The notes under the pieces: model-generated
The model's database searches: none
What the model saw: the letters and a program-made list of their open reading frames with translations, nothing else
What the model was told of the DNA's origin: nothing
Translations under genes and position numbers: made by a program
Assembly: GCA_902805845.1 (NCBI GenBank)
Contig: CADCUI010000019.1
Span: 1-48,451, forward strand
Direction: 5' to 3'
Source of the DNA: an uncultured Nocardioidaceae bacterium
GTDB taxonomy: Bacteria; Actinomycetota; Actinomycetes; Propionibacteriales; Nocardioidaceae
DNA: 48,451 bases
In this document: one piece after another, positions 1 to 48,451 of the stretch
Numbering within the stretch: the stretch's first letter is position 1
Layout: each line of letters begins with the position of its first letter

Positions 1-203
1 GACCCGAAGGATTCCCGCACCGCCGTGGCCACGACTTCGGGCGGATGGACCGACCCCAGGACGTTTCGCACCAGCACAGTAGCCAGGACGGCAAGAACCG
101 CAGGGTGGTCGTGACGGGACCACGCGGCGGCGACGACCAGCAGAGCGAGGACCGGCACGGCCACGGACCACTGCAGGCGGCCACGGACCGCACGGGCACT
201 CAC
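1..203 (-). CDS. Ca2+/H+ antiporter (ChaA/CaX type), N-terminal part
   Basis: Partial gene running off the left edge; only the first 67 codons are present. The translation starts MSARAVRGRLQ, has a hydrophobic stretch (VPVLALLVVAAAW) and then SVHPPEVVATAVRESFG. The last part resembles the HAEVVAHRVGEPFG segment at the start of the first conserved block of bacterial calcium/sodium:proton antiporters (family knowledge, from memory). Such proteins are inner-membrane exchangers that export Ca2+ against protons. The GTG at 203 is chosen because a TAGATT -10-like hexamer lies 7 nt upstream, the leaderless spacing seen repeatedly in this window; a TTG three codons upstream is an alternative. It lies downstream of and parallel to the truncated haemoglobin gene, 154 bp away. 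With so little sequence the family is likely but not certain. Confidence 0.62.
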   Translation of the reverse strand, partial: MSARAVRGRLQWSVAVPVLALLVVAAAWSRHDHPAVLAVLATVLVRNVLGSVHPPEVVATAVRESFG

Positions 204-210
204 GACCGGC

Positions 211-216
211 AATCTA
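211..216 (-). promoter_or_regulatory. -10 element, leaderless antiporter start
   Basis: TAGATT on the minus strand, 7 nt upstream of GTG 203. There is no Shine-Dalgarno between them, so transcription would begin at or next to the start codon. No convincing -35 is seen. The rest of 204-357 holds nothing else I can recognise. Confidence 0.45.
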
Positions 217-357
217 ACGACTGAGCCGACCGCGACTTTCCGGCCCGACAGCATCCGGTCGTTCCTGATGCATCAGCGGGCGCCGGTCCACTTCCACGTG
301 GTGGTGGTGTGCACGGAGCCGAAGGCCGAGGTCACGCCGGCACAGCGGGCACCCTCG

Positions 358-759
358 TCAGTCCTCGCTGTTGAGCATGAACTCCGCCGCGTAGGTCACG
401 TAGCCCCAGAAGCGGGCGTCCTGCTCGGGTGTGAGCCCCGCCTCGTCCAGTCCTGCACGGAAGTGGCGCAGCCAGTGCTCCTGGGCCGTCCGGTTGACGG
501 TGAAGGGGGCGTGCCGCATCCGTAGCCGCGGGTGCCCCCGCTCCTGGGAGTACGTCGTGGGGCCGCCCCAGTACTGCCCCAGGAACATCGCAAGCCGTTT
601 CGCGGCCGAGCCGTCCTTCAGATCGTCCTCGGGATACATCGGCCCCAGCACCTCGTCGCTGGCGACGCCCGCGTAGAACCGCGCGACGATGCGGTCGATG
701 ACCGGCTGGCCGCCGATGTCGTCGAAGAAGCTGCGCTCCTCGGTCTCCGTCTCGCTCAC
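358..759 (-). CDS. glbO: Group II truncated haemoglobin (trHbO-like)
   Basis: A 133-residue protein, the usual length for a group II truncated globin. Haem-pocket residues visible are FY at 28-29 (B10 region), Tyr42 in GPMYPEDDL (CD1), the QYWGGP signature at 62-67, the likely proximal His83 in MRHAPF, and Trp96 (G8), a hallmark of the trHbO group. The family binds O2, NO and peroxide in the cytoplasm and is tied to respiration and redox defence. In M. tuberculosis glbO lies a few genes from pepN, as here. The GTG start at 759 is preceded 6 nt upstream by GAGAAT, a possible weak leaderless -10. The gene diverges from the OsmC-family gene, so two oxidative-stress genes share the 105-bp gap. 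Confidence 0.93.
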   Translation of the reverse strand: MSETETEERSFFDDIGGQPVIDRIVARFYAGVASDEVLGPMYPEDDLKDGSAAKRLAMFLGQYWGGPTTYSQERGHPRLRMRHAPFTVNRTAQEHWLRHFRAGLDEAGLTPEQDARFWGYVTYAAEFMLNSED

Positions 760-806
760 GCCTGCATTCTCTCAGCCGGCCAAGCCGAGGCGCTGCACGA
801 GGTCTG

Positions 807-827
807 TAGGTTGGCGATTCCCCAACC
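807..827 (+). promoter_or_regulatory. Promoter -10 overlapped by an inverted repeat, upstream of the OsmC-family gene
   Basis: TAGGTT at 807-812 is a plausible -10. A perfect 6-bp inverted repeat, GGTTGG (809-814) and CCAACC (822-827) with a 7-nt centre, overlaps it and the expected transcription start near 819. This placement suits a repressor operator, but no regulator family is identified. A leader of about 45 nt would carry the AAGGAG ribosome site. Confidence 0.35.
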
Positions 828-864
828 ACGCGCGGCAACCGCGCGCCGATCACGAAGGAGCACC

Positions 865-1290
865 ATGGCGACCACGCGTCAGGCCACCACGAAATGGAAC
901 GGCTCGCTGCTCGACGGCTCCGGTCAAGTGACGCTCGAGTCCAGCGGCGTCGGCACGTTCGACGTCTCGTGGCCCTCACGGGCCGAGGAGGCCAACGGCA
1001 AGACCAGCCCCGAGGAGCTGATCGGCGCCGCTCACTCGGCATGCTTCTCCATGGCCCTCTCGGGAGCGCTGGCCAAGGCCGACACCCCTCCGACGTCGCT
1101 CGACGTGCGGGCCGACGTGACGTTCCAGCCGGGCGAGGGCATCACCGGGATCCACCTGACGGTGACCGGTGACGTCGACGGCATCAGCAAGGAGGACTTC
1201 GTGGCCGCGGCGGAGGGCGCCAAGGAGAACTGCCCGGTCTCGCAGGCCCTGACCGGCACCACGATCACCCTGGAGGCCTCGCTCGGCTGA
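865..1290 (+). CDS. OsmC/Ohr family peroxiredoxin-like protein
   Basis: A 141-residue protein with both conserved family cysteines: Cys60 in AAHSACFSMAL and Cys123 in ENCPVSQAL. In OsmC/Ohr enzymes these reduce organic hydroperoxides through a thiol cycle. The N-terminal run (ATTKWNGSLLDGSG) and the EEANGKTSPEELIGAAH segment fit the OsmC branch rather than Ohr. ATG 865 has a textbook AAGGAG at 855-860. The gene is monocistronic, divergent from the truncated haemoglobin gene and convergent with the mscS gene 41 bp away. An inverted repeat over its likely -10 suggests repression. The exact substrate cannot be told from sequence. Confidence 0.93.
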   Translation: MATTRQATTKWNGSLLDGSGQVTLESSGVGTFDVSWPSRAEEANGKTSPEELIGAAHSACFSMALSGALAKADTPPTSLDVRADVTFQPGEGITGIHLTVTGDVDGISKEDFVAAAEGAKENCPVSQALTGTTITLEASLG

Positions 1291-1331
1291 GCAGCGCGCG
1301 AGTGCTCACGTCGAGGCGGGGCAGCGGCACC

Positions 1332-2069
1332 TCAGTCGGCCGGGCGGACCTCGTTCCGCTGGCTGAGGTTGCCCACGCGCAGGATCTCACCGTTGCGGAC
1401 GTACCAGACCGTGCCGTCCTCCGCGCGCAGCCGGGTGATCCGTAGGGCGAGGGCCTCCACCACGCCCTCGGTCTCTCCGATGATCACGGTGTCGCCCACG
1501 CCGAGCTGGTCCTCGAAGAACATGAAGATCCCGGAGAGGAAGTCCTTCACGAGGCTCTGCGCGCCGAACCCGAGGGCCACGCCGACCAGGCCAGCGCTCG
1601 CGATGAGGGGCCCGACGTCGTAGCCGAGCTCGCCGATCACCATGATCGTCACCACCGTGAGGATCACGATCGAGGCGATGCTGCGCAGCACCGACGCCAT
1701 CGTGTGGGCGCGCTGCCGCCTCCGCTCCGCGATGACCCCCGCCAGGCGCTCCTCCTCCGGGTCCGGCGCCACGCCGAACCTGCGCTTCGCTACCGGCGGC
1801 AGCGTGCGACCGCCGGCCGCCTTGTCGACGACGCGGGAGATCAGCTTGTTCACCAGCCACCGCGCGACGAGGCCGAGGACGATGATCACCGCGATCGCGA
1901 CCGGCTTGGCGATCAGCCAGTCCGCCGCGGTCGCGAGCCACTCGTTGCCCGTGGTCCGCTGGACGAGGTCGCAGAGCTGGTCACCGTCCTCGCACGCGGG
2001 TGCAGCAGCGAGCGCTGCTACGTGCTCGAGCGCGGGCCCGGGCGGACGGGCGGTGAAGAGCGAGATCAT
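1332..2069 (-). CDS. MscS-family mechanosensitive channel
   Basis: A 245-residue membrane protein. A hydrophobic helix lies at about 52-73, a second at 126-150, and a Gly/Ala-rich pore helix follows at 152-185 (ASAGLVGVALGFGAQSLVKDFLSG), the recognised MscS TM3 pattern. The beta-domain follows (QLGVGDTVIIG, then EGVVEALALRITRLRAEDGTVWYVRNGEI). Such channels open under membrane tension to release solutes on hypo-osmotic shock. The protein is short compared with typical MscS, ending soon after the beta domain with no extended C-terminal cage. ATG 2069 is 6 nt downstream of a TAGCCT hexamer, suggesting a leaderless mRNA. It is divergent from the next gene, with both promoters inside a 57-bp gap. 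Confidence 0.93.
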   Translation of the reverse strand: MISLFTARPPGPALEHVAALAAAPACEDGDQLCDLVQRTTGNEWLATAADWLIAKPVAIAVIIVLGLVARWLVNKLISRVVDKAAGGRTLPPVAKRRFGVAPDPEEERLAGVIAERRRQRAHTMASVLRSIASIVILTVVTIMVIGELGYDVGPLIASAGLVGVALGFGAQSLVKDFLSGIFMFFEDQLGVGDTVIIGETEGVVEALALRITRLRAEDGTVWYVRNGEILRVGNLSQRNEVRPAD

Positions 2070-2075
2070 CCCCGC

Positions 2076-2081
2076 AGGCTA
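2076..2081 (-). promoter_or_regulatory. -10 element, leaderless mscS
   Basis: TAGCCT on the minus strand, 6 nt before ATG 2069, with no ribosome-binding site in between. Confidence 0.5.
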
Positions 2082-2113
2082 CGAGACCCGTACGCCGAGC
2101 CCGGGACGGCGGC

Positions 2114-2119
2114 TAGGCT
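2114..2119 (+). promoter_or_regulatory. -10 element, leaderless start of the small membrane protein
   Basis: TAGGCT followed by 7 nt and then GTG 2127. This spacing is the reason to prefer GTG 2127 over ATG 2139. Confidence 0.5.
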
Positions 2120-2126
2120 TCGGACT

Positions 2127-2495
2127 GTGACGACGGACATGCGACCTGGCCTGGCGAGACGGCTTTCGATGACCTTGGTGGGCGCCGCGGGGCTCCTCCT
2201 CGGGTCGCTGGCCTCACCGGCGATGGCCTCACCGCCGGAGACCTGGTCGGACTCCGAGAGCGACGGTGCCTTGGACTTCCTGCTGGTGCTCGGAGTGATC
2301 CCCCTCGGCATCATCCTGCTCATCACGCTGCTGGTCTTCATCCCCTCGATGGCCCGGGGCCGGTCCTCGGAGCCCGCGGTCGCCTTCCACGACCGGTCCG
2401 AGTGGTTCGGCGGTCCGCGGAGGGGACTGGACGACCCAGCCACCGGTGAGGACCACGAGGAGCTCGAGCGGGGCGGCGCCAGTGCCCGGTGGTGA
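2127..2495 (+). CDS. Small exported or membrane protein of unknown function
   Basis: A 122-residue protein without a recognised family. A signal-like hydrophobic segment near the N-terminus (MTLVGAAGLLLGSLASPAMASPP) ends in an Ala-x-Ala-like cleavage site. A second strongly hydrophobic helix follows (FLLVLGVIPLGIILLITLLVFIPSM in pieces), then a charged cytoplasm-like tail (ARGRSSEPAV... GPRRGLDDPATGEDHEELERG). It overlaps the DUF5130 gene, so the two are probably translated as a pair. The start is GTG 2127 (leaderless pattern) or ATG 2139 (118 residues). The real function is unknown; the pairing suggests a membrane partner or anchor for the DUF5130 protein (inference). Confidence 0.78.
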   Translation: MTTDMRPGLARRLSMTLVGAAGLLLGSLASPAMASPPETWSDSESDGALDFLLVLGVIPLGIILLITLLVFIPSMARGRSSEPAVAFHDRSEWFGGPRRGLDDPATGEDHEELERGGASARW

Positions 2496-2862
2496 CGGCT
2501 TCACCGCCGGCCAGCGCCAGCAGATCGACAAGACGATCCGCGGTGCCGAGACCCTTTGCCGCTACGAGTTCTCGGTCTACGTCGGTCCCGCCGACGGGCC
2601 ATCACGCACCTTCGCCGAGCGGCTCCACGGTGCGCTCGTCGCCCCGGCTCGCTCGGTGCTGATCATGGTCGACCCCGTCGACCGGGCCCTCGAGGTGGTC
2701 ACCGGGGCCGAGGTACGACGCGACCTCGAGGACGGCGAGGTGCGGCTGGCCGTGGTCGAGATGCAGTCACAGCTCGCCCTCGGCGACCTCACCGGCGCCA
2801 TCGTCCGGGGCATCAACATGCTGGCGGCCTACGCCCGGAAGCCCCCGACGCTGCACGCCTGA
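2446..2862 (+). CDS. DUF5130 (TPM-like) protein
   Basis: About 138 residues if it starts at GTG 2446, which overlaps the upstream gene by 50 nt; GTG 2482 gives 126 residues and a shorter overlap. The pattern FSVYVGP, AERLHGAL, VLIMVDPVDRALEVVTG, then ARGD-like GDLTGAIVRGINMLAAY is that of the actinobacterial DUF5130 family as I remember it, a relative of TPM-domain proteins. No catalytic residues are obvious and no transmembrane segment is present. It probably acts with the preceding membrane protein. It is convergent with pepN, with a 45-bp gap in which no clear terminator is seen. Confidence 0.8.
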   Translation: MRTTRSSSGAAPVPGGDGFTAGQRQQIDKTIRGAETLCRYEFSVYVGPADGPSRTFAERLHGALVAPARSVLIMVDPVDRALEVVTGAEVRRDLEDGEVRLAVVEMQSQLALGDLTGAIVRGINMLAAYARKPPTLHA

Positions 2863-2907
2863 CCGGGACCCCTTACTGCCTGTGCCCGGCGCCGGCCAGC
2901 GCCTAAC

Positions 2908-5490
<2,583 letters not shown>

Positions 5491-5633
5491 AGCAGCATGC
5501 ATAGCATGCCGCGCCAGCCGGTCGGTGCCGAAAGGTGAGGCACTGATGGGCGCCCCCGTGCGTGTCGGCTGTGTCACAGGGCCGACCTCCGCCGGCGCCG
5601 GAACAGGCGGCGGCACCTGGCCGTTCTACTCCC

Positions 5634-6272
5634 GTGACGACGACGACCGCACCTTCGCCCGACGCCTCGGCCCGCACGCCCGTCGACTTCTGGTTCGACC
5701 CGCTCTGCCCGTGGGCGTGGATGACGTCCCGCTGGCTGCTGGAGGCGGCCCGCGTGCGGGACCTCGAGCCGTCCTTCCACGTCATGAGCCTCGCGGTCCT
5801 CAACGAGGACAAGGACGTCCCCGACGACTACCGCGAGATGCTGCAGCGTGCCTGGGGACCGGTCCGCGTCTGCATGGCGGCAGCCGCCAAGGCGGGTCCC
5901 GAGGTCCTGCTTCCGCTCTACACCGCGCTGGGGAACCGCATCCACCTCGAGGGTCGGTCGCCCGACCGCGCGCTCGTCGAGGAGGCGCTCGCCGAGCTGG
6001 GGCTGCCGGAGGACCTGTCGGCCGCGATGGCGTCCGACGAGCACGACGAGGCGCTGCGCGCGTCCCACAGCAGGGCCATGGACATGGTCGGCGAGGAGGT
6101 CGGAACCCCCGTCATCTCGGTCGAGGGGGTCGCCTTCTTCGGCCCGGTCGTCACCCCTGCCCCCCGGGGGGAAGAAGCGGGGCGCTTGTGGGACGGCGTG
6201 CGGCTGGTGGCCGGTACGCCGGGGTTCTACGAGCTGAAGCGCAGCCGCACCAAGGGGCCCGACCTCGGCTGA
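5634..6272 (+). CDS. DsbA-family protein, mycothiol-dependent nitroreductase-like (Rv2466c type)
   Basis: A 212-residue thioredoxin-fold protein with an inserted helical domain. Segments [55 protein letters not shown] and [12 protein letters not shown] match the M. tuberculosis Rv2466c family closely (from memory). Those cytoplasmic enzymes use mycothiol as electron donor. The active site here reads CPWA, whereas Rv2466c has CPWC, so the resolving cysteine is absent and the protein would be monothiol. The start is GTG 5634; an in-frame GTG 5562 would add 24 low-complexity residues. It is divergent from pepN, with a 143-bp gap where I see no clear promoter. An ordinary DsbA-like oxidoreductase cannot be excluded. 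Confidence 0.88.
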
Positions 6273-6275
6273 GCC

Positions 6276-6281
6276 TAGGAT
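6276..6281 (+). promoter_or_regulatory. -10 element, leaderless metG
   Basis: TAGGAT followed by exactly 7 nt and then ATG 6289, with no Shine-Dalgarno. It lies within 10 bases of the preceding stop codon, so metG appears to have its own promoter despite the tight packing. Confidence 0.55.
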
Positions 6282-6288
6282 TCGCGGC

Positions 6289-8136
6289 ATGACCAAAGTG
6301 CTGTCCGCCGTGGCCTGGCCCTACGCCAACGGCCCCCGGCACATCGGCCACGTCGCCGGGTTCGGAGTGCCCTCGGACGTCTTCAGCCGGTACATGCGGA
6401 TGGCCGGTCACGACGTGCTCATGGTCTCGGGCACCGACGAGCACGGCACCCCGATACTCATCGCCGCCGACGAGGCGGGCGTGAGCGCGCAGGAGCTGGC
6501 CGACCGCAACCACCGGCTGATCGCCGAGGACCTCTGCGCGCTCGGCGTCTCCTACGACCTGTACACACGCACCACCACGCCCAACCACTACGCGGTGGTG
6601 CAGGAGCTCTTCCTCGGGGTCTACGAGAACGGGTACTTCGTCGAGCAGACGACCTACGGCGCCATCTCGCCCTCGACGGGCCGCACGCTGCCGGACCGCT
6701 ACATCGAGGGCACCTGCCCCATCTGCGGCTACGACGGGGCACGCGGCGACCAGTGCGACAACTGCGGCAACCAGCTCGACGCCCACGACCTGATCAACCC
6801 CCGGTCGCGGATCAACGGGGAGACCCCGGAGTTCGTGGAGACGCAGCACTTCTTCCTCGACCTGCCGGCGCTGGCCGAGGCGCTGAAGGTGTGGCTCGAC
6901 GAGCGCGAGGCCAGCGGAACGTGGCGGCCCAACGTGATCAGGTTCAGCCAGAACATCCTCGACGAGATCAGGCCGCGGCCGATGACCCGGGACATCGACT
7001 GGGGGATCCCCGTGCCGCTCGAGGGGTGGCGCGACAACCCCACCAAACGGCTCTACGTGTGGTTCGACGCCGTCATCGGCTACCTCTCCGCATCGGTGGA
7101 GTGGGCCCGTCGTACGGGTGAGCCCGAGCGTTGGCGGGACTGGTGGAACCCCCCGGTGGGCGGCACAGCGGGCGGCGCGGCGGGGGAGGGCGCGCTGTCC
7201 TACTACTTCATGGGCAAGGACAACATCACCTTCCACGCCCAGATCTGGCCCGCGGAGCTGCTGGCCTACGCCGGCAAGGGCTCGCACGGCGGCAGTCCTC
7301 GCTCGCTCGAGGAGCTCAACCTGCCCACCGAGGTGGTCTCAAGCGAGTTCCTCACCATGGAAGGCAGGAAGTTCTCCTCCTCCAAGCGGGTCGTCATCTA
7401 CGTCCGGGACATGCTGGCGCGCTACCAGGTCGACGCGTTCCGCTACTTCGTCGCCGCGGCAGGGCCGGAGAACCAGGACGCCGACTTCACCTGGGCCGAG
7501 TTCGTGCGGCGGACGAACGACGAGCTGGTGGCCGGGTGGGGGAACCTCGTCAACCGGACCGCCAACCTCATCGCGAAGAACTTCGGGGAGATCCCGGCGG
7601 CCGCGGAGCTGACCGAAGCGGACACGGCGTTGCTGGCCACGGTGGACGAGGGGTTCGGCGTGGTCGGGGAGCTGATTGCGCGGCACCGGCAGAAGCAGGC
7701 GATCACCGAGGCGATGCGGATGGTCGCGGAGGTGAACAGGTACGTCTCGTCGTCGGAGCCCTGGAAGCTCAAGGGGGAGGACCAGCGGGACCGGCTGGCG
7801 ACGGTGCTGCACGTGGCGGCCCAGGCGGTGAGCGACTGCAACACGATGCTGTCGCCGTTCCTGCCGCACTCGGCCAACGAGGTCGACCGGGTCCTCGGCG
7901 GTGCCGGCGACGTGCAGCCGATGCCTCGCATGGAGGAGGTCGAGGACCTCGACGGAGGGGCCGGCTACCCCATCATCACCGGCGACTACACCGCGGCCCG
8001 GGCATGGTCGCGGCAGCCGGTCGTCCCCGGCACGCCGGTGTCCAAGCCGACGCCGGTGTTCACCAAGCTCGACCCCTCGGTGGTCGAGGAGGAGCTGGCG
8101 CGGTTGGCCGGCGGCACGGCGGGCGGGGCTGGGTAA
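6289..8136 (+). CDS. metG: Methionyl-tRNA synthetase
   Basis: A 615-residue class I aminoacyl-tRNA synthetase that charges tRNA-Met in the cytoplasm. The HIGH-type motif is [11 protein letters not shown] near residues 11-21. A zinc knuckle follows ([18 protein letters not shown], cysteines paired C-x2-C). The KMSKS-type loop is KFSSSK at 361-366, an accepted variant in this family. The helical anticodon-binding domain follows. No C-terminal EMAP/Trbp111-like dimerisation domain is present; the protein ends in a short Gly/Ala-rich tail. The stop TAA (8134-8136) forms the first three bases of the likely rpiB -10 element. Confidence 0.97.
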
Positions 8137-8139
8137 CCT
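8134..8139 (+). promoter_or_regulatory. -10 element, leaderless rpiB, overlapping the metG stop
   Basis: TAACCT, whose first three bases are the metG stop codon, followed by 8 nt and then ATG 8148. No ribosome-binding site lies between. Confidence 0.45.
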
Positions 8140-8147
8140 TTCGCCCC

Positions 8148-8678
8148 ATGCGCGTCCATCTCGGGTCAGACCACGCCGGCCTGGAGCTCAAGGAGCACCT
8201 TCTGGGCTGGCTGGCCGACCACGGCTACGAGGCGGTCGACCACGGTCCGTTCGTCCACGACGCCGAGGACGACTACCCGGTCTTCTGCCTGCGCGCCGCG
8301 GAGGCAGTGGCCGCGGAGCGCCAGGAAGGCGGAGACAGCCTCGGGGTGGTGATCGGGGGCTCCGGCAACGGCGAGCAGATGGCCGCGAACAAGGTCAGAG
8401 GGGTCCGCTGCGCGCTGGTGTGGAGCACCGAGACCGCAGCGCTCGCACGGGAGCACAACGACGCCGACCTCATCTCCGTCGGCGGCCGGATGCATGCGGT
8501 CGAGGACCTCACCGGCTTCGTCGAGACGTTCCTGACGACCGCCTTCTCCGGTGTCCCGCGGCATGCACGCCGGATCGCGATGCTCACCGACTACGAGAAG
8601 ACCGGCAACCTGCCGCCGCTGCCCGACTCAGCCCTCGGCGGGGCCGCGCAGGAGACCGGCGCTTCCTCCGATGCCTGA
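8148..8678 (+). CDS. rpiB: Ribose-5-phosphate isomerase B, mycobacterial type
   Basis: A 176-residue protein interconverting ribose 5-phosphate and ribulose 5-phosphate in the pentose phosphate pathway. The N-terminal SDHAG motif carries Asp8 and His9. The catalytic loop reads GGSGNGEQMAANK, with Glu76 where the E. coli-type enzyme has Cys; this is the mycobacterial form (Rv2465c-like, from memory). The C-terminal extension (ARRIAMLTDYEKTGNLPPLP) also matches that branch. ATG 8148 follows a leaderless -10. Its last codons overlap the ATG of the DNA glycosylase gene by 8 nt, so translation of the two is coupled, as rpiB and its neighbour are in mycobacteria. Confidence 0.95.
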   Translation: MRVHLGSDHAGLELKEHLLGWLADHGYEAVDHGPFVHDAEDDYPVFCLRAAEAVAAERQEGGDSLGVVIGGSGNGEQMAANKVRGVRCALVWSTETAALAREHNDADLISVGGRMHAVEDLTGFVETFLTTAFSGVPRHARRIAMLTDYEKTGNLPPLPDSALGGAAQETGASSDA

Positions 8679-9516
8679 GGGGCACACGCTCCGGCGGCTC
8701 GCCGACGAGCTGACGGGGGTCCTCGCGGGCCGGACGGTCGGGGTCACCAGCCCGCAGGGGCGCTTCGCGGCCGAGGCGGCGCTGCTCGACGGCACCGTGC
8801 TCCAAGGGGCCGACAGCACCGGCAAGCACCTGTTCCTGGAGTTCGACGCCGACCGGGTCGTCCACGTCCACCTCGGTCTCTACGGCACCTTCGCCGTCGG
8901 CTCGGGCCCCGCGCCGGCGCCCGTCGGGCAGGTGCGGATGCGGTTGGTCGCCGACGGGGACGGTCGCGCTCCGGCGTACGCCGACCTCCGCGGCGCCACG
9001 CGCTGCGAGCTGGTGACCCCCGCCCACGTCGCCGCCGTGGTCGACAAGCTCGGTCCCGACCCATTGCGGCCGGGCGCCGACCCGGCGCCCGCCTGGCGAC
9101 GGATCTCGACCAGCTCCCGGCCCGTCGGAGAGCTGCTGATGGACCAACAGGTCATCGCCGGGGTGGGCAACGTCTACCGCGCCGAGGTGCTCTTCAGGCA
9201 CCGGCTGCACCCGCTCCGCCCGGGACGGACCCTCCGGCGCGGTCAGCTCCAGGCGCTGTGGCAGGACCTGGTCGAGCTCATGGCCGACGGCGTGCGCGTC
9301 GGCCGCATCGACACCGTCCGCGCCGAGCACACCCCCGAGGCGATGGGACGCCCACCGCGGACGGGCGGCCGAGGCGGGGAGGTCTACGTCTACCGGCGTC
9401 ACGACCAGCCCTGCTACGTGTGCGGGAGCACGATCCGCACGGCCGAGCTCGCCGGTCGCAACACCTACTGGTGCCCGCGGTGCCAACCGATCTTCCGGTC
9501 TCGGGCAAAGTCCTGA
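8671..9516 (+). CDS. nei: Fpg/Nei family DNA glycosylase (endonuclease VIII-like)
   Basis: A 281-residue base-excision repair enzyme. It begins MPEGHTLRRLA, so after Met removal Pro2 is the catalytic nucleophile and Glu3 the general acid. PEGHT rather than PELPE points to the Nei branch that removes oxidised pyrimidines. The helix-two-turn-helix (DQQVIAGVGNVYRAEVLF) and a zinc finger with Cys248, Cys251, Cys268 and Cys271 are complete. ATG 8671 overlaps the end of rpiB, giving translational coupling. The exact lesion preference (Nei1 or Nei2 type) is not decided by sequence alone. Confidence 0.93.
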   Translation: MPEGHTLRRLADELTGVLAGRTVGVTSPQGRFAAEAALLDGTVLQGADSTGKHLFLEFDADRVVHVHLGLYGTFAVGSGPAPAPVGQVRMRLVADGDGRAPAYADLRGATRCELVTPAHVAAVVDKLGPDPLRPGADPAPAWRRISTSSRPVGELLMDQQVIAGVGNVYRAEVLFRHRLHPLRPGRTLRRGQLQALWQDLVELMADGVRVGRIDTVRAEHTPEAMGRPPRTGGRGGEVYVYRRHDQPCYVCGSTIRTAELAGRNTYWCPRCQPIFRSRAKS

Positions 9517-9536
9517 GAAGGGCCCTGCTGCGCCGT

Positions 9537-9542
9537 TAGAGT
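9537..9542 (+). promoter_or_regulatory. -10 element, leaderless phosphatase gene
   Basis: TAGAGT, then 6 nt, then GTG 9549. No ribosome-binding site is seen. Confidence 0.48.
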
Positions 9543-9548
9543 CGCTGC

Positions 9549-10667
9549 GTGTCCCAGTCCTACCTCGGGCGGATCGCCCTTCCCGGGACTCTGCTCTCCC
9601 GCCCGGGTGTCCGTGCGCTCCGGTGGTTGAAGCGCGACAACCGTGGGGTCCTGGGGCTACTGGTCACCTGGACGGTCGTCGCCGCGGTGCTCATGAACCG
9701 CTACCCGAGCCTCTTCGGTCCGACACTGTTCATGGTCGCGCTGTTCCTGGTCGACGTGGTGCTGGCGCCCCGGCGCGTGCCGCTCTTCGTGGCCATCGCG
9801 CTCGGGGTCCTGGCGGTGGAGACCGGACTCGAGCTGAACAGGAGCGGCGACCTGCCCCCGTGGCGGTGGGTCAACCTCGGGCTCGTGGTCCTCGTGGCCG
9901 GCACCGTCCTCAACGTGGCGTGGCGGCGGGCGCGCCTGGGCGTGGCCGGGCTCACCGGCGACGCGATGCTGGGAGACCTGCAGGAGCGGATCAGCAGGCA
10001 GGGCCGGATCCCTGCGCTACCGATCGGCTGGCACCTCGAGACGTCCACCCGCTCGGCCGGCTCCACCTCCTTCGCGGGGGACTTCCTCGTGGCCCATCGC
10101 GCCGAGGGCGGTGGCCTGCTGTCGCTGGTCCTGGTCGACGTCTCCGGCAAGGGGGTGGATGCCGGCACCCGCGCGCTGCTGCTGTCCGGTGCCCTGGGAG
10201 GGCTGATCGGCGCCGTCCCGCCGGACCGGTTCATGGCCTCGGCCAACGAGTTCCTGCTCCGCCAGTCCTGGGAGGAAGGGTTCGCCACGGCGGTGCTGGT
10301 CTCCGTCGACCTGGCGACGGGCGACTACGAGGTCAGGAGCGCCGGCCACCCCCCCGCGATCCAGTTCCTCGCCGGCTCGGGTCGCTGGCACCTCCACGAG
10401 GACGCCGAGGGTCCGGCGCTCGGACTGGTGCCGGACTACCCGTTCCAGCCGATGAGGGGACGGCTCGGACGCGACGACGCGCTGCTGCTCTACACCGACG
10501 GTCTGGTCGAGCGGCCGGGACGGGACATCACCCTGGGCATCGACCGGCTGGTCGGCGAGGGCGAGCGCCTGGTGCGCCGCGGGTTCGACGGATCCGCCCA
10601 GGGGCTGGTCGAGAAGCTCGGTGCGGTGAACGACGACTGCGCGGTCGTGGTGCTTCAGCGCCACTGA
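9549..10667 (+). CDS. Membrane-anchored PP2C/SpoIIE-type serine phosphatase
   Basis: A 372-residue protein. Residues about 31-125 form several hydrophobic segments (WTVVAAVLMNRYPSLFG, LFMVALFLVDVVL, LFVAIALGVLAVE, LGLVVLVAGTVL), so the protein is in the membrane. The cytoplasmic part from about 140 is a PPM phosphatase of the SpoIIE/RsbU group: SFAGDFL, VLVDVSGKGVDAG, SAGHPPAIQFL, LLLYTDGLVERPGR and the terminal NDDCAVVVL supply the metal-binding aspartates. Such enzymes usually dephosphorylate anti-anti-sigma factors. No anti-sigma partner gene is adjacent, so the target is unknown. There is no PAS or GAF domain; the membrane segments would have to be the sensor. It starts at GTG, leaderless. 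Confidence 0.92.
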   Translation: MSQSYLGRIALPGTLLSRPGVRALRWLKRDNRGVLGLLVTWTVVAAVLMNRYPSLFGPTLFMVALFLVDVVLAPRRVPLFVAIALGVLAVETGLELNRSGDLPPWRWVNLGLVVLVAGTVLNVAWRRARLGVAGLTGDAMLGDLQERISRQGRIPALPIGWHLETSTRSAGSTSFAGDFLVAHRAEGGGLLSLVLVDVSGKGVDAGTRALLLSGALGGLIGAVPPDRFMASANEFLLRQSWEEGFATAVLVSVDLATGDYEVRSAGHPPAIQFLAGSGRWHLHEDAEGPALGLVPDYPFQPMRGRLGRDDALLLYTDGLVERPGRDITLGIDRLVGEGERLVRRGFDGSAQGLVEKLGAVNDDCAVVVLQRH

Positions 10668-10672
10668 GACGA

Positions 10673-10712
10673 AGGGACCTTAGTAACTGTCCCTCGCAGT
10701 CAGCGGACTGCG
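10673..10712 (+). promoter_or_regulatory. Two adjacent inverted repeats between the phosphatase and exported-protein genes
   Basis: The first is AGGGAC (10673-10678) and GTCCCT (10689-10694) with a 10-nt centre. It is followed directly by CGCAGTC (10695-10701), AGCG, and GACTGCG (10706-10712), a perfect 7-bp stem with a tetraloop. No T-tract follows. They could be a terminator for the phosphatase gene or an operator/leader element for the exported protein, which starts 42 nt further on. Confidence 0.4.
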
Positions 10713-10753
10713 AAGGTGGCCGGGCCCCTGCCTCGGATGGAAGCGACGTGCTC

Positions 10754-11764
10754 ATGCCCATGCCCCCAGGACGTGCACCACGGTATCGAGGCCTCGCTCT
10801 GGCCTTGTCGGTCCTGATGTCACTGGTCGCCGCGATCGGCGGTCTCGTGATCAGCCCGGCAACCGCTGCCAACACGGCTCCGGTCAAGATCATCATCGAC
10901 AGCGTGACCTCCGGCATCACGCCACCGGGCGGCACGCCCGACGGCGCGGTGCCCTACGTGCTGGTGGAGGCCGGTGGCCAGTTCTCAGTCAACGTGCACT
11001 TCGAAGACGCGACCGGTGCGCCGGCGGCGTTCACCAACGACACGACACTGGCGATCACCAGCAACCGGGGCACGCTCACACCGTCGACGGGAGTCGCCCC
11101 ACGGGGGCAGACCTCGGTGACGCTGACCACGAGCCTCGCAGAGCCGGCCAACCAGGTCTCGCTGACCGTGGCGGTGGCCGGAGGCAAGGCAGCTCGGACG
11201 GTGACCCCCGGCACGTCGAGCACCGACCAGCTCTTCGACGTGGTCTCCGAGCTCCGCTTCGAGGACTCCGCGGAGGGCCAGAGCTTCCGGCAAGGCATCG
11301 GCGGCGACGCCGAGTGCACGACCGCCACCAGGGCCAACCCGGTGTGCGGGATCGTCATCCTGCCCAAGGGTGCCACGAGCCCACAGGTGCTGCTCTCCCT
11401 CGGGGTGTGCGACTCCAACTACGCCAGATGCGGCAGCACCAAGGGCTCCGTGGTCCAGACCCTGGCCGACCTCACCCGGCCCGACAACACGAACCTCTAC
11501 ACGCAGACCGCGCCCGCGACCATCCTCATGAAGTGCGACAAGTCGCTGTGCGGCACGGGCTCGATCCAGAGCAAGACGCTGTCCTTCTCGAGGGAGGGCA
11601 ATGCCCCGCTCGAGACAGCTCCCGCCTGCCCGGCCAAGGGAGTCGTCGGCCCCGACCCCGATGACATTGCCTGTGTCGACTACGTCCAGAGCAAGCGGGA
11701 CGGCTCCGGCGACACCCATCTGTACCTGCTGTTCACCGAGGACGCGCGGGTCAGCGTCGGCTGA
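10754..11764 (+). CDS. Exported protein of unknown function
   Basis: A 336-residue protein with a clear N-terminal signal peptide: Arg-rich start, hydrophobic core (LALALSVLMSLVAAIGGLV) and a likely cut after SPATA near residue 39. The mature part begins with a beta-rich, Thr/Ser/Gly-rich region (about 40-150), resembling bacterial Ig-like or invasin-like folds: FSVNVHFEDATGAPAAF, LAITSNRGTL, QTSVTLTTSL. The C-terminal half has several cysteines (CTTATRANPVC, GVCDSNYARCG, MKCDKSLCG, CPAKG..IAC) that could form disulfides. No catalytic motif is recognised. ATG 10754 has GGAAG about 10 nt upstream; GTG 10748 and ATG 10760 are alternatives. Its last 14 nt overlap the convergent cyclase gene. Confidence 0.82.
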   Translation: MPMPPGRAPRYRGLALALSVLMSLVAAIGGLVISPATAANTAPVKIIIDSVTSGITPPGGTPDGAVPYVLVEAGGQFSVNVHFEDATGAPAAFTNDTTLAITSNRGTLTPSTGVAPRGQTSVTLTTSLAEPANQVSLTVAVAGGKAARTVTPGTSSTDQLFDVVSELRFEDSAEGQSFRQGIGGDAECTTATRANPVCGIVILPKGATSPQVLLSLGVCDSNYARCGSTKGSVVQTLADLTRPDNTNLYTQTAPATILMKCDKSLCGTGSIQSKTLSFSREGNAPLETAPACPAKGVVGPDPDDIACVDYVQSKRDGSGDTHLYLLFTEDARVSVG

Positions 11765-14700
11765 TCCGCGCTGACGGCACACGGTCCGTCGGCTGCACAC
11801 CCATCGTGTCGAGGATGCTGAGGCCCCTGTCCGTGGCGTCGTCCTCCGCTCCGTCCTCGTGGGGGTCGAGCGCGCCGAGCTCCACCAGCAGAAGTCCCTC
11901 TTCGACGTGGTTGTCCTCGTGCCGGGCGATCTCGAGCCCGGTGCTCAGCATCAGGCGGCCCTCGTCGAACCTTCCCTGGGCGAGGTGCTGGCGCCCGATC
12001 AGCCTGTGCAGCGTGGCGGCCACCCCTGAGTGCTCGTCAGTGCCTCCGACGACCAGGTCGAGCACCTCGCCCGCCTCCGCCGCCCGGTCAGCGTCGAGGA
12101 GCACCTCGGCCCGCACCACATCGGTACGCCGCGCCTCCGCCGGCTCGTCGAGGGCCTCGAATCGCCCGCGCACCTCGGCGAGCATCGTGAGCGCCGCGGC
12201 GGCGTCCCCCGATCCCGCCAGGGTGCGGGCCTGTTCCCGCAGGGCCAGTGCGACGAGCTCGTCGTCCTCCAGGGCCCGGGCGATCCTCAGGACGCTGGGG
12301 AGCAGGTCCTCCGCGTCGTCGTACCGCCGCTGGCAGACCAGGAGCTCGGCCTGGTTGTAGAGCGCGTTGACCTCGCTCGCGGTGTCGCCGATCCTCCGGA
12401 AGATGTCGCTGGCCTGGCGGTAGCTGGCCAGCGCCTCGTTCCACCGGCCATGGGTGAACTCCTGGACCGCCAGGTTGTTGAGGCAGTGCCCCTGCCGCGG
12501 GAGGTTGCCGAGCTCGCGGTAGGCCTGCAGGGCCAGGCGACCGTACGGGAGGTCCTCCTTGCGTCCCGAGCCGGCGTAGATCGCATTGAGCATCTCGTAG
12601 GCCTGGGCGAGGGCGTCGGGGTCGACAGCGTCCTCGGCCTCATTGGCGGCGATGCCGGCCCAGTGCAGGGCCTCGTCGATCCGCCCCTGGCTGAAGCGGC
12701 TGAAGGCGTACCGACGAGTCAGCAGCGAGCGGGCGACCCCGGCTTGCCGCCCGGGAGCGCCTTCCAGAGCGCGCAACCCGCGGGTGATCCGGCGCATCGC
12801 CTGGGAGTACTTGCGGCGTCGGTGGTCGATCCGGGCTTCCTTCTCGATGATCCCCGCCAACCGGACGGTGTCACCCCGCAGCTGCCTGCGGGCCAGTGCG
12901 TAGGCCGACTGGGCCTGGTCGGACATGCCCACCATGAAGCGGCAGTCCGCGAGCTCCTCCAGGACCCGAGCCACCTCCTGGGCGCCGACGACGGCGTGGT
13001 GGGGCGTCGACTGGGCGGCTCGCTCGAAGAACTCGATGGCCTCGCCGTGGGCGAACTTCGTGAGCGCTCGTTCACCTGCCAGCACCGAGTAGCGCCAGGC
13101 CTTCTCGTGCCGACCGGCGTGGAAGAAGTGCAGCGACAACAGCTCCGATCGGCTCTCCGGTTCCGAGGACGCCCGTTCCAGCGCCTGCCCCACGTGGTCG
13201 TGCAGCGTCTTGCGGCGACTGAAGGGCAGGCCTTCGTAGGCAACATCGCGGCTCAGCGCGTTGCGGAAGCGCAACCGGCCCCGGCCCTCACGGACGAGGA
13301 AGTCGGCCAGCCGCCCCATGGCTCCCGCCGGAACTTCCGCGTCCTGCTCCTCGAGCAGCAGGTCCAGTGCGGTCTCGTCGACGACGTTGCCGAACACCGC
13401 GGCGTAGCGGACCACGGTGCGGTCCGCCGGGTCGAGCCGGTCCATCTGGCTGGTCACCAGACCCTCCACCGACTCCGGCAGCTGGGCAAGCGACGTGGAC
13501 CGGCCGGCCGCCAGCAGCAGCTCCTCGAGGAACATGGGGTTGCCGCCCCCACGGCTGACGAGCGTCGAGGCCGCCTGCGGCGTCAACGGATGATCCCCCA
13601 GCGCGGCCTGGACCAGCTCGAGAGCGGCGGGTGGGGCCAGCGGCTCCAGCCGGATCGTGGTGACAGCGGTGGTGTCCCGGCCCGGCACGGGGTCGACCGG
13701 GGGGTCACGCCGGGTCACGAGGACGAGGAGCGGTCGGCCGGTCAGCTCGTCGGTCAGACGCCGCAACAGGTCCGCCGACGCGTCGTCCATCACGTCGGCG
13801 TCCTGGATCACCAGGATGGTCGGGGTCGTCAGGATCGAGGCCAGCAGCTCGGTGACGACGCCCTCGAGCCGGTTCTTGCGGAAACGGTCGTCGAGCTCCG
13901 CGGTCTCCCGGGTGGGCGGCAGCTCCACGTCCATCGCGACGCCGAGCAACGGCAGCCACGGCACGAGGTCAGGCGCGTCGGTGGAGACGCGGTCGACCAG
14001 TCGCCGGGCGACTTCCTCCGGCCCCGCCTCCATCGGAACGTCGAGGACATCGCGCAGCAGCCGCCGGAACGGGAAGTAGGGCGTCGAGGACTGGTAGATC
14101 TCGCACGGTGCCCGCACCACCACGACGTCGTCACGAACCGTCAACAGCTCCGCCACGAGCCGTGACTTTCCCATGCCGGCACCGCCCACGATCTCGACGA
14201 GCCGTCCGCGGCCGGCCCGCGCGTCGTCGAGGGCCGCGACGAGGGTGGCGAGCTCCTCCGCCCGACCGACGAGCGGATAGTCCTGCAGCCGTTCGGCTCG
14301 GGTGCCCACCAGCGCCCCGATGTCCGCGGCCTGCACGGGTTGCGACTTGCCCTTGACCATGAACGGCGACAGCTCGGTGGTGCGGAAGATCGTCTGCGAG
14401 TGGGTGACGACCTCCAGGGTGGCAAGGGCCTGGCCGGGGGCCGCCTTCCCCATCACGCGCGCGGCGAGGTTGATCGCGTCGCCCTTCACCGAGTACGTGC
14501 TGCGGAACGTCGGGCCGAAGTCGCCCGAGAACACGTGCCCACGGTTGACCCCGACCCGCAGGGGCAGCCGCCCGGCACGATCCAGGACGAGCCGCACGGC
14601 CCTCAGCATCCGCTCCTCGTCGTGGTCGGAGCTGCGCGGAGCGCCTGCGGTCAGCATGACCTTGCCGCCGTCACGGTTGATGTCGCTCTCGAAGAACGTG

Positions 14701-15584
14701 ACCTCGAGCTCGGCGCAGGCGTGCTGAACGTTGCGCACCGCCTCGTCCAAGGCGTCGGCGAGGCTCGAGGGGCCGGCCGACAGGAGCAGCTCGTCAGTGC
14801 CGGAGAACTGCACGAAGGCCACGGTGATCAAGCGGTGCTCGGGTTCGGTCCAGCCCTTGAGCAGATGCTCGCGGATCGGCGGCGGCAGCACCACGGCGGG
14901 GTCGGGCCCGTTGGCCAGCTTCGGTGCCGCCGGAGGGACGGTCCGGGGCGGGGGAAACCGGAGCAGCCGGCCGCCGAGGGGCGTGGCCGGACCCAGCAGG
15001 TGCCGATCGAGCAGCGCCGCGGCGGCCGGGCTCAGGGCGATCTGACCGGCCGCTGCGGCGGCCTCGGTCTCGGCGGTGACACTGGCTGCCGGCCCGCTGA
15101 TCACGAGCTCGCGATGGAGGTCGGGGTCGCCCACGAGGAAGAAGTCGAAGTCGCCGCTGTGCAGCCCGACCGACATCCTCAGGGCCACGACGCCAGACGA
15201 GGTCGGCAGCCGACCGATGAAGCGCAACCGGGCCCTCATCCGGTGCGCAGCCCGGGCTGCCCGTTCGAGGTGACAGGGCCCCTGGAAGAGCAGAAGCATG
15301 GCGTCGCCGCCCCACTTGACCAGGTCGGCACCGTCCTCGTGCGCCTCGGTGAGCAGCCCCGCGAAGGTCGCGCTGAGCAGGTCGCTCATCTCCTCGGCGC
15401 CCACCTTGCCCTTCTTCGCGAGCCGTGCGGTGAGCCGCGTGAACCCCGAGATGTCCACGAACGCGAGGGTCCCGGCCACGCGCATGTGCCGGTCGTCCTC
15501 GCCGGTCGGCGACCAGCCGCGCAGGAGCGCCGGCACGTAAGGCAGGAGGCGCTGGGCCTCCGGCGCTTCGTCGGCAGCGCTCAT
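11751..15584 (-). CDS. Twin-domain class III nucleotidyl cyclase with AAA-type NTPase and helical-repeat tail
   Basis: A 1277-residue protein. A first cyclase domain (about 35-185) has Asp44 (FVDISGF) and Asp94 (LVKWGGDAM), the two metal aspartates, plus Lys90. A second (about 250-420) lacks them (FVQFSG; NRDGGKVM) but supplies SVKGDAINLAARV with Asp369, Asn372 and Arg376, the base and transition-state residues. The two would therefore build one composite active site. A P-loop follows (GGAGMGKS, 467-474) with a Walker B in ILVIQDADVMDD, then a long alpha-helical TPR-like region to the end. This order equals that of mammalian soluble adenylyl cyclase. The start ATG 15584 begins MSAADEAPEAQ; upstream in-frame codons run antisense through tRNA-Gly and are not coding. 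Whether the product is cAMP, cGMP or none is unproven. Confidence 0.92.
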   Translation of the reverse strand: MSAADEAPEAQRLLPYVPALLRGWSPTGEDDRHMRVAGTLAFVDISGFTRLTARLAKKGKVGAEEMSDLLSATFAGLLTEAHEDGADLVKWGGDAMLLLFQGPCHLERAARAAHRMRARLRFIGRLPTSSGVVALRMSVGLHSGDFDFFLVGDPDLHRELVISGPAASVTAETEAAAAAGQIALSPAAAALLDRHLLGPATPLGGRLLRFPPPRTVPPAAPKLANGPDPAVVLPPPIREHLLKGWTEPEHRLITVAFVQFSGTDELLLSAGPSSLADALDEAVRNVQHACAELEVTFFESDINRDGGKVMLTAGAPRSSDHDEERMLRAVRLVLDRAGRLPLRVGVNRGHVFSGDFGPTFRSTYSVKGDAINLAARVMGKAAPGQALATLEVVTHSQTIFRTTELSPFMVKGKSQPVQAADIGALVGTRAERLQDYPLVGRAEELATLVAALDDARAGRGRLVEIVGGAGMGKSRLVAELLTVRDDVVVVRAPCEIYQSSTPYFPFRRLLRDVLDVPMEAGPEEVARRLVDRVSTDAPDLVPWLPLLGVAMDVELPPTRETAELDDRFRKNRLEGVVTELLASILTTPTILVIQDADVMDDASADLLRRLTDELTGRPLLVLVTRRDPPVDPVPGRDTTAVTTIRLEPLAPPAALELVQAALGDHPLTPQAASTLVSRGGGNPMFLEELLLAAGRSTSLAQLPESVEGLVTSQMDRLDPADRTVVRYAAVFGNVVDETALDLLLEEQDAEVPAGAMGRLADFLVREGRGRLRFRNALSRDVAYEGLPFSRRKTLHDHVGQALERASSEPESRSELLSLHFFHAGRHEKAWRYSVLAGERALTKFAHGEAIEFFERAAQSTPHHAVVGAQEVARVLEELADCRFMVGMSDQAQSAYALARRQLRGDTVRLAGIIEKEARIDHRRRKYSQAMRRITRGLRALEGAPGRQAGVARSLLTRRYAFSRFSQGRIDEALHWAGIAANEAEDAVDPDALAQAYEMLNAIYAGSGRKEDLPYGRLALQAYRELGNLPRQGHCLNNLAVQEFTHGRWNEALASYRQASDIFRRIGDTASEVNALYNQAELLVCQRRYDDAEDLLPSVLRIARALEDDELVALALREQARTLAGSGDAAAALTMLAEVRGRFEALDEPAEARRTDVVRAEVLLDADRAAEAGEVLDLVVGGTDEHSGVAATLHRLIGRQHLAQGRFDEGRLMLSTGLEIARHEDNHVEEGLLLVELGALDPHEDGAEDDATDRGLSILDTMGVQPTDRVPSARISRR

Positions 15585-15704
15585 GCGTGCATGCTGCCGT
15601 ATTTCGCGAGTCTCGGACACCCTCGCGAAGGCCTGCCCAGGCCACTGCTTGCACGTCTCGGATCCGGCACGCGACCGGCTCCGAACGGTGCTCCGGCCGC
15701 TGGG

Positions 15705-15775
15705 AGCGGATGACGGGAATCGAACCCGCGTAGCCAGTTTGGAAGACTGGGGCTCTACCATTGAGCTACATCCGC
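15705..15775 (-). tRNA. tRNA-Gly (anticodon TCC)
   Basis: Minus-strand 71-nt cloverleaf. The acceptor stem GCGGATG pairs with CATCCGC, discriminator T. The D arm is AGCTCAATGGTAGAGC. The anticodon arm is CCAGT-CTTCCAA-ACTGG with TCC. The T arm is GCGGG-TTCGATT-CCCGT (one G-T pair). No CCA is encoded. It lies upstream of and parallel to the cyclase gene. Confidence 0.96.
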
Positions 15776-15841
15776 GAGACCGCCCACGAGGTGCTGCCAG
15801 GGCGGCGCGGGACCATGGTGCCACAGCGGTCAGGCCGGCGT

Positions 15842-15871
15842 TTCGACAGGCCGGAGAGCGCTGACTAGACT
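15842..15871 (+). promoter_or_regulatory. Promoter of tRNA-Pro
   Basis: TTCGAC (15842-15847), 18-bp spacer, TAGACT (15866-15871). Transcription would start near 15878, about 22 nt before the mature tRNA. It may also feed into tig. Confidence 0.6.
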
Positions 15872-15900
15872 CCGAGGGGCTCCGGACAGGGGCTGGATTC

Positions 15901-15973
15901 CGGGGCGTAGCGTAGTGGCTAGCGCGCCTGCTTTGGGAGCAGGAGACCGCAGGTTCGAGTCCTGTCGCCCCGA
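15901..15973 (+). tRNA. tRNA-Pro (anticodon TGG)
   Basis: Acceptor stem CGGGGCG pairs with CGCCCCG (15966-15972), discriminator A. The anticodon arm CCTGC-TTTGGGA-GCAGG contains TGG. The T arm is GCAGG-TTCGAGT-CCTGT. No CCA is encoded. It is transcribed toward tig, 102 bp downstream. Confidence 0.96.
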
Positions 15974-15993
15974 CTGCTCATCCCTGAGCGCAC

Positions 15994-16014
15994 ACCGGCC
16001 GCGCCACGGCCGGT
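15994..16014 (+). terminator. Hairpin after tRNA-Pro
   Basis: ACCGGCCG, 5-nt loop, CGGCCGGT: a perfect 8-bp GC stem without a T-tract, followed immediately by a second GGCCGG/CCGGCC hairpin. It may terminate or process the tRNA transcript, or attenuate read-through into tig. Confidence 0.4.
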
Positions 16015-16075
16015 CCCGGCCGGATCCCGGCCGTCACGCGACACCCCAGGACCACCCGACCAAGGAGACACCCCT

Positions 16076-17476
16076 GTGAAGAGCGCCGTCGAGACCGTGG
16101 GACCGACGCGGGCCAAGCTGACCGTAGAGGTGCCCTTCGAGGAGCTCAAGCCCAGCCTCGACGCGGCGTACAAGAAGATCGCGCAGCAGATCTCGGTGCC
16201 CGGCTTCCGCAAGGGCAAGGTTCCCGCGGCGCTGATCGACCGGCAGATCGGCCGCGGCGCCGTGCTGGACGAGGCCATCAACGAGGCGCTCCCGCGGCTC
16301 TACGTCCAGGCGCTGCAGGAGAACGACCTGCAGCCGCTGGCTCAGCCCGAGATCGAGATCACCAGGCTCGAGGACAACGACAACCTCGAGTTCGTGGCCG
16401 AGGTCGACGTCCGCCCGTCCCTCGAGCTGCCCTCGCTCGAGGGTCTCGAGGTGTCGGTCGACGACGTGGCCGTCACCGACGAGGACGTCGAGGAGCAGGT
16501 CCAGACCCTGCGCGAGCGCTTCGGCACGCTCGTCGACGTACAGCGGCCGGCCCAGGACGGCGACTTCGTCACCCTCGACCTGACCGCCACCCGCGACGGT
16601 GAGGTCGTCGAGGGCGGCGAGGCTTCGGGCGTGAGCTACCAGGTCGGCCGTGGCGGCATGGTGGAAGGGCTCGACGAGGCCCTCGTGGGCCTCGGCCCCG
16701 ACGAGACCGCCACGTTCACCTCTCAGCTCGCCGGTGGCGACCTGCAGGGCGAGGAGGTCCAGATCGAGGTGAAGGTGGAGGCGGTCAAGGAGCAGGAGCT
16801 GCCCGACGTCGACGACGACTTCGCCCAGATGGCCTCCGAGTTCGACACGGTCGAGGAGCTCACCGCGGACCTGCGTACCAGGCTGGGTCAGGGCAAGCGG
16901 CTCGAGCAGGCAGCGGCCGCCCGCGACGCCGTCCTGGAGAAGGTCCTCGACATGGTCGAGGTGCCTGTCCCCGATGCCGTGCTCGCGGACGAGCTGCGGG
17001 CGCGACGGGAGAACATCGAGCAGCAGCTGACCTTCGCCGGCATGTCGATGGAGCAGTACCTCGAGTCCGAGGAGCAGACCATCGACGAGTTCGAGGGTGA
17101 GCTCGAGAAGCGGGTCCGGGACGCGGTGGCGGCGCAGTTCGTGCTCGACGAGGTCGCGAAGCGCGAGGAGCTGAGCGTCGAGCAGCAGGAGCTCACCCAG
17201 CACATGCTGCGGCGTGCCCAGCAGTCGGGACAGGAGCCGCAGGAGTACGTCCAGCACATGATGGAGCACAACCACATCCCCGAGCTGGTGGCTGAGGTGG
17301 TGCGGGGCAAGGCGCTGGCCAGGATCGTCGAGCAGGCCACGGTCACCGACGCGTCCGGGAGCCCGGTCGACCTCAAGAACCTACGGCCCGACGGCACCAT
17401 CGGGGAGCCCGAGGCCGAGCCTGGGCCGGAGGGCGACACCACTGCGGGGGAGCCGGGGGAGCCCGCCGACGACTGA
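16076..17476 (+). CDS. tig: Trigger factor (ribosome-associated chaperone)
   Basis: A 466-residue chaperone that binds nascent chains at the ribosome exit. The ribosome-binding domain has the signature VPGFRKGKVP near residues 42-51 (GFRKGK). A central FKBP-type peptidyl-prolyl isomerase domain spans roughly 150-240 (GDFVTLDLTATRDGEVVEGGEA, then GMVEGLDEALVGLGP). The long helical C-terminal domain follows, ending in an acidic, Pro/Glu-rich tail (EPEAEPGPEGDTTAGEPGEP) typical of actinobacteria. GTG 16076 is supported by AAGGAG 8 nt upstream. It precedes clpP1-clpP2-clpX as in most bacteria, linking folding and degradation of new proteins. Confidence 0.97.
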   Translation: MKSAVETVGPTRAKLTVEVPFEELKPSLDAAYKKIAQQISVPGFRKGKVPAALIDRQIGRGAVLDEAINEALPRLYVQALQENDLQPLAQPEIEITRLEDNDNLEFVAEVDVRPSLELPSLEGLEVSVDDVAVTDEDVEEQVQTLRERFGTLVDVQRPAQDGDFVTLDLTATRDGEVVEGGEASGVSYQVGRGGMVEGLDEALVGLGPDETATFTSQLAGGDLQGEEVQIEVKVEAVKEQELPDVDDDFAQMASEFDTVEELTADLRTRLGQGKRLEQAAAARDAVLEKVLDMVEVPVPDAVLADELRARRENIEQQLTFAGMSMEQYLESEEQTIDEFEGELEKRVRDAVAAQFVLDEVAKREELSVEQQELTQHMLRRAQQSGQEPQEYVQHMMEHNHIPELVAEVVRGKALARIVEQATVTDASGSPVDLKNLRPDGTIGEPEAEPGPEGDTTAGEPGEPADD

Positions 17477-17523
17477 CGGCGTGAGCGACCCCGCGCCTTC
17501 CGAGCAGGAGGATCGCGGAGCAC

Positions 17524-17540
17524 GTCCGCTGTCCGCGAAC
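17524..17540 (+). promoter_or_regulatory. ClgR-like operator upstream of clpP1
   Basis: GTCCGC-TGTCC-GCGAAC. It fits the published streptomycete ClgR box GTTCGC-N5-GCG (from memory), extended to a full dyad GTTCGC-N5-GCGAAC, with one mismatch in the left arm. It ends 38 bp before the clpP1 -10, just upstream of where a -35 would lie, the usual position for an activator. ClgR activates clpP1P2 and clpC in actinobacteria. Confidence 0.62.
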
Positions 17541-17578
17541 AAGACCCCCGAGCCCGTGGAAGTGTCGGGGTATCCGGC

Positions 17579-17584
17579 TAGGGT
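17579..17584 (+). promoter_or_regulatory. -10 element, leaderless clpP1
   Basis: TAGGGT, then 7 nt, then GTG 17592, with no Shine-Dalgarno. Confidence 0.52.
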
Positions 17585-17591
17585 CTGAGCC

Positions 17592-18221
17592 GTGCCACAA
17601 CAACTCACAGACATTCAGATGAACGGCGGAGCCACGGCCTTCGGGCTCGATGAGCACATCTACCAGCGCCTGCTCAAGGAGCGGATCGTCTTCCTCGGCG
17701 CTGAGGTGCGCGACCAGAACGCAAACGCGATCTGTGCCCAGATGCTGCTGCTGAACGCAGAGGACCCAGAGGCAGACATCTTCCTCTACATCAACTCGCC
17801 CGGCGGCTCGGTCGACTCGGGCATGGCGATCTACGACACGATGAACTTCATCTCCAACGACGTCGCCACCGTGGGGATGGGCCTCGCCGCGTCGATGGGC
17901 CAGTTCCTGCTCTGCGCCGGCGCCAAGGGCAAGCGCTACGCCCTGCCCCACGCGCGGATCATGATGCACCAGCCCTCGGGCGGCATGGGCGGCTCGGCCT
18001 CCGACATCAAGATCCAGGCTCAGCAGTCCCTGCACATCAAGAAGGTCCTCTTCGAGCTGATCAGCCAGCACACGGGCCAGCCGCTCGAGCGTGTCGAGAC
18101 CGACGCCGACCGCGACCGCTGGTTCACGGCTGACCAGGCGTTGGAGTACGGCTTCATCGACAAGGTGGTGGGCAGCGCCCGCCAGGTGGCTGACCAGGGC
18201 CGGCCGGCCCGGCAGGACTGA
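17592..18221 (+). CDS. clpP1: ATP-dependent Clp protease proteolytic subunit 1
   Basis: A 209-residue S14 serine peptidase. The catalytic Ser101 is in [11 protein letters not shown] and His126 in MMHQPSGG; the acidic partner lies in the DADRDR stretch at 171-176. The loop [12 protein letters not shown] marks the substrate/oxyanion region. In actinobacteria ClpP1 and ClpP2 form a mixed double ring that works with ClpX or ClpC1. GTG 17592 follows a leaderless -10 and a ClgR-like box. An internal ATG at 17619 would drop nine residues and is less favoured. A 42-bp gap separates it from clpP2, consistent with an operon. Confidence 0.97.
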
Positions 18222-18263
18222 CCACCCCATTCCCAGGACCCCGAGGACAAGGACAGGACGACT

Positions 18264-18872
18264 GTGAACTACTACATCCCTCAGTGGGAGGAGCGCACGT
18301 CGTACGGCTTCCGCCGCATCGACCCCTACGGGAAGCTCTTCGAGGACCGGATCATCTTCCTCGGCACCCCCATCAGCGACGACATCGCCAACGCGGTCAT
18401 GGCTCAGCTGCTGTGCCTGGAGTCGATGGACCCCGACAGGGACATCCAGATCTACATCAACTCGCCGGGCGGCTCGTTCACCGCGCTGACGGCCATCTAC
18501 GACACGATGCGCTTCGTCAAGCCCGACATCCAGACCGTCTGCCTCGGGCAGGCGGCGTCGGCTGCGGCGATCCTGCTGGCCGCCGGAGCCCCGGGCAAGC
18601 GGCTGGCTCTCCCCAACAGCCGGATTCTCATCCACCAGCCCTACACCGAGGGCACCTACGGGCAGAGCTCCGACATCGAGATCCAGGCCAACGAGATCCT
18701 GCGGATGCGCGAGCTGCTCGAGCGGATGATCGCCGAGCACTCCGGCAGGGAGCAGGAGGCGGTCAGCCGCGACATCGAGCGCGACAAGATCCTCACCTCC
18801 GAGCAGGCCGTCGAGTACGGCCTCATCGACGCAGTGCTTGCCTCGCGCAAGGGGTCGCTGCTGGTGGGCTGA
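18264..18872 (+). CDS. clpP2: ATP-dependent Clp protease proteolytic subunit 2
   Basis: A 202-residue S14 peptidase paralogous to the upstream subunit. Ser99 is in GQAASAAAILLA and His124 in ILIHQPYTEG, both spaced as in ClpP1. The N-terminal stretch MNYYIPQWEERTSYG is typical of actinobacterial ClpP2, the subunit that docks ClpX or ClpC1. GTG 18264 has AAGGAC upstream. It lies in the same operon as clpP1. A 190-bp gap with a strong hairpin separates it from clpX, so clpX may be expressed partly on its own. Confidence 0.97.
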   Translation: MNYYIPQWEERTSYGFRRIDPYGKLFEDRIIFLGTPISDDIANAVMAQLLCLESMDPDRDIQIYINSPGGSFTALTAIYDTMRFVKPDIQTVCLGQAASAAAILLAAGAPGKRLALPNSRILIHQPYTEGTYGQSSDIEIQANEILRMRELLERMIAEHSGREQEAVSRDIERDKILTSEQAVEYGLIDAVLASRKGSLLVG

Positions 18873-18903
18873 CCCACCGGCCGGTGGCCCGGTATGGGCA
18901 CGG

Positions 18904-18926
18904 GGACGGACAGAGATCATCCGTCC
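18904..18926 (+). terminator. Hairpin between clpP2 and clpX
   Basis: GGACGGA (18904-18910) and TCCGTCC (18920-18926) with a 9-nt loop. Weaker flanking complementarity (GGGCACG against CGTGTCCC) lengthens the stem. No T-tract follows. A second smaller dyad, CCAGGT and ACCTGG at 19014-19029, lies close to the clpX start. Confidence 0.45.
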
Positions 18927-19062
18927 GGTCCTCGTGTCCCGTCCCAAACCCGGCGCCGACGGGGTATTTTCGACATCAGTTGGGTGAGAAGCACTGCCGA
19001 GGGAGCACGAACGCCAGGTCGACACCTGGTCCGTCGGCCCGGATTCGTGAGGAGACGTGCCT

Positions 19063-20346
19063 GTGGCACGCATCGGTGACGGTGGCGACCTGCTGAAGTG
19101 CTCGTTCTGCGGCAAGAGCCAGAAGCAGGTCAAGAAGCTGATCGCAGGGCCCGGCGTCTACATCTGTGACGAGTGCATCGACCTCTGCAACGAGATCATC
19201 GAGGAGGAGCTCTCCGAGGGCTCCGAGGTGGGCCTCGAGGAGCTGCCCAAGCCGAAGGAGATCTTCGACTTCCTCAACTCCTACGTCATCGGCCAGGAGA
19301 ACGCGAAGAAGTCCCTGGCGGTCGCCGTCTACAACCACTACAAGCGGGTGCAGGCGGGGCTGGGCATCGTCGGCCACCGGCACCGCGGCGAGGACGTCGT
19401 CGAGCTGGCGAAGTCCAACATCCTGCTGATCGGTCCCACGGGCTGCGGCAAGACCTACCTCGCCCAGACGCTGGCGAGGATGCTCAACGTCCCGTTCGCG
19501 ATCGCCGACGCCACCGCGCTCACCGAGGCCGGCTACGTCGGTGAGGACGTGGAGAACATCCTCCTCAAGCTCATCCAGGCGGCGGACTACGACGTCAAGA
19601 AGGCCGAGACCGGCATCATCTACATCGACGAGATCGACAAGGTGGCGCGCAAGGCCGAGAACCCCTCGATCACCCGCGACGTCTCGGGCGAGGGCGTCCA
19701 GCAGGCGCTGCTGAAGATCCTCGAGGGCACCACCGCCTCGGTGCCGCCCCAGGGCGGCCGCAAGCACCCGCACCAGGAATTCATCCAGATCGACACGACG
19801 AACATCCTGTTCATCGTGGGCGGGGCGTTCGCCGGCCTGGAGCACATCGTCGAGCAGCGGATCGGCAAGAAGACCCTCGGCTTCGGCGCCTCGTTGCCGA
19901 CCAAGGAGGAGCGCGACCTCGACAAGGTGTTCTCCGAGGTCATGCCCGAGGACCTGCTCAAGTTCGGCCTGATCCCCGAGTTCATCGGGCGGCTCCCGGT
20001 CATCGCCACGGTCGACAAGCTCAACCGTGAGGCGCTGGTGCAGATCCTCACCGAGCCGCGCAACGCACTCGTCAAGCAGTACCAGAAGCTCTTCGACCTC
20101 GACGGCGTCGAGCTCGAGTTCACCGACGACGCCGTGCAGGCCGTCGCCGACCTCGCGATGGTCCGCGGCACCGGCGCGCGCGGACTGCGCGCGATCATCG
20201 AGGAGGTCCTCCTCCACGTGATGTACGACGTGCCGTCGCGCGAGGACATCGCCAAGGTGGTCGTGAACGCCGAGGTCGTCCGCGACAACGTCAACCCCAC
20301 GCTGGTTCCCCGGACTCCCGAGGCCAAGAAGAAGAAGACCGCCTGA
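19063..20346 (+). CDS. clpX: ATP-dependent Clp protease ATP-binding subunit ClpX
   Basis: A 427-residue AAA+ unfoldase feeding ClpP1P2. The zinc-binding domain has Cys13, Cys16, Cys35 and Cys38. Walker A is GPTGCGKT (124-131), the pore loop GYVG is at 157-160, and Walker B is IIYIDEID (185-192). The ClpP-docking loop reads LGF in [10 protein letters not shown], where many ClpX have IGF. The sensor-2 arginine region is [13 protein letters not shown]. The start is GTG 19063, because GAGGAG ends 8 nt before it, whereas the in-frame GTG 19057 would be too close. A hairpin follows the stop. Confidence 0.98.
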
Positions 20347-20350
20347 CGAC

Positions 20351-20375
20351 CGTCGTCCCCCGGTAGGCGACGACG
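20351..20375 (+). terminator. Hairpin downstream of clpX
   Basis: CGTCGTC (20351-20357), 11-nt loop, GACGACG (20369-20375). It starts 5 bases after the clpX stop, with no T-tract. A likely terminator of the clp transcript. Confidence 0.45.
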
Positions 20376-20404
20376 CGACCAGCCGGCCACGGCTGACCTC
20401 GGGC

Positions 20405-20410
20405 TAGGCT
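20405..20410 (+). promoter_or_regulatory. -10 element, leaderless M3 peptidase gene
   Basis: TAGGCT, then 6 nt, then ATG 20417. Confidence 0.5.
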
Positions 20411-20416
20411 CACGCG

Positions 20417-22366
<1,950 letters not shown>

Positions 22367-22371
22367 CCGCG

Positions 22372-23055
22372 ATGACAGGCGGCGGCGTGGTGCGGGTGTC
22401 CCCTGGCGGGGGCGAGCTGCTGTCGCTGGCAGCTGCGTTGACCGCCCCACTGAGTGAGGGGGGACGCCGGATCGTCGGCGTGGCGGGAGCGCCGGGATCG
22501 GGGAAGTCCCGGCTGGCAGACGGGCTCGCCCGGGCGCTCGGGTCCCGTGTGGCCGTCGTACCGCTCGACGGCTTCCATCTCGCCGATGCCGAGCTGGGGC
22601 GGCAGGGACTGCTCGACCGCAAGGGCGCGCCGGAGACCTTCGACGCCTGGGGGTACGCCGCGCTCCTGGACCGGCTTCGCCGCCGGCCGGGCCACGACGT
22701 CTACGCGCCTGGCTTCGAGCGGACCCTCGAGCAGCCCCTGGCACAGGCGGTGGCCGTGGGGCCCGACGTCGACGTCGTGCTCACCGAGGGCAACTACCTG
22801 CTGCTCGACCGTCCCGAGTGGCGGGCGGCGCGGGGCCTGCTGGACGACACCTGGTTCGTCGTGACCGACGAGCCGCTCCGCCTCCGGCGGCTGCAGGCGC
22901 GCCATGTCGCCTTCGGCAAGACCCCGTCGGCCGCCGAGCGGTGGATGTCGACCGTCGACGAGCCCAACGCCGGGCTGGTGGGGGAGTCCCGCGTGCGGGC
23001 GGCCCGGGTGCTGGACCTCACCCGATGGGACGGAGCGGTGCCCTCCTTCGGCTGA
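22372..23055 (+). CDS. P-loop nucleoside/nucleotide kinase family protein
   Basis: A 227-residue protein of the uridine kinase/phosphoribulokinase superfamily. Walker A is GAPGSGKS (39-46). PLDGFHLAD follows and is the family's conserved substrate-contact motif. VVLTEGNYLLLD resembles the Walker B region, and RLRRLQARHVAFGKTP the lid. This pattern is common in the FrcK/YggC-like branch annotated as sugar- or nucleoside-phosphorylating kinases. The substrate cannot be assigned. ATG 22372 begins 5 nt after the peptidase stop, so the genes are probably co-transcribed. It is convergent with the split-barrel gene. Confidence 0.88.
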   Translation: MTGGGVVRVSPGGGELLSLAAALTAPLSEGGRRIVGVAGAPGSGKSRLADGLARALGSRVAVVPLDGFHLADAELGRQGLLDRKGAPETFDAWGYAALLDRLRRRPGHDVYAPGFERTLEQPLAQAVAVGPDVDVVLTEGNYLLLDRPEWRAARGLLDDTWFVVTDEPLRLRRLQARHVAFGKTPSAAERWMSTVDEPNAGLVGESRVRAARVLDLTRWDGAVPSFG

Positions 23056-23079
23056 GCTGTCCCGTCCCTGTCCGGACCC

Positions 23080-23091
23080 GCGGAGCTCCGC
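23080..23091. terminator. Palindrome between convergent genes
   Basis: GCGGAGCTCCGC, a perfect 12-bp palindrome in the 48-bp gap between two convergent genes. It could fold as a short hairpin on either strand and act as a weak bidirectional terminator. Confidence 0.3.
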
Positions 23092-23103
23092 TGCGATGGC
23101 GAC

Positions 23104-23580
23104 CTACGGCGTGACCGTGCCGTGCTCGGTGTCGTAGGTGTTGCCGGTGACCTTGGTCTTGACGAAGCTGACCAGCGAGGCCACCTTGCCGCCCGGGCTG
23201 TCCCAGTACTCGGCCCGCTCGACGTCCACGTGGATGAGGGCCGCGTTGGGGTCCTCGGGCCCTCCGGGGAGCCAGGCCTCGGCGAAGGTGTTCCACAGCT
23301 CACGCAGCTTCGCCAGGTCGTCGACCACCCGGGCCCGACCCGTCATGGCGACCCAGGCGTCGCGCGAGGAGAAGGTGACCGCCACCCGTGGGTCTGCCTC
23401 GATGTCGCGGGCATGGGCCGTGTCCCGCGCAGTGATGAACCACATGTCCGCGCTGGGCTCCACCTCCTGGCGAGCCATCGGGACGCTGCGTGGCCCCTCC
23501 GACCCGAAGGTGGTCATCATCGCGATGGGCATGTCCTGCATGAGGTCGACCAGCTTCTGCTGGTCATCGGTCTCGGGCAC
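23104..23580 (-). CDS. Pyridoxamine 5'-phosphate oxidase-like (general stress protein 26 type) flavin-binding protein
   Basis: A 158-residue FMN-binding split-barrel protein. Segments IAMMTTFGSEGPRSVPMA, DMWFITARDTAHARDIEADPRVAVTFSSRDAWVAMTG (in pieces) and AEYWDSPGGKVASLVSFVK fit the Gsp26/pyridoxamine oxidase-like family. Members bind FMN or F420; actinobacterial members often act as general stress proteins. No residues decide between the cofactors. GTG 23580 is preceded by AGGAGA 5-6 nt upstream, so this gene has a normal leader. It is convergent with the kinase and 32 bp downstream of the CopD-like gene on the same strand, possibly one operon. Confidence 0.9.
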   Translation of the reverse strand: MPETDDQQKLVDLMQDMPIAMMTTFGSEGPRSVPMARQEVEPSADMWFITARDTAHARDIEADPRVAVTFSSRDAWVAMTGRARVVDDLAKLRELWNTFAEAWLPGGPEDPNAALIHVDVERAEYWDSPGGKVASLVSFVKTKVTGNTYDTEHGTVTP

Positions 23581-23612
23581 GTTGTCTCTCCTGAGGGTCG
23601 GCTCAGGTGCTC

Positions 23613-24035
23613 TTACCCGGAGGCGGCCAGGAGGATGCCCACGAAGAGGGTTGCGATCGCCGATAGACCAGTGAGCGCACCGAAGGCCGCCATCGCGCCT
23701 CGGCTGCTCGCGGTGCTGTGCAGGTAGGCGGTCACTCCCGAGATCCCGACCAGTGCGTACTTCACCATCAGCGTGCTCTGGAACTGTGACCCGCGGTCGG
23801 CCTCGGCGACGACGTTCCAGACGCCGGTGACCACCAGGACGCCGAAGGCCGGCCAGGCGACCCGGTTGAAGGCGTTGGCTGCCGCCTTGGGGGCGTCCCT
23901 CCCGACGGCCCGCAAGGCGGGCACCAGGGCCGCAAGCGTGATCTGCCCTCCGACCCAGACCGTGGCGGCGAGCACGTGGAGGAAGAGGCGGACGGTCTCC
24001 ACGTCGACGGCGATCACGCGCACCGAGCCTGCCAT
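23613..24035 (-). CDS. CopD-like four-helix membrane protein
   Basis: A 140-residue protein with four hydrophobic helices: RLFLHVLAATVWVGGQITLAA, FGVLVVTGVWNVV, MVKYALVGISGVTAYLHS and FGALTGLSAIATLFVGILL. His in FLHVLAATVWVGG and the VKYALV segment resemble the copper-resistance CopD/YcnJ domain and DUF2269-like proteins. It might handle copper or haem-linked redox at the membrane; this is family inference only. The start is ATG 24035; upstream in-frame codons would add a Pro-rich stretch unlike the family. It is divergent from the MFS gene, with both starts inside about 60 bp. Confidence 0.75.
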   Translation of the reverse strand: MAGSVRVIAVDVETVRLFLHVLAATVWVGGQITLAALVPALRAVGRDAPKAAANAFNRVAWPAFGVLVVTGVWNVVAEADRGSQFQSTLMVKYALVGISGVTAYLHSTASSRGAMAAFGALTGLSAIATLFVGILLAASG

Positions 24036-24081
24036 CTCAGCAGGGACAGAAACCGGCGGGGGTGGGGTTGGCGCGGGGTGC

Positions 24082-24087
24082 CAGGGT
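24082..24087 (+). promoter_or_regulatory. Candidate -10, leaderless MFS gene
   Basis: CAGGGT, one base from the TAGGGT seen before clpP1 and ndk, 7 nt upstream of GTG 24095. The spacing favours GTG 24095 over the in-frame ATG-type start at 24062. Confidence 0.35.
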
Positions 24088-24094
24088 GGGGGCC

Positions 24095-25441
24095 GTGCCT
24101 GGAGAGTGGGAGCAGCTGCACGACGTGGGGCGTCGGCGGGCATGGGTCATCTGGTCGGTCGCCGTCACGGCGTACGTCCTCGCCGTCCTCAACCGCAGCT
24201 CGCTCGGGGTCGCCGGCCTGCTGGCCGCGGAGCGCTTCGACATCAGGGCGACGCAGCTGGCGTCGTTCACCGCCCTCCAGCTTCTGGTCTACGCAGGACT
24301 GCAGGTCCCGGTGGGCGTGCTGCTCGACCGCTACGGCTCCCGGGCCATGCTGGCCTCGGGGCTGGGGCTCATGACCGGCGCCCAGGTGGCGTTCGCGTAC
24401 GCCGGCGACTTCCCCTCGGCGCTCCTCGCGCGGGTCGCCCTCGGGGCCGGCGACGCGATGATCTTCATCAGCGTGATGCGGCTGGTGGCCGGATGGTTCA
24501 CGCCGCGCCAGGCTCCGGTCGTGGCGCAGCTCACCGGTCAGGTGGGCCAGCTCGGCGGGGTCCTCGCCGCAGCCCCGCTGTCGCTGATACTCCAGGGCCT
24601 GGGCTGGACGCGCGCGTTCGCGGCCGTCTCCAGCCTGGGGGTGGTGATGTTCGTGGCGGTGCTGCTCGCGGTGAAGGACTCGCCGTACCGCTCCGACGGC
24701 CCGTCCCGGGTGAACGTGGCCGCGCTCACCCGGTCGTTGCGGCTGATCTGGCAGAACCCCGGCACCCGGCTGGGGCTCTGGTCGCACTTCACCGCCCCCT
24801 TCTCCGTCACGGTTTTCACGCTGCTGTGGGGCTACCCGTTCCTGGTCAACGGCGAGGGGCTCTCCTCCTCCGTGGCCAGCACGCTCCTCATGACGACCGT
24901 CGGTGCCGCGCTGGTCACCGGGCCGCTGCTGGGCCGGCTCGTGGCCCGGCGCCCCTTCTACCGGTCCTACACGGTGGTCGCGATCGTCGCCGTCATCGCC
25001 CTGACCTGGGCGGTGGTGCTGCTGTGGCCGGGCCGGGCGCCGCTGTGGCTGCTCGTGGTGCTGGCCTGTGCCATCGCCCTCGGCGGTCCGGCGTCCATGG
25101 TGGGGTTCGACCTGGCGCGCAGCTTCCAGCCGGTCGAGGCACTCGGCCGCGCCAACGGTGTGGTGAACGTCGGCGGCTTCCTCGCCTCCCTGCTGACCAT
25201 GGCCGCGGTCGGGCTGGTGCTGGACGTCCGGGAGCCCGGCGGCGCTGCGGCGTACGACGTGGGGGACTTCAAGGTCGCGCTCAGCGTGCAGTACCTGTTC
25301 TGGGGGCTCGGGGCCGTGCAGATCCTGCGCTACCGGCGCAAGGCGATCGCCCACCTGCATCGCGAGCACCCCGGCGCCGTTGAGTCCCTCAAGCGTGGGG
25401 AGCCGTTCGTCCACCCGGGCGTCGAGCACGGGGCGGTGTGA
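24095..25441 (+). CDS. Major facilitator superfamily transporter
   Basis: A 448-residue protein with twelve predicted membrane helices. The first helix region is WVIWSVAVTAYVLAVLNRSSLGVAG, and the conserved loop 2-3 motif is GVLLDRYGSRAML. The NRSSLGVAGLL and DRYGSR pattern resembles the nitrate/hexuronate-like and Rv2456c-like MFS groups; from memory, the M. tuberculosis block also has an MFS gene close to clpX. The substrate is unknown. The C-terminus is cytoplasmic and basic (YRRKAIAHLHREHPGAVESLKRGE). It is convergent with valS, leaving only 12 bp. Confidence 0.92.
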   Translation: MPGEWEQLHDVGRRRAWVIWSVAVTAYVLAVLNRSSLGVAGLLAAERFDIRATQLASFTALQLLVYAGLQVPVGVLLDRYGSRAMLASGLGLMTGAQVAFAYAGDFPSALLARVALGAGDAMIFISVMRLVAGWFTPRQAPVVAQLTGQVGQLGGVLAAAPLSLILQGLGWTRAFAAVSSLGVVMFVAVLLAVKDSPYRSDGPSRVNVAALTRSLRLIWQNPGTRLGLWSHFTAPFSVTVFTLLWGYPFLVNGEGLSSSVASTLLMTTVGAALVTGPLLGRLVARRPFYRSYTVVAIVAVIALTWAVVLLWPGRAPLWLLVVLACAIALGGPASMVGFDLARSFQPVEALGRANGVVNVGGFLASLLTMAAVGLVLDVREPGGAAAYDVGDFKVALSVQYLFWGLGAVQILRYRRKAIAHLHREHPGAVESLKRGEPFVHPGVEHGAV

Positions 25442-25453
25442 CCTCCGAGGGCG

Positions 25454-28102
25454 TCAGCCCGGAAGCGGGGCCAGCTCGGCCTCGACGGTGAGCTCGCCGT
25501 CGGGGCGCTCCACGAACGACACCTCGCCGACGACCTTCGCGGCGGCGGCCAGGTCGTCGGCCGCCTGCCGCAGCACCGCGAGGACCTCCCGGGGGGCCGT
25601 GACGGTCGCCGAGGACAGCTCGGTGCGCATGGACACCTTGGCACTGGACTTCACCCCGCGGAGCGCGGCCAGCGCGGTCGCGACGGCGTCGATCATCTCG
25701 GGCTGCCCACCGTCGGTGCTCGCGAGCTCGTCCGGGGTCGGCCACGGCTGCCGGTGAACGGAGCCGTGCTGCCACCACGACCACACCTCCTCGGTCACGT
25801 AGGGGAGGAACGGCGCGAGCAACCGGAGCTGGACGTGGAGCGCCAGCGCGAGGGCCGACTTCGCCGAGTCCGCGGCTGCGGCGCCCCGTGCGCCGTACGC
25901 CCGCTCCTTGACCAGCTCGACGTAGTCGTCGCAGAAGCCCCAGAAGAAGCGCTCGGTCACCTCGAGGGCCGTCGTGTAGTCGTAGTCGTCGAACGCCTCG
26001 GTGGCCCGCTGCACCACCGTCGCGAGACCGGCGAGCATCGCCCGGTCCACCGGCTCGGTCACGGCCGCGGGCGCCGCCGAGGTGGCGCCGACTCCGCCCA
26101 GGGCGAACTTCGAGGCGTTCAGCACCTTCATCGCCAGCCGGCGGCCGACCTTCATCTGGGTCTCGTCGAACGGCGAGTCGAGCCCCGGACGGGCCATCGC
26201 GGCGCGCCACCGGACCGCGTCGGCGCCGTAGGTGTCGAGGATCTCGGTCGGCACCACGACGTTGCCCTTGGACTTGCTCATCTTCTTGCGGTCGGGGTCG
26301 ACGACGAACCCCGAGATCAGGGCATGCGACCACGGCACGACGTGGTTCTCGAAGTGCGAGCGGACGACGCGGGAGAACAGCCAGGTCCTGATGATGTCGT
26401 GGGCGTGCGTGCAGAGGTCCATCGGGAACACACGGTGGAACAGGTCCGCGTCGCTCTCCCACCCGCCCGCGATGTGCGGGGTCAGCGACGAGGTCGCCCA
26501 GGTGTCCATGACGTCGGGGTCGCCCATGAAGCCCCCGGGCTTCCCGCGCTGGGCCGCGTCGTAGCCGCGCGGCGCGTCGGTCGAGGGGTCGACCGGGAGC
26601 TCCGCCTCGGTCGGCAGCAGGGGGTGGGCGTGGTCGGGCTCGCCGTCGCCGTCGAGGGGGTACCAGACCGGGAAGGGGATGCCGAAGAACCGCTGACGTG
26701 AGACCAGCCAGTCGCCGTTGAGCCCGCCGACCCAGTTGTCGTAGCGGTGCCGCATGTGCGGCGGGCTCCACACGATCTCGGCGCCCCGCTCGACGAGCTC
26801 GTCGCGCAGGGCGTCGTCCCTGCCGCCGTTGGTGATGTACCACTGACGGGTCGAGACGATCTCGAGCGGCTTGTCGCCCTTCTCGTAGAAGTTGGCCATC
26901 CGCTGGGTGGTGGTCGGCTCGCCGACGAGGTCGCCGGAGCCCCGCAGGAGACCGACCATCGCCTCCCGTGCGCTGAAGGTGGTCTTGCCGGCCAGCTCGG
27001 CGTACGCCGTGGCGGCCGCCTCGGGAGCCTCGGGCGGGAGCAGCCACTCCGGCGTCTCGCGGTGGAGCCTGCCGTCGCGGCCGATCACGGTGCGGACGGG
27101 CAGGTCGAGCTCGCGCCACCACTGCACGTCGGTGAGGTCGCCGAAGGTGCAGCACATCGCGACGCCGGCGCCCTTGTCCGGCTCGGCCGCCTCGTGCGCG
27201 AGCACGGGGATCTCGACGCCGAAGACCGGCGAGGTGACGGTCGTGCCGAACAGCGGCTGGTAGCGCTCGTCGTCCGGGTGCGCCACCAGCGCCACCACGG
27301 CGGGGATGAGCTCGGGACGCGTGGTCTCGATGAACACCGGCTGGACCGGCTCGTCCGCGTGCCTGCCGCCCGAGGGGGTCCGGTGGAACGCCACCCGGTG
27401 GTAGGCGCCGGCGTACTCCCGCGCCTCGAGCTCCGCCTGTGCCACCGCGGTCTGGAACGTCACGTCCCAGAGGGTGGGAGCCTCCTGCAGGTAGGCCTCG
27501 CCGCGCGCGAAGTTCCGCAGGAACGCGCGTTGGGAGACGGTCTGGGACTCGGTGCCGATGGTCGTGTAGGTCTGCTTCCAGTCCACGGACAGCCCGAGGG
27601 TGCGCCACAGCGACTCGAAGACCTTCTCGTCCTCCTGGACCAGCTGCTCGCAGAGCGCGATGAAGTTGGGGCGGCTGATCGGGATCTGGCGCTTGGGGTC
27701 CGGCTTCTCCGGCGGGGCGAAGCCGGGGTCGTAGGGCAGCGAGGGGTCGCAGCGGACGCCGAAGTAGTTCTGCACCCGACGCTCGGTGGGCAGCCCGTTG
27801 TCGTCCCACCCCATCGGGTAGAACACCTCCTTGCCGCGCATGCGCTGATGGCGCGCGACGAGGTCGGTGTGGGTGTAGGAGAAGACATGCCCCACGTGCA
27901 GCGACCCGGAGACGGTCGGCGGGGGAGTGTCGATCGAGTAGATCTCGTCGCGCGTCCGCGACCGGTCGAAGGCGTAGGTCCCCTGCTCCTTCCAGAACGT
28001 CGACCACTTCTCCTCCAGCCCCTCCAGCGCCGGCTTGTCCGGTACGACGGCGCCGGACGTGGGCGCCGCCGTGGACAGGCCGGTGGAGCGGGTCTCGGTC
28101 AT
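25454..28102 (-). CDS. valS: Valyl-tRNA synthetase
   Basis: An 882-residue class I synthetase for tRNA-Val. The HIGH motif reads HVGH (69-72, in [18 protein letters not shown]) and KMSKS is at 607-611. The CP1 editing domain, which hydrolyses Thr-tRNA, lies between (for example [16 protein letters not shown] and [12 protein letters not shown]). The anticodon-binding domain is at about 700-800 and a short C-terminal coiled-coil-like tail closes the protein. The start ATG 28102 begins [10 protein letters not shown] and follows a leaderless -10 by exactly 7 nt; longer in-frame extension is not supported. It is divergent from folC. Confidence 0.97.
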
Positions 28103-28109
28103 GCGCGGA

Positions 28110-28115
28110 ATCCTA
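28110..28115 (-). promoter_or_regulatory. -10 element, leaderless valS
   Basis: TAGGAT on the minus strand, 7 nt before ATG 28102. It is the same hexamer and spacing as at metG, the other aminoacyl-tRNA synthetase gene in the window. Confidence 0.55.
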
Positions 28116-28184
28116 CGGAGGCCGCCCGCGCCCCGCGAACCAGTTCCACGCTCCCGCCCGGGATGTCCGGTCGACGGAGGTCCG

Positions 28185-28190
28185 TAGACT
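28185..28190 (+). promoter_or_regulatory. -10 element of folC
   Basis: TAGACT, 9 nt before ATG 28200. A GGGAGG lies just 2 nt before the ATG, too close to work as a normal Shine-Dalgarno, so a leaderless or near-leaderless start is likely. Confidence 0.45.
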
Positions 28191-28199
28191 CGGGAGGCC

Positions 28200-29570
28200 A
28201 TGTCGCACAGCTCCGAGGTCCCGACGAGTCCCGGCGCTCCGTCGTACGCCGAGGTGCACGCGGCGCTCCTCGGGCGGTGGCCGGAGTCGCGGCTCGAGCC
28301 GAGCCTGGACCGGATCGAGGCGCTCGTCGAGCTGCTCGGTGACCCGCAGCGCAGCTACCAGGTCGTCCACCTCACCGGCACGAACGGCAAGACCAGCACC
28401 TCGCGCATGGTCGACGCCCTGCTACGTGCCCGCGGGCTCCGCACCGGCCGGTTCACCAGCCCCCACGTGGAGTCGATGACCGAACGGATCTGCGTCGACG
28501 GCGACCCGCTGAGCGAGGAGGCGTTCGTCCGGGCGTACCTCGACGTCGCGCCGTTCCTCGAGCTCGTGGATGCCGAGAGCGACCACCCGCTGTCGTTCTT
28601 CGAGACGGTCGTCGCGATGGCCTACGCCGCCTTCGCCGACGCTCCCGTCGACGTCGCGGTGGTCGAGGTCGGGATGGGCGGGACCTGGGACGCGACGAAC
28701 GTCGCGGACGGGACGGTGGCCGTGGTCACACCCGTGGCGGTGGACCATGCCTCCTACCTCGGCAGCCGACCCGCGCAGATCGCGATCGAGAAGGCGGGCA
28801 TCATCAAGCCGGGCGCCCGGGTGGTGGTCGCCGAGCAGCTGCCCGAGGTGATGTCGGTGCTCGTCGAGCGCGCCCGTGAGGTGGGCGCCACGATCGCGCA
28901 GGAAGGGGTGGACTTCGGCGTCGTGAGCCGGGGGGCCGCGGTGGGCGGGCAGCTGGTGACGCTGCGCGGCCTGCACGCGGAGTACGCCGAGCTGTTCCTC
29001 CCTCTCTACGGCGCCCACCAGGCGCAGAACGCGGCCTTGGCGGTGGCGGCGACAGAGGCGGTGTCCGGCGACGAGCCACTGTCCGAGGAGCTGCTGCAGC
29101 AGGCGCTCGGCGAGGTGACCTCCCCGGGACGGCTGGAGATCGTCCGCCGGGGTCCCACCGTGCTGCTGGACGCCGCCCACAACCCCCACGGCGCGGCCGC
29201 GACCGCGGAGGCCATCCGTGACTCCTTCACCTTCGATCCCCTGGTGGGAGTGGTGGGGATGATGGCCGACAAGGACGTCGAAGGAGTGCTCGCTGAGCTG
29301 GAACCCATCTTCTCCGAGGTGGTGTGCACCCAGAGCTCCACGGCGCGGGCCCTGCCGGCGGAGGAGCTCGCGGCAGTGGCCAGGGACCTCTTCGGCGAGC
29401 ACCGCGTCCGGGTGGCGCCGCGGCTCGACGACGCCGTCGAGGAGGCGGTCACCCTTGCCGAGACCGGAGGCTCGCGCGGGGAGTCGATCGGCTCCGGCGG
29501 TGTCCTGGTGACCGGCTCCGTCGTCACCGTCGGCGAGGCCCGCACCCTGCTGCGCCGAGGCAGCCGCTGA
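28200..29570 (+). CDS. folC: Folylpolyglutamate synthase / dihydrofolate synthase
   Basis: A 456-residue Mur-ligase-family enzyme adding glutamate to folates. The P-loop [10 protein letters not shown] is at about 59-67. [15 protein letters not shown] carries the conserved Gly-rich segment, and [16 protein letters not shown] is the second domain's conserved HNP motif. Actinobacteria usually have one FolC with both activities. It is coupled to the DUF4233 gene by a TGATG overlap, the standard arrangement. The promoter is shared in a divergent gap with valS. Confidence 0.96.
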
Positions 29571-29932
29571 TGGGCCGGATCCAGCGGTCGATGTGCGCCG
29601 GCATGCTCGGCCTCGAGGCGGTCGTCCTGTTCCTCACCACACCGGTGCTGCTCACCCTCACCGAGGTCAGCACCGCGGCGGGGCTCGCGGTGGGCCTCGG
29701 TCTCACCGTCGCCTGCGTGCTGGCCGCCGGGTTGATGCGTCGTCCGGCGGGAGCCGCCCTCGGCTGGGCGGTGCAGGCCGGTGCCCTCGCCCTGGGGTTC
29801 CTCATCCCGGCCATGTTCGCCCTCGGTCTGGTGTTCCTCGCGCTGTACGCCGGCGCCTACGTGCTGGGAGGGAAGATCGACCGGGAGCGCGCCGAGCGGG
29901 AGCAGGCCGTCGCCCCTGGACGGGAGCCCTAG
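29570..29932 (+). CDS. DUF4233 membrane protein
   Basis: A 120-residue protein with four hydrophobic segments (MLGLEAVVLFLTTPVLL, AAGLAVGLGLTVACVLAAG, LGWAVQAGALALGFLIPAM, FALGLVFLALYAGAYVLG) and a charged C-terminal tail (KIDRERAEREQ). The MCAGMLGLEAVV opening and its position immediately after folC identify DUF4233, a conserved actinobacterial family with no established function. ATG 29570 shares a base with the folC stop, so translation is coupled. Its TAG stop is also the first half of the next gene's -10. Confidence 0.92.
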   Translation: MGRIQRSMCAGMLGLEAVVLFLTTPVLLTLTEVSTAAGLAVGLGLTVACVLAAGLMRRPAGAALGWAVQAGALALGFLIPAMFALGLVFLALYAGAYVLGGKIDRERAEREQAVAPGREP

Positions 29933-29935
29933 GCT
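29930..29935 (+). promoter_or_regulatory. -10 element, leaderless dienelactone hydrolase gene, overlapping a stop codon
   Basis: TAGGCT, whose first three bases are the stop of the DUF4233 gene, then 6 nt, then GTG 29942. Confidence 0.5.
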
Positions 29936-29941
29936 CGCGGC

Positions 29942-30661
29942 GTGACGACTGCCGAGGGTTCTCCGACCACGATCCCCACGTCCGACGGCCCGATGCCGGC
30001 GTACCTCTGGAGCCCGCCCGGCGGGCAGGGTCCCGGGCTGCTGCTGCTGCAGGAGATCTTCGGCGTCAGCCGCTACATCAGGCGGCGTGGTGCCGCGCTC
30101 GCCGAGGCCGGCTACGTCGTCCTCGCTCCCGAGCTCTACTGGCGCCTGGACCCGGACCTGCCGCCGCTCGACGAGTCGGCACCCGACGTCGTGGACACCG
30201 CGATGGCCAGGGCCACGTCACTCGACTGGGAGGCGGCGGTGCGTGACGGGGTGGCGGCCCTGGCAGACCTGCGCGGGCGAGCCGGGGTGCACGGGGCCGG
30301 GGTCCTCGGCTTCTGCTTCGGCGGCGGACTCGGGTTCAACGTGGCCGCGGTCGCCGACCCCGACTGCCTCGTCAGCTACTACGGCTCCGCGCTGCCGCAG
30401 CTGCTGGAGCTGGCGCCGCGGGTGACCGCCCCGAGCCTGCACCACTTCGGGCTTGCCGACGACTACATCGAGGCGACCATGGTGCAGCGGATCCGCGACG
30501 CCGTGACCGCCGCGGGCGGACTCGTCGAGTTCCACACCTACGAGGGGGCGAACCACGCCTTCGACAACGACGACTTCTTCCTCCACCACCCCGACGCGTC
30601 GGCCCTCGCGTGGGAACGCACCCTGAGCTTCCTCGCCCGACACCTCCCTCCCCCCACCTAG
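29942..30661 (+). CDS. Dienelactone hydrolase family protein
   Basis: A 239-residue alpha/beta hydrolase. The nucleophile is Cys125 in GFCFGGG, as in dienelactone hydrolases; Asp in FGLADDYI and His in GANHAFDN complete the triad. LLLLQEIFGVSRYIRRR holds the conserved Glu that gates the Cys. The substrate could be a dienelactone from aromatic catabolism or another ester; no pathway genes are nearby. It sits between DUF4233 and ndk, an insertion in the conserved folC-DUF4233-ndk order. The start is GTG 29942 (leaderless spacing). Its TAG stop shares its last base with the first copy of the repeat array. Confidence 0.93.
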   Translation: MTTAEGSPTTIPTSDGPMPAYLWSPPGGQGPGLLLLQEIFGVSRYIRRRGAALAEAGYVVLAPELYWRLDPDLPPLDESAPDVVDTAMARATSLDWEAAVRDGVAALADLRGRAGVHGAGVLGFCFGGGLGFNVAAVADPDCLVSYYGSALPQLLELAPRVTAPSLHHFGLADDYIEATMVQRIRDAVTAAGGLVEFHTYEGANHAFDNDDFFLHHPDASALAWERTLSFLARHLPPPT

Positions 30662-30743
30662 CCGAGTCGGCGCTTACGCACGCCGATCCCCGCCGAGTCG
30701 GCGCTTACGCACGCGGCTCCCCGCCGAGTCGGCGCTTACGCAC
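30661..30743 (-). repeat. Family 1 repeat array, copies 1-3 (minus orientation)
   Basis: Three identical 21-nt copies at 30661-30681, 30692-30712 and 30723-30743, each separated by 10 nt (period 31). Read on the minus strand, each is GTGC-GT followed by the 15-nt core AAGCGCCGACTCGGC. The core ends in the odd palindrome GCCGACTCGGC. The first copy overlaps the dienelactone hydrolase stop by one base. The spacers (gccgatcccc, gcggctcccc) are partly alike. Confidence 0.93.
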
Positions 30744-30763
30744 GCCCCGGCGGTGGCCATGCC

Positions 30764-30816
30764 GTGCACAAGCGCCGACTCGGGCCGTTTCGGCCGTGCA
30801 CAAGCGCCGACTCGGC
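30764..30816 (+). repeat. Family 1 repeat array, copies 4-5 (plus orientation)
   Basis: Copies at 30764-30784 (last base G instead of C) and 30796-30816, period 32. These have GTGC-AC before the core AAGCGCCGACTCGGC, a two-base difference from copies 1-3. Copy 4 faces copy 3 across 20 nt, and 18 of the 21 positions can pair, forming a very strong hairpin. Copy 5 covers the expected -35 position of ndk. Confidence 0.93.
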
Positions 30817-30832
30817 GGAACCGGGGACGCCG

Positions 30833-30838
30833 TAGGGT
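30833..30838 (+). promoter_or_regulatory. -10 element, leaderless ndk
   Basis: TAGGGT, then 6 nt, then ATG 30845. With a 17-bp spacer the -35 would be 30810-30815, inside repeat copy 5. Confidence 0.52.
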
Positions 30839-30844
30839 GCGGCC

Positions 30845-31273
30845 ATGCCTGCTCAGCCCCCGCCCGTCCAGCGCACGCTCCTCCTCCTCAAGCCCGACGC
30901 CGTACGCCGCGGACTGGTAGGCGCGATCCTGGGGCGGTTCGAGCGTCGGGGCCTGCAGATCGCCGCGATGGAGATGCGGACCATCGACGAGGCGTTGGCC
31001 GACCAGCACTACGCCGAGCACGTCGAGCGCGACTTCTACCCGCCCCTGCGCGCGTTCGTCACCTCCGGGCCGCTGGTCGCCGTGGTTCTCGAGGGTGACG
31101 AGGCGATCGAGGTCGTGAGAGGCATCAACGGTGCCACCGACGGCCGCAAGGCCGCGCCCGGGACCATCCGCGGGGACTTCTCGCTGTCCAACCGGGAGAA
31201 CCTCGTGCACGGCTCGGACTCGGAGGAGTCGGCAGAGCGCGAGATCGGCATCTGGTTCCCCCACCTGGACTGA
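30845..31273 (+). CDS. ndk: Nucleoside diphosphate kinase
   Basis: A 142-residue NDP kinase transferring phosphate from ATP to NDPs. The phosphorylated His122 is in the signature NLVHGSDS (119-126). TLLLLKPDAVRRG and RDFYPPLRAFVTSGPLVAVV (in pieces) are the usual conserved blocks. Length and motifs are normal; the N-terminus carries five or six extra residues (MPAQPPPV). In other actinobacteria ndk follows folC-DUF4233; here it is bracketed on both sides by family 1 repeats and probably has its own leaderless promoter. Confidence 0.97.
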   Translation: MPAQPPPVQRTLLLLKPDAVRRGLVGAILGRFERRGLQIAAMEMRTIDEALADQHYAEHVERDFYPPLRAFVTSGPLVAVVLEGDEAIEVVRGINGATDGRKAAPGTIRGDFSLSNRENLVHGSDSEESAEREIGIWFPHLD

Positions 31274-31309
31274 CGGGGATCACAGGCGCGGTCCCTGGGC
31301 CCGGGCGAC

Positions 31310-31394
31310 GTGCACAAGCGCCGACTCGGCAGGGTTTGCGCGTGCACAAGCGCCGACTCGGCGGGGGTTGGGCGTGCACAAGCGCCGACTCGGC
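31310..31394 (+). repeat. Family 1 repeat array, copies 6-8 (plus orientation)
   Basis: Three identical 21-nt copies at 31310-31330, 31342-31362 and 31374-31394, each GTGC-AC plus the core AAGCGCCGACTCGGC, with 11-nt spacers and a 32-bp period. They begin 36 nt after the ndk stop and end 84 nt before mreB. The orientation is opposite to copies 1-3 upstream of ndk. Confidence 0.93.
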
Positions 31395-31435
31395 GGGGGC
31401 CGCGTGTCCTCCCGGACTGGGACGCTGCTGCTGCT

Positions 31436-31441
31436 TACTCT
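31436..31441 (+). promoter_or_regulatory. Candidate -10 of the mre operon
   Basis: TACTCT, 37 nt before ATG 31479. A start near 31448 would leave a leader of about 30 nt with GGGAG/GAG ribosome-binding bases. The -35 region is not convincing. It lies just downstream of the repeat array. Confidence 0.32.
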
Positions 31442-31478
31442 CCTTCCGAGACGGATGTGACGGGAGTGACGAGCAGCG

Positions 31479-32504
31479 ATGGCCAACAGCCTCATCGGTC
31501 GTGACATGGCCGTCGACCTCGGCACCGCGAACACCCTGGTCTACGTCCGCGGCAAGGGCGTCCTGCTCGACGAGCCCAGCGTCGTGGCGCTCAACACCAG
31601 CACCGGCGAGATTCTCGCCGTCGGCCACGAGGCGAAGCGCATGCTGGGCCGCACGCCCGACAACATCACCGCGATCCGGCCGCTCCAGGACGGCGTCATC
31701 GCCGACTTCGAGTCGACCGAGCAGATGCTGCGGTTCTTCATCCAGCAGGTGCACCGCCGCCGCTACTTCGCCAAGCCTCGGCTCGTCATCTGCGTCCCGA
31801 GCGGCATCACCGCGGTGGAGCAGCGGGCCGTCAAGGAGGCCGGCTACCAGGCCGGCGCCCGCCGCGTCTACATCATCGAGGAGCCGATGGCCGCGGCCAT
31901 CGGCGCGGGACTCCCTGTCCACGAGGCCACCGGCAACATGGTCGTCGACGTCGGTGGCGGCACCACGGAGGTCGCGGTCATCTCCCTCGGCGGCATCGTC
32001 ACCAGCCTGAGCGTGCGTACGGCGGGCGACGACATCGACCAGGCGATCATCGCGTGGATGAAGAAGGAGCACTCGCTCATGCTCGGCGAGCGCACCGCCG
32101 AGGAGATCAAGATGACCCTCGGCACCGCGTTCCCGCTCACCCGGGAACCGGAGGCCGAGGTGCGCGGTCGCGACATGGTGAGCGGGCTGCCCAAGACCGT
32201 CGTCGTCTCCAGCAGCGCGATCCGGCACGCGATCGAGGAACCGCTCAACGACATCATCGACGCCGTCCGCACGACGCTGGACCAGACTCCTCCCGAGCTC
32301 GCCGGCGACATCATGGACCGCGGCGTCGTCCTCACCGGCGGCTCTGCCCTGCTCCGTGGGCTCGACGAGCGGCTCCGGCACGAGACCGGCATGCCGGTCC
32401 ACGTCGCCGAGGAACCCCTCCACTCGGTCGCGATGGGCGCCGGCAAGTGCGTGGAGGAGTTCGAGGCGCTCCAGCAGGTCCTCGTCACCGAGCCCCGGCG
32501 GTGA
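31479..32504 (+). CDS. mreB: Rod shape-determining protein MreB
   Basis: A 341-residue bacterial actin. Phosphate-binding loops are visible as MAVDLGTANTLVYVRGKG (phosphate 1) and MVVDVGGGTTEVAVISLGG (phosphate 2); the adenosine site is VVLTGGSALLRGLDERL. YIIEEPMAAAIGAGL is the conserved hinge. MreB polymerises under the membrane and directs lateral wall synthesis or, in Streptomyces, spore wall assembly. It heads the operon mreB-mreC-mreD-mrdA-rodA. The gap from ndk holds the repeat array and a possible promoter. Confidence 0.98.
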   Translation: MANSLIGRDMAVDLGTANTLVYVRGKGVLLDEPSVVALNTSTGEILAVGHEAKRMLGRTPDNITAIRPLQDGVIADFESTEQMLRFFIQQVHRRRYFAKPRLVICVPSGITAVEQRAVKEAGYQAGARRVYIIEEPMAAAIGAGLPVHEATGNMVVDVGGGTTEVAVISLGGIVTSLSVRTAGDDIDQAIIAWMKKEHSLMLGERTAEEIKMTLGTAFPLTREPEAEVRGRDMVSGLPKTVVVSSSAIRHAIEEPLNDIIDAVRTTLDQTPPELAGDIMDRGVVLTGGSALLRGLDERLRHETGMPVHVAEEPLHSVAMGAGKCVEEFEALQQVLVTEPRR

Positions 32505-32511
32505 CGCCGAC

Positions 32512-33447
32512 ATGTCGGTGAGACGCAACCGGAGAAGCCGCGGCTCGCGGTCCATGCTGGCGGCCCTGGTGCTCGCCAGCCTGACCGCGATCACCGTCGA
32601 CTACCGCGGCGACCAGTCCTCGCCCTTCGACGGTGCCCGGCAGGCGCTCGGCGACCTGCTCGGCCCTGCCCAGGAGCGCGCGGCGGTCGTGGCGCGGCCC
32701 CTGCAGGAGATCCCCGACTTCTTCACCTCCAACAGGTCCCTGCGTGCCGACATCGCCCACCTGCAGGCGGAGAACGCGAACCTCCGCGGACAGGTCGCGG
32801 CCACCGGGTCGCTGCGCTACCGGGCCGCGGAGCTCGACGGCCTCCTGCAGGCCTCGCAGCGCACCGAGCTCGCCCTGGTGCCGGCACGGGTGGTGGCGAT
32901 GGGACCGGCGCAGTCGTTCTCCCGCACCGTCACCATCGACGCCGGGACCTCCTCGGGCGTCCGCGCCGACATGACCGTGCTGAACAACGACGGCCTGGTG
33001 GGGCGGGTCATCTCCGCGGGCCGCGGCACGGCGACCGTGCTCCTGATCGTCGACCGGGAGTCGGTGGTGGGAGCCCGGCTCGGCTCCAACGCCGAGGTCG
33101 GGTTCCTGAGCGGACGCGGGGATCTCGACCGTGACGGCCGTCTCGACCTCGACCTCGTGGACAACTCGGAGACACCGGGCAAGGACGACACCGTCGTCAC
33201 CTGGGGGAGCCGCAACGGCACGCCGTACGTCGCCGGGGTGCCGATCGGCTCCGTCGACGCGGTCTACTCCAGCCCTCGCGAGCAGGCGAAGCACGCGGTC
33301 ATCGAGCCCTTCGTCGACTTCTCGTCCCTCGACCTGGTCGGGATCGTCGTGCCCGCGGGCACCGACGGGGACCGCCCGGTGATCCGTACCGGGGAGGTGT
33401 CGACCCCGCCGTCGCGCGAGTCGACCGACCGGCAGGAGGTGCGCTGA
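32512..33447 (+). CDS. mreC: Rod shape-determining protein MreC
   Basis: A 311-residue protein. A basic N-terminus (MSVRRNRRSRGSRS) precedes one membrane helix (MLAALVLASLTAITV), then a coiled-coil (ADIAHLQAENANLRGQVAATG) and the two beta-barrel domains in the outer space (VVAMGPAQSFSRTVTIDAGTSSGV, MTVLNNDGLVGRVISAGRGTATVLLI in pieces). It links MreB to the penicillin-binding protein. ATG 32512 is 7 nt after the mreB stop. The C-terminal tail (STPPSRESTDRQEVR) is disordered. Confidence 0.95.
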   Translation: MSVRRNRRSRGSRSMLAALVLASLTAITVDYRGDQSSPFDGARQALGDLLGPAQERAAVVARPLQEIPDFFTSNRSLRADIAHLQAENANLRGQVAATGSLRYRAAELDGLLQASQRTELALVPARVVAMGPAQSFSRTVTIDAGTSSGVRADMTVLNNDGLVGRVISAGRGTATVLLIVDRESVVGARLGSNAEVGFLSGRGDLDRDGRLDLDLVDNSETPGKDDTVVTWGSRNGTPYVAGVPIGSVDAVYSSPREQAKHAVIEPFVDFSSLDLVGIVVPAGTDGDRPVIRTGEVSTPPSRESTDRQEVR

Positions 33448-33448
33448 C

Positions 33449-33961
33449 ATGCCGCTCGCCCGGTCCGCAGCCTTCCTGGTCCTGCTCCTGGTCGCCGTCG
33501 TGCTCCAGGTCAGCTTCTTCGGCTACTTCGCCTGGGACGGCGTGGTGCCGAACCTCGTCCTGCTCGTCGTCGTCGCCGCCGGCCTGACGCGCGGTCCTGA
33601 GGTGGCGGCCCTGATCGGCTTCGCCGGGGGCCTGGCGGTCGACCTGGTGCCGCCCGCGGACCACGTGGCGGGCCGGTGGGCGCTGGCGCTGGTGCTGGTC
33701 GGCTACCTCGCCGGCCGAGTGCGCCAGGACTCCGGGCGCTCCTCCCTGGTGGCGCTGGGCACGGTCGCTGCCTGCTCCTTCGTCGGCACGTCGGTGTTCG
33801 CGCTGTCCGGGATGCTGCTCCACGACCCGTCGATCCCGGTGACCGAGGCGCTGCGCGTCATCCCCGCCGCCCTCCTCTACGACCTCCTCATGGCGCCGTT
33901 CGTGCTGCCGCCGCTGCTCCGGCTGTTCCGGCGGCTGCGCCCGGCGCAGGTCGCCTACTGA
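33449..33961 (+). CDS. mreD: Rod shape-determining protein MreD
   Basis: A 170-residue integral membrane protein with five or so helices (AFLVLLLVAVVLQVSFFGYFA, NLVLLVVVAAGL, EVAALIGFAGGLAVDLVPPA, WALALVLVGYLAGR, VALGTVAACSFVGTSVFAL). The LIGFAGGLAVDL motif is the MreD signature. ATG 33449 follows the mreC stop by one base. It belongs to the elongasome scaffold together with MreC. Confidence 0.92.
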   Translation: MPLARSAAFLVLLLVAVVLQVSFFGYFAWDGVVPNLVLLVVVAAGLTRGPEVAALIGFAGGLAVDLVPPADHVAGRWALALVLVGYLAGRVRQDSGRSSLVALGTVAACSFVGTSVFALSGMLLHDPSIPVTEALRVIPAALLYDLLMAPFVLPPLLRLFRRLRPAQVAY

Positions 33962-33981
33962 AGGCCCGGGTTCCTCGACGC

Positions 33982-36153
33982 ATGGCGACCCTGACCACCT
34001 ACCGCGCCGACCCGGCCGGCCGGCCACCCGGCGGCCGCATGCGCACCGCCACCAAGGGCCGGCTGCGGCTCGGCGTCATCCAGGTCCTCGTCCTCACGCT
34101 GTTCCTCACGCTGTTCGGGCGGCTGTGGTACCTCCAGGTCTTCACCGGCGACGACTACCGCGCCAAGGCCGCTGACCAGTCGATCCGCGACATCGTGGTC
34201 CAGCCGGCTCGCGGGCTGGTCGTCGACGACATGGGCCGACCGCTGGTGGCGAACCGCACCTCGTGGGTGGTCACCGTCGACCGGACACTGCTGCAGCGGA
34301 TGGACGACCAGGTCCAGCGCCGGCTGCTCCGCCGGATCGCGGGCTCCGTCGACCTGCCTTTCGCGACGGTCCGTGAGCGGACGCTGCTGTGCGGTCAGCC
34401 GGGCTCGATCGCCGGCACCTGCTGGAACGGCTCGCCCTACCAACCGGTCCCGGTCGCCAAGGACATCAAGCAGCAGACCGCGCTGATGATCATGGAGCAG
34501 AACGAGGACTTCCCCGCGGTCATCGTCGAGGCGCAGAACGTCCGCGCGTACCCCTCGCCGTACGGCATCAACGCCGCGCACCTCCTGGGCTACCTCAGCC
34601 CGATCACCGAGGCGGAGCTCGACCAGGCGACCGAGGACGAGGACGTGTCGGTCCACGGCGCCTCGGTCGTGGGCCGCGCCGGCCTGGAGAGGCAGTACGA
34701 CGAGTACCTGCGCGGGCTCCCCGGCTACAAGCAGGTCGCGGTCGACTCCATGGGCAGGGTGCTCGGGGACTCCGGCGAGATCGAGGGGCGGGTCGGCGAC
34801 ACGCTGGTCACCTCGATCGACGCCCGGGTGCAGGCGGTCGTGGAGCGGCAGCTCGCCACCACCATCGCCACAGCGCGGCGCACCGTCGACACGGTCACCG
34901 GCCGTCCCTACGCCGCGGACAGCGGGGCCGCGGTCGTGCTCGAGGCCGACACCGGCCGCGTCGTCGCGATGGCCAGCCAGCCGACGTACGACCCCGGCGT
35001 CTGGGTGGGCGGCATCAAGAAGAGCGAGCTGGCCCGGCTCTACTCGGGCGCCGCGGGCACGCCGCTGCTCTCCCGCGCCACCCAGGGGCAGTTCGCGCCC
35101 GGCTCCACGTGGAAGCCGTTCATGACCGCGGGCGCGCTGCAGAACGGCTACGGCCACGACGCCCGGCTGGACTGCTCCTCGGGGTTCCAGGTCGGCAACC
35201 GGGTCTTCAAGAACTACGAGTCGGGCGCCTACGGCTACATCGGCTTCCAGAAGGCTCTGGAGGTCTCCTGCAACACCTTCTTCTACCGGCTGGGCTTCGG
35301 CTACTGGCAGAAGTACGGCTCCGACGTCGACGACGTGAAGGCCTTCGACCCGCTGGTCGAGATCGCCAAGACGTTCGGGTTCGGCACCGAGACCGGCGTC
35401 GACCTTCCCGGCGAGGCGGCCGGCCGGATCGCCGACCGCCGGTGGAAGCGCGCCTACTACGAGTCGATGAAGGACTACTACTGCAAGGTGGGCAAGGAGG
35501 AGGGCTCGGACTTCCTGCACCGGTTCGCGCGCGAGTTCTGCCTCGAGGGGTACGCCTACCGAGCCGGCGACGCGGTCAACTTCGCGATCGGCCAGGGCGA
35601 CACGATCGTCACGCCGCTGCAGCTGGCGCGGGCGTACGGCGCGCTGGCCAACGGCGGCACGCTCTACGAGCCGCGGGTGGCCAAGGCGATCGTGAGCCCC
35701 GACGGCACGGTGGTCCGCGAGATCAAGCCGTCGGTGCAGGCCCGGCTCGACATCCCGGGTGGTGACGTGTCCTTCATCGACACCGCGCTTCGCGGCGTCG
35801 CCAGTGAGGGGACGATGGCCTGGCGTCTGGAGGGCTTCCCCCTCGACAAGGTGACGATCCGGGCCAAGACCGGCTCCGCCGAGGTCTACGGCAAGCAGAG
35901 CACGTCGTGGGTCGCGTCGTACACCGAGGACTACGTCGTGGTGATGATGGTGTCTCAGGGTGGCACCGGCTCGGGGACCTCCGGCCCCGCCATCCGCACG
36001 ATCTACGAGAGCCTCTACGGGATCCGCGGCGAGAAGATCCGACCGGACACCTCGCTCATCCCCGGCGTGCTGCCCCCGATGGATCTGCCGGTCTTCGCCC
36101 GCGACGGCTCGATCCTGCCGCCCGCCACCGACCCCCGCGGGAACAACTCATGA
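33982..36153 (+). CDS. mrdA: Penicillin-binding protein 2 (elongasome transpeptidase)
   Basis: A 723-residue class B PBP. A single N-terminal helix (LGVIQVLVLTLFLTLFGRLWYLQ) anchors it. The PBP dimerisation domain follows (IVVQPARGLVVDDMGRPLVANRTSW). The transpeptidase domain has S375-T-W-K378 (PGSTWKPF), S429-C-N431 and K629-T-G631. It cross-links peptidoglycan with RodA as glycosyltransferase partner. An insertion in the transpeptidase region (KRAYYESMKDYYCKVGKEEGSDF) carries extra Cys residues and is long compared with E. coli PBP2. ATG 33982 is 20 nt after mreD. The stop overlaps the rodA start (ATGA). Confidence 0.96.
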   Translation: MATLTTYRADPAGRPPGGRMRTATKGRLRLGVIQVLVLTLFLTLFGRLWYLQVFTGDDYRAKAADQSIRDIVVQPARGLVVDDMGRPLVANRTSWVVTVDRTLLQRMDDQVQRRLLRRIAGSVDLPFATVRERTLLCGQPGSIAGTCWNGSPYQPVPVAKDIKQQTALMIMEQNEDFPAVIVEAQNVRAYPSPYGINAAHLLGYLSPITEAELDQATEDEDVSVHGASVVGRAGLERQYDEYLRGLPGYKQVAVDSMGRVLGDSGEIEGRVGDTLVTSIDARVQAVVERQLATTIATARRTVDTVTGRPYAADSGAAVVLEADTGRVVAMASQPTYDPGVWVGGIKKSELARLYSGAAGTPLLSRATQGQFAPGSTWKPFMTAGALQNGYGHDARLDCSSGFQVGNRVFKNYESGAYGYIGFQKALEVSCNTFFYRLGFGYWQKYGSDVDDVKAFDPLVEIAKTFGFGTETGVDLPGEAAGRIADRRWKRAYYESMKDYYCKVGKEEGSDFLHRFAREFCLEGYAYRAGDAVNFAIGQGDTIVTPLQLARAYGALANGGTLYEPRVAKAIVSPDGTVVREIKPSVQARLDIPGGDVSFIDTALRGVASEGTMAWRLEGFPLDKVTIRAKTGSAEVYGKQSTSWVASYTEDYVVVMMVSQGGTGSGTSGPAIRTIYESLYGIRGEKIRPDTSLIPGVLPPMDLPVFARDGSILPPATDPRGNNS

Positions 36154-37361
36154 GCCTGACCCAGTACCGTCCGCGCACGATCCGGCCGGAGTCGACGTTC
36201 GCCCGGGTGCCGCGGCTGGACTGGGTGCTGCTGCTGGCCGCCATCGCGCTGCTGGCGCTGGGCGCCCTCCTGGTGTGGTCGGCGACCGCGCAGCGGGACG
36301 CGCTGACCGGGGGAGACCCGCAGGCGTTCCTGCGCAGGCACCTGGTCAACATCGCGATCGGCGTGGTGCTCTCGGTGCTGGTGGCGGCGACCGACCACCG
36401 CTGGGTGCGCATCCTGGCACCCGCGGTGTACGCCGCATCGCTGCTCGGCCTGGTCGCGGTGCTGGTCATGGGCACCACGATCAACGGCTCCCGGTCCTGG
36501 ATCGTGGTGGCCGGGATGTCGATCCAGCCCGCGGAGTTCGCCAAGCTGTCGGTGGTCATCGGGATGGCGCTGATCGTGGCCGAGCGCACCGAGGGATCCT
36601 GGCGGCAGCGCGAGGTGCGCCACCTCGACGTGCTCGGGATGCTGGCCGTCGCGGCGCTTCCCGCGCTCCTCATCCTCCTGCAGCCCGACCTGGGCACCAT
36701 GCTGGTGCTGCTGGCCACGGTGTTCGGGGTGATCGCCGCCTCGGGCGCCCCCCGGCGGTGGCTGGTCGCGCTGGCGGCCGGGGGAGTCGCGCTGGCGACC
36801 GTGGCCGTGCACGCCGGTGTGCTCAAGGCCTACCAGATCGACCGGTTCCTGGCCTTCATGGACCCGACGCTGGACCCCCGCGGCGCCGGCTACAACACCG
36901 AGCAGGCGCGCATCGCGATCGGCAACGGCGGCGTCTTCGGCCAGGGGCTGTTCAACGGCTCGCAGACGCGGGCCGGCTTCGTGCCCGAGCAGCAGACCGA
37001 CTTCATCTTCACCGTCGCGGGGGAGGAGCTCGGCCTGGTGGGTGCCGGCGTGGTCATCGCGCTGCTCGGGGTGGTGCTGTGGCGGGCGCTGACCATCGCG
37101 TCCCAGGCGGGCGACGTCTTCGGCCGGCTGGTCGCGGCGGGGGTGGCGTGCTGGCTGGGCTTCCAGAGCTTCCAGAACATCGGCATGTGCCTGGGCATCA
37201 TGCCGGTCACCGGCGTACCGCTGCCGCTCGTGTCGTACGGCGGGTCCTCGATGTTCGCCACGCTGATGGCGATCGGCCTGCTGCAGACGATCCACCTGCG
37301 CACCCAGCGGTCGAGGGGGCTGGGCTATGCCCAGTCGCGCCTGGAGCGCTCGCGCTTCTGA
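36150..37361 (+). CDS. rodA: RodA peptidoglycan glycosyltransferase (SEDS family)
   Basis: A 403-residue SEDS polymerase with about ten membrane helices. The extracellular loop FMDPTLDPRGAGYNTEQARIAIGNGGVFGQG (in pieces) contains the conserved catalytic Asp of the DP motif. VPEQQTDFIFTVAGEELGLVG and PVTGVPLPLVSYGGSSM are the standard SEDS signatures. It polymerises lipid II while PBP2 cross-links. ATG 36150 overlaps the mrdA stop by four bases, so the two partners are translationally coupled. Confidence 0.96.
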   Translation: MSLTQYRPRTIRPESTFARVPRLDWVLLLAAIALLALGALLVWSATAQRDALTGGDPQAFLRRHLVNIAIGVVLSVLVAATDHRWVRILAPAVYAASLLGLVAVLVMGTTINGSRSWIVVAGMSIQPAEFAKLSVVIGMALIVAERTEGSWRQREVRHLDVLGMLAVAALPALLILLQPDLGTMLVLLATVFGVIAASGAPRRWLVALAAGGVALATVAVHAGVLKAYQIDRFLAFMDPTLDPRGAGYNTEQARIAIGNGGVFGQGLFNGSQTRAGFVPEQQTDFIFTVAGEELGLVGAGVVIALLGVVLWRALTIASQAGDVFGRLVAAGVACWLGFQSFQNIGMCLGIMPVTGVPLPLVSYGGSSMFATLMAIGLLQTIHLRTQRSRGLGYAQSRLERSRF

Positions 37362-37375
37362 CCGGACGAACGTCC

Positions 37376-37423
37376 CGATAAGGGCATATGGTCCCGCCCC
37401 GACGTGCTCTCCGGACCTTATCG
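37376..37423 (+). promoter_or_regulatory. Spaced inverted repeat upstream of the subtilase gene
   Basis: CGATAAGG (37376-37383) and CCTTATCG (37416-37423), perfect 8-bp arms with 32 nt between. It lies 15 nt after the rodA stop and 82 nt before the subtilase start. It may be an operator pair or terminator. The right arm lies in GGACCTTA, also found before the exported protein at 10754. Confidence 0.4.
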
Positions 37424-37505
37424 CTGCGCCAAGGTGTCCGTAATGTCACTAACGTCCACCTCTGCCGAGGCGAGGACCTCCTGACGACGTTCACCAGGGA
37501 AAGAC

Positions 37506-39227
37506 ATGTCTTCTGACTTGACCGGGCGTGCCGCGACGGTGCTCGGGGCCGCGCTCGCGGCCGTGGCTGCGCTTGCGCTGACGCCGTCGACCGCCACCGC
37601 CGCCCAGTCCGACACAGACCGGGATCCGCTCCGGCGTGCGCCGGTCATCGGGGCCGACGCGGAGTCCGTGGTGCCCGGGAACTACATCGTCGTGCTCCGG
37701 CCGCAGCGCGCGGCAGCAGGCGCCTCCTCGACGGCGGCCCGGCAGGCGATCGGAGCGGGTGGTCGGGTCACCCACCAGTACGGCTCGACGCTGGAGGGGT
37801 TCGCGGCGCACCTCCCCGCTCGGGCGGTCGAGGCGCTCCGCACGAACCCCGACGTGGCCTACATCGAGGCCGACCAGCGGGTGTCGGCGTCGACGACCCA
37901 GGGCGGCGCCACGTGGGGGCTCGACCGGATCGACCAGCGCGGCCGACGCGTCGACGGCAGCTACACCTACGACCGGACCGGGACCGGCGTGACCGCCTAC
38001 GTCATCGACACCGGCGTCCAGGCCGGGCACGCGCAGTTCGGGGGACGCGTCCTCGGGGGTTTCACCGCGGTGGCCGACGGGCGCGGCACCGCGGACTGCA
38101 ACGGGCACGGGACCCACGTGGCGGGGACGGTCGGCGGCAGGACCTACGGTGTCGCAAAGCGGGTGACGATCCGCCCGGTGCGGGTGCTCAACTGCCAGGG
38201 ATCCGGCACGATGTCGAAGGTCATCGCCGGCATCGACTGGGTGACGAGCCACCACACGGGGAGCTCCCCGGCAGTGGCGAACATGAGCCTGGGCGCCGGC
38301 GCGTCACCGGCCCTCGACGCAGCGGTCGCCAGGTCGATCGCGGACGGCGTGACCTACGTGGTCGCCGCCGGCAACGACGGCGAGGACGCCTGCGGCTCCT
38401 CTCCGGCGCGGGCCCCGGCGGCCGTCACGGTCGCGGCCACCACCAAGCAGGACGCCCGAGCCCCCTACTCGAACTTCGGGCCGTGCGTGGATCTCTTCGC
38501 GCCCGGTTCCGGCATCACCTCCGCCTGGCCGGACGGCACGCGCGCCACCCAGGTCCTGAGCGGCACGTCGATGGCCGCCCCCCATGTCGCCGGTGCTGCG
38601 GCGCTCTACCTCCAGGCCTTTCCGTCCGCGCCGCCGGCAGCGGTGGGACGAGCCCTCGCGTCCACCGGCACGGCCGGGGTGGTGGCCGGTCGAGGCGCCG
38701 GTTCTCCCGACCGGTTGCTCTTCTCCCGCGTCGACTCCGCGCCCGTCTCCCCGCCAGTCCCTCCGCCAGGCACAGAGAACCTCCTCCAGAACCCGGGCTT
38801 CGAGTCGGGGCCGGTGGGCTGGGAGGCCAGCGGCGACCTCGTCGGCAGTGGCCCCGACCGGCCCGCGAGGACCGGCAGCTGGACGGCCCGGCTCGGCGGG
38901 CACGGCGTCGAGGACACCGACACGCTGGCACAGGTGGTCAGCATCCCCGGCGCGCCGTCGGCGACCCTGTCACTCCACGTCGACGTCCGGAGCGAGGAGC
39001 CGGCTGACATGGACTTCGACTACCTCCGCGTCGAGGCGCTGGTGAACGGCAGGGCGGTCAACGTCGGGCTGCTCTCCAACCGCCACCAGGGTGGTTCCTT
39101 CGTACGGCACGCCCTCGACATGAGTCGCTTCACCGGCAGGACCATCACCCTGCGGTTCACCAGCGTCGAGGACGCCAGCCTGGCCACGAGCTTCGTCATC
39201 GACGACACCGAGCTGGTCACCGGCTGA
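37506..39227 (+). CDS. Exported subtilisin-like serine protease (S8) with C-terminal beta domain
   Basis: A 573-residue secreted protease. A signal peptide ([19 protein letters not shown]) ends near residue 37. The I9-type propeptide spans about 55-120 ([10 protein letters not shown], then [28 protein letters not shown]-like). The catalytic domain has Asp168 (YVIDTGV), His201 (NGHGTHVAG) and Ser355 ([12 protein letters not shown]). The C-terminal 150 residues (from about 425, [15 protein letters not shown]) form a jelly-roll carbohydrate-binding-like domain typical of extracellular hydrolases. GGGAAAG precedes the ATG at about 6 nt. It lies between rodA and the radical SAM genes and is not part of the conserved block; it probably has its own promoter. 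Confidence 0.95.
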
Positions 39228-39295
39228 CCACGGCCGGTCGCGTCGCGAGCGCGGCGTACCCTGATCGGGTCCTGTCGCCGAGCCCGAGGTTCCCC

Positions 39296-41278
39296 ATGCC
39301 CGTCACACCCGTCTCGTCGGAGCCGGTCACCGACTCCCTGTGGGACCGGCTGGAGCCGGTGCTGCCCCGGGTCCAGAAGCCGATCCAGTACGTCGGCGGG
39401 GAGCTGAACTCGACGCCGAAGGACTGGGACGCCGCGGAGGTCCGCTGGGCGCTGATGTACCCAGACGCCTATGAGGTCGGGCTTCCGAACCAGGGCGTGC
39501 AGATCCTCTACGAGGTGCTGAACGAGCAGGACTGGGCACTCGCCGAGCGCACCTACGCGGTGTGGCCGGACATGGAACAGGTCATGCGGGAGGAGGGCAT
39601 CCCGCAGTTCACCGTCGACCAGCACCGGCCGGTGCGTGCGTTCGACGTCCTCGGCGTCAGCTTCGCCACCGAGCTCGGCTACACGAACCTGCTGACGGCG
39701 CTGGACCTCGCCGGTATCCCGCTGCACGCGGCCGACCGGGGCGAGGGCGATCCGGTGGTGCTGGCCGGCGGTCACGCCGCCTTCAACCCCGAGCCGATCG
39801 CCGACTTCGTCGACGCGGCGGTGCTGGGGGACGGCGAGGAGGTGGTGCTCGCGATCTCCGAGGTGATCCGCGAGTGGAAGCGCGACCTGGTCGAGGGCGC
39901 CCTCTCCCCGGGCTCGGGGCGGTCGCCGAGGGACGAGCTGCTGTACCGGCTGGCAGTCTCCGGCGGGGTCTACGTGCCGAAGTTCTACGACGTCGAGCAC
40001 CTCCCGGACGGGCGCATCAGGCGAGTGGTGCCGAACACGTCCGGGGTCCCGTGGCGGGTGCACAAGCACACCCTGATGGACCTCGACTCGTGGCCCTACC
40101 CGCGCAAGCCGCTGGTACCGCTGGCGGAGACCGTGCACGAGCGGTTCTCGGTGGAGATCTTCCGCGGCTGCACGCGGGGCTGCCGGTTCTGCCAGGCGGG
40201 GATGATCACCCGGCCGGTGCGCGAGCGTTCGATCAGCACGATCGGTGACATGGTGGAGAACGGCGTCCGTGCCTCCGGGTTCGAGGAGGTCGGCCTGCTG
40301 TCGCTGTCCTCCGCCGACCACAGCGAGATCGGCGAGATCGCCAAGGGGCTGGCGGACCGCTACGAGGGATCGAACGTCTCCCTGTCGCTGCCGTCGACCC
40401 GGGTCGACGCGTTCAACATCACGCTGGCCGACGAGTTCTCGCGCAACGGGCGGCGATCCGGGCTGACCTTCGCCCCTGAGGGCGGGTCGGAGCGGATGCG
40501 CCGGGTCATCAACAAGATGGTGACCGAGGAGGACCTGATCCGCACCGTCGCCACGGCGTACTCCTCGGGATGGCGGCAGGTGAAGCTCTACTTCATGTGC
40601 GGGCTCCCCACCGAGACCGAGGAGGACGTGCTAGGGATCGCCGACCTGGCCAAGAAGGTCATCGCCAAGGGCCGTGAGGTCAGCGGCCGCAACGACATCC
40701 GCTGCACCGTGTCCATCGGCGGCTTCGTCCCCAAGCCGCACACGCCGTTCCAGTGGGCCGCCCAGCTCGACTGGGAGACCACCGACGAGCGGCTGCAGCG
40801 GCTGCGCGACGACGTGCGGGCCGACAAGCGGTTCGGCCGTGCGATCGGATTCCGCTACCACGACGGGCGGCCGGGGATCATCGAAGGGCTGCTGTCACGC
40901 GGTGACCGCCGGGTGGGCCGGGTCATCGAGGCGGTCTGGCGCGACGGCGGGCGGTTCGACGGCTGGAGCGAGCACTTCTCCTACGACCGCTGGGTCGCTG
41001 CTTGCGAGTCGGCGCTCGCCGGGACTCCGGTGGACCTCGACTGGTACACCATCCGCGAGCGTGAGTACGCCGAGGTGCTGCCCTGGGACCACCTCGATGC
41101 CGGCCTCGACCGCGACTGGCTGTGGGAGGACTGGCAGGACGCGCTGGACCCCGACGGCCGGGAGGTCGAGGACTGCCGGTGGAACCCCTGCTACGACTGC
41201 GGGGTCTGCCCGGAGATGGACACCGAGATCCAGATCGGTCCCACGGGTCAACGGCTCCTGCCGCTGGCCGTCCGCTGA
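39296..41278 (+). CDS. B12-binding-type radical SAM protein, TIGR03960 family
   Basis: A 660-residue protein. The N-terminal part (about 60-260) resembles a B12-binding-like domain (FDVLGVSFATELGYTNLL, GDPVVLAGGHAAFNPEPIADFVDAAVLGDGEE). The radical SAM cluster motif is Cys292, Cys296, Cys299 in CTRGCRFCQAG. The C-terminal third carries extra cysteines (CRWNPCYDCGVCPEMD), likely a second iron-sulfur site. In many bacteria this gene is paired with a TIGR03936-type gene and lies near rne; the substrate is not established. ATG 39296 has GAGG 6 nt upstream. Its stop codon overlaps the first family 2 repeat. Confidence 0.9.
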   Translation: MPVTPVSSEPVTDSLWDRLEPVLPRVQKPIQYVGGELNSTPKDWDAAEVRWALMYPDAYEVGLPNQGVQILYEVLNEQDWALAERTYAVWPDMEQVMREEGIPQFTVDQHRPVRAFDVLGVSFATELGYTNLLTALDLAGIPLHAADRGEGDPVVLAGGHAAFNPEPIADFVDAAVLGDGEEVVLAISEVIREWKRDLVEGALSPGSGRSPRDELLYRLAVSGGVYVPKFYDVEHLPDGRIRRVVPNTSGVPWRVHKHTLMDLDSWPYPRKPLVPLAETVHERFSVEIFRGCTRGCRFCQAGMITRPVRERSISTIGDMVENGVRASGFEEVGLLSLSSADHSEIGEIAKGLADRYEGSNVSLSLPSTRVDAFNITLADEFSRNGRRSGLTFAPEGGSERMRRVINKMVTEEDLIRTVATAYSSGWRQVKLYFMCGLPTETEEDVLGIADLAKKVIAKGREVSGRNDIRCTVSIGGFVPKPHTPFQWAAQLDWETTDERLQRLRDDVRADKRFGRAIGFRYHDGRPGIIEGLLSRGDRRVGRVIEAVWRDGGRFDGWSEHFSYDRWVAACESALAGTPVDLDWYTIREREYAEVLPWDHLDAGLDRDWLWEDWQDALDPDGREVEDCRWNPCYDCGVCPEMDTEIQIGPTGQRLLPLAVR

Positions 41279-41356
41279 GCCGCCCAACATGTTCGGTCGA
41301 GCCGCCCAAGATGTTCGGTCGAGCCGCCCAAGATGTTCGGTCGAGCCGCCCAAGAG
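41277..41356 (+). repeat. Family 2 tandem repeat, left array
   Basis: A directly tandem 22-bp unit, written in two pieces as GAGCCGCCCAAG and ATGTTCGGTC. Copies are at 41277-41298 (one C for G change), 41299-41320 and 41321-41342, plus a partial copy at 41343-41356. The array overlaps the TIGR03960 stop and runs to 6 nt before the next start codon; the AAGAG of the partial copy could serve as its ribosome-binding site. Confidence 0.95.
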
Positions 41357-41362
41357 CCTGAC

Positions 41363-41642
41363 GTGACTACCTCACCTGATCGTCTCCGCGAGCTGACCGA
41401 CGCGGTAGCCGAAGCCAGTGCAGGGGCTGGGCCCCTCGTGGAGATCGCTCCTGCCTGCGCCGTCGAGGCCGATGTCGACGCTGAGGAGGGCCTCCTGCAT
41501 GTCACATGGGCGCTGGACGGGGTCGCGCGAGGGTTCGACGTACCGGGTCCGCCTCGAACCGCAAGAGGATGCCGAGTCCCTAGCCAACCTGATCCGCTGG
41601 GAGATCATCGAGCGGGTGCGAACGGGTGAGTGGAAGGCCTGA
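41363..41642 (+). pseudogene. Small frameshifted gene of unknown function
   Basis: Starts at GTG 41363 as VTTSPDRLRELTDAVAEASAG and continues AVEADVDAEEGLLHVTWALDGVARG in one frame. A coherent continuation, STYRVRLEPQEDAESLANLIRWEIIERVRTGEWKA (in pieces), is in the +1 frame and ends at 41642. Removing one G from GGGG (41519-41522) or GGG (41531-41533) joins them into a protein of about 92 residues. Both halves have sensible composition, so it is either a recent pseudogene or a sequencing error in a homopolymer. No family is recognised. It lies between two genes that are usually adjacent and is bracketed by family 2 repeats of opposite orientation. Confidence 0.7.
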
Positions 41643-41650
41643 TCCACCTG

Positions 41651-41689
41651 CATCGTGGGCGGCTCGGGCAGACATCGTGGGCGGCTCGG
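41651..41689 (-). repeat. Family 2 repeat, right array (inverted)
   Basis: Two copies of CATCGTGGGCGGCTCGG at 41651-41667 and 41673-41689, period 22. They are the reverse complement of the left unit's core (GAGCCGCCCAAGATG) with one base changed (CATCG here, CATCT in the left array). They begin 9 nt after the stop of the small frameshifted gene. Confidence 0.9.
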
Positions 41690-41702
41690 CGGGCGGGGCG
41701 GC

Positions 41703-41708
41703 TAGGGT
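41703..41708 (+). promoter_or_regulatory. -10 element, leaderless TIGR03936-type gene
   Basis: TAGGGT, then 8 nt, then GTG 41717. The right family 2 array would lie across the -35 region (about 41680-41686). Confidence 0.48.
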
Positions 41709-41716
41709 GACGCACC

Positions 41717-42457
41717 GTGCGTGAGCAGCCCGAGCAGCAGGCCCCTCCGGTTCAGCGGCTGCGCATCCGCTACGCGAAGCGGGACCGCATGCGGTTCGCG
41801 AGCCACCGCGACTTCTCCCGGGCGTTCGAGCGGGCGCTGGTGCGGGCGCGGGTGCCGATGGCCTACTCCTCGGGCTTCAACCCGCATCCGCGGATCTCCT
41901 ACACCGGTGCTGCGCCGACGGGCGCCGCCAGCGAGGCGGAGTACCTCGAGATCGGTCTCGCCCAGCACACCGACCCCGTGGAGGTGCTCCGCCGGCTCGA
42001 CGCGTCCCTGCCACCGGGGCTCGACGTGGTGGAGGTCGTCGCCTCTGCGGGCGGGACGCTCTCGGACCGGCTGCAGGCGAGCCGGTGGCGCGTCTCGTTG
42101 CCCGGGATCGCGCCCGACGAGGCCGTCGCCGGGGTGCGAACTTTCCTCGCCGCGGCCGAGGTGCCCGTCGAGCGGATGACCAAGCGCGGGCTGCGCAGCT
42201 TCGACTGTCGAGCGGCCGTCGTGTCGCTCCAGGTCGCCGACACCCGGCTTTCGCAGGAGTCGTGTGCGATACTCGAGGTGGTCCTGCGGCACGGTACGCC
42301 GTCCGTGAGACCCGACGACGTCCTCGCCGGTCTTCGCGAGGTCGCCGGGCTCGACGCCGGTCCCGCTGTGTTGTTTCAGCGGCAGGCGCAGGGTCCGCTG
42401 GACGAGCAGGCCGGCACGGTGGGTGACCCATTGGCACCCGACCGCGACGCGGTGTGA
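41717..42457 (+). CDS. TIGR03936 / DUF2344 family protein
   Basis: A 246-residue protein of the radical-SAM-associated DUF2344 family: RIRYAKRDRMRFASHRDFSRAFERAL, PMAYSSGFNPHPRISY and EAEYLEIGL (in pieces) are its conserved N-terminal blocks. It is thought to act with the TIGR03960 radical SAM partner encoded upstream; in other genomes the two are fused or adjacent. No catalytic residues are known. GTG 41717 follows a leaderless -10. The gap to rne is 211 bp. Confidence 0.9.
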   Translation: MREQPEQQAPPVQRLRIRYAKRDRMRFASHRDFSRAFERALVRARVPMAYSSGFNPHPRISYTGAAPTGAASEAEYLEIGLAQHTDPVEVLRRLDASLPPGLDVVEVVASAGGTLSDRLQASRWRVSLPGIAPDEAVAGVRTFLAAAEVPVERMTKRGLRSFDCRAAVVSLQVADTRLSQESCAILEVVLRHGTPSVRPDDVLAGLREVAGLDAGPAVLFQRQAQGPLDEQAGTVGDPLAPDRDAV

Positions 42458-42490
42458 ACCGGTGGTGACAGCTCCGGATCGCAGACGCCG

Positions 42491-42504
42491 CTGACCGCGG
42501 TCAG
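42491..42504. promoter_or_regulatory. 14-bp perfect palindrome in the rne upstream region
   Basis: CTGACCGCGGTCAG, a perfect palindrome 165 nt before the rne start. It may be an operator or, in RNA, a hairpin with a short loop. No clear -10 is seen nearby. Confidence 0.35.
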
Positions 42505-42614
42505 GAGCAGGTGAGCGGCCACTGACGCGGAGGCGGTGGGTGTCGCCGTTCGCTTCGCTGCCTGCGGAGCGCCACGCACGCTTCCGCCTGACCGGTACGC
42601 CGGGACGGCGACTG

Positions 42615-42630
42615 ACACGCACCGGCGTGT
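42615..42630 (+). promoter_or_regulatory. Hairpin in the rne leader
   Basis: ACACGC, ACCG loop, GCGTGT: a perfect 6-bp stem with a tetraloop, 38 nt before the rne start and 28 nt before its AGGAG. RNase E genes often autoregulate through leader structures; this is a candidate only. Confidence 0.35.
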
Positions 42631-42668
42631 GACCCGAGAGGGCTCACCCGCAGGTCATAGGAGCTCCC

Positions 42669-45600
42669 TTGCTCGACGAGCAGACACCGGCCGTTGCCGG
42701 AAACACCGAGTCCACCGAGTCCACCGAGGCCCTGAGCGCGCCGGCCGAGCCGGACAGCGGCTCGCAGAGCCAGAACCCCGAAGGCGCAGACAGCGCCACC
42801 GGCGGCGTCGAGGCGCCGGAACGCCCACCAGCCCGGAAACGGGCTCCTCGCAAGAGCACGCCGCGGTCGCGAAAGGCCGCCGCACCGCCGGCCACCGCGG
42901 AGGAGACCGCAGCGGCTGCTCCCGACGTCGACCAGGCCGAGGCGGCTGGGGCCTCCACCGAGGCATCCGCCGAGGCGTCCACCAAAGCCCCCACCGAGGC
43001 ATCCACTGGGCCATCCCCGGCCGAGGAAGCGCCACCGCCGCGCAAGGCCCCCGCGAAGCGCGCGCCCCGGAAGAGAGCCGCCGCGAAGCCGAGCGCGGCG
43101 GCGGACGCCGGCGCGGCCGCCGAGCCCAACGCCGAGGGCATCGCCCCGGCGCCCGCCTCCACCGAGCCCGTGGCCGTCGGCGGGCCGACGGACGACACGG
43201 CGCCTGACCTGGCACCTGACCTGGCACCTGACCCGGCGAGCGACGCGGCTGCTGCGGCACCCGACGCCTTGCCGGCCGACGCCGAATCGGCCGACGCCGG
43301 ATCGACCGACGCCGGGCAGGGCACGGTGACCGCGCGCGCCAAGGCTGCGCCGCCGACCGTGCTGCTGTTCCAGCCGCCGGACCCGTCGCTGGCCACCGGG
43401 GCGGCCGGGACCGACCCAGTGGCCGACGCCGACGCCGACGCCGACGCGGACGCGGACGCCGCGGAGTCGCTGGCCGACCCGGAGGCCGCAGCTGTTGAGG
43501 CGGACGAGGCCACCGACGACCAGGACGAGACGGCCGACGCTGACGGCGCAGACGCTGACGGCGCCGACGGTGACGGCGCCGCCCGGCGGCGTCGCCGCCG
43601 CGGTGGCCGCCGTCGCCGCAAGCCCGGCGGCGACGCCGGTGGCGACTCAGGCGCGGAGGACACGGCCAACGATCCCGACAGAGCCACCGCCGCGGAGGGC
43701 CGGGCAGCGGACAAGGACGCCGACTCCGCTGCCGGCGGCGCCGACGAGCGGTCGGGAGCGGACGGGGAAGGCGAGTCCGGCACCAGCCGCCGCCGGCGGC
43801 GCCGTCGCCGTACCGGTGAGGGTGCCGACGGCGACTCCACCGACAACCCGGAGAACACCGTCACGCGGGTGCGCAAGACCAAGTCCGCCGAGGACGAGAT
43901 CACCGGCTTCTCCGGCTCCACCCGGCTGGAGGCCAAGAAGCAGCGCCGCCGGGAGGGCCGCGAGGCCGGCCGGCGACGGGCGCCGATCATCAGCGAGGCC
44001 GAGTTCCTGGCCCGCCGGGAGTCGGTCGACCGGGCGATGGTGATCCGGCAGCGTGACGACCTCACCCAGATCGCCGTCCTCGAGGACAAGGTCCTGGTCG
44101 AGCACTACGTCGCCCGGGAGTCGCAGACCTCGCTGATCGGCAACGTCTACCTCGGCCGGGTCCAGAACGTGCTGCCGTCGATGGAGGCCGCCTTCATCGA
44201 CATCGGCAAGGGCCGCAACGCGGTGCTGTACGCCGGCGAGGTCAACTGGGACGCCCTGGGCGCCAAGGACGGCAACCAGCGGAAGATCGAGCAGGTCCTC
44301 AAGTCGGGCCAGACGGTCCTGGTCCAGGTGAGCAAGGACCCGATCGGCCACAAGGGCGCCCGGTTGACCAGCCAGATCAGCCTGCCGGGGCGCTTCCTGG
44401 TCTACGTGCCCGACGGCACGACGAGCGGCATCTCCCGCAAGCTGCCCGAGAACGAGCGCAACCGGCTCAAGACGCTGCTCAAGGAGATCGTTCCCGAGAC
44501 GGCCGGCGTCATCGTGCGGACCGCGGCCGAGGGCGCCAGCGAGGCCGAGCTGACCCGCGACGTCGAACGCCTCAAGGCGCTCTGGGAGGACATCTCCGCC
44601 AAGGTCGACAGCGGCGGTTCGTCGTCCGCCCCGCAGCTGCTGTACGGCGAGCCCGACCTGACCCTCAAGGTGGTCCGCGACCTCTTCACCGAGGACATCG
44701 CCCGGCTGGTCGTGTCCGGGAGCGACGCCTGGGACATGGTCGAGGGCTACGTGCGCCACGTAGCACCCGACCTCGCCGAGCGGCTGGAGAAGCACGACGA
44801 CTCCGAGCGTGATGCCTTCGCCGAGTTCCGCCTCGACGAGCAGATCGCCAAGGCGTTGGAGCGCAAGGTGTGGCTGCCCTCGGGCGGCTCGCTGGTCATC
44901 GACCGGACCGAGGCGATGACGGTCGTCGACGTCAACACCGGCAAGTTCACCGGCTCGGGGGGCAACCTCGAGGAGACGGTCACCAAGAACAACCTCGAGG
45001 CGGCCGAGGAGATCGTCCGGCAGCTCCGGCTGCGCGACATCGGCGGCATCATCGTCGTGGACTTCATCGACATGGTGCTCGAGAGCAACCGTGACCTGGT
45101 GCTCAGGAGGCTGATCGAGTGCCTCGGGCGAGACCGGACACGACACCAGGTCGCCGAGGTCACGTCCCTCGGGCTGGTGCAGATGACCCGCAAGCGGATC
45201 GGCACCGGGCTCCTCGAGGCGTTCAGCGAGGTCTGCGAGGTCTGCCACGGCAGGGGGCTGCACGTCCGCGAGGCACCCGTGGACTCCCAGCGCAGGCAGG
45301 AGGAGGACGAGCCCCGTCGCGGCCGACGCAGCCGTGGTCGCGGGAAGGGCGAGGACTCCGGTGCGTCCTCGTCCGGCGGCAACGGGCGGGACACGGCGGC
45401 GAACGGCGACGGCGACACCGGCGTACGGCGGCCCACACCGGCGGAGTTCGCCGCGATGGCACGCTCAGAGCCGTCGGTCGCCGAGGCCAGGGCGGAGACG
45501 GTGGCGAACGGCCAGGTCGTCGAGGAGTCGTCGTCCGAGCCGGTCGCGCCTGCCGAGCCGCCGGTCGCGCCTGCCGAGCCGCCGGTCGCGCCTGCCGAGC

Positions 45601-45923
45601 CGCCGGTCGCGCCTGTCGAGCCGGCAGCGCCTGCCCCGCCCACAGCGGGTGCCGAGCCGGTCGCCCCGGCACCGGTAGCAGCGCCCCCGACGGTGCCTGC
45701 CGAGCCGCGCATCGTGACGTCCGTACGCCGCGTGGGAGCCCGGCGCCCCGCCGGCCCTCCCGTGCTTCCGACGGCCACCACACCGCCCGACTCCGACGGA
45801 GGCCCTGTCGAGCAGGCCACGGACTCCGACGGTGCGGAGGCCGACCCGTCGAGCGAGCCGCTCGTCGAGGTCGGCGGCCAGCCGCACGTGCCGGTGAAGA
45901 AGAAGGGTTCGCGCAAGCGCTGA
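42669..45923 (+). CDS. rne: Ribonuclease E/G family endoribonuclease
   Basis: A 1084-residue RNase E/G. Residues 1-430 are an Ala/Pro/Asp/Glu-rich disordered arm with Lys/Arg-rich patches (RKRAPRKSTPRSRKAA, RRRRRRGGRRRRKPGG). The S1 domain is at about 485-560 (SLIGNVYLGRVQNVLPSMEAAFIDIG in pieces), followed by the 5'-sensor region and the DNase I-like catalytic part with Asp754 (VVDVNTG) and Asp798 (VVDFIDM). The zinc-link cysteines are Cys856 and Cys859 (CEVCHG). The C-terminal arm contains EPPVAPA repeats and Arg/Gly patches. It initiates mRNA decay and rRNA/tRNA processing. The start is TTG 42669, supported by AGGAG five bases upstream. Confidence 0.95.
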   Translation: MLDEQTPAVAGNTESTESTEALSAPAEPDSGSQSQNPEGADSATGGVEAPERPPARKRAPRKSTPRSRKAAAPPATAEETAAAAPDVDQAEAAGASTEASAEASTKAPTEASTGPSPAEEAPPPRKAPAKRAPRKRAAAKPSAAADAGAAAEPNAEGIAPAPASTEPVAVGGPTDDTAPDLAPDLAPDPASDAAAAAPDALPADAESADAGSTDAGQGTVTARAKAAPPTVLLFQPPDPSLATGAAGTDPVADADADADADADAAESLADPEAAAVEADEATDDQDETADADGADADGADGDGAARRRRRRGGRRRRKPGGDAGGDSGAEDTANDPDRATAAEGRAADKDADSAAGGADERSGADGEGESGTSRRRRRRRRTGEGADGDSTDNPENTVTRVRKTKSAEDEITGFSGSTRLEAKKQRRREGREAGRRRAPIISEAEFLARRESVDRAMVIRQRDDLTQIAVLEDKVLVEHYVARESQTSLIGNVYLGRVQNVLPSMEAAFIDIGKGRNAVLYAGEVNWDALGAKDGNQRKIEQVLKSGQTVLVQVSKDPIGHKGARLTSQISLPGRFLVYVPDGTTSGISRKLPENERNRLKTLLKEIVPETAGVIVRTAAEGASEAELTRDVERLKALWEDISAKVDSGGSSSAPQLLYGEPDLTLKVVRDLFTEDIARLVVSGSDAWDMVEGYVRHVAPDLAERLEKHDDSERDAFAEFRLDEQIAKALERKVWLPSGGSLVIDRTEAMTVVDVNTGKFTGSGGNLEETVTKNNLEAAEEIVRQLRLRDIGGIIVVDFIDMVLESNRDLVLRRLIECLGRDRTRHQVAEVTSLGLVQMTRKRIGTGLLEAFSEVCEVCHGRGLHVREAPVDSQRRQEEDEPRRGRRSRGRGKGEDSGASSSGGNGRDTAANGDGDTGVRRPTPAEFAAMARSEPSVAEARAETVANGQVVEESSSEPVAPAEPPVAPAEPPVAPAEPPVAPVEPAAPAPPTAGAEPVAPAPVAAPPTVPAEPRIVTSVRRVGARRPAGPPVLPTATTPPDSDGGPVEQATDSDGAEADPSSEPLVEVGGQPHVPVKKKGSRKR
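45555..45617 (+). repeat. In-frame 21-bp tandem repeat in rne
   Basis: Three copies of a 21-bp unit encoding EPPVAPA at 45555-45575, 45576-45596 and 45597-45617 (last copy C to T), preceded by a shortened copy EPVAPA at 45537-45554. It lies in the disordered C-terminal arm, so copy number may vary between strains. Confidence 0.95.
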
Positions 45924-45964
45924 GGAGCGTGACTCGGGGTGGGGGCGGCCGTCCGCCGGGCATT

Positions 45965-45994
45965 TTGACCCCCTCCCCGGTCGCTCCGTAGACT
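45965..45994 (+). promoter_or_regulatory. Promoter of rplU-rpmA
   Basis: TTGACC (45965-45970), 18-bp spacer, TAGACT (45989-45994). It is the best -35/-10 match in the window. Transcription from about 46001 leaves a leader of about 110 nt before GTG 46115, long enough for an autoregulatory ribosomal-protein leader, although I cannot fold one with confidence. Confidence 0.68.
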
Positions 45995-46114
45995 GGGGCC
46001 TCGGTGCGCGCAGCGTGCCCTCTGCCGCGCGCCTCGACCGCTCCCCGGATGCCTCGGGGTGAGCCGTGTCCGGTGCCGGCGGTCGACGACAGGACGACAG
46101 GAGAGTGAGTCGCG

Positions 46115-46426
46115 GTGTACGCGATCGTGCGCAGTGGCGGGACGCAGCAGAAGGTCGCCGTGGGTGACGTCATCGAGATCGACAAGGTGACCAGCGGTGT
46201 GGGCGAGTCGTTGACGCTGCCGGTGCTCCTCCTCGTCGACGGCGAGAACGTCACCTCCGAGGCGGGGGCGCTGGCGAACGCGTCCGTGACCGCCGAGGTC
46301 GTCGGCGCCTCGAAGGGCCCCAAGATCACCATCCTCAAGTTCAAGAACAAGACCGGCTACCGCAAGCGCCAGGGTCATCGCCAGAAGTACACCCAGGTGA
46401 AGGTCACCGACATCTCCGCCAGCTGA
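46115..46426 (+). CDS. rplU: 50S ribosomal protein L21
   Basis: A 103-residue ribosomal protein, normal length. It begins [18 protein letters not shown] and ends with [24 protein letters not shown] (in pieces), the conserved rRNA-binding C-terminus of L21. GTG 46115 has AGGAG about 11 nt upstream. It is followed after 53 bp by rpmA, the invariant pairing. Confidence 0.98.
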
Positions 46427-46479
46427 CCAGCCGGCCGGACTCTCCCGAACCCGCAGCAACGCAGGAGCAAGGACACGAC

Positions 46480-46737
46480 ATGGCACACAAGAAGGGCGCG
46501 GCGTCGACCAAGAACGGCCGCGACTCCAACTCCCAGCGGCTCGGCGTCAAGCGCTACGGCGGGCAGCTCGTCAACGCCGGCGAGATCATCGTCCGGCAGC
46601 GTGGGACCCACTTCCACCCCGGCTCGGGCGTGGGACGCGGTGGCGACGACACGCTGTTCGCCCTCGTCGGCGGCAACGTCGAGTTCGGCACGAAGCGTGG
46701 CCGTCGGGTCGTGAACGTCGTCCCCACGGCCCAGTGA
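46480..46737 (+). CDS. rpmA: 50S ribosomal protein L27
   Basis: An 85-residue ribosomal protein whose N-terminus reaches the peptidyl-transferase centre. It starts [22 protein letters not shown], so it lacks the cleaved N-terminal extension found in Firmicutes. [23 protein letters not shown] (in pieces) is the family signature. AAGGA lies upstream of the ATG. A strong hairpin follows before obgE. Confidence 0.98.
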
Positions 46738-46783
46738 CCTGACCGCACCACCCACCGCCCGCCACGCGGGCCGCACGACCTAC

Positions 46784-46815
46784 CAGGCGCCCTGCTGTCC
46801 GCGGCAGGGCGCCTG
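46784..46815 (+). terminator. Strong hairpin between rpmA and obgE
   Basis: Twelve base pairs, CAGGCGCCCTGC (46784-46795) and GCAGGGCGCCTG (46804-46815), loop of 8. It is followed by ATCGTTTCC, a weak T-run. It is the strongest hairpin of its type in the window and probably stops most rplU-rpmA transcription, lowering obgE and proB expression relative to the ribosomal genes. Confidence 0.7.
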
Positions 46816-46860
46816 ATCGTTTCCACGGCACACCACGCGCCCGCCCGGGAAGGAGCCACC

Positions 46861-48390
46861 ATGGCGGTACCGACGTTCGTCGACCGGGTGGTCCTTCGGG
46901 TCTCCGCCGGTCGCGGCGGCAACGGCGTCGCCAGCGTCCACCGGGAGAAGTTCAAGCCGCTCGGCGGGCCGGACGGCGGCAACGGCGCCCCGGGCGGCAG
47001 CGTCATCCTGCGCGTGGACCCGGACGTGACCACGCTGGTGGACTACCACCACAGCCCGGTCCGCAAGGCCGGCCACGGCGGCCAGGGCGCCGGCGGCCAC
47101 CGCAACGGCGCCGCCGGAGCAGACCTCGTGCTCCCGGTCCCCGACGGCACCGTCGTCACCGACGAGTCGGGCGCCGTGCTGGCCGACCTCGTCGGTCCCG
47201 GCACGGAGCTCGTCGTCGCGCGTGGGGGACGCGGTGGCCTCGGCAACGCGGCGCTCGCCAGCGCCCGCCGGAAGGCGCCCGGGTTCGCGCTGCTGGGGGA
47301 GCCGGGGGACGAGGCCACGGTCGCGCTCGAGCTCAAGGTCGTCGCCGACGTCGGTCTGGTCGGCTTCCCCAGCGCCGGCAAGTCGAGCCTCATCGCCGCT
47401 CTCAGCCGGGCCAGGCCCAAGATCGCCGACTACCCCTTCACCACGCTGGTGCCGAACCTGGGCGTCGTGACCGCCGGAGACGTGACGTTCACGGTCGCCG
47501 ACGTCCCCGGGCTCATCGAAGGGGCCTCCGAGGGGCGGGGGCTCGGCCACGAGTTCCTCCGGCACGTCGAGCGGTGTGCTGCGCTGGTGCACGTCATCGA
47601 CATGGCGACGATGGATCCATCCCGCGACCCGGTCTCCGACCTCGACGTCATCGAGGCCGAGCTCGAGCGGTACGGCGGCCTGGCCGACCGTCCGCGGCTC
47701 GTCGCCCTCAACAAGATCGACGTGCCCGACGGCCGCGACCTGGTGGACATGGTCATCGACGACCTGCGCGCCCGTGGGCTCGAGGTCCACGCGCTCTCCG
47801 CAGCCACGCACGAGGGGCTCCGCGAGCTGTCGTTCGCCATGGCGAGCATCGTGGCGGCGGCCCGCGCCGCCCGCCCGGCGCCCGAGCCGAAGCGCATCGT
47901 CATCCATCCCGCGGGCGCCCCGAGCGGCGCCGACTTCACCGTGACCAGCGCCGCGGAGGGGTGGCGGGTCCGCGGGGACAAGCCCGAGCGCTGGGTCCGG
48001 CAGACCGACTTCGCCAACGACGAGGCGGTCGGCTTCCTCGCCGACCGGCTCAACCGGCTCGGGGTCGAGGAACGGCTGCTCGAGCTCGGAGCGGCTGAGG
48101 GCGACACGGTGCTCATCGGTCCCGAGGAGAACGCGGTCGTCTTCGACTTCAAGCCGATGGTCGACGCCGGGGCCACCACGCTCGCCGCCCGGCGCGGCGA
48201 GGACGAGCGCTTCGACGAGCGGCGGCCCGCCGCCCGCCGGAGACGGGCCATCGACGCGGCGTACGGCGAGCGCGCCGAAGGTGAGGCCAGGGCCTACGTG
48301 GCGCGCCGCGTCGGCGCGACCGGCCAGGACGAGCCGGAGCCCAGCGACGGCCCCGACGCCCCCGACGGCCCGCCCGGGCCGGACCGGTGA
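46861..48390 (+). CDS. obgE: Obg/CgtA GTPase
   Basis: A 509-residue GTPase associated with the large ribosomal subunit and the stringent response. The glycine-rich Obg fold covers 1-160 ([24 protein letters not shown]). The G domain has G1 at 168-176 (GFPSAGKSS), the switch region [13 protein letters not shown]3 DVPG and G4 NKID. The OCT domain, found only in actinobacteria and Firmicutes, is near 345-425 ([18 protein letters not shown]). A C-terminal Arg/Pro-rich tail adds about 70 residues. AAGGAG precedes the ATG by 5 nt. Its stop overlaps the proB GTG (GTGA). Confidence 0.97.
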
Positions 48391-48451
48391 GCCGACGCGG
48401 CGTCCTCGCCGCCAAGCGCGTCGTGGTCAAGGTGGGCCCCTCCTCGCTCAC
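48387..48451 (+). CDS. proB: Glutamate 5-kinase, N-terminal part
   Basis: Partial gene cut by the right edge; 21 codons are present. The translation [21 protein letters not shown] matches the start of the amino-acid-kinase domain of ProB, whose usual motif is VVKVGSSSLT. ProB phosphorylates glutamate, the first step of proline synthesis. GTG 48387 overlaps the obgE stop, and obgE-proB is the usual actinobacterial order. The Pro in place of the first Ser of the motif is unusual, but the fragment is too short to say more. Confidence 0.85.

Follow-up and report, generated by a model that had tools for sequence, protein, structure and literature searches.

Bacterial REPs, as far as the sections of PMC3733652 and PMC8266576 consulted here describe them, are short tagged palindromes that form inverted pairs, lie outside genes and mainly at gene 3′ ends, occur in many copies and bracket the gene of an enzyme. 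In the same sections of PMC3733652, a single enzyme class, the RAYT transposases, is given as associated with bacterial palindromic repeats, and no dedicated transposase is given for the REPs that carry the tag CGTC. The repeats analysed here share with the REP/BIME/REPIN elements and their RAYTs (TnpA-REP, "REPtrons") the anatomy of the repeat, its placement and the bracketed enzyme gene. They differ in that the enzyme here is a winged-helix protein with a Vsr-like nuclease domain, whereas a RAYT is a Y1 HUH transposase; in that the tag of approximately 8 nt varies between genomes, whereas REPs carry GTAG (or CGTC in the second class); in the strict period of 32 or 22 bp; and in that a single genome has two repeat families, each with its own enzyme of this type. 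With the CGTC-tagged REPs they have in common that they are REP-like without a known dedicated transposase, although the tag is different.

Two groups of proteins resemble the enzyme. Homing endonucleases cut and are copied, and the Vsr-like ones (EDxHD, e.g., I-Bth0305I), judging from the part of their literature used here, possibly have both the fold and this cut-and-be-copied logic in common with our system; however, the sole pointer to such enzymes was a non-significant match (E 0.58) to 3r3p, a protein of a mobile intron, and no intron or intein is present at these repeats. The AbiEi antitoxins and other AbiEi_4 proteins share the N-terminal AbiEi_4 domain; in our protein it is joined to a nuclease-like domain, and repeats flank the gene on both sides.

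The window, i.e., the whole stretch of 48,451 nucleotides from an uncultured Nocardioidaceae bacterium (the host), contains the repeats around ndk (30845–31273). The repeat unit consists of an 8-nt tag GTGCACAA and a 13-nt core GCGCCGACTCGGC, followed by approximately 11 variable nucleotides; counting the next G, the core is a quasi-palindrome, CGCCGA-C-TCGGCG. The left arm of the first array (30661..30743) lies directly against the stop codon of the hydrolase-like gene upstream and is composed of three minus-strand units (30661–30681, 30692–30712 and 30723–30743; unit GTGCGTAAGCGCCGACTCGGC, tag GTGCGTAA). Its right arm has two plus-strand units (30764–30784 and 30796–30816; unit GTGCACAAGCGCCGACTCGGC, tag GTGCACAA), and the final core base of the copy at 30764–30784 is G, not C. 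The second array (31310..31394) is located in the ndk–mreB spacer and includes three plus-strand units (31310–31330, 31342–31362 and 31374–31394) with the same unit GTGCACAAGCGCCGACTCGGC and tag. The left arm has start-to-start periods of 31 and 31, whereas those of the right arm and the second array are 32, and the tag changes from GTGCGTAA in copies 1–3 to GTGCACAA in copies 4–8. Both arrays lie between codirectional genes. The gene names used here and below (ndk, mreB, hydrolase-, relA-, DUF349-, 6-phosphogluconolactonase- and RbpA-like) rest on our own recognition and are presumed. A scan of the window allowing up to three mismatches gave 18 matches, compared with a mean of 7.07 and a maximum of 14 in shuffled sequences.

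An earlier sequence-only reading of this DNA had described eight nearly perfect copies, three minus and five plus, all outside the ndk coding sequence, with GT before the core in copies 1–3 and AC in copies 4–8. All eight were found in these orientations and none overlaps 30845–31273; the exact 15-mer is present in seven of them, and the GT/AC difference is real. The same reading had regarded the unit as kept by selection or recently copied, had listed a REP-like element and an RNA structure at gene ends among the possibilities, and had proposed a search of the host genome. This search revealed 98 copies of the exact 15-mer in the 3.28-Mb host assembly (48 and 50 per strand), 97 of them directly preceded by GTGNNN, while the reversed pattern used as a control was not found; for the GTGNNN-prefixed pattern with up to three mismatches the counts were 208 and 20, respectively. 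Thus, the element is genome-wide, and the views of a kept or recently copied unit and of a REP-like family (tagged palindromes, many copies, extragenic) both stood. What the earlier reading lacked was the rule of array order, the largely genome-specific tag and the nuclease gene bracketed by the same repeats. Its rejection of a CRISPR array and of an insertion sequence also held, given the bidirectional arrays, the short spacers and the gene-free repeats. For a CRISPR array, the points at issue are that the units of one array run both ways, that the spacers measure ~11 nt and that arrays of at most 8 units occur at many genome sites; for an insertion sequence, they are that the repeats mostly have no gene, that one canonical-core nuclease locus was found in the host and that the gene is mostly found at conserved places.

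To describe the arrays, we took 40 stretches around the host copies together with the window and called the genes in them with a codon-usage caller made for this analysis, which is not an annotation. This yielded 47 arrays of up to 8 units. In 45 of them, the minus copies are on the left and the plus copies on the right, so that the cores point outward, and each of the two exceptions is due to one mismatched site with an unrelated tag. This order is a rule of the repeat family. In the named genomes, 29 of the 111 arrays lack the strict order, partly because the core nearly equals its own reverse complement. Same-strand spacings of up to 110 bp were exactly 32 in 75 of 86 cases. Spacer identity was 0.51 within an arm and 0.41 between arrays, and several host arrays have, as in the window, a left arm with its own tag; from the more similar spacers and the arm-specific tags, the arms seem to grow by tandem duplication. 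Exact cores seldom fall inside called genes (4/108 in the host, 8/343 in the named genomes), and two of the 47 host arrays lie within a called ORF (L211).

The location at gene ends suggested earlier was upheld, since the arrays are mostly found in spacers at gene 3′ ends. Convergent-gene spacers made up 19 of the 42 host spacers with an array, compared with 18 of the 157 without (p 4e-6), and 56/95 compared with 56/553 in 103 loci of the named genomes. Divergent spacers were under-used in the named-genome loci (4/95 vs 101/553, p 2e-4), and the host loci showed the same, non-significant trend (4/42 vs 32/157). Many arrays start no more than approximately 10 bp from a stop codon. The side of the unit turned to the gene 3′ end, core or tag, showed no significant bias in the host loci (p 0.80) and a significant one in the named-genome loci (p 1.3e-4). 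When folded as RNA, the region 30720–30820 had a z score of −4.90, with none of 200 shuffles as good, while the arrays of one direction have unremarkable folds (31308–31400, z −1.50, 18/200; 30659–30745, z −0.39, 63/200). Scans of 30500–31600 detected neither U-tract terminators nor sigma-70 promoters. The sole Rfam match was a microRNA family scoring 32.3 against a gathering score of 200 bits, i.e., a long hairpin.

The possibility of a role local to ndk was examined in 22 loci besides that of the host, 20 of which remained after L362 and L373 proved unreadable by the gene caller; at L367, the gene picked is not ndk. No tandem array was found at ndk in these 20 genomes, and seven of them show isolated matches only, at one or two mismatches. 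In G004, which belongs to the genus of the host, the three genes are likewise present, but their spacers measure 79 and 147 bp (183 and 205 bp in the host) and contain no array. No array is present at ndk in G002 or G003 either; as G002 seems to have a gene other than the hydrolase before ndk, the clean comparison is that with G004. Relative to these genomes, the stretch before mreB continues as soon as the host array ends. By this comparison, the ndk arrays are gains in the host lineage, and the link of the repeats to ndk is incidental. A regulatory function at ndk, which only the flanking position of the arrays favours, is therefore highly improbable in view of the 98 exact copies genome-wide and of the 20 other genomes that have no tandem array there.

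Tandem pairs of the identical core occur in 52 of 341 genomes of the family (control, 0), and among the matches listed, the named genomes with such pairs are mostly Nocardioides. With a degenerate core, pairs occur in 122 of 341, some of them by chance. In relatives, the core is combined with other tags or has itself diverged; the tag is largely genome-specific. G003, of the same genus, has 66 degenerate-core pairs; those listed mostly combine the tag GTGAAGAT with the core GCGACGGCTCGG or GCGACGGGTCGG, like the repeats at the nuclease gene of that genome (L297).

The partner of the repeats was found by clustering the array-adjacent genes in the named-genome loci. One family stood between arrays, a protein of ~320 aa (about 322 aa). 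In the host, its gene is located on contig 68 (G000:C68, locus L238, 2436–3407, minus strand) between relA-like and DUF349-like genes, with two minus units (<<) on the left and two plus units (>>) on the right. The N-terminus is an AbiEi_4 winged helix (PF13338, E 2.7e-9 in the host protein). The domain REase_MTES_1575 (PF18741), which is of the Vsr type according to the part of PMC3710099 consulted, was matched in all four proteins searched, one of them at 38.3 bits against a cut-off of 38.2 and the host protein at 19.7 bits, below the cut-off. The residues D245, E256, H263, D271 and R274 are invariant in 92/92 nucleases, and D258 is present in 80/92. PADLOC gave weak matches to AbiEi models, no NCBIfam family came near its own cut-off, and the best PDB profile matches (E 0.21–0.73) were not significant; a structure model from three sequences (pLDDT 49) was too poor to use. 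No homologues of the host nuclease were found in plasmids and phages at E 1e-20 and 1e-10. A profile search with four proteins detected relatives in 259 of the 341 family genomes at E ≤ 1e-45. Some matches with an in-frame internal stop were seen in G210, G270, G337, G288, G108, G111, G112 and G117; decayed copies of the nuclease may exist.

The bracketing of the nuclease gene was examined by looking for an ungapped inverted match between its two flanks with a score of at least 16, for nucleases of at least 300 bits. Inverted repeats were present on both flanks of 79 of 86 nuclease genes, and seven nucleases had none; of the 117 further genes called at these loci, not one had them. These 86 are kin and not independent trials. 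They remained after the removal of L290, which had no called gene, and of two proteins below 300 bits from the first 30 loci by score, taken unselected, and 59 more among the matches listed; two batches of the latter followed roughly the listing order with skips, and the third was chosen by eye, leaning to repeat-bearing genomes. In the 30 top-scoring, unselected loci, 28 nucleases were bracketed. As the search profile was built from four nucleases found through their flanking repeats, we also counted without its members: the host nuclease is among the 86, as are probably two more (L245 and L246, which resemble L114 and L134), and without these three the result was 76/83. The same test applied to 37 genes of the window gave one bracketed gene, ndk, which two adjacent arrays happen to flank.

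The canonical core, with at most one mismatch and pointing outward on both sides, was found at 42/86 nucleases, compared with 0/125 other genes and 0/18 weaker relatives. Inward sites occur at 14/86 nucleases, some of which have outward sites too, and at two mismatches the numbers were 54/86 nucleases and 12/125 other genes. The bracketing cores of nucleases without the canonical core are mostly related to it, e.g., GCGCCGGGTCGG, GCGTCAGCTCGG and GCGACGGCTCGG. The arrays lie at a median of ~83 bp before the nuclease start and 13 bp after its stop. The genome G326 has three nucleases, L245, L279 and L289, whose flanking repeats bear different tags, GTGAGAAC, GTGTGTTC/GTGCGTTC and GCGCAGAC, respectively.

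The tags of dispersed repeats were compared with those at the nuclease of the same genome, using one dispersed locus per genome in 18 genomes (21 at first, from which G129, G142 and G177 were dropped). The best pair agreed at 6.22 of 8 positions on average, compared with 3.55 in other pairings, and none of 10,000 permutations was as good. Exact matches occurred in 8/18 own pairings and in 5/306 others. The exceptions are G130, G132, G149 and G197, where the two tags agree at only 2–4 of 8 positions.

Nucleases that are at least 80% identical share approximately 7 to 8 tag bases, and those less than 60% identical approximately 2.7 to 3.0. In a Mantel test on the 47 loci where two or more canonical sites occur, the similarity of the tag was weakly correlated with that of the whole protein (r 0.095, 28/1000 permutations) and best with that of residues 1–60 (r 0.173, 0/500), while the C-terminal part was not significant (54/500). 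All usable alignment columns were tried; the winged-helix columns 36, 37, 47 and 53 stand out among others, of which column 150 is the top one. The host and G303 share the tag GTGCACAA although the identity of their nucleases is just 43% (by N-terminus, rank 25 of 91), which counts against a tight coupling of tag and protein.

The nuclease also co-occurs with the repeats. At E ≤ 1e-80, it was present in 41 of 44 repeat-rich genomes, i.e., those with at least 10 tandem pairs, and in 120 of 297 others (hand tally; Fisher p 8e-12). Of the three exceptions, G004 and G348 have weaker matches only and G335 has none at E ≤ 1e-45. G335 has 24 tandem pairs; its enzyme may have been lost or have diverged, or may fall into a gap of the assembly.

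The host has a second nuclease, of 312 aa (G000:C77, locus L341), and the repeat on both sides of its gene is another one, with a period of 22 bp. The 22-bp array that Tandem Repeats Finder reports in the window belongs to this second family. Its four minus-strand units (41276–41357, 22-bp period, core GGGCGGCTCG, the core that also brackets L341) sit after a gene ending at 41278 and form, together with two plus-strand units (41651–41688), the arrangement <<<<>> in the spacer 41279–41716. With a pattern built from L341 and the window, 14 clusters were counted in 250 kb of host DNA (the DNA around the first-family arrays plus the window). Two of them are at the nuclease, all have any minus units before any plus units, and the spacing is 22 bp in 31 of 32 cases. 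Fifty shuffled patterns gave no cluster in the same 250 kb. The system had been defined without this family, which provides its cleanest internal confirmation. The short tandem repeats at 42704–43581 and 45535–45664 lie within a called coding sequence (42669–45923) and look like ordinary low-complexity coding repeats.

The nuclease gene mostly stays where it is. The same upstream neighbour (6-phosphogluconolactonase-like) is present in 37 of the 86 nuclease loci and the same downstream neighbour (RbpA-like) in 44. Two or more canonical sites occur at 18 of 36 same-neighbour loci, and no two of these 18 share a tag (18 different tags). The conserved neighbours and the different tags indicate that the gene remains while the repeats turn over. 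Being mostly inherited in place, the nuclease behaves as a resident enzyme associated with REPs would, and unlike an insertion sequence that jumps; RAYTs are also mostly inherited in place. The relA/DUF349 spacer, which contains an array and the nuclease in the host, contains a << >> array and no nuclease at L168.

Taken together, we are highly confident that the repeats and the nuclease belong together. It is also probable, we infer, that the repeats are spread or homogenised through an action of the nuclease on them. The winged-helix N-terminus would read the tag and the Vsr-like domain would nick or cut at or near the palindromic core; repair of the break or replication would duplicate units in 32-bp steps and would, by homing or gene conversion, seed inverted pairs in new spacers, after which selection would leave copies mainly at gene 3′ ends. 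The repeats at ndk would then, with similar probability, be dispersed, non-autonomous copies of a REP-like family whose nuclease partner is encoded elsewhere. For a still wider proposal, we see an even chance: that this is a second, independently evolved REP system in which a mostly vertically inherited Vsr-type nuclease produces the dispersed palindromic repeats, maintains their uniformity and recognises a fast-changing tag by its winged helix, in which nuclease and repeats co-diverge, and of which several pairs can coexist in one genome. The partnership of repeat and enzyme appears to be of a new sort, in which a restriction-like nuclease takes the place of the RAYT in position and co-variation. 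The open-access titles and abstracts searched did not link AbiEi_4, MTES_1575 or DUF559 nucleases to dispersed repeats; subscription papers and preprints were mostly outside this scope and priority is thus uncertain. The variable tag on a near-constant core, with 18 different tags at 18 orthologous nuclease loci, amounts to a natural experiment in the joint change of a DNA-reading domain and its target.

The preference for convergent spacers (19/42 vs 18/157; 56/95 vs 56/553), the closeness to stop codons and the stable fold of 30720–30820 (z −4.90, 0/200) would also suit elements useful to the host at gene 3′ ends, i.e., bidirectional terminators or mRNA 3′ hairpins, with the nuclease as a passenger in such spacers. 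We consider this unlikely, as the one-direction arrays fold unremarkably (z −1.50 and −0.39), no U-tract terminator was detected by the scan, the spacers of relatives manage without arrays, and both the genome-specific tags and the bracketing of one gene family (0/117 others) are left unexplained. It is also unlikely that the protein is an AbiEi-like self-regulator or a part of a defence or toxin–antitoxin system, with the repeats at its gene as operators and the dispersed ones as regulatory or titrating sites, so that no nuclease-driven spreading takes place. The AbiEi_4 domain, the weak PADLOC matches and the distances of the arrays from the gene (a median of ~83 bp on the start side, 13 bp on the stop side) fit it. 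However, the nuclease residues are invariant, the repeats occupy both ends of the gene and not the promoter alone, and their tandem, genome-wide and fast-changing nature looks like the result of copying. Movement by a RAYT (Y1, HUH) transposase, as for classical REPs, would account for tagged palindromes, inverted pairs and the 3′-end location, all features of REPs in the sections of PMC3733652 consulted. PF01797 at E ≤ 0.001, however, was absent from the host and from all 44 repeat-rich genomes, while 5 of 14 controls were positive, and this origin is scarcely credible.

The distant paralogs of the nuclease (less than 100 bits) show a further pattern. Eight of 12 are flanked by inverted repeats (score of at least 16) of a different, palindromic kind (L343, L344, L345, L351, L352, L353, L354 and L357), several with palindromes like GTTTCCCCGG...CCGGGGAAAC. 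These are possibly a second class of repeats, or ordinary terminators.

Across the phylum, 23 of 396 genomes have a nuclease relative at E ≤ 1e-30. Inverted matches with a score of at least 16 were present at 17 of 28 called genes, three of them from Nocardioidaceae, a count that leaves out the first locus of the host. The bracketing of these more distant relatives suggests that the system extends beyond Nocardioidaceae; the clearest cases are L382, from the same family, and L383 and L384, from other families. Further, different inverted repeats bracket the nuclease relatives of this and other actinobacterial families at L382–L384, L387, L391, L394, L406, L409 and L410.
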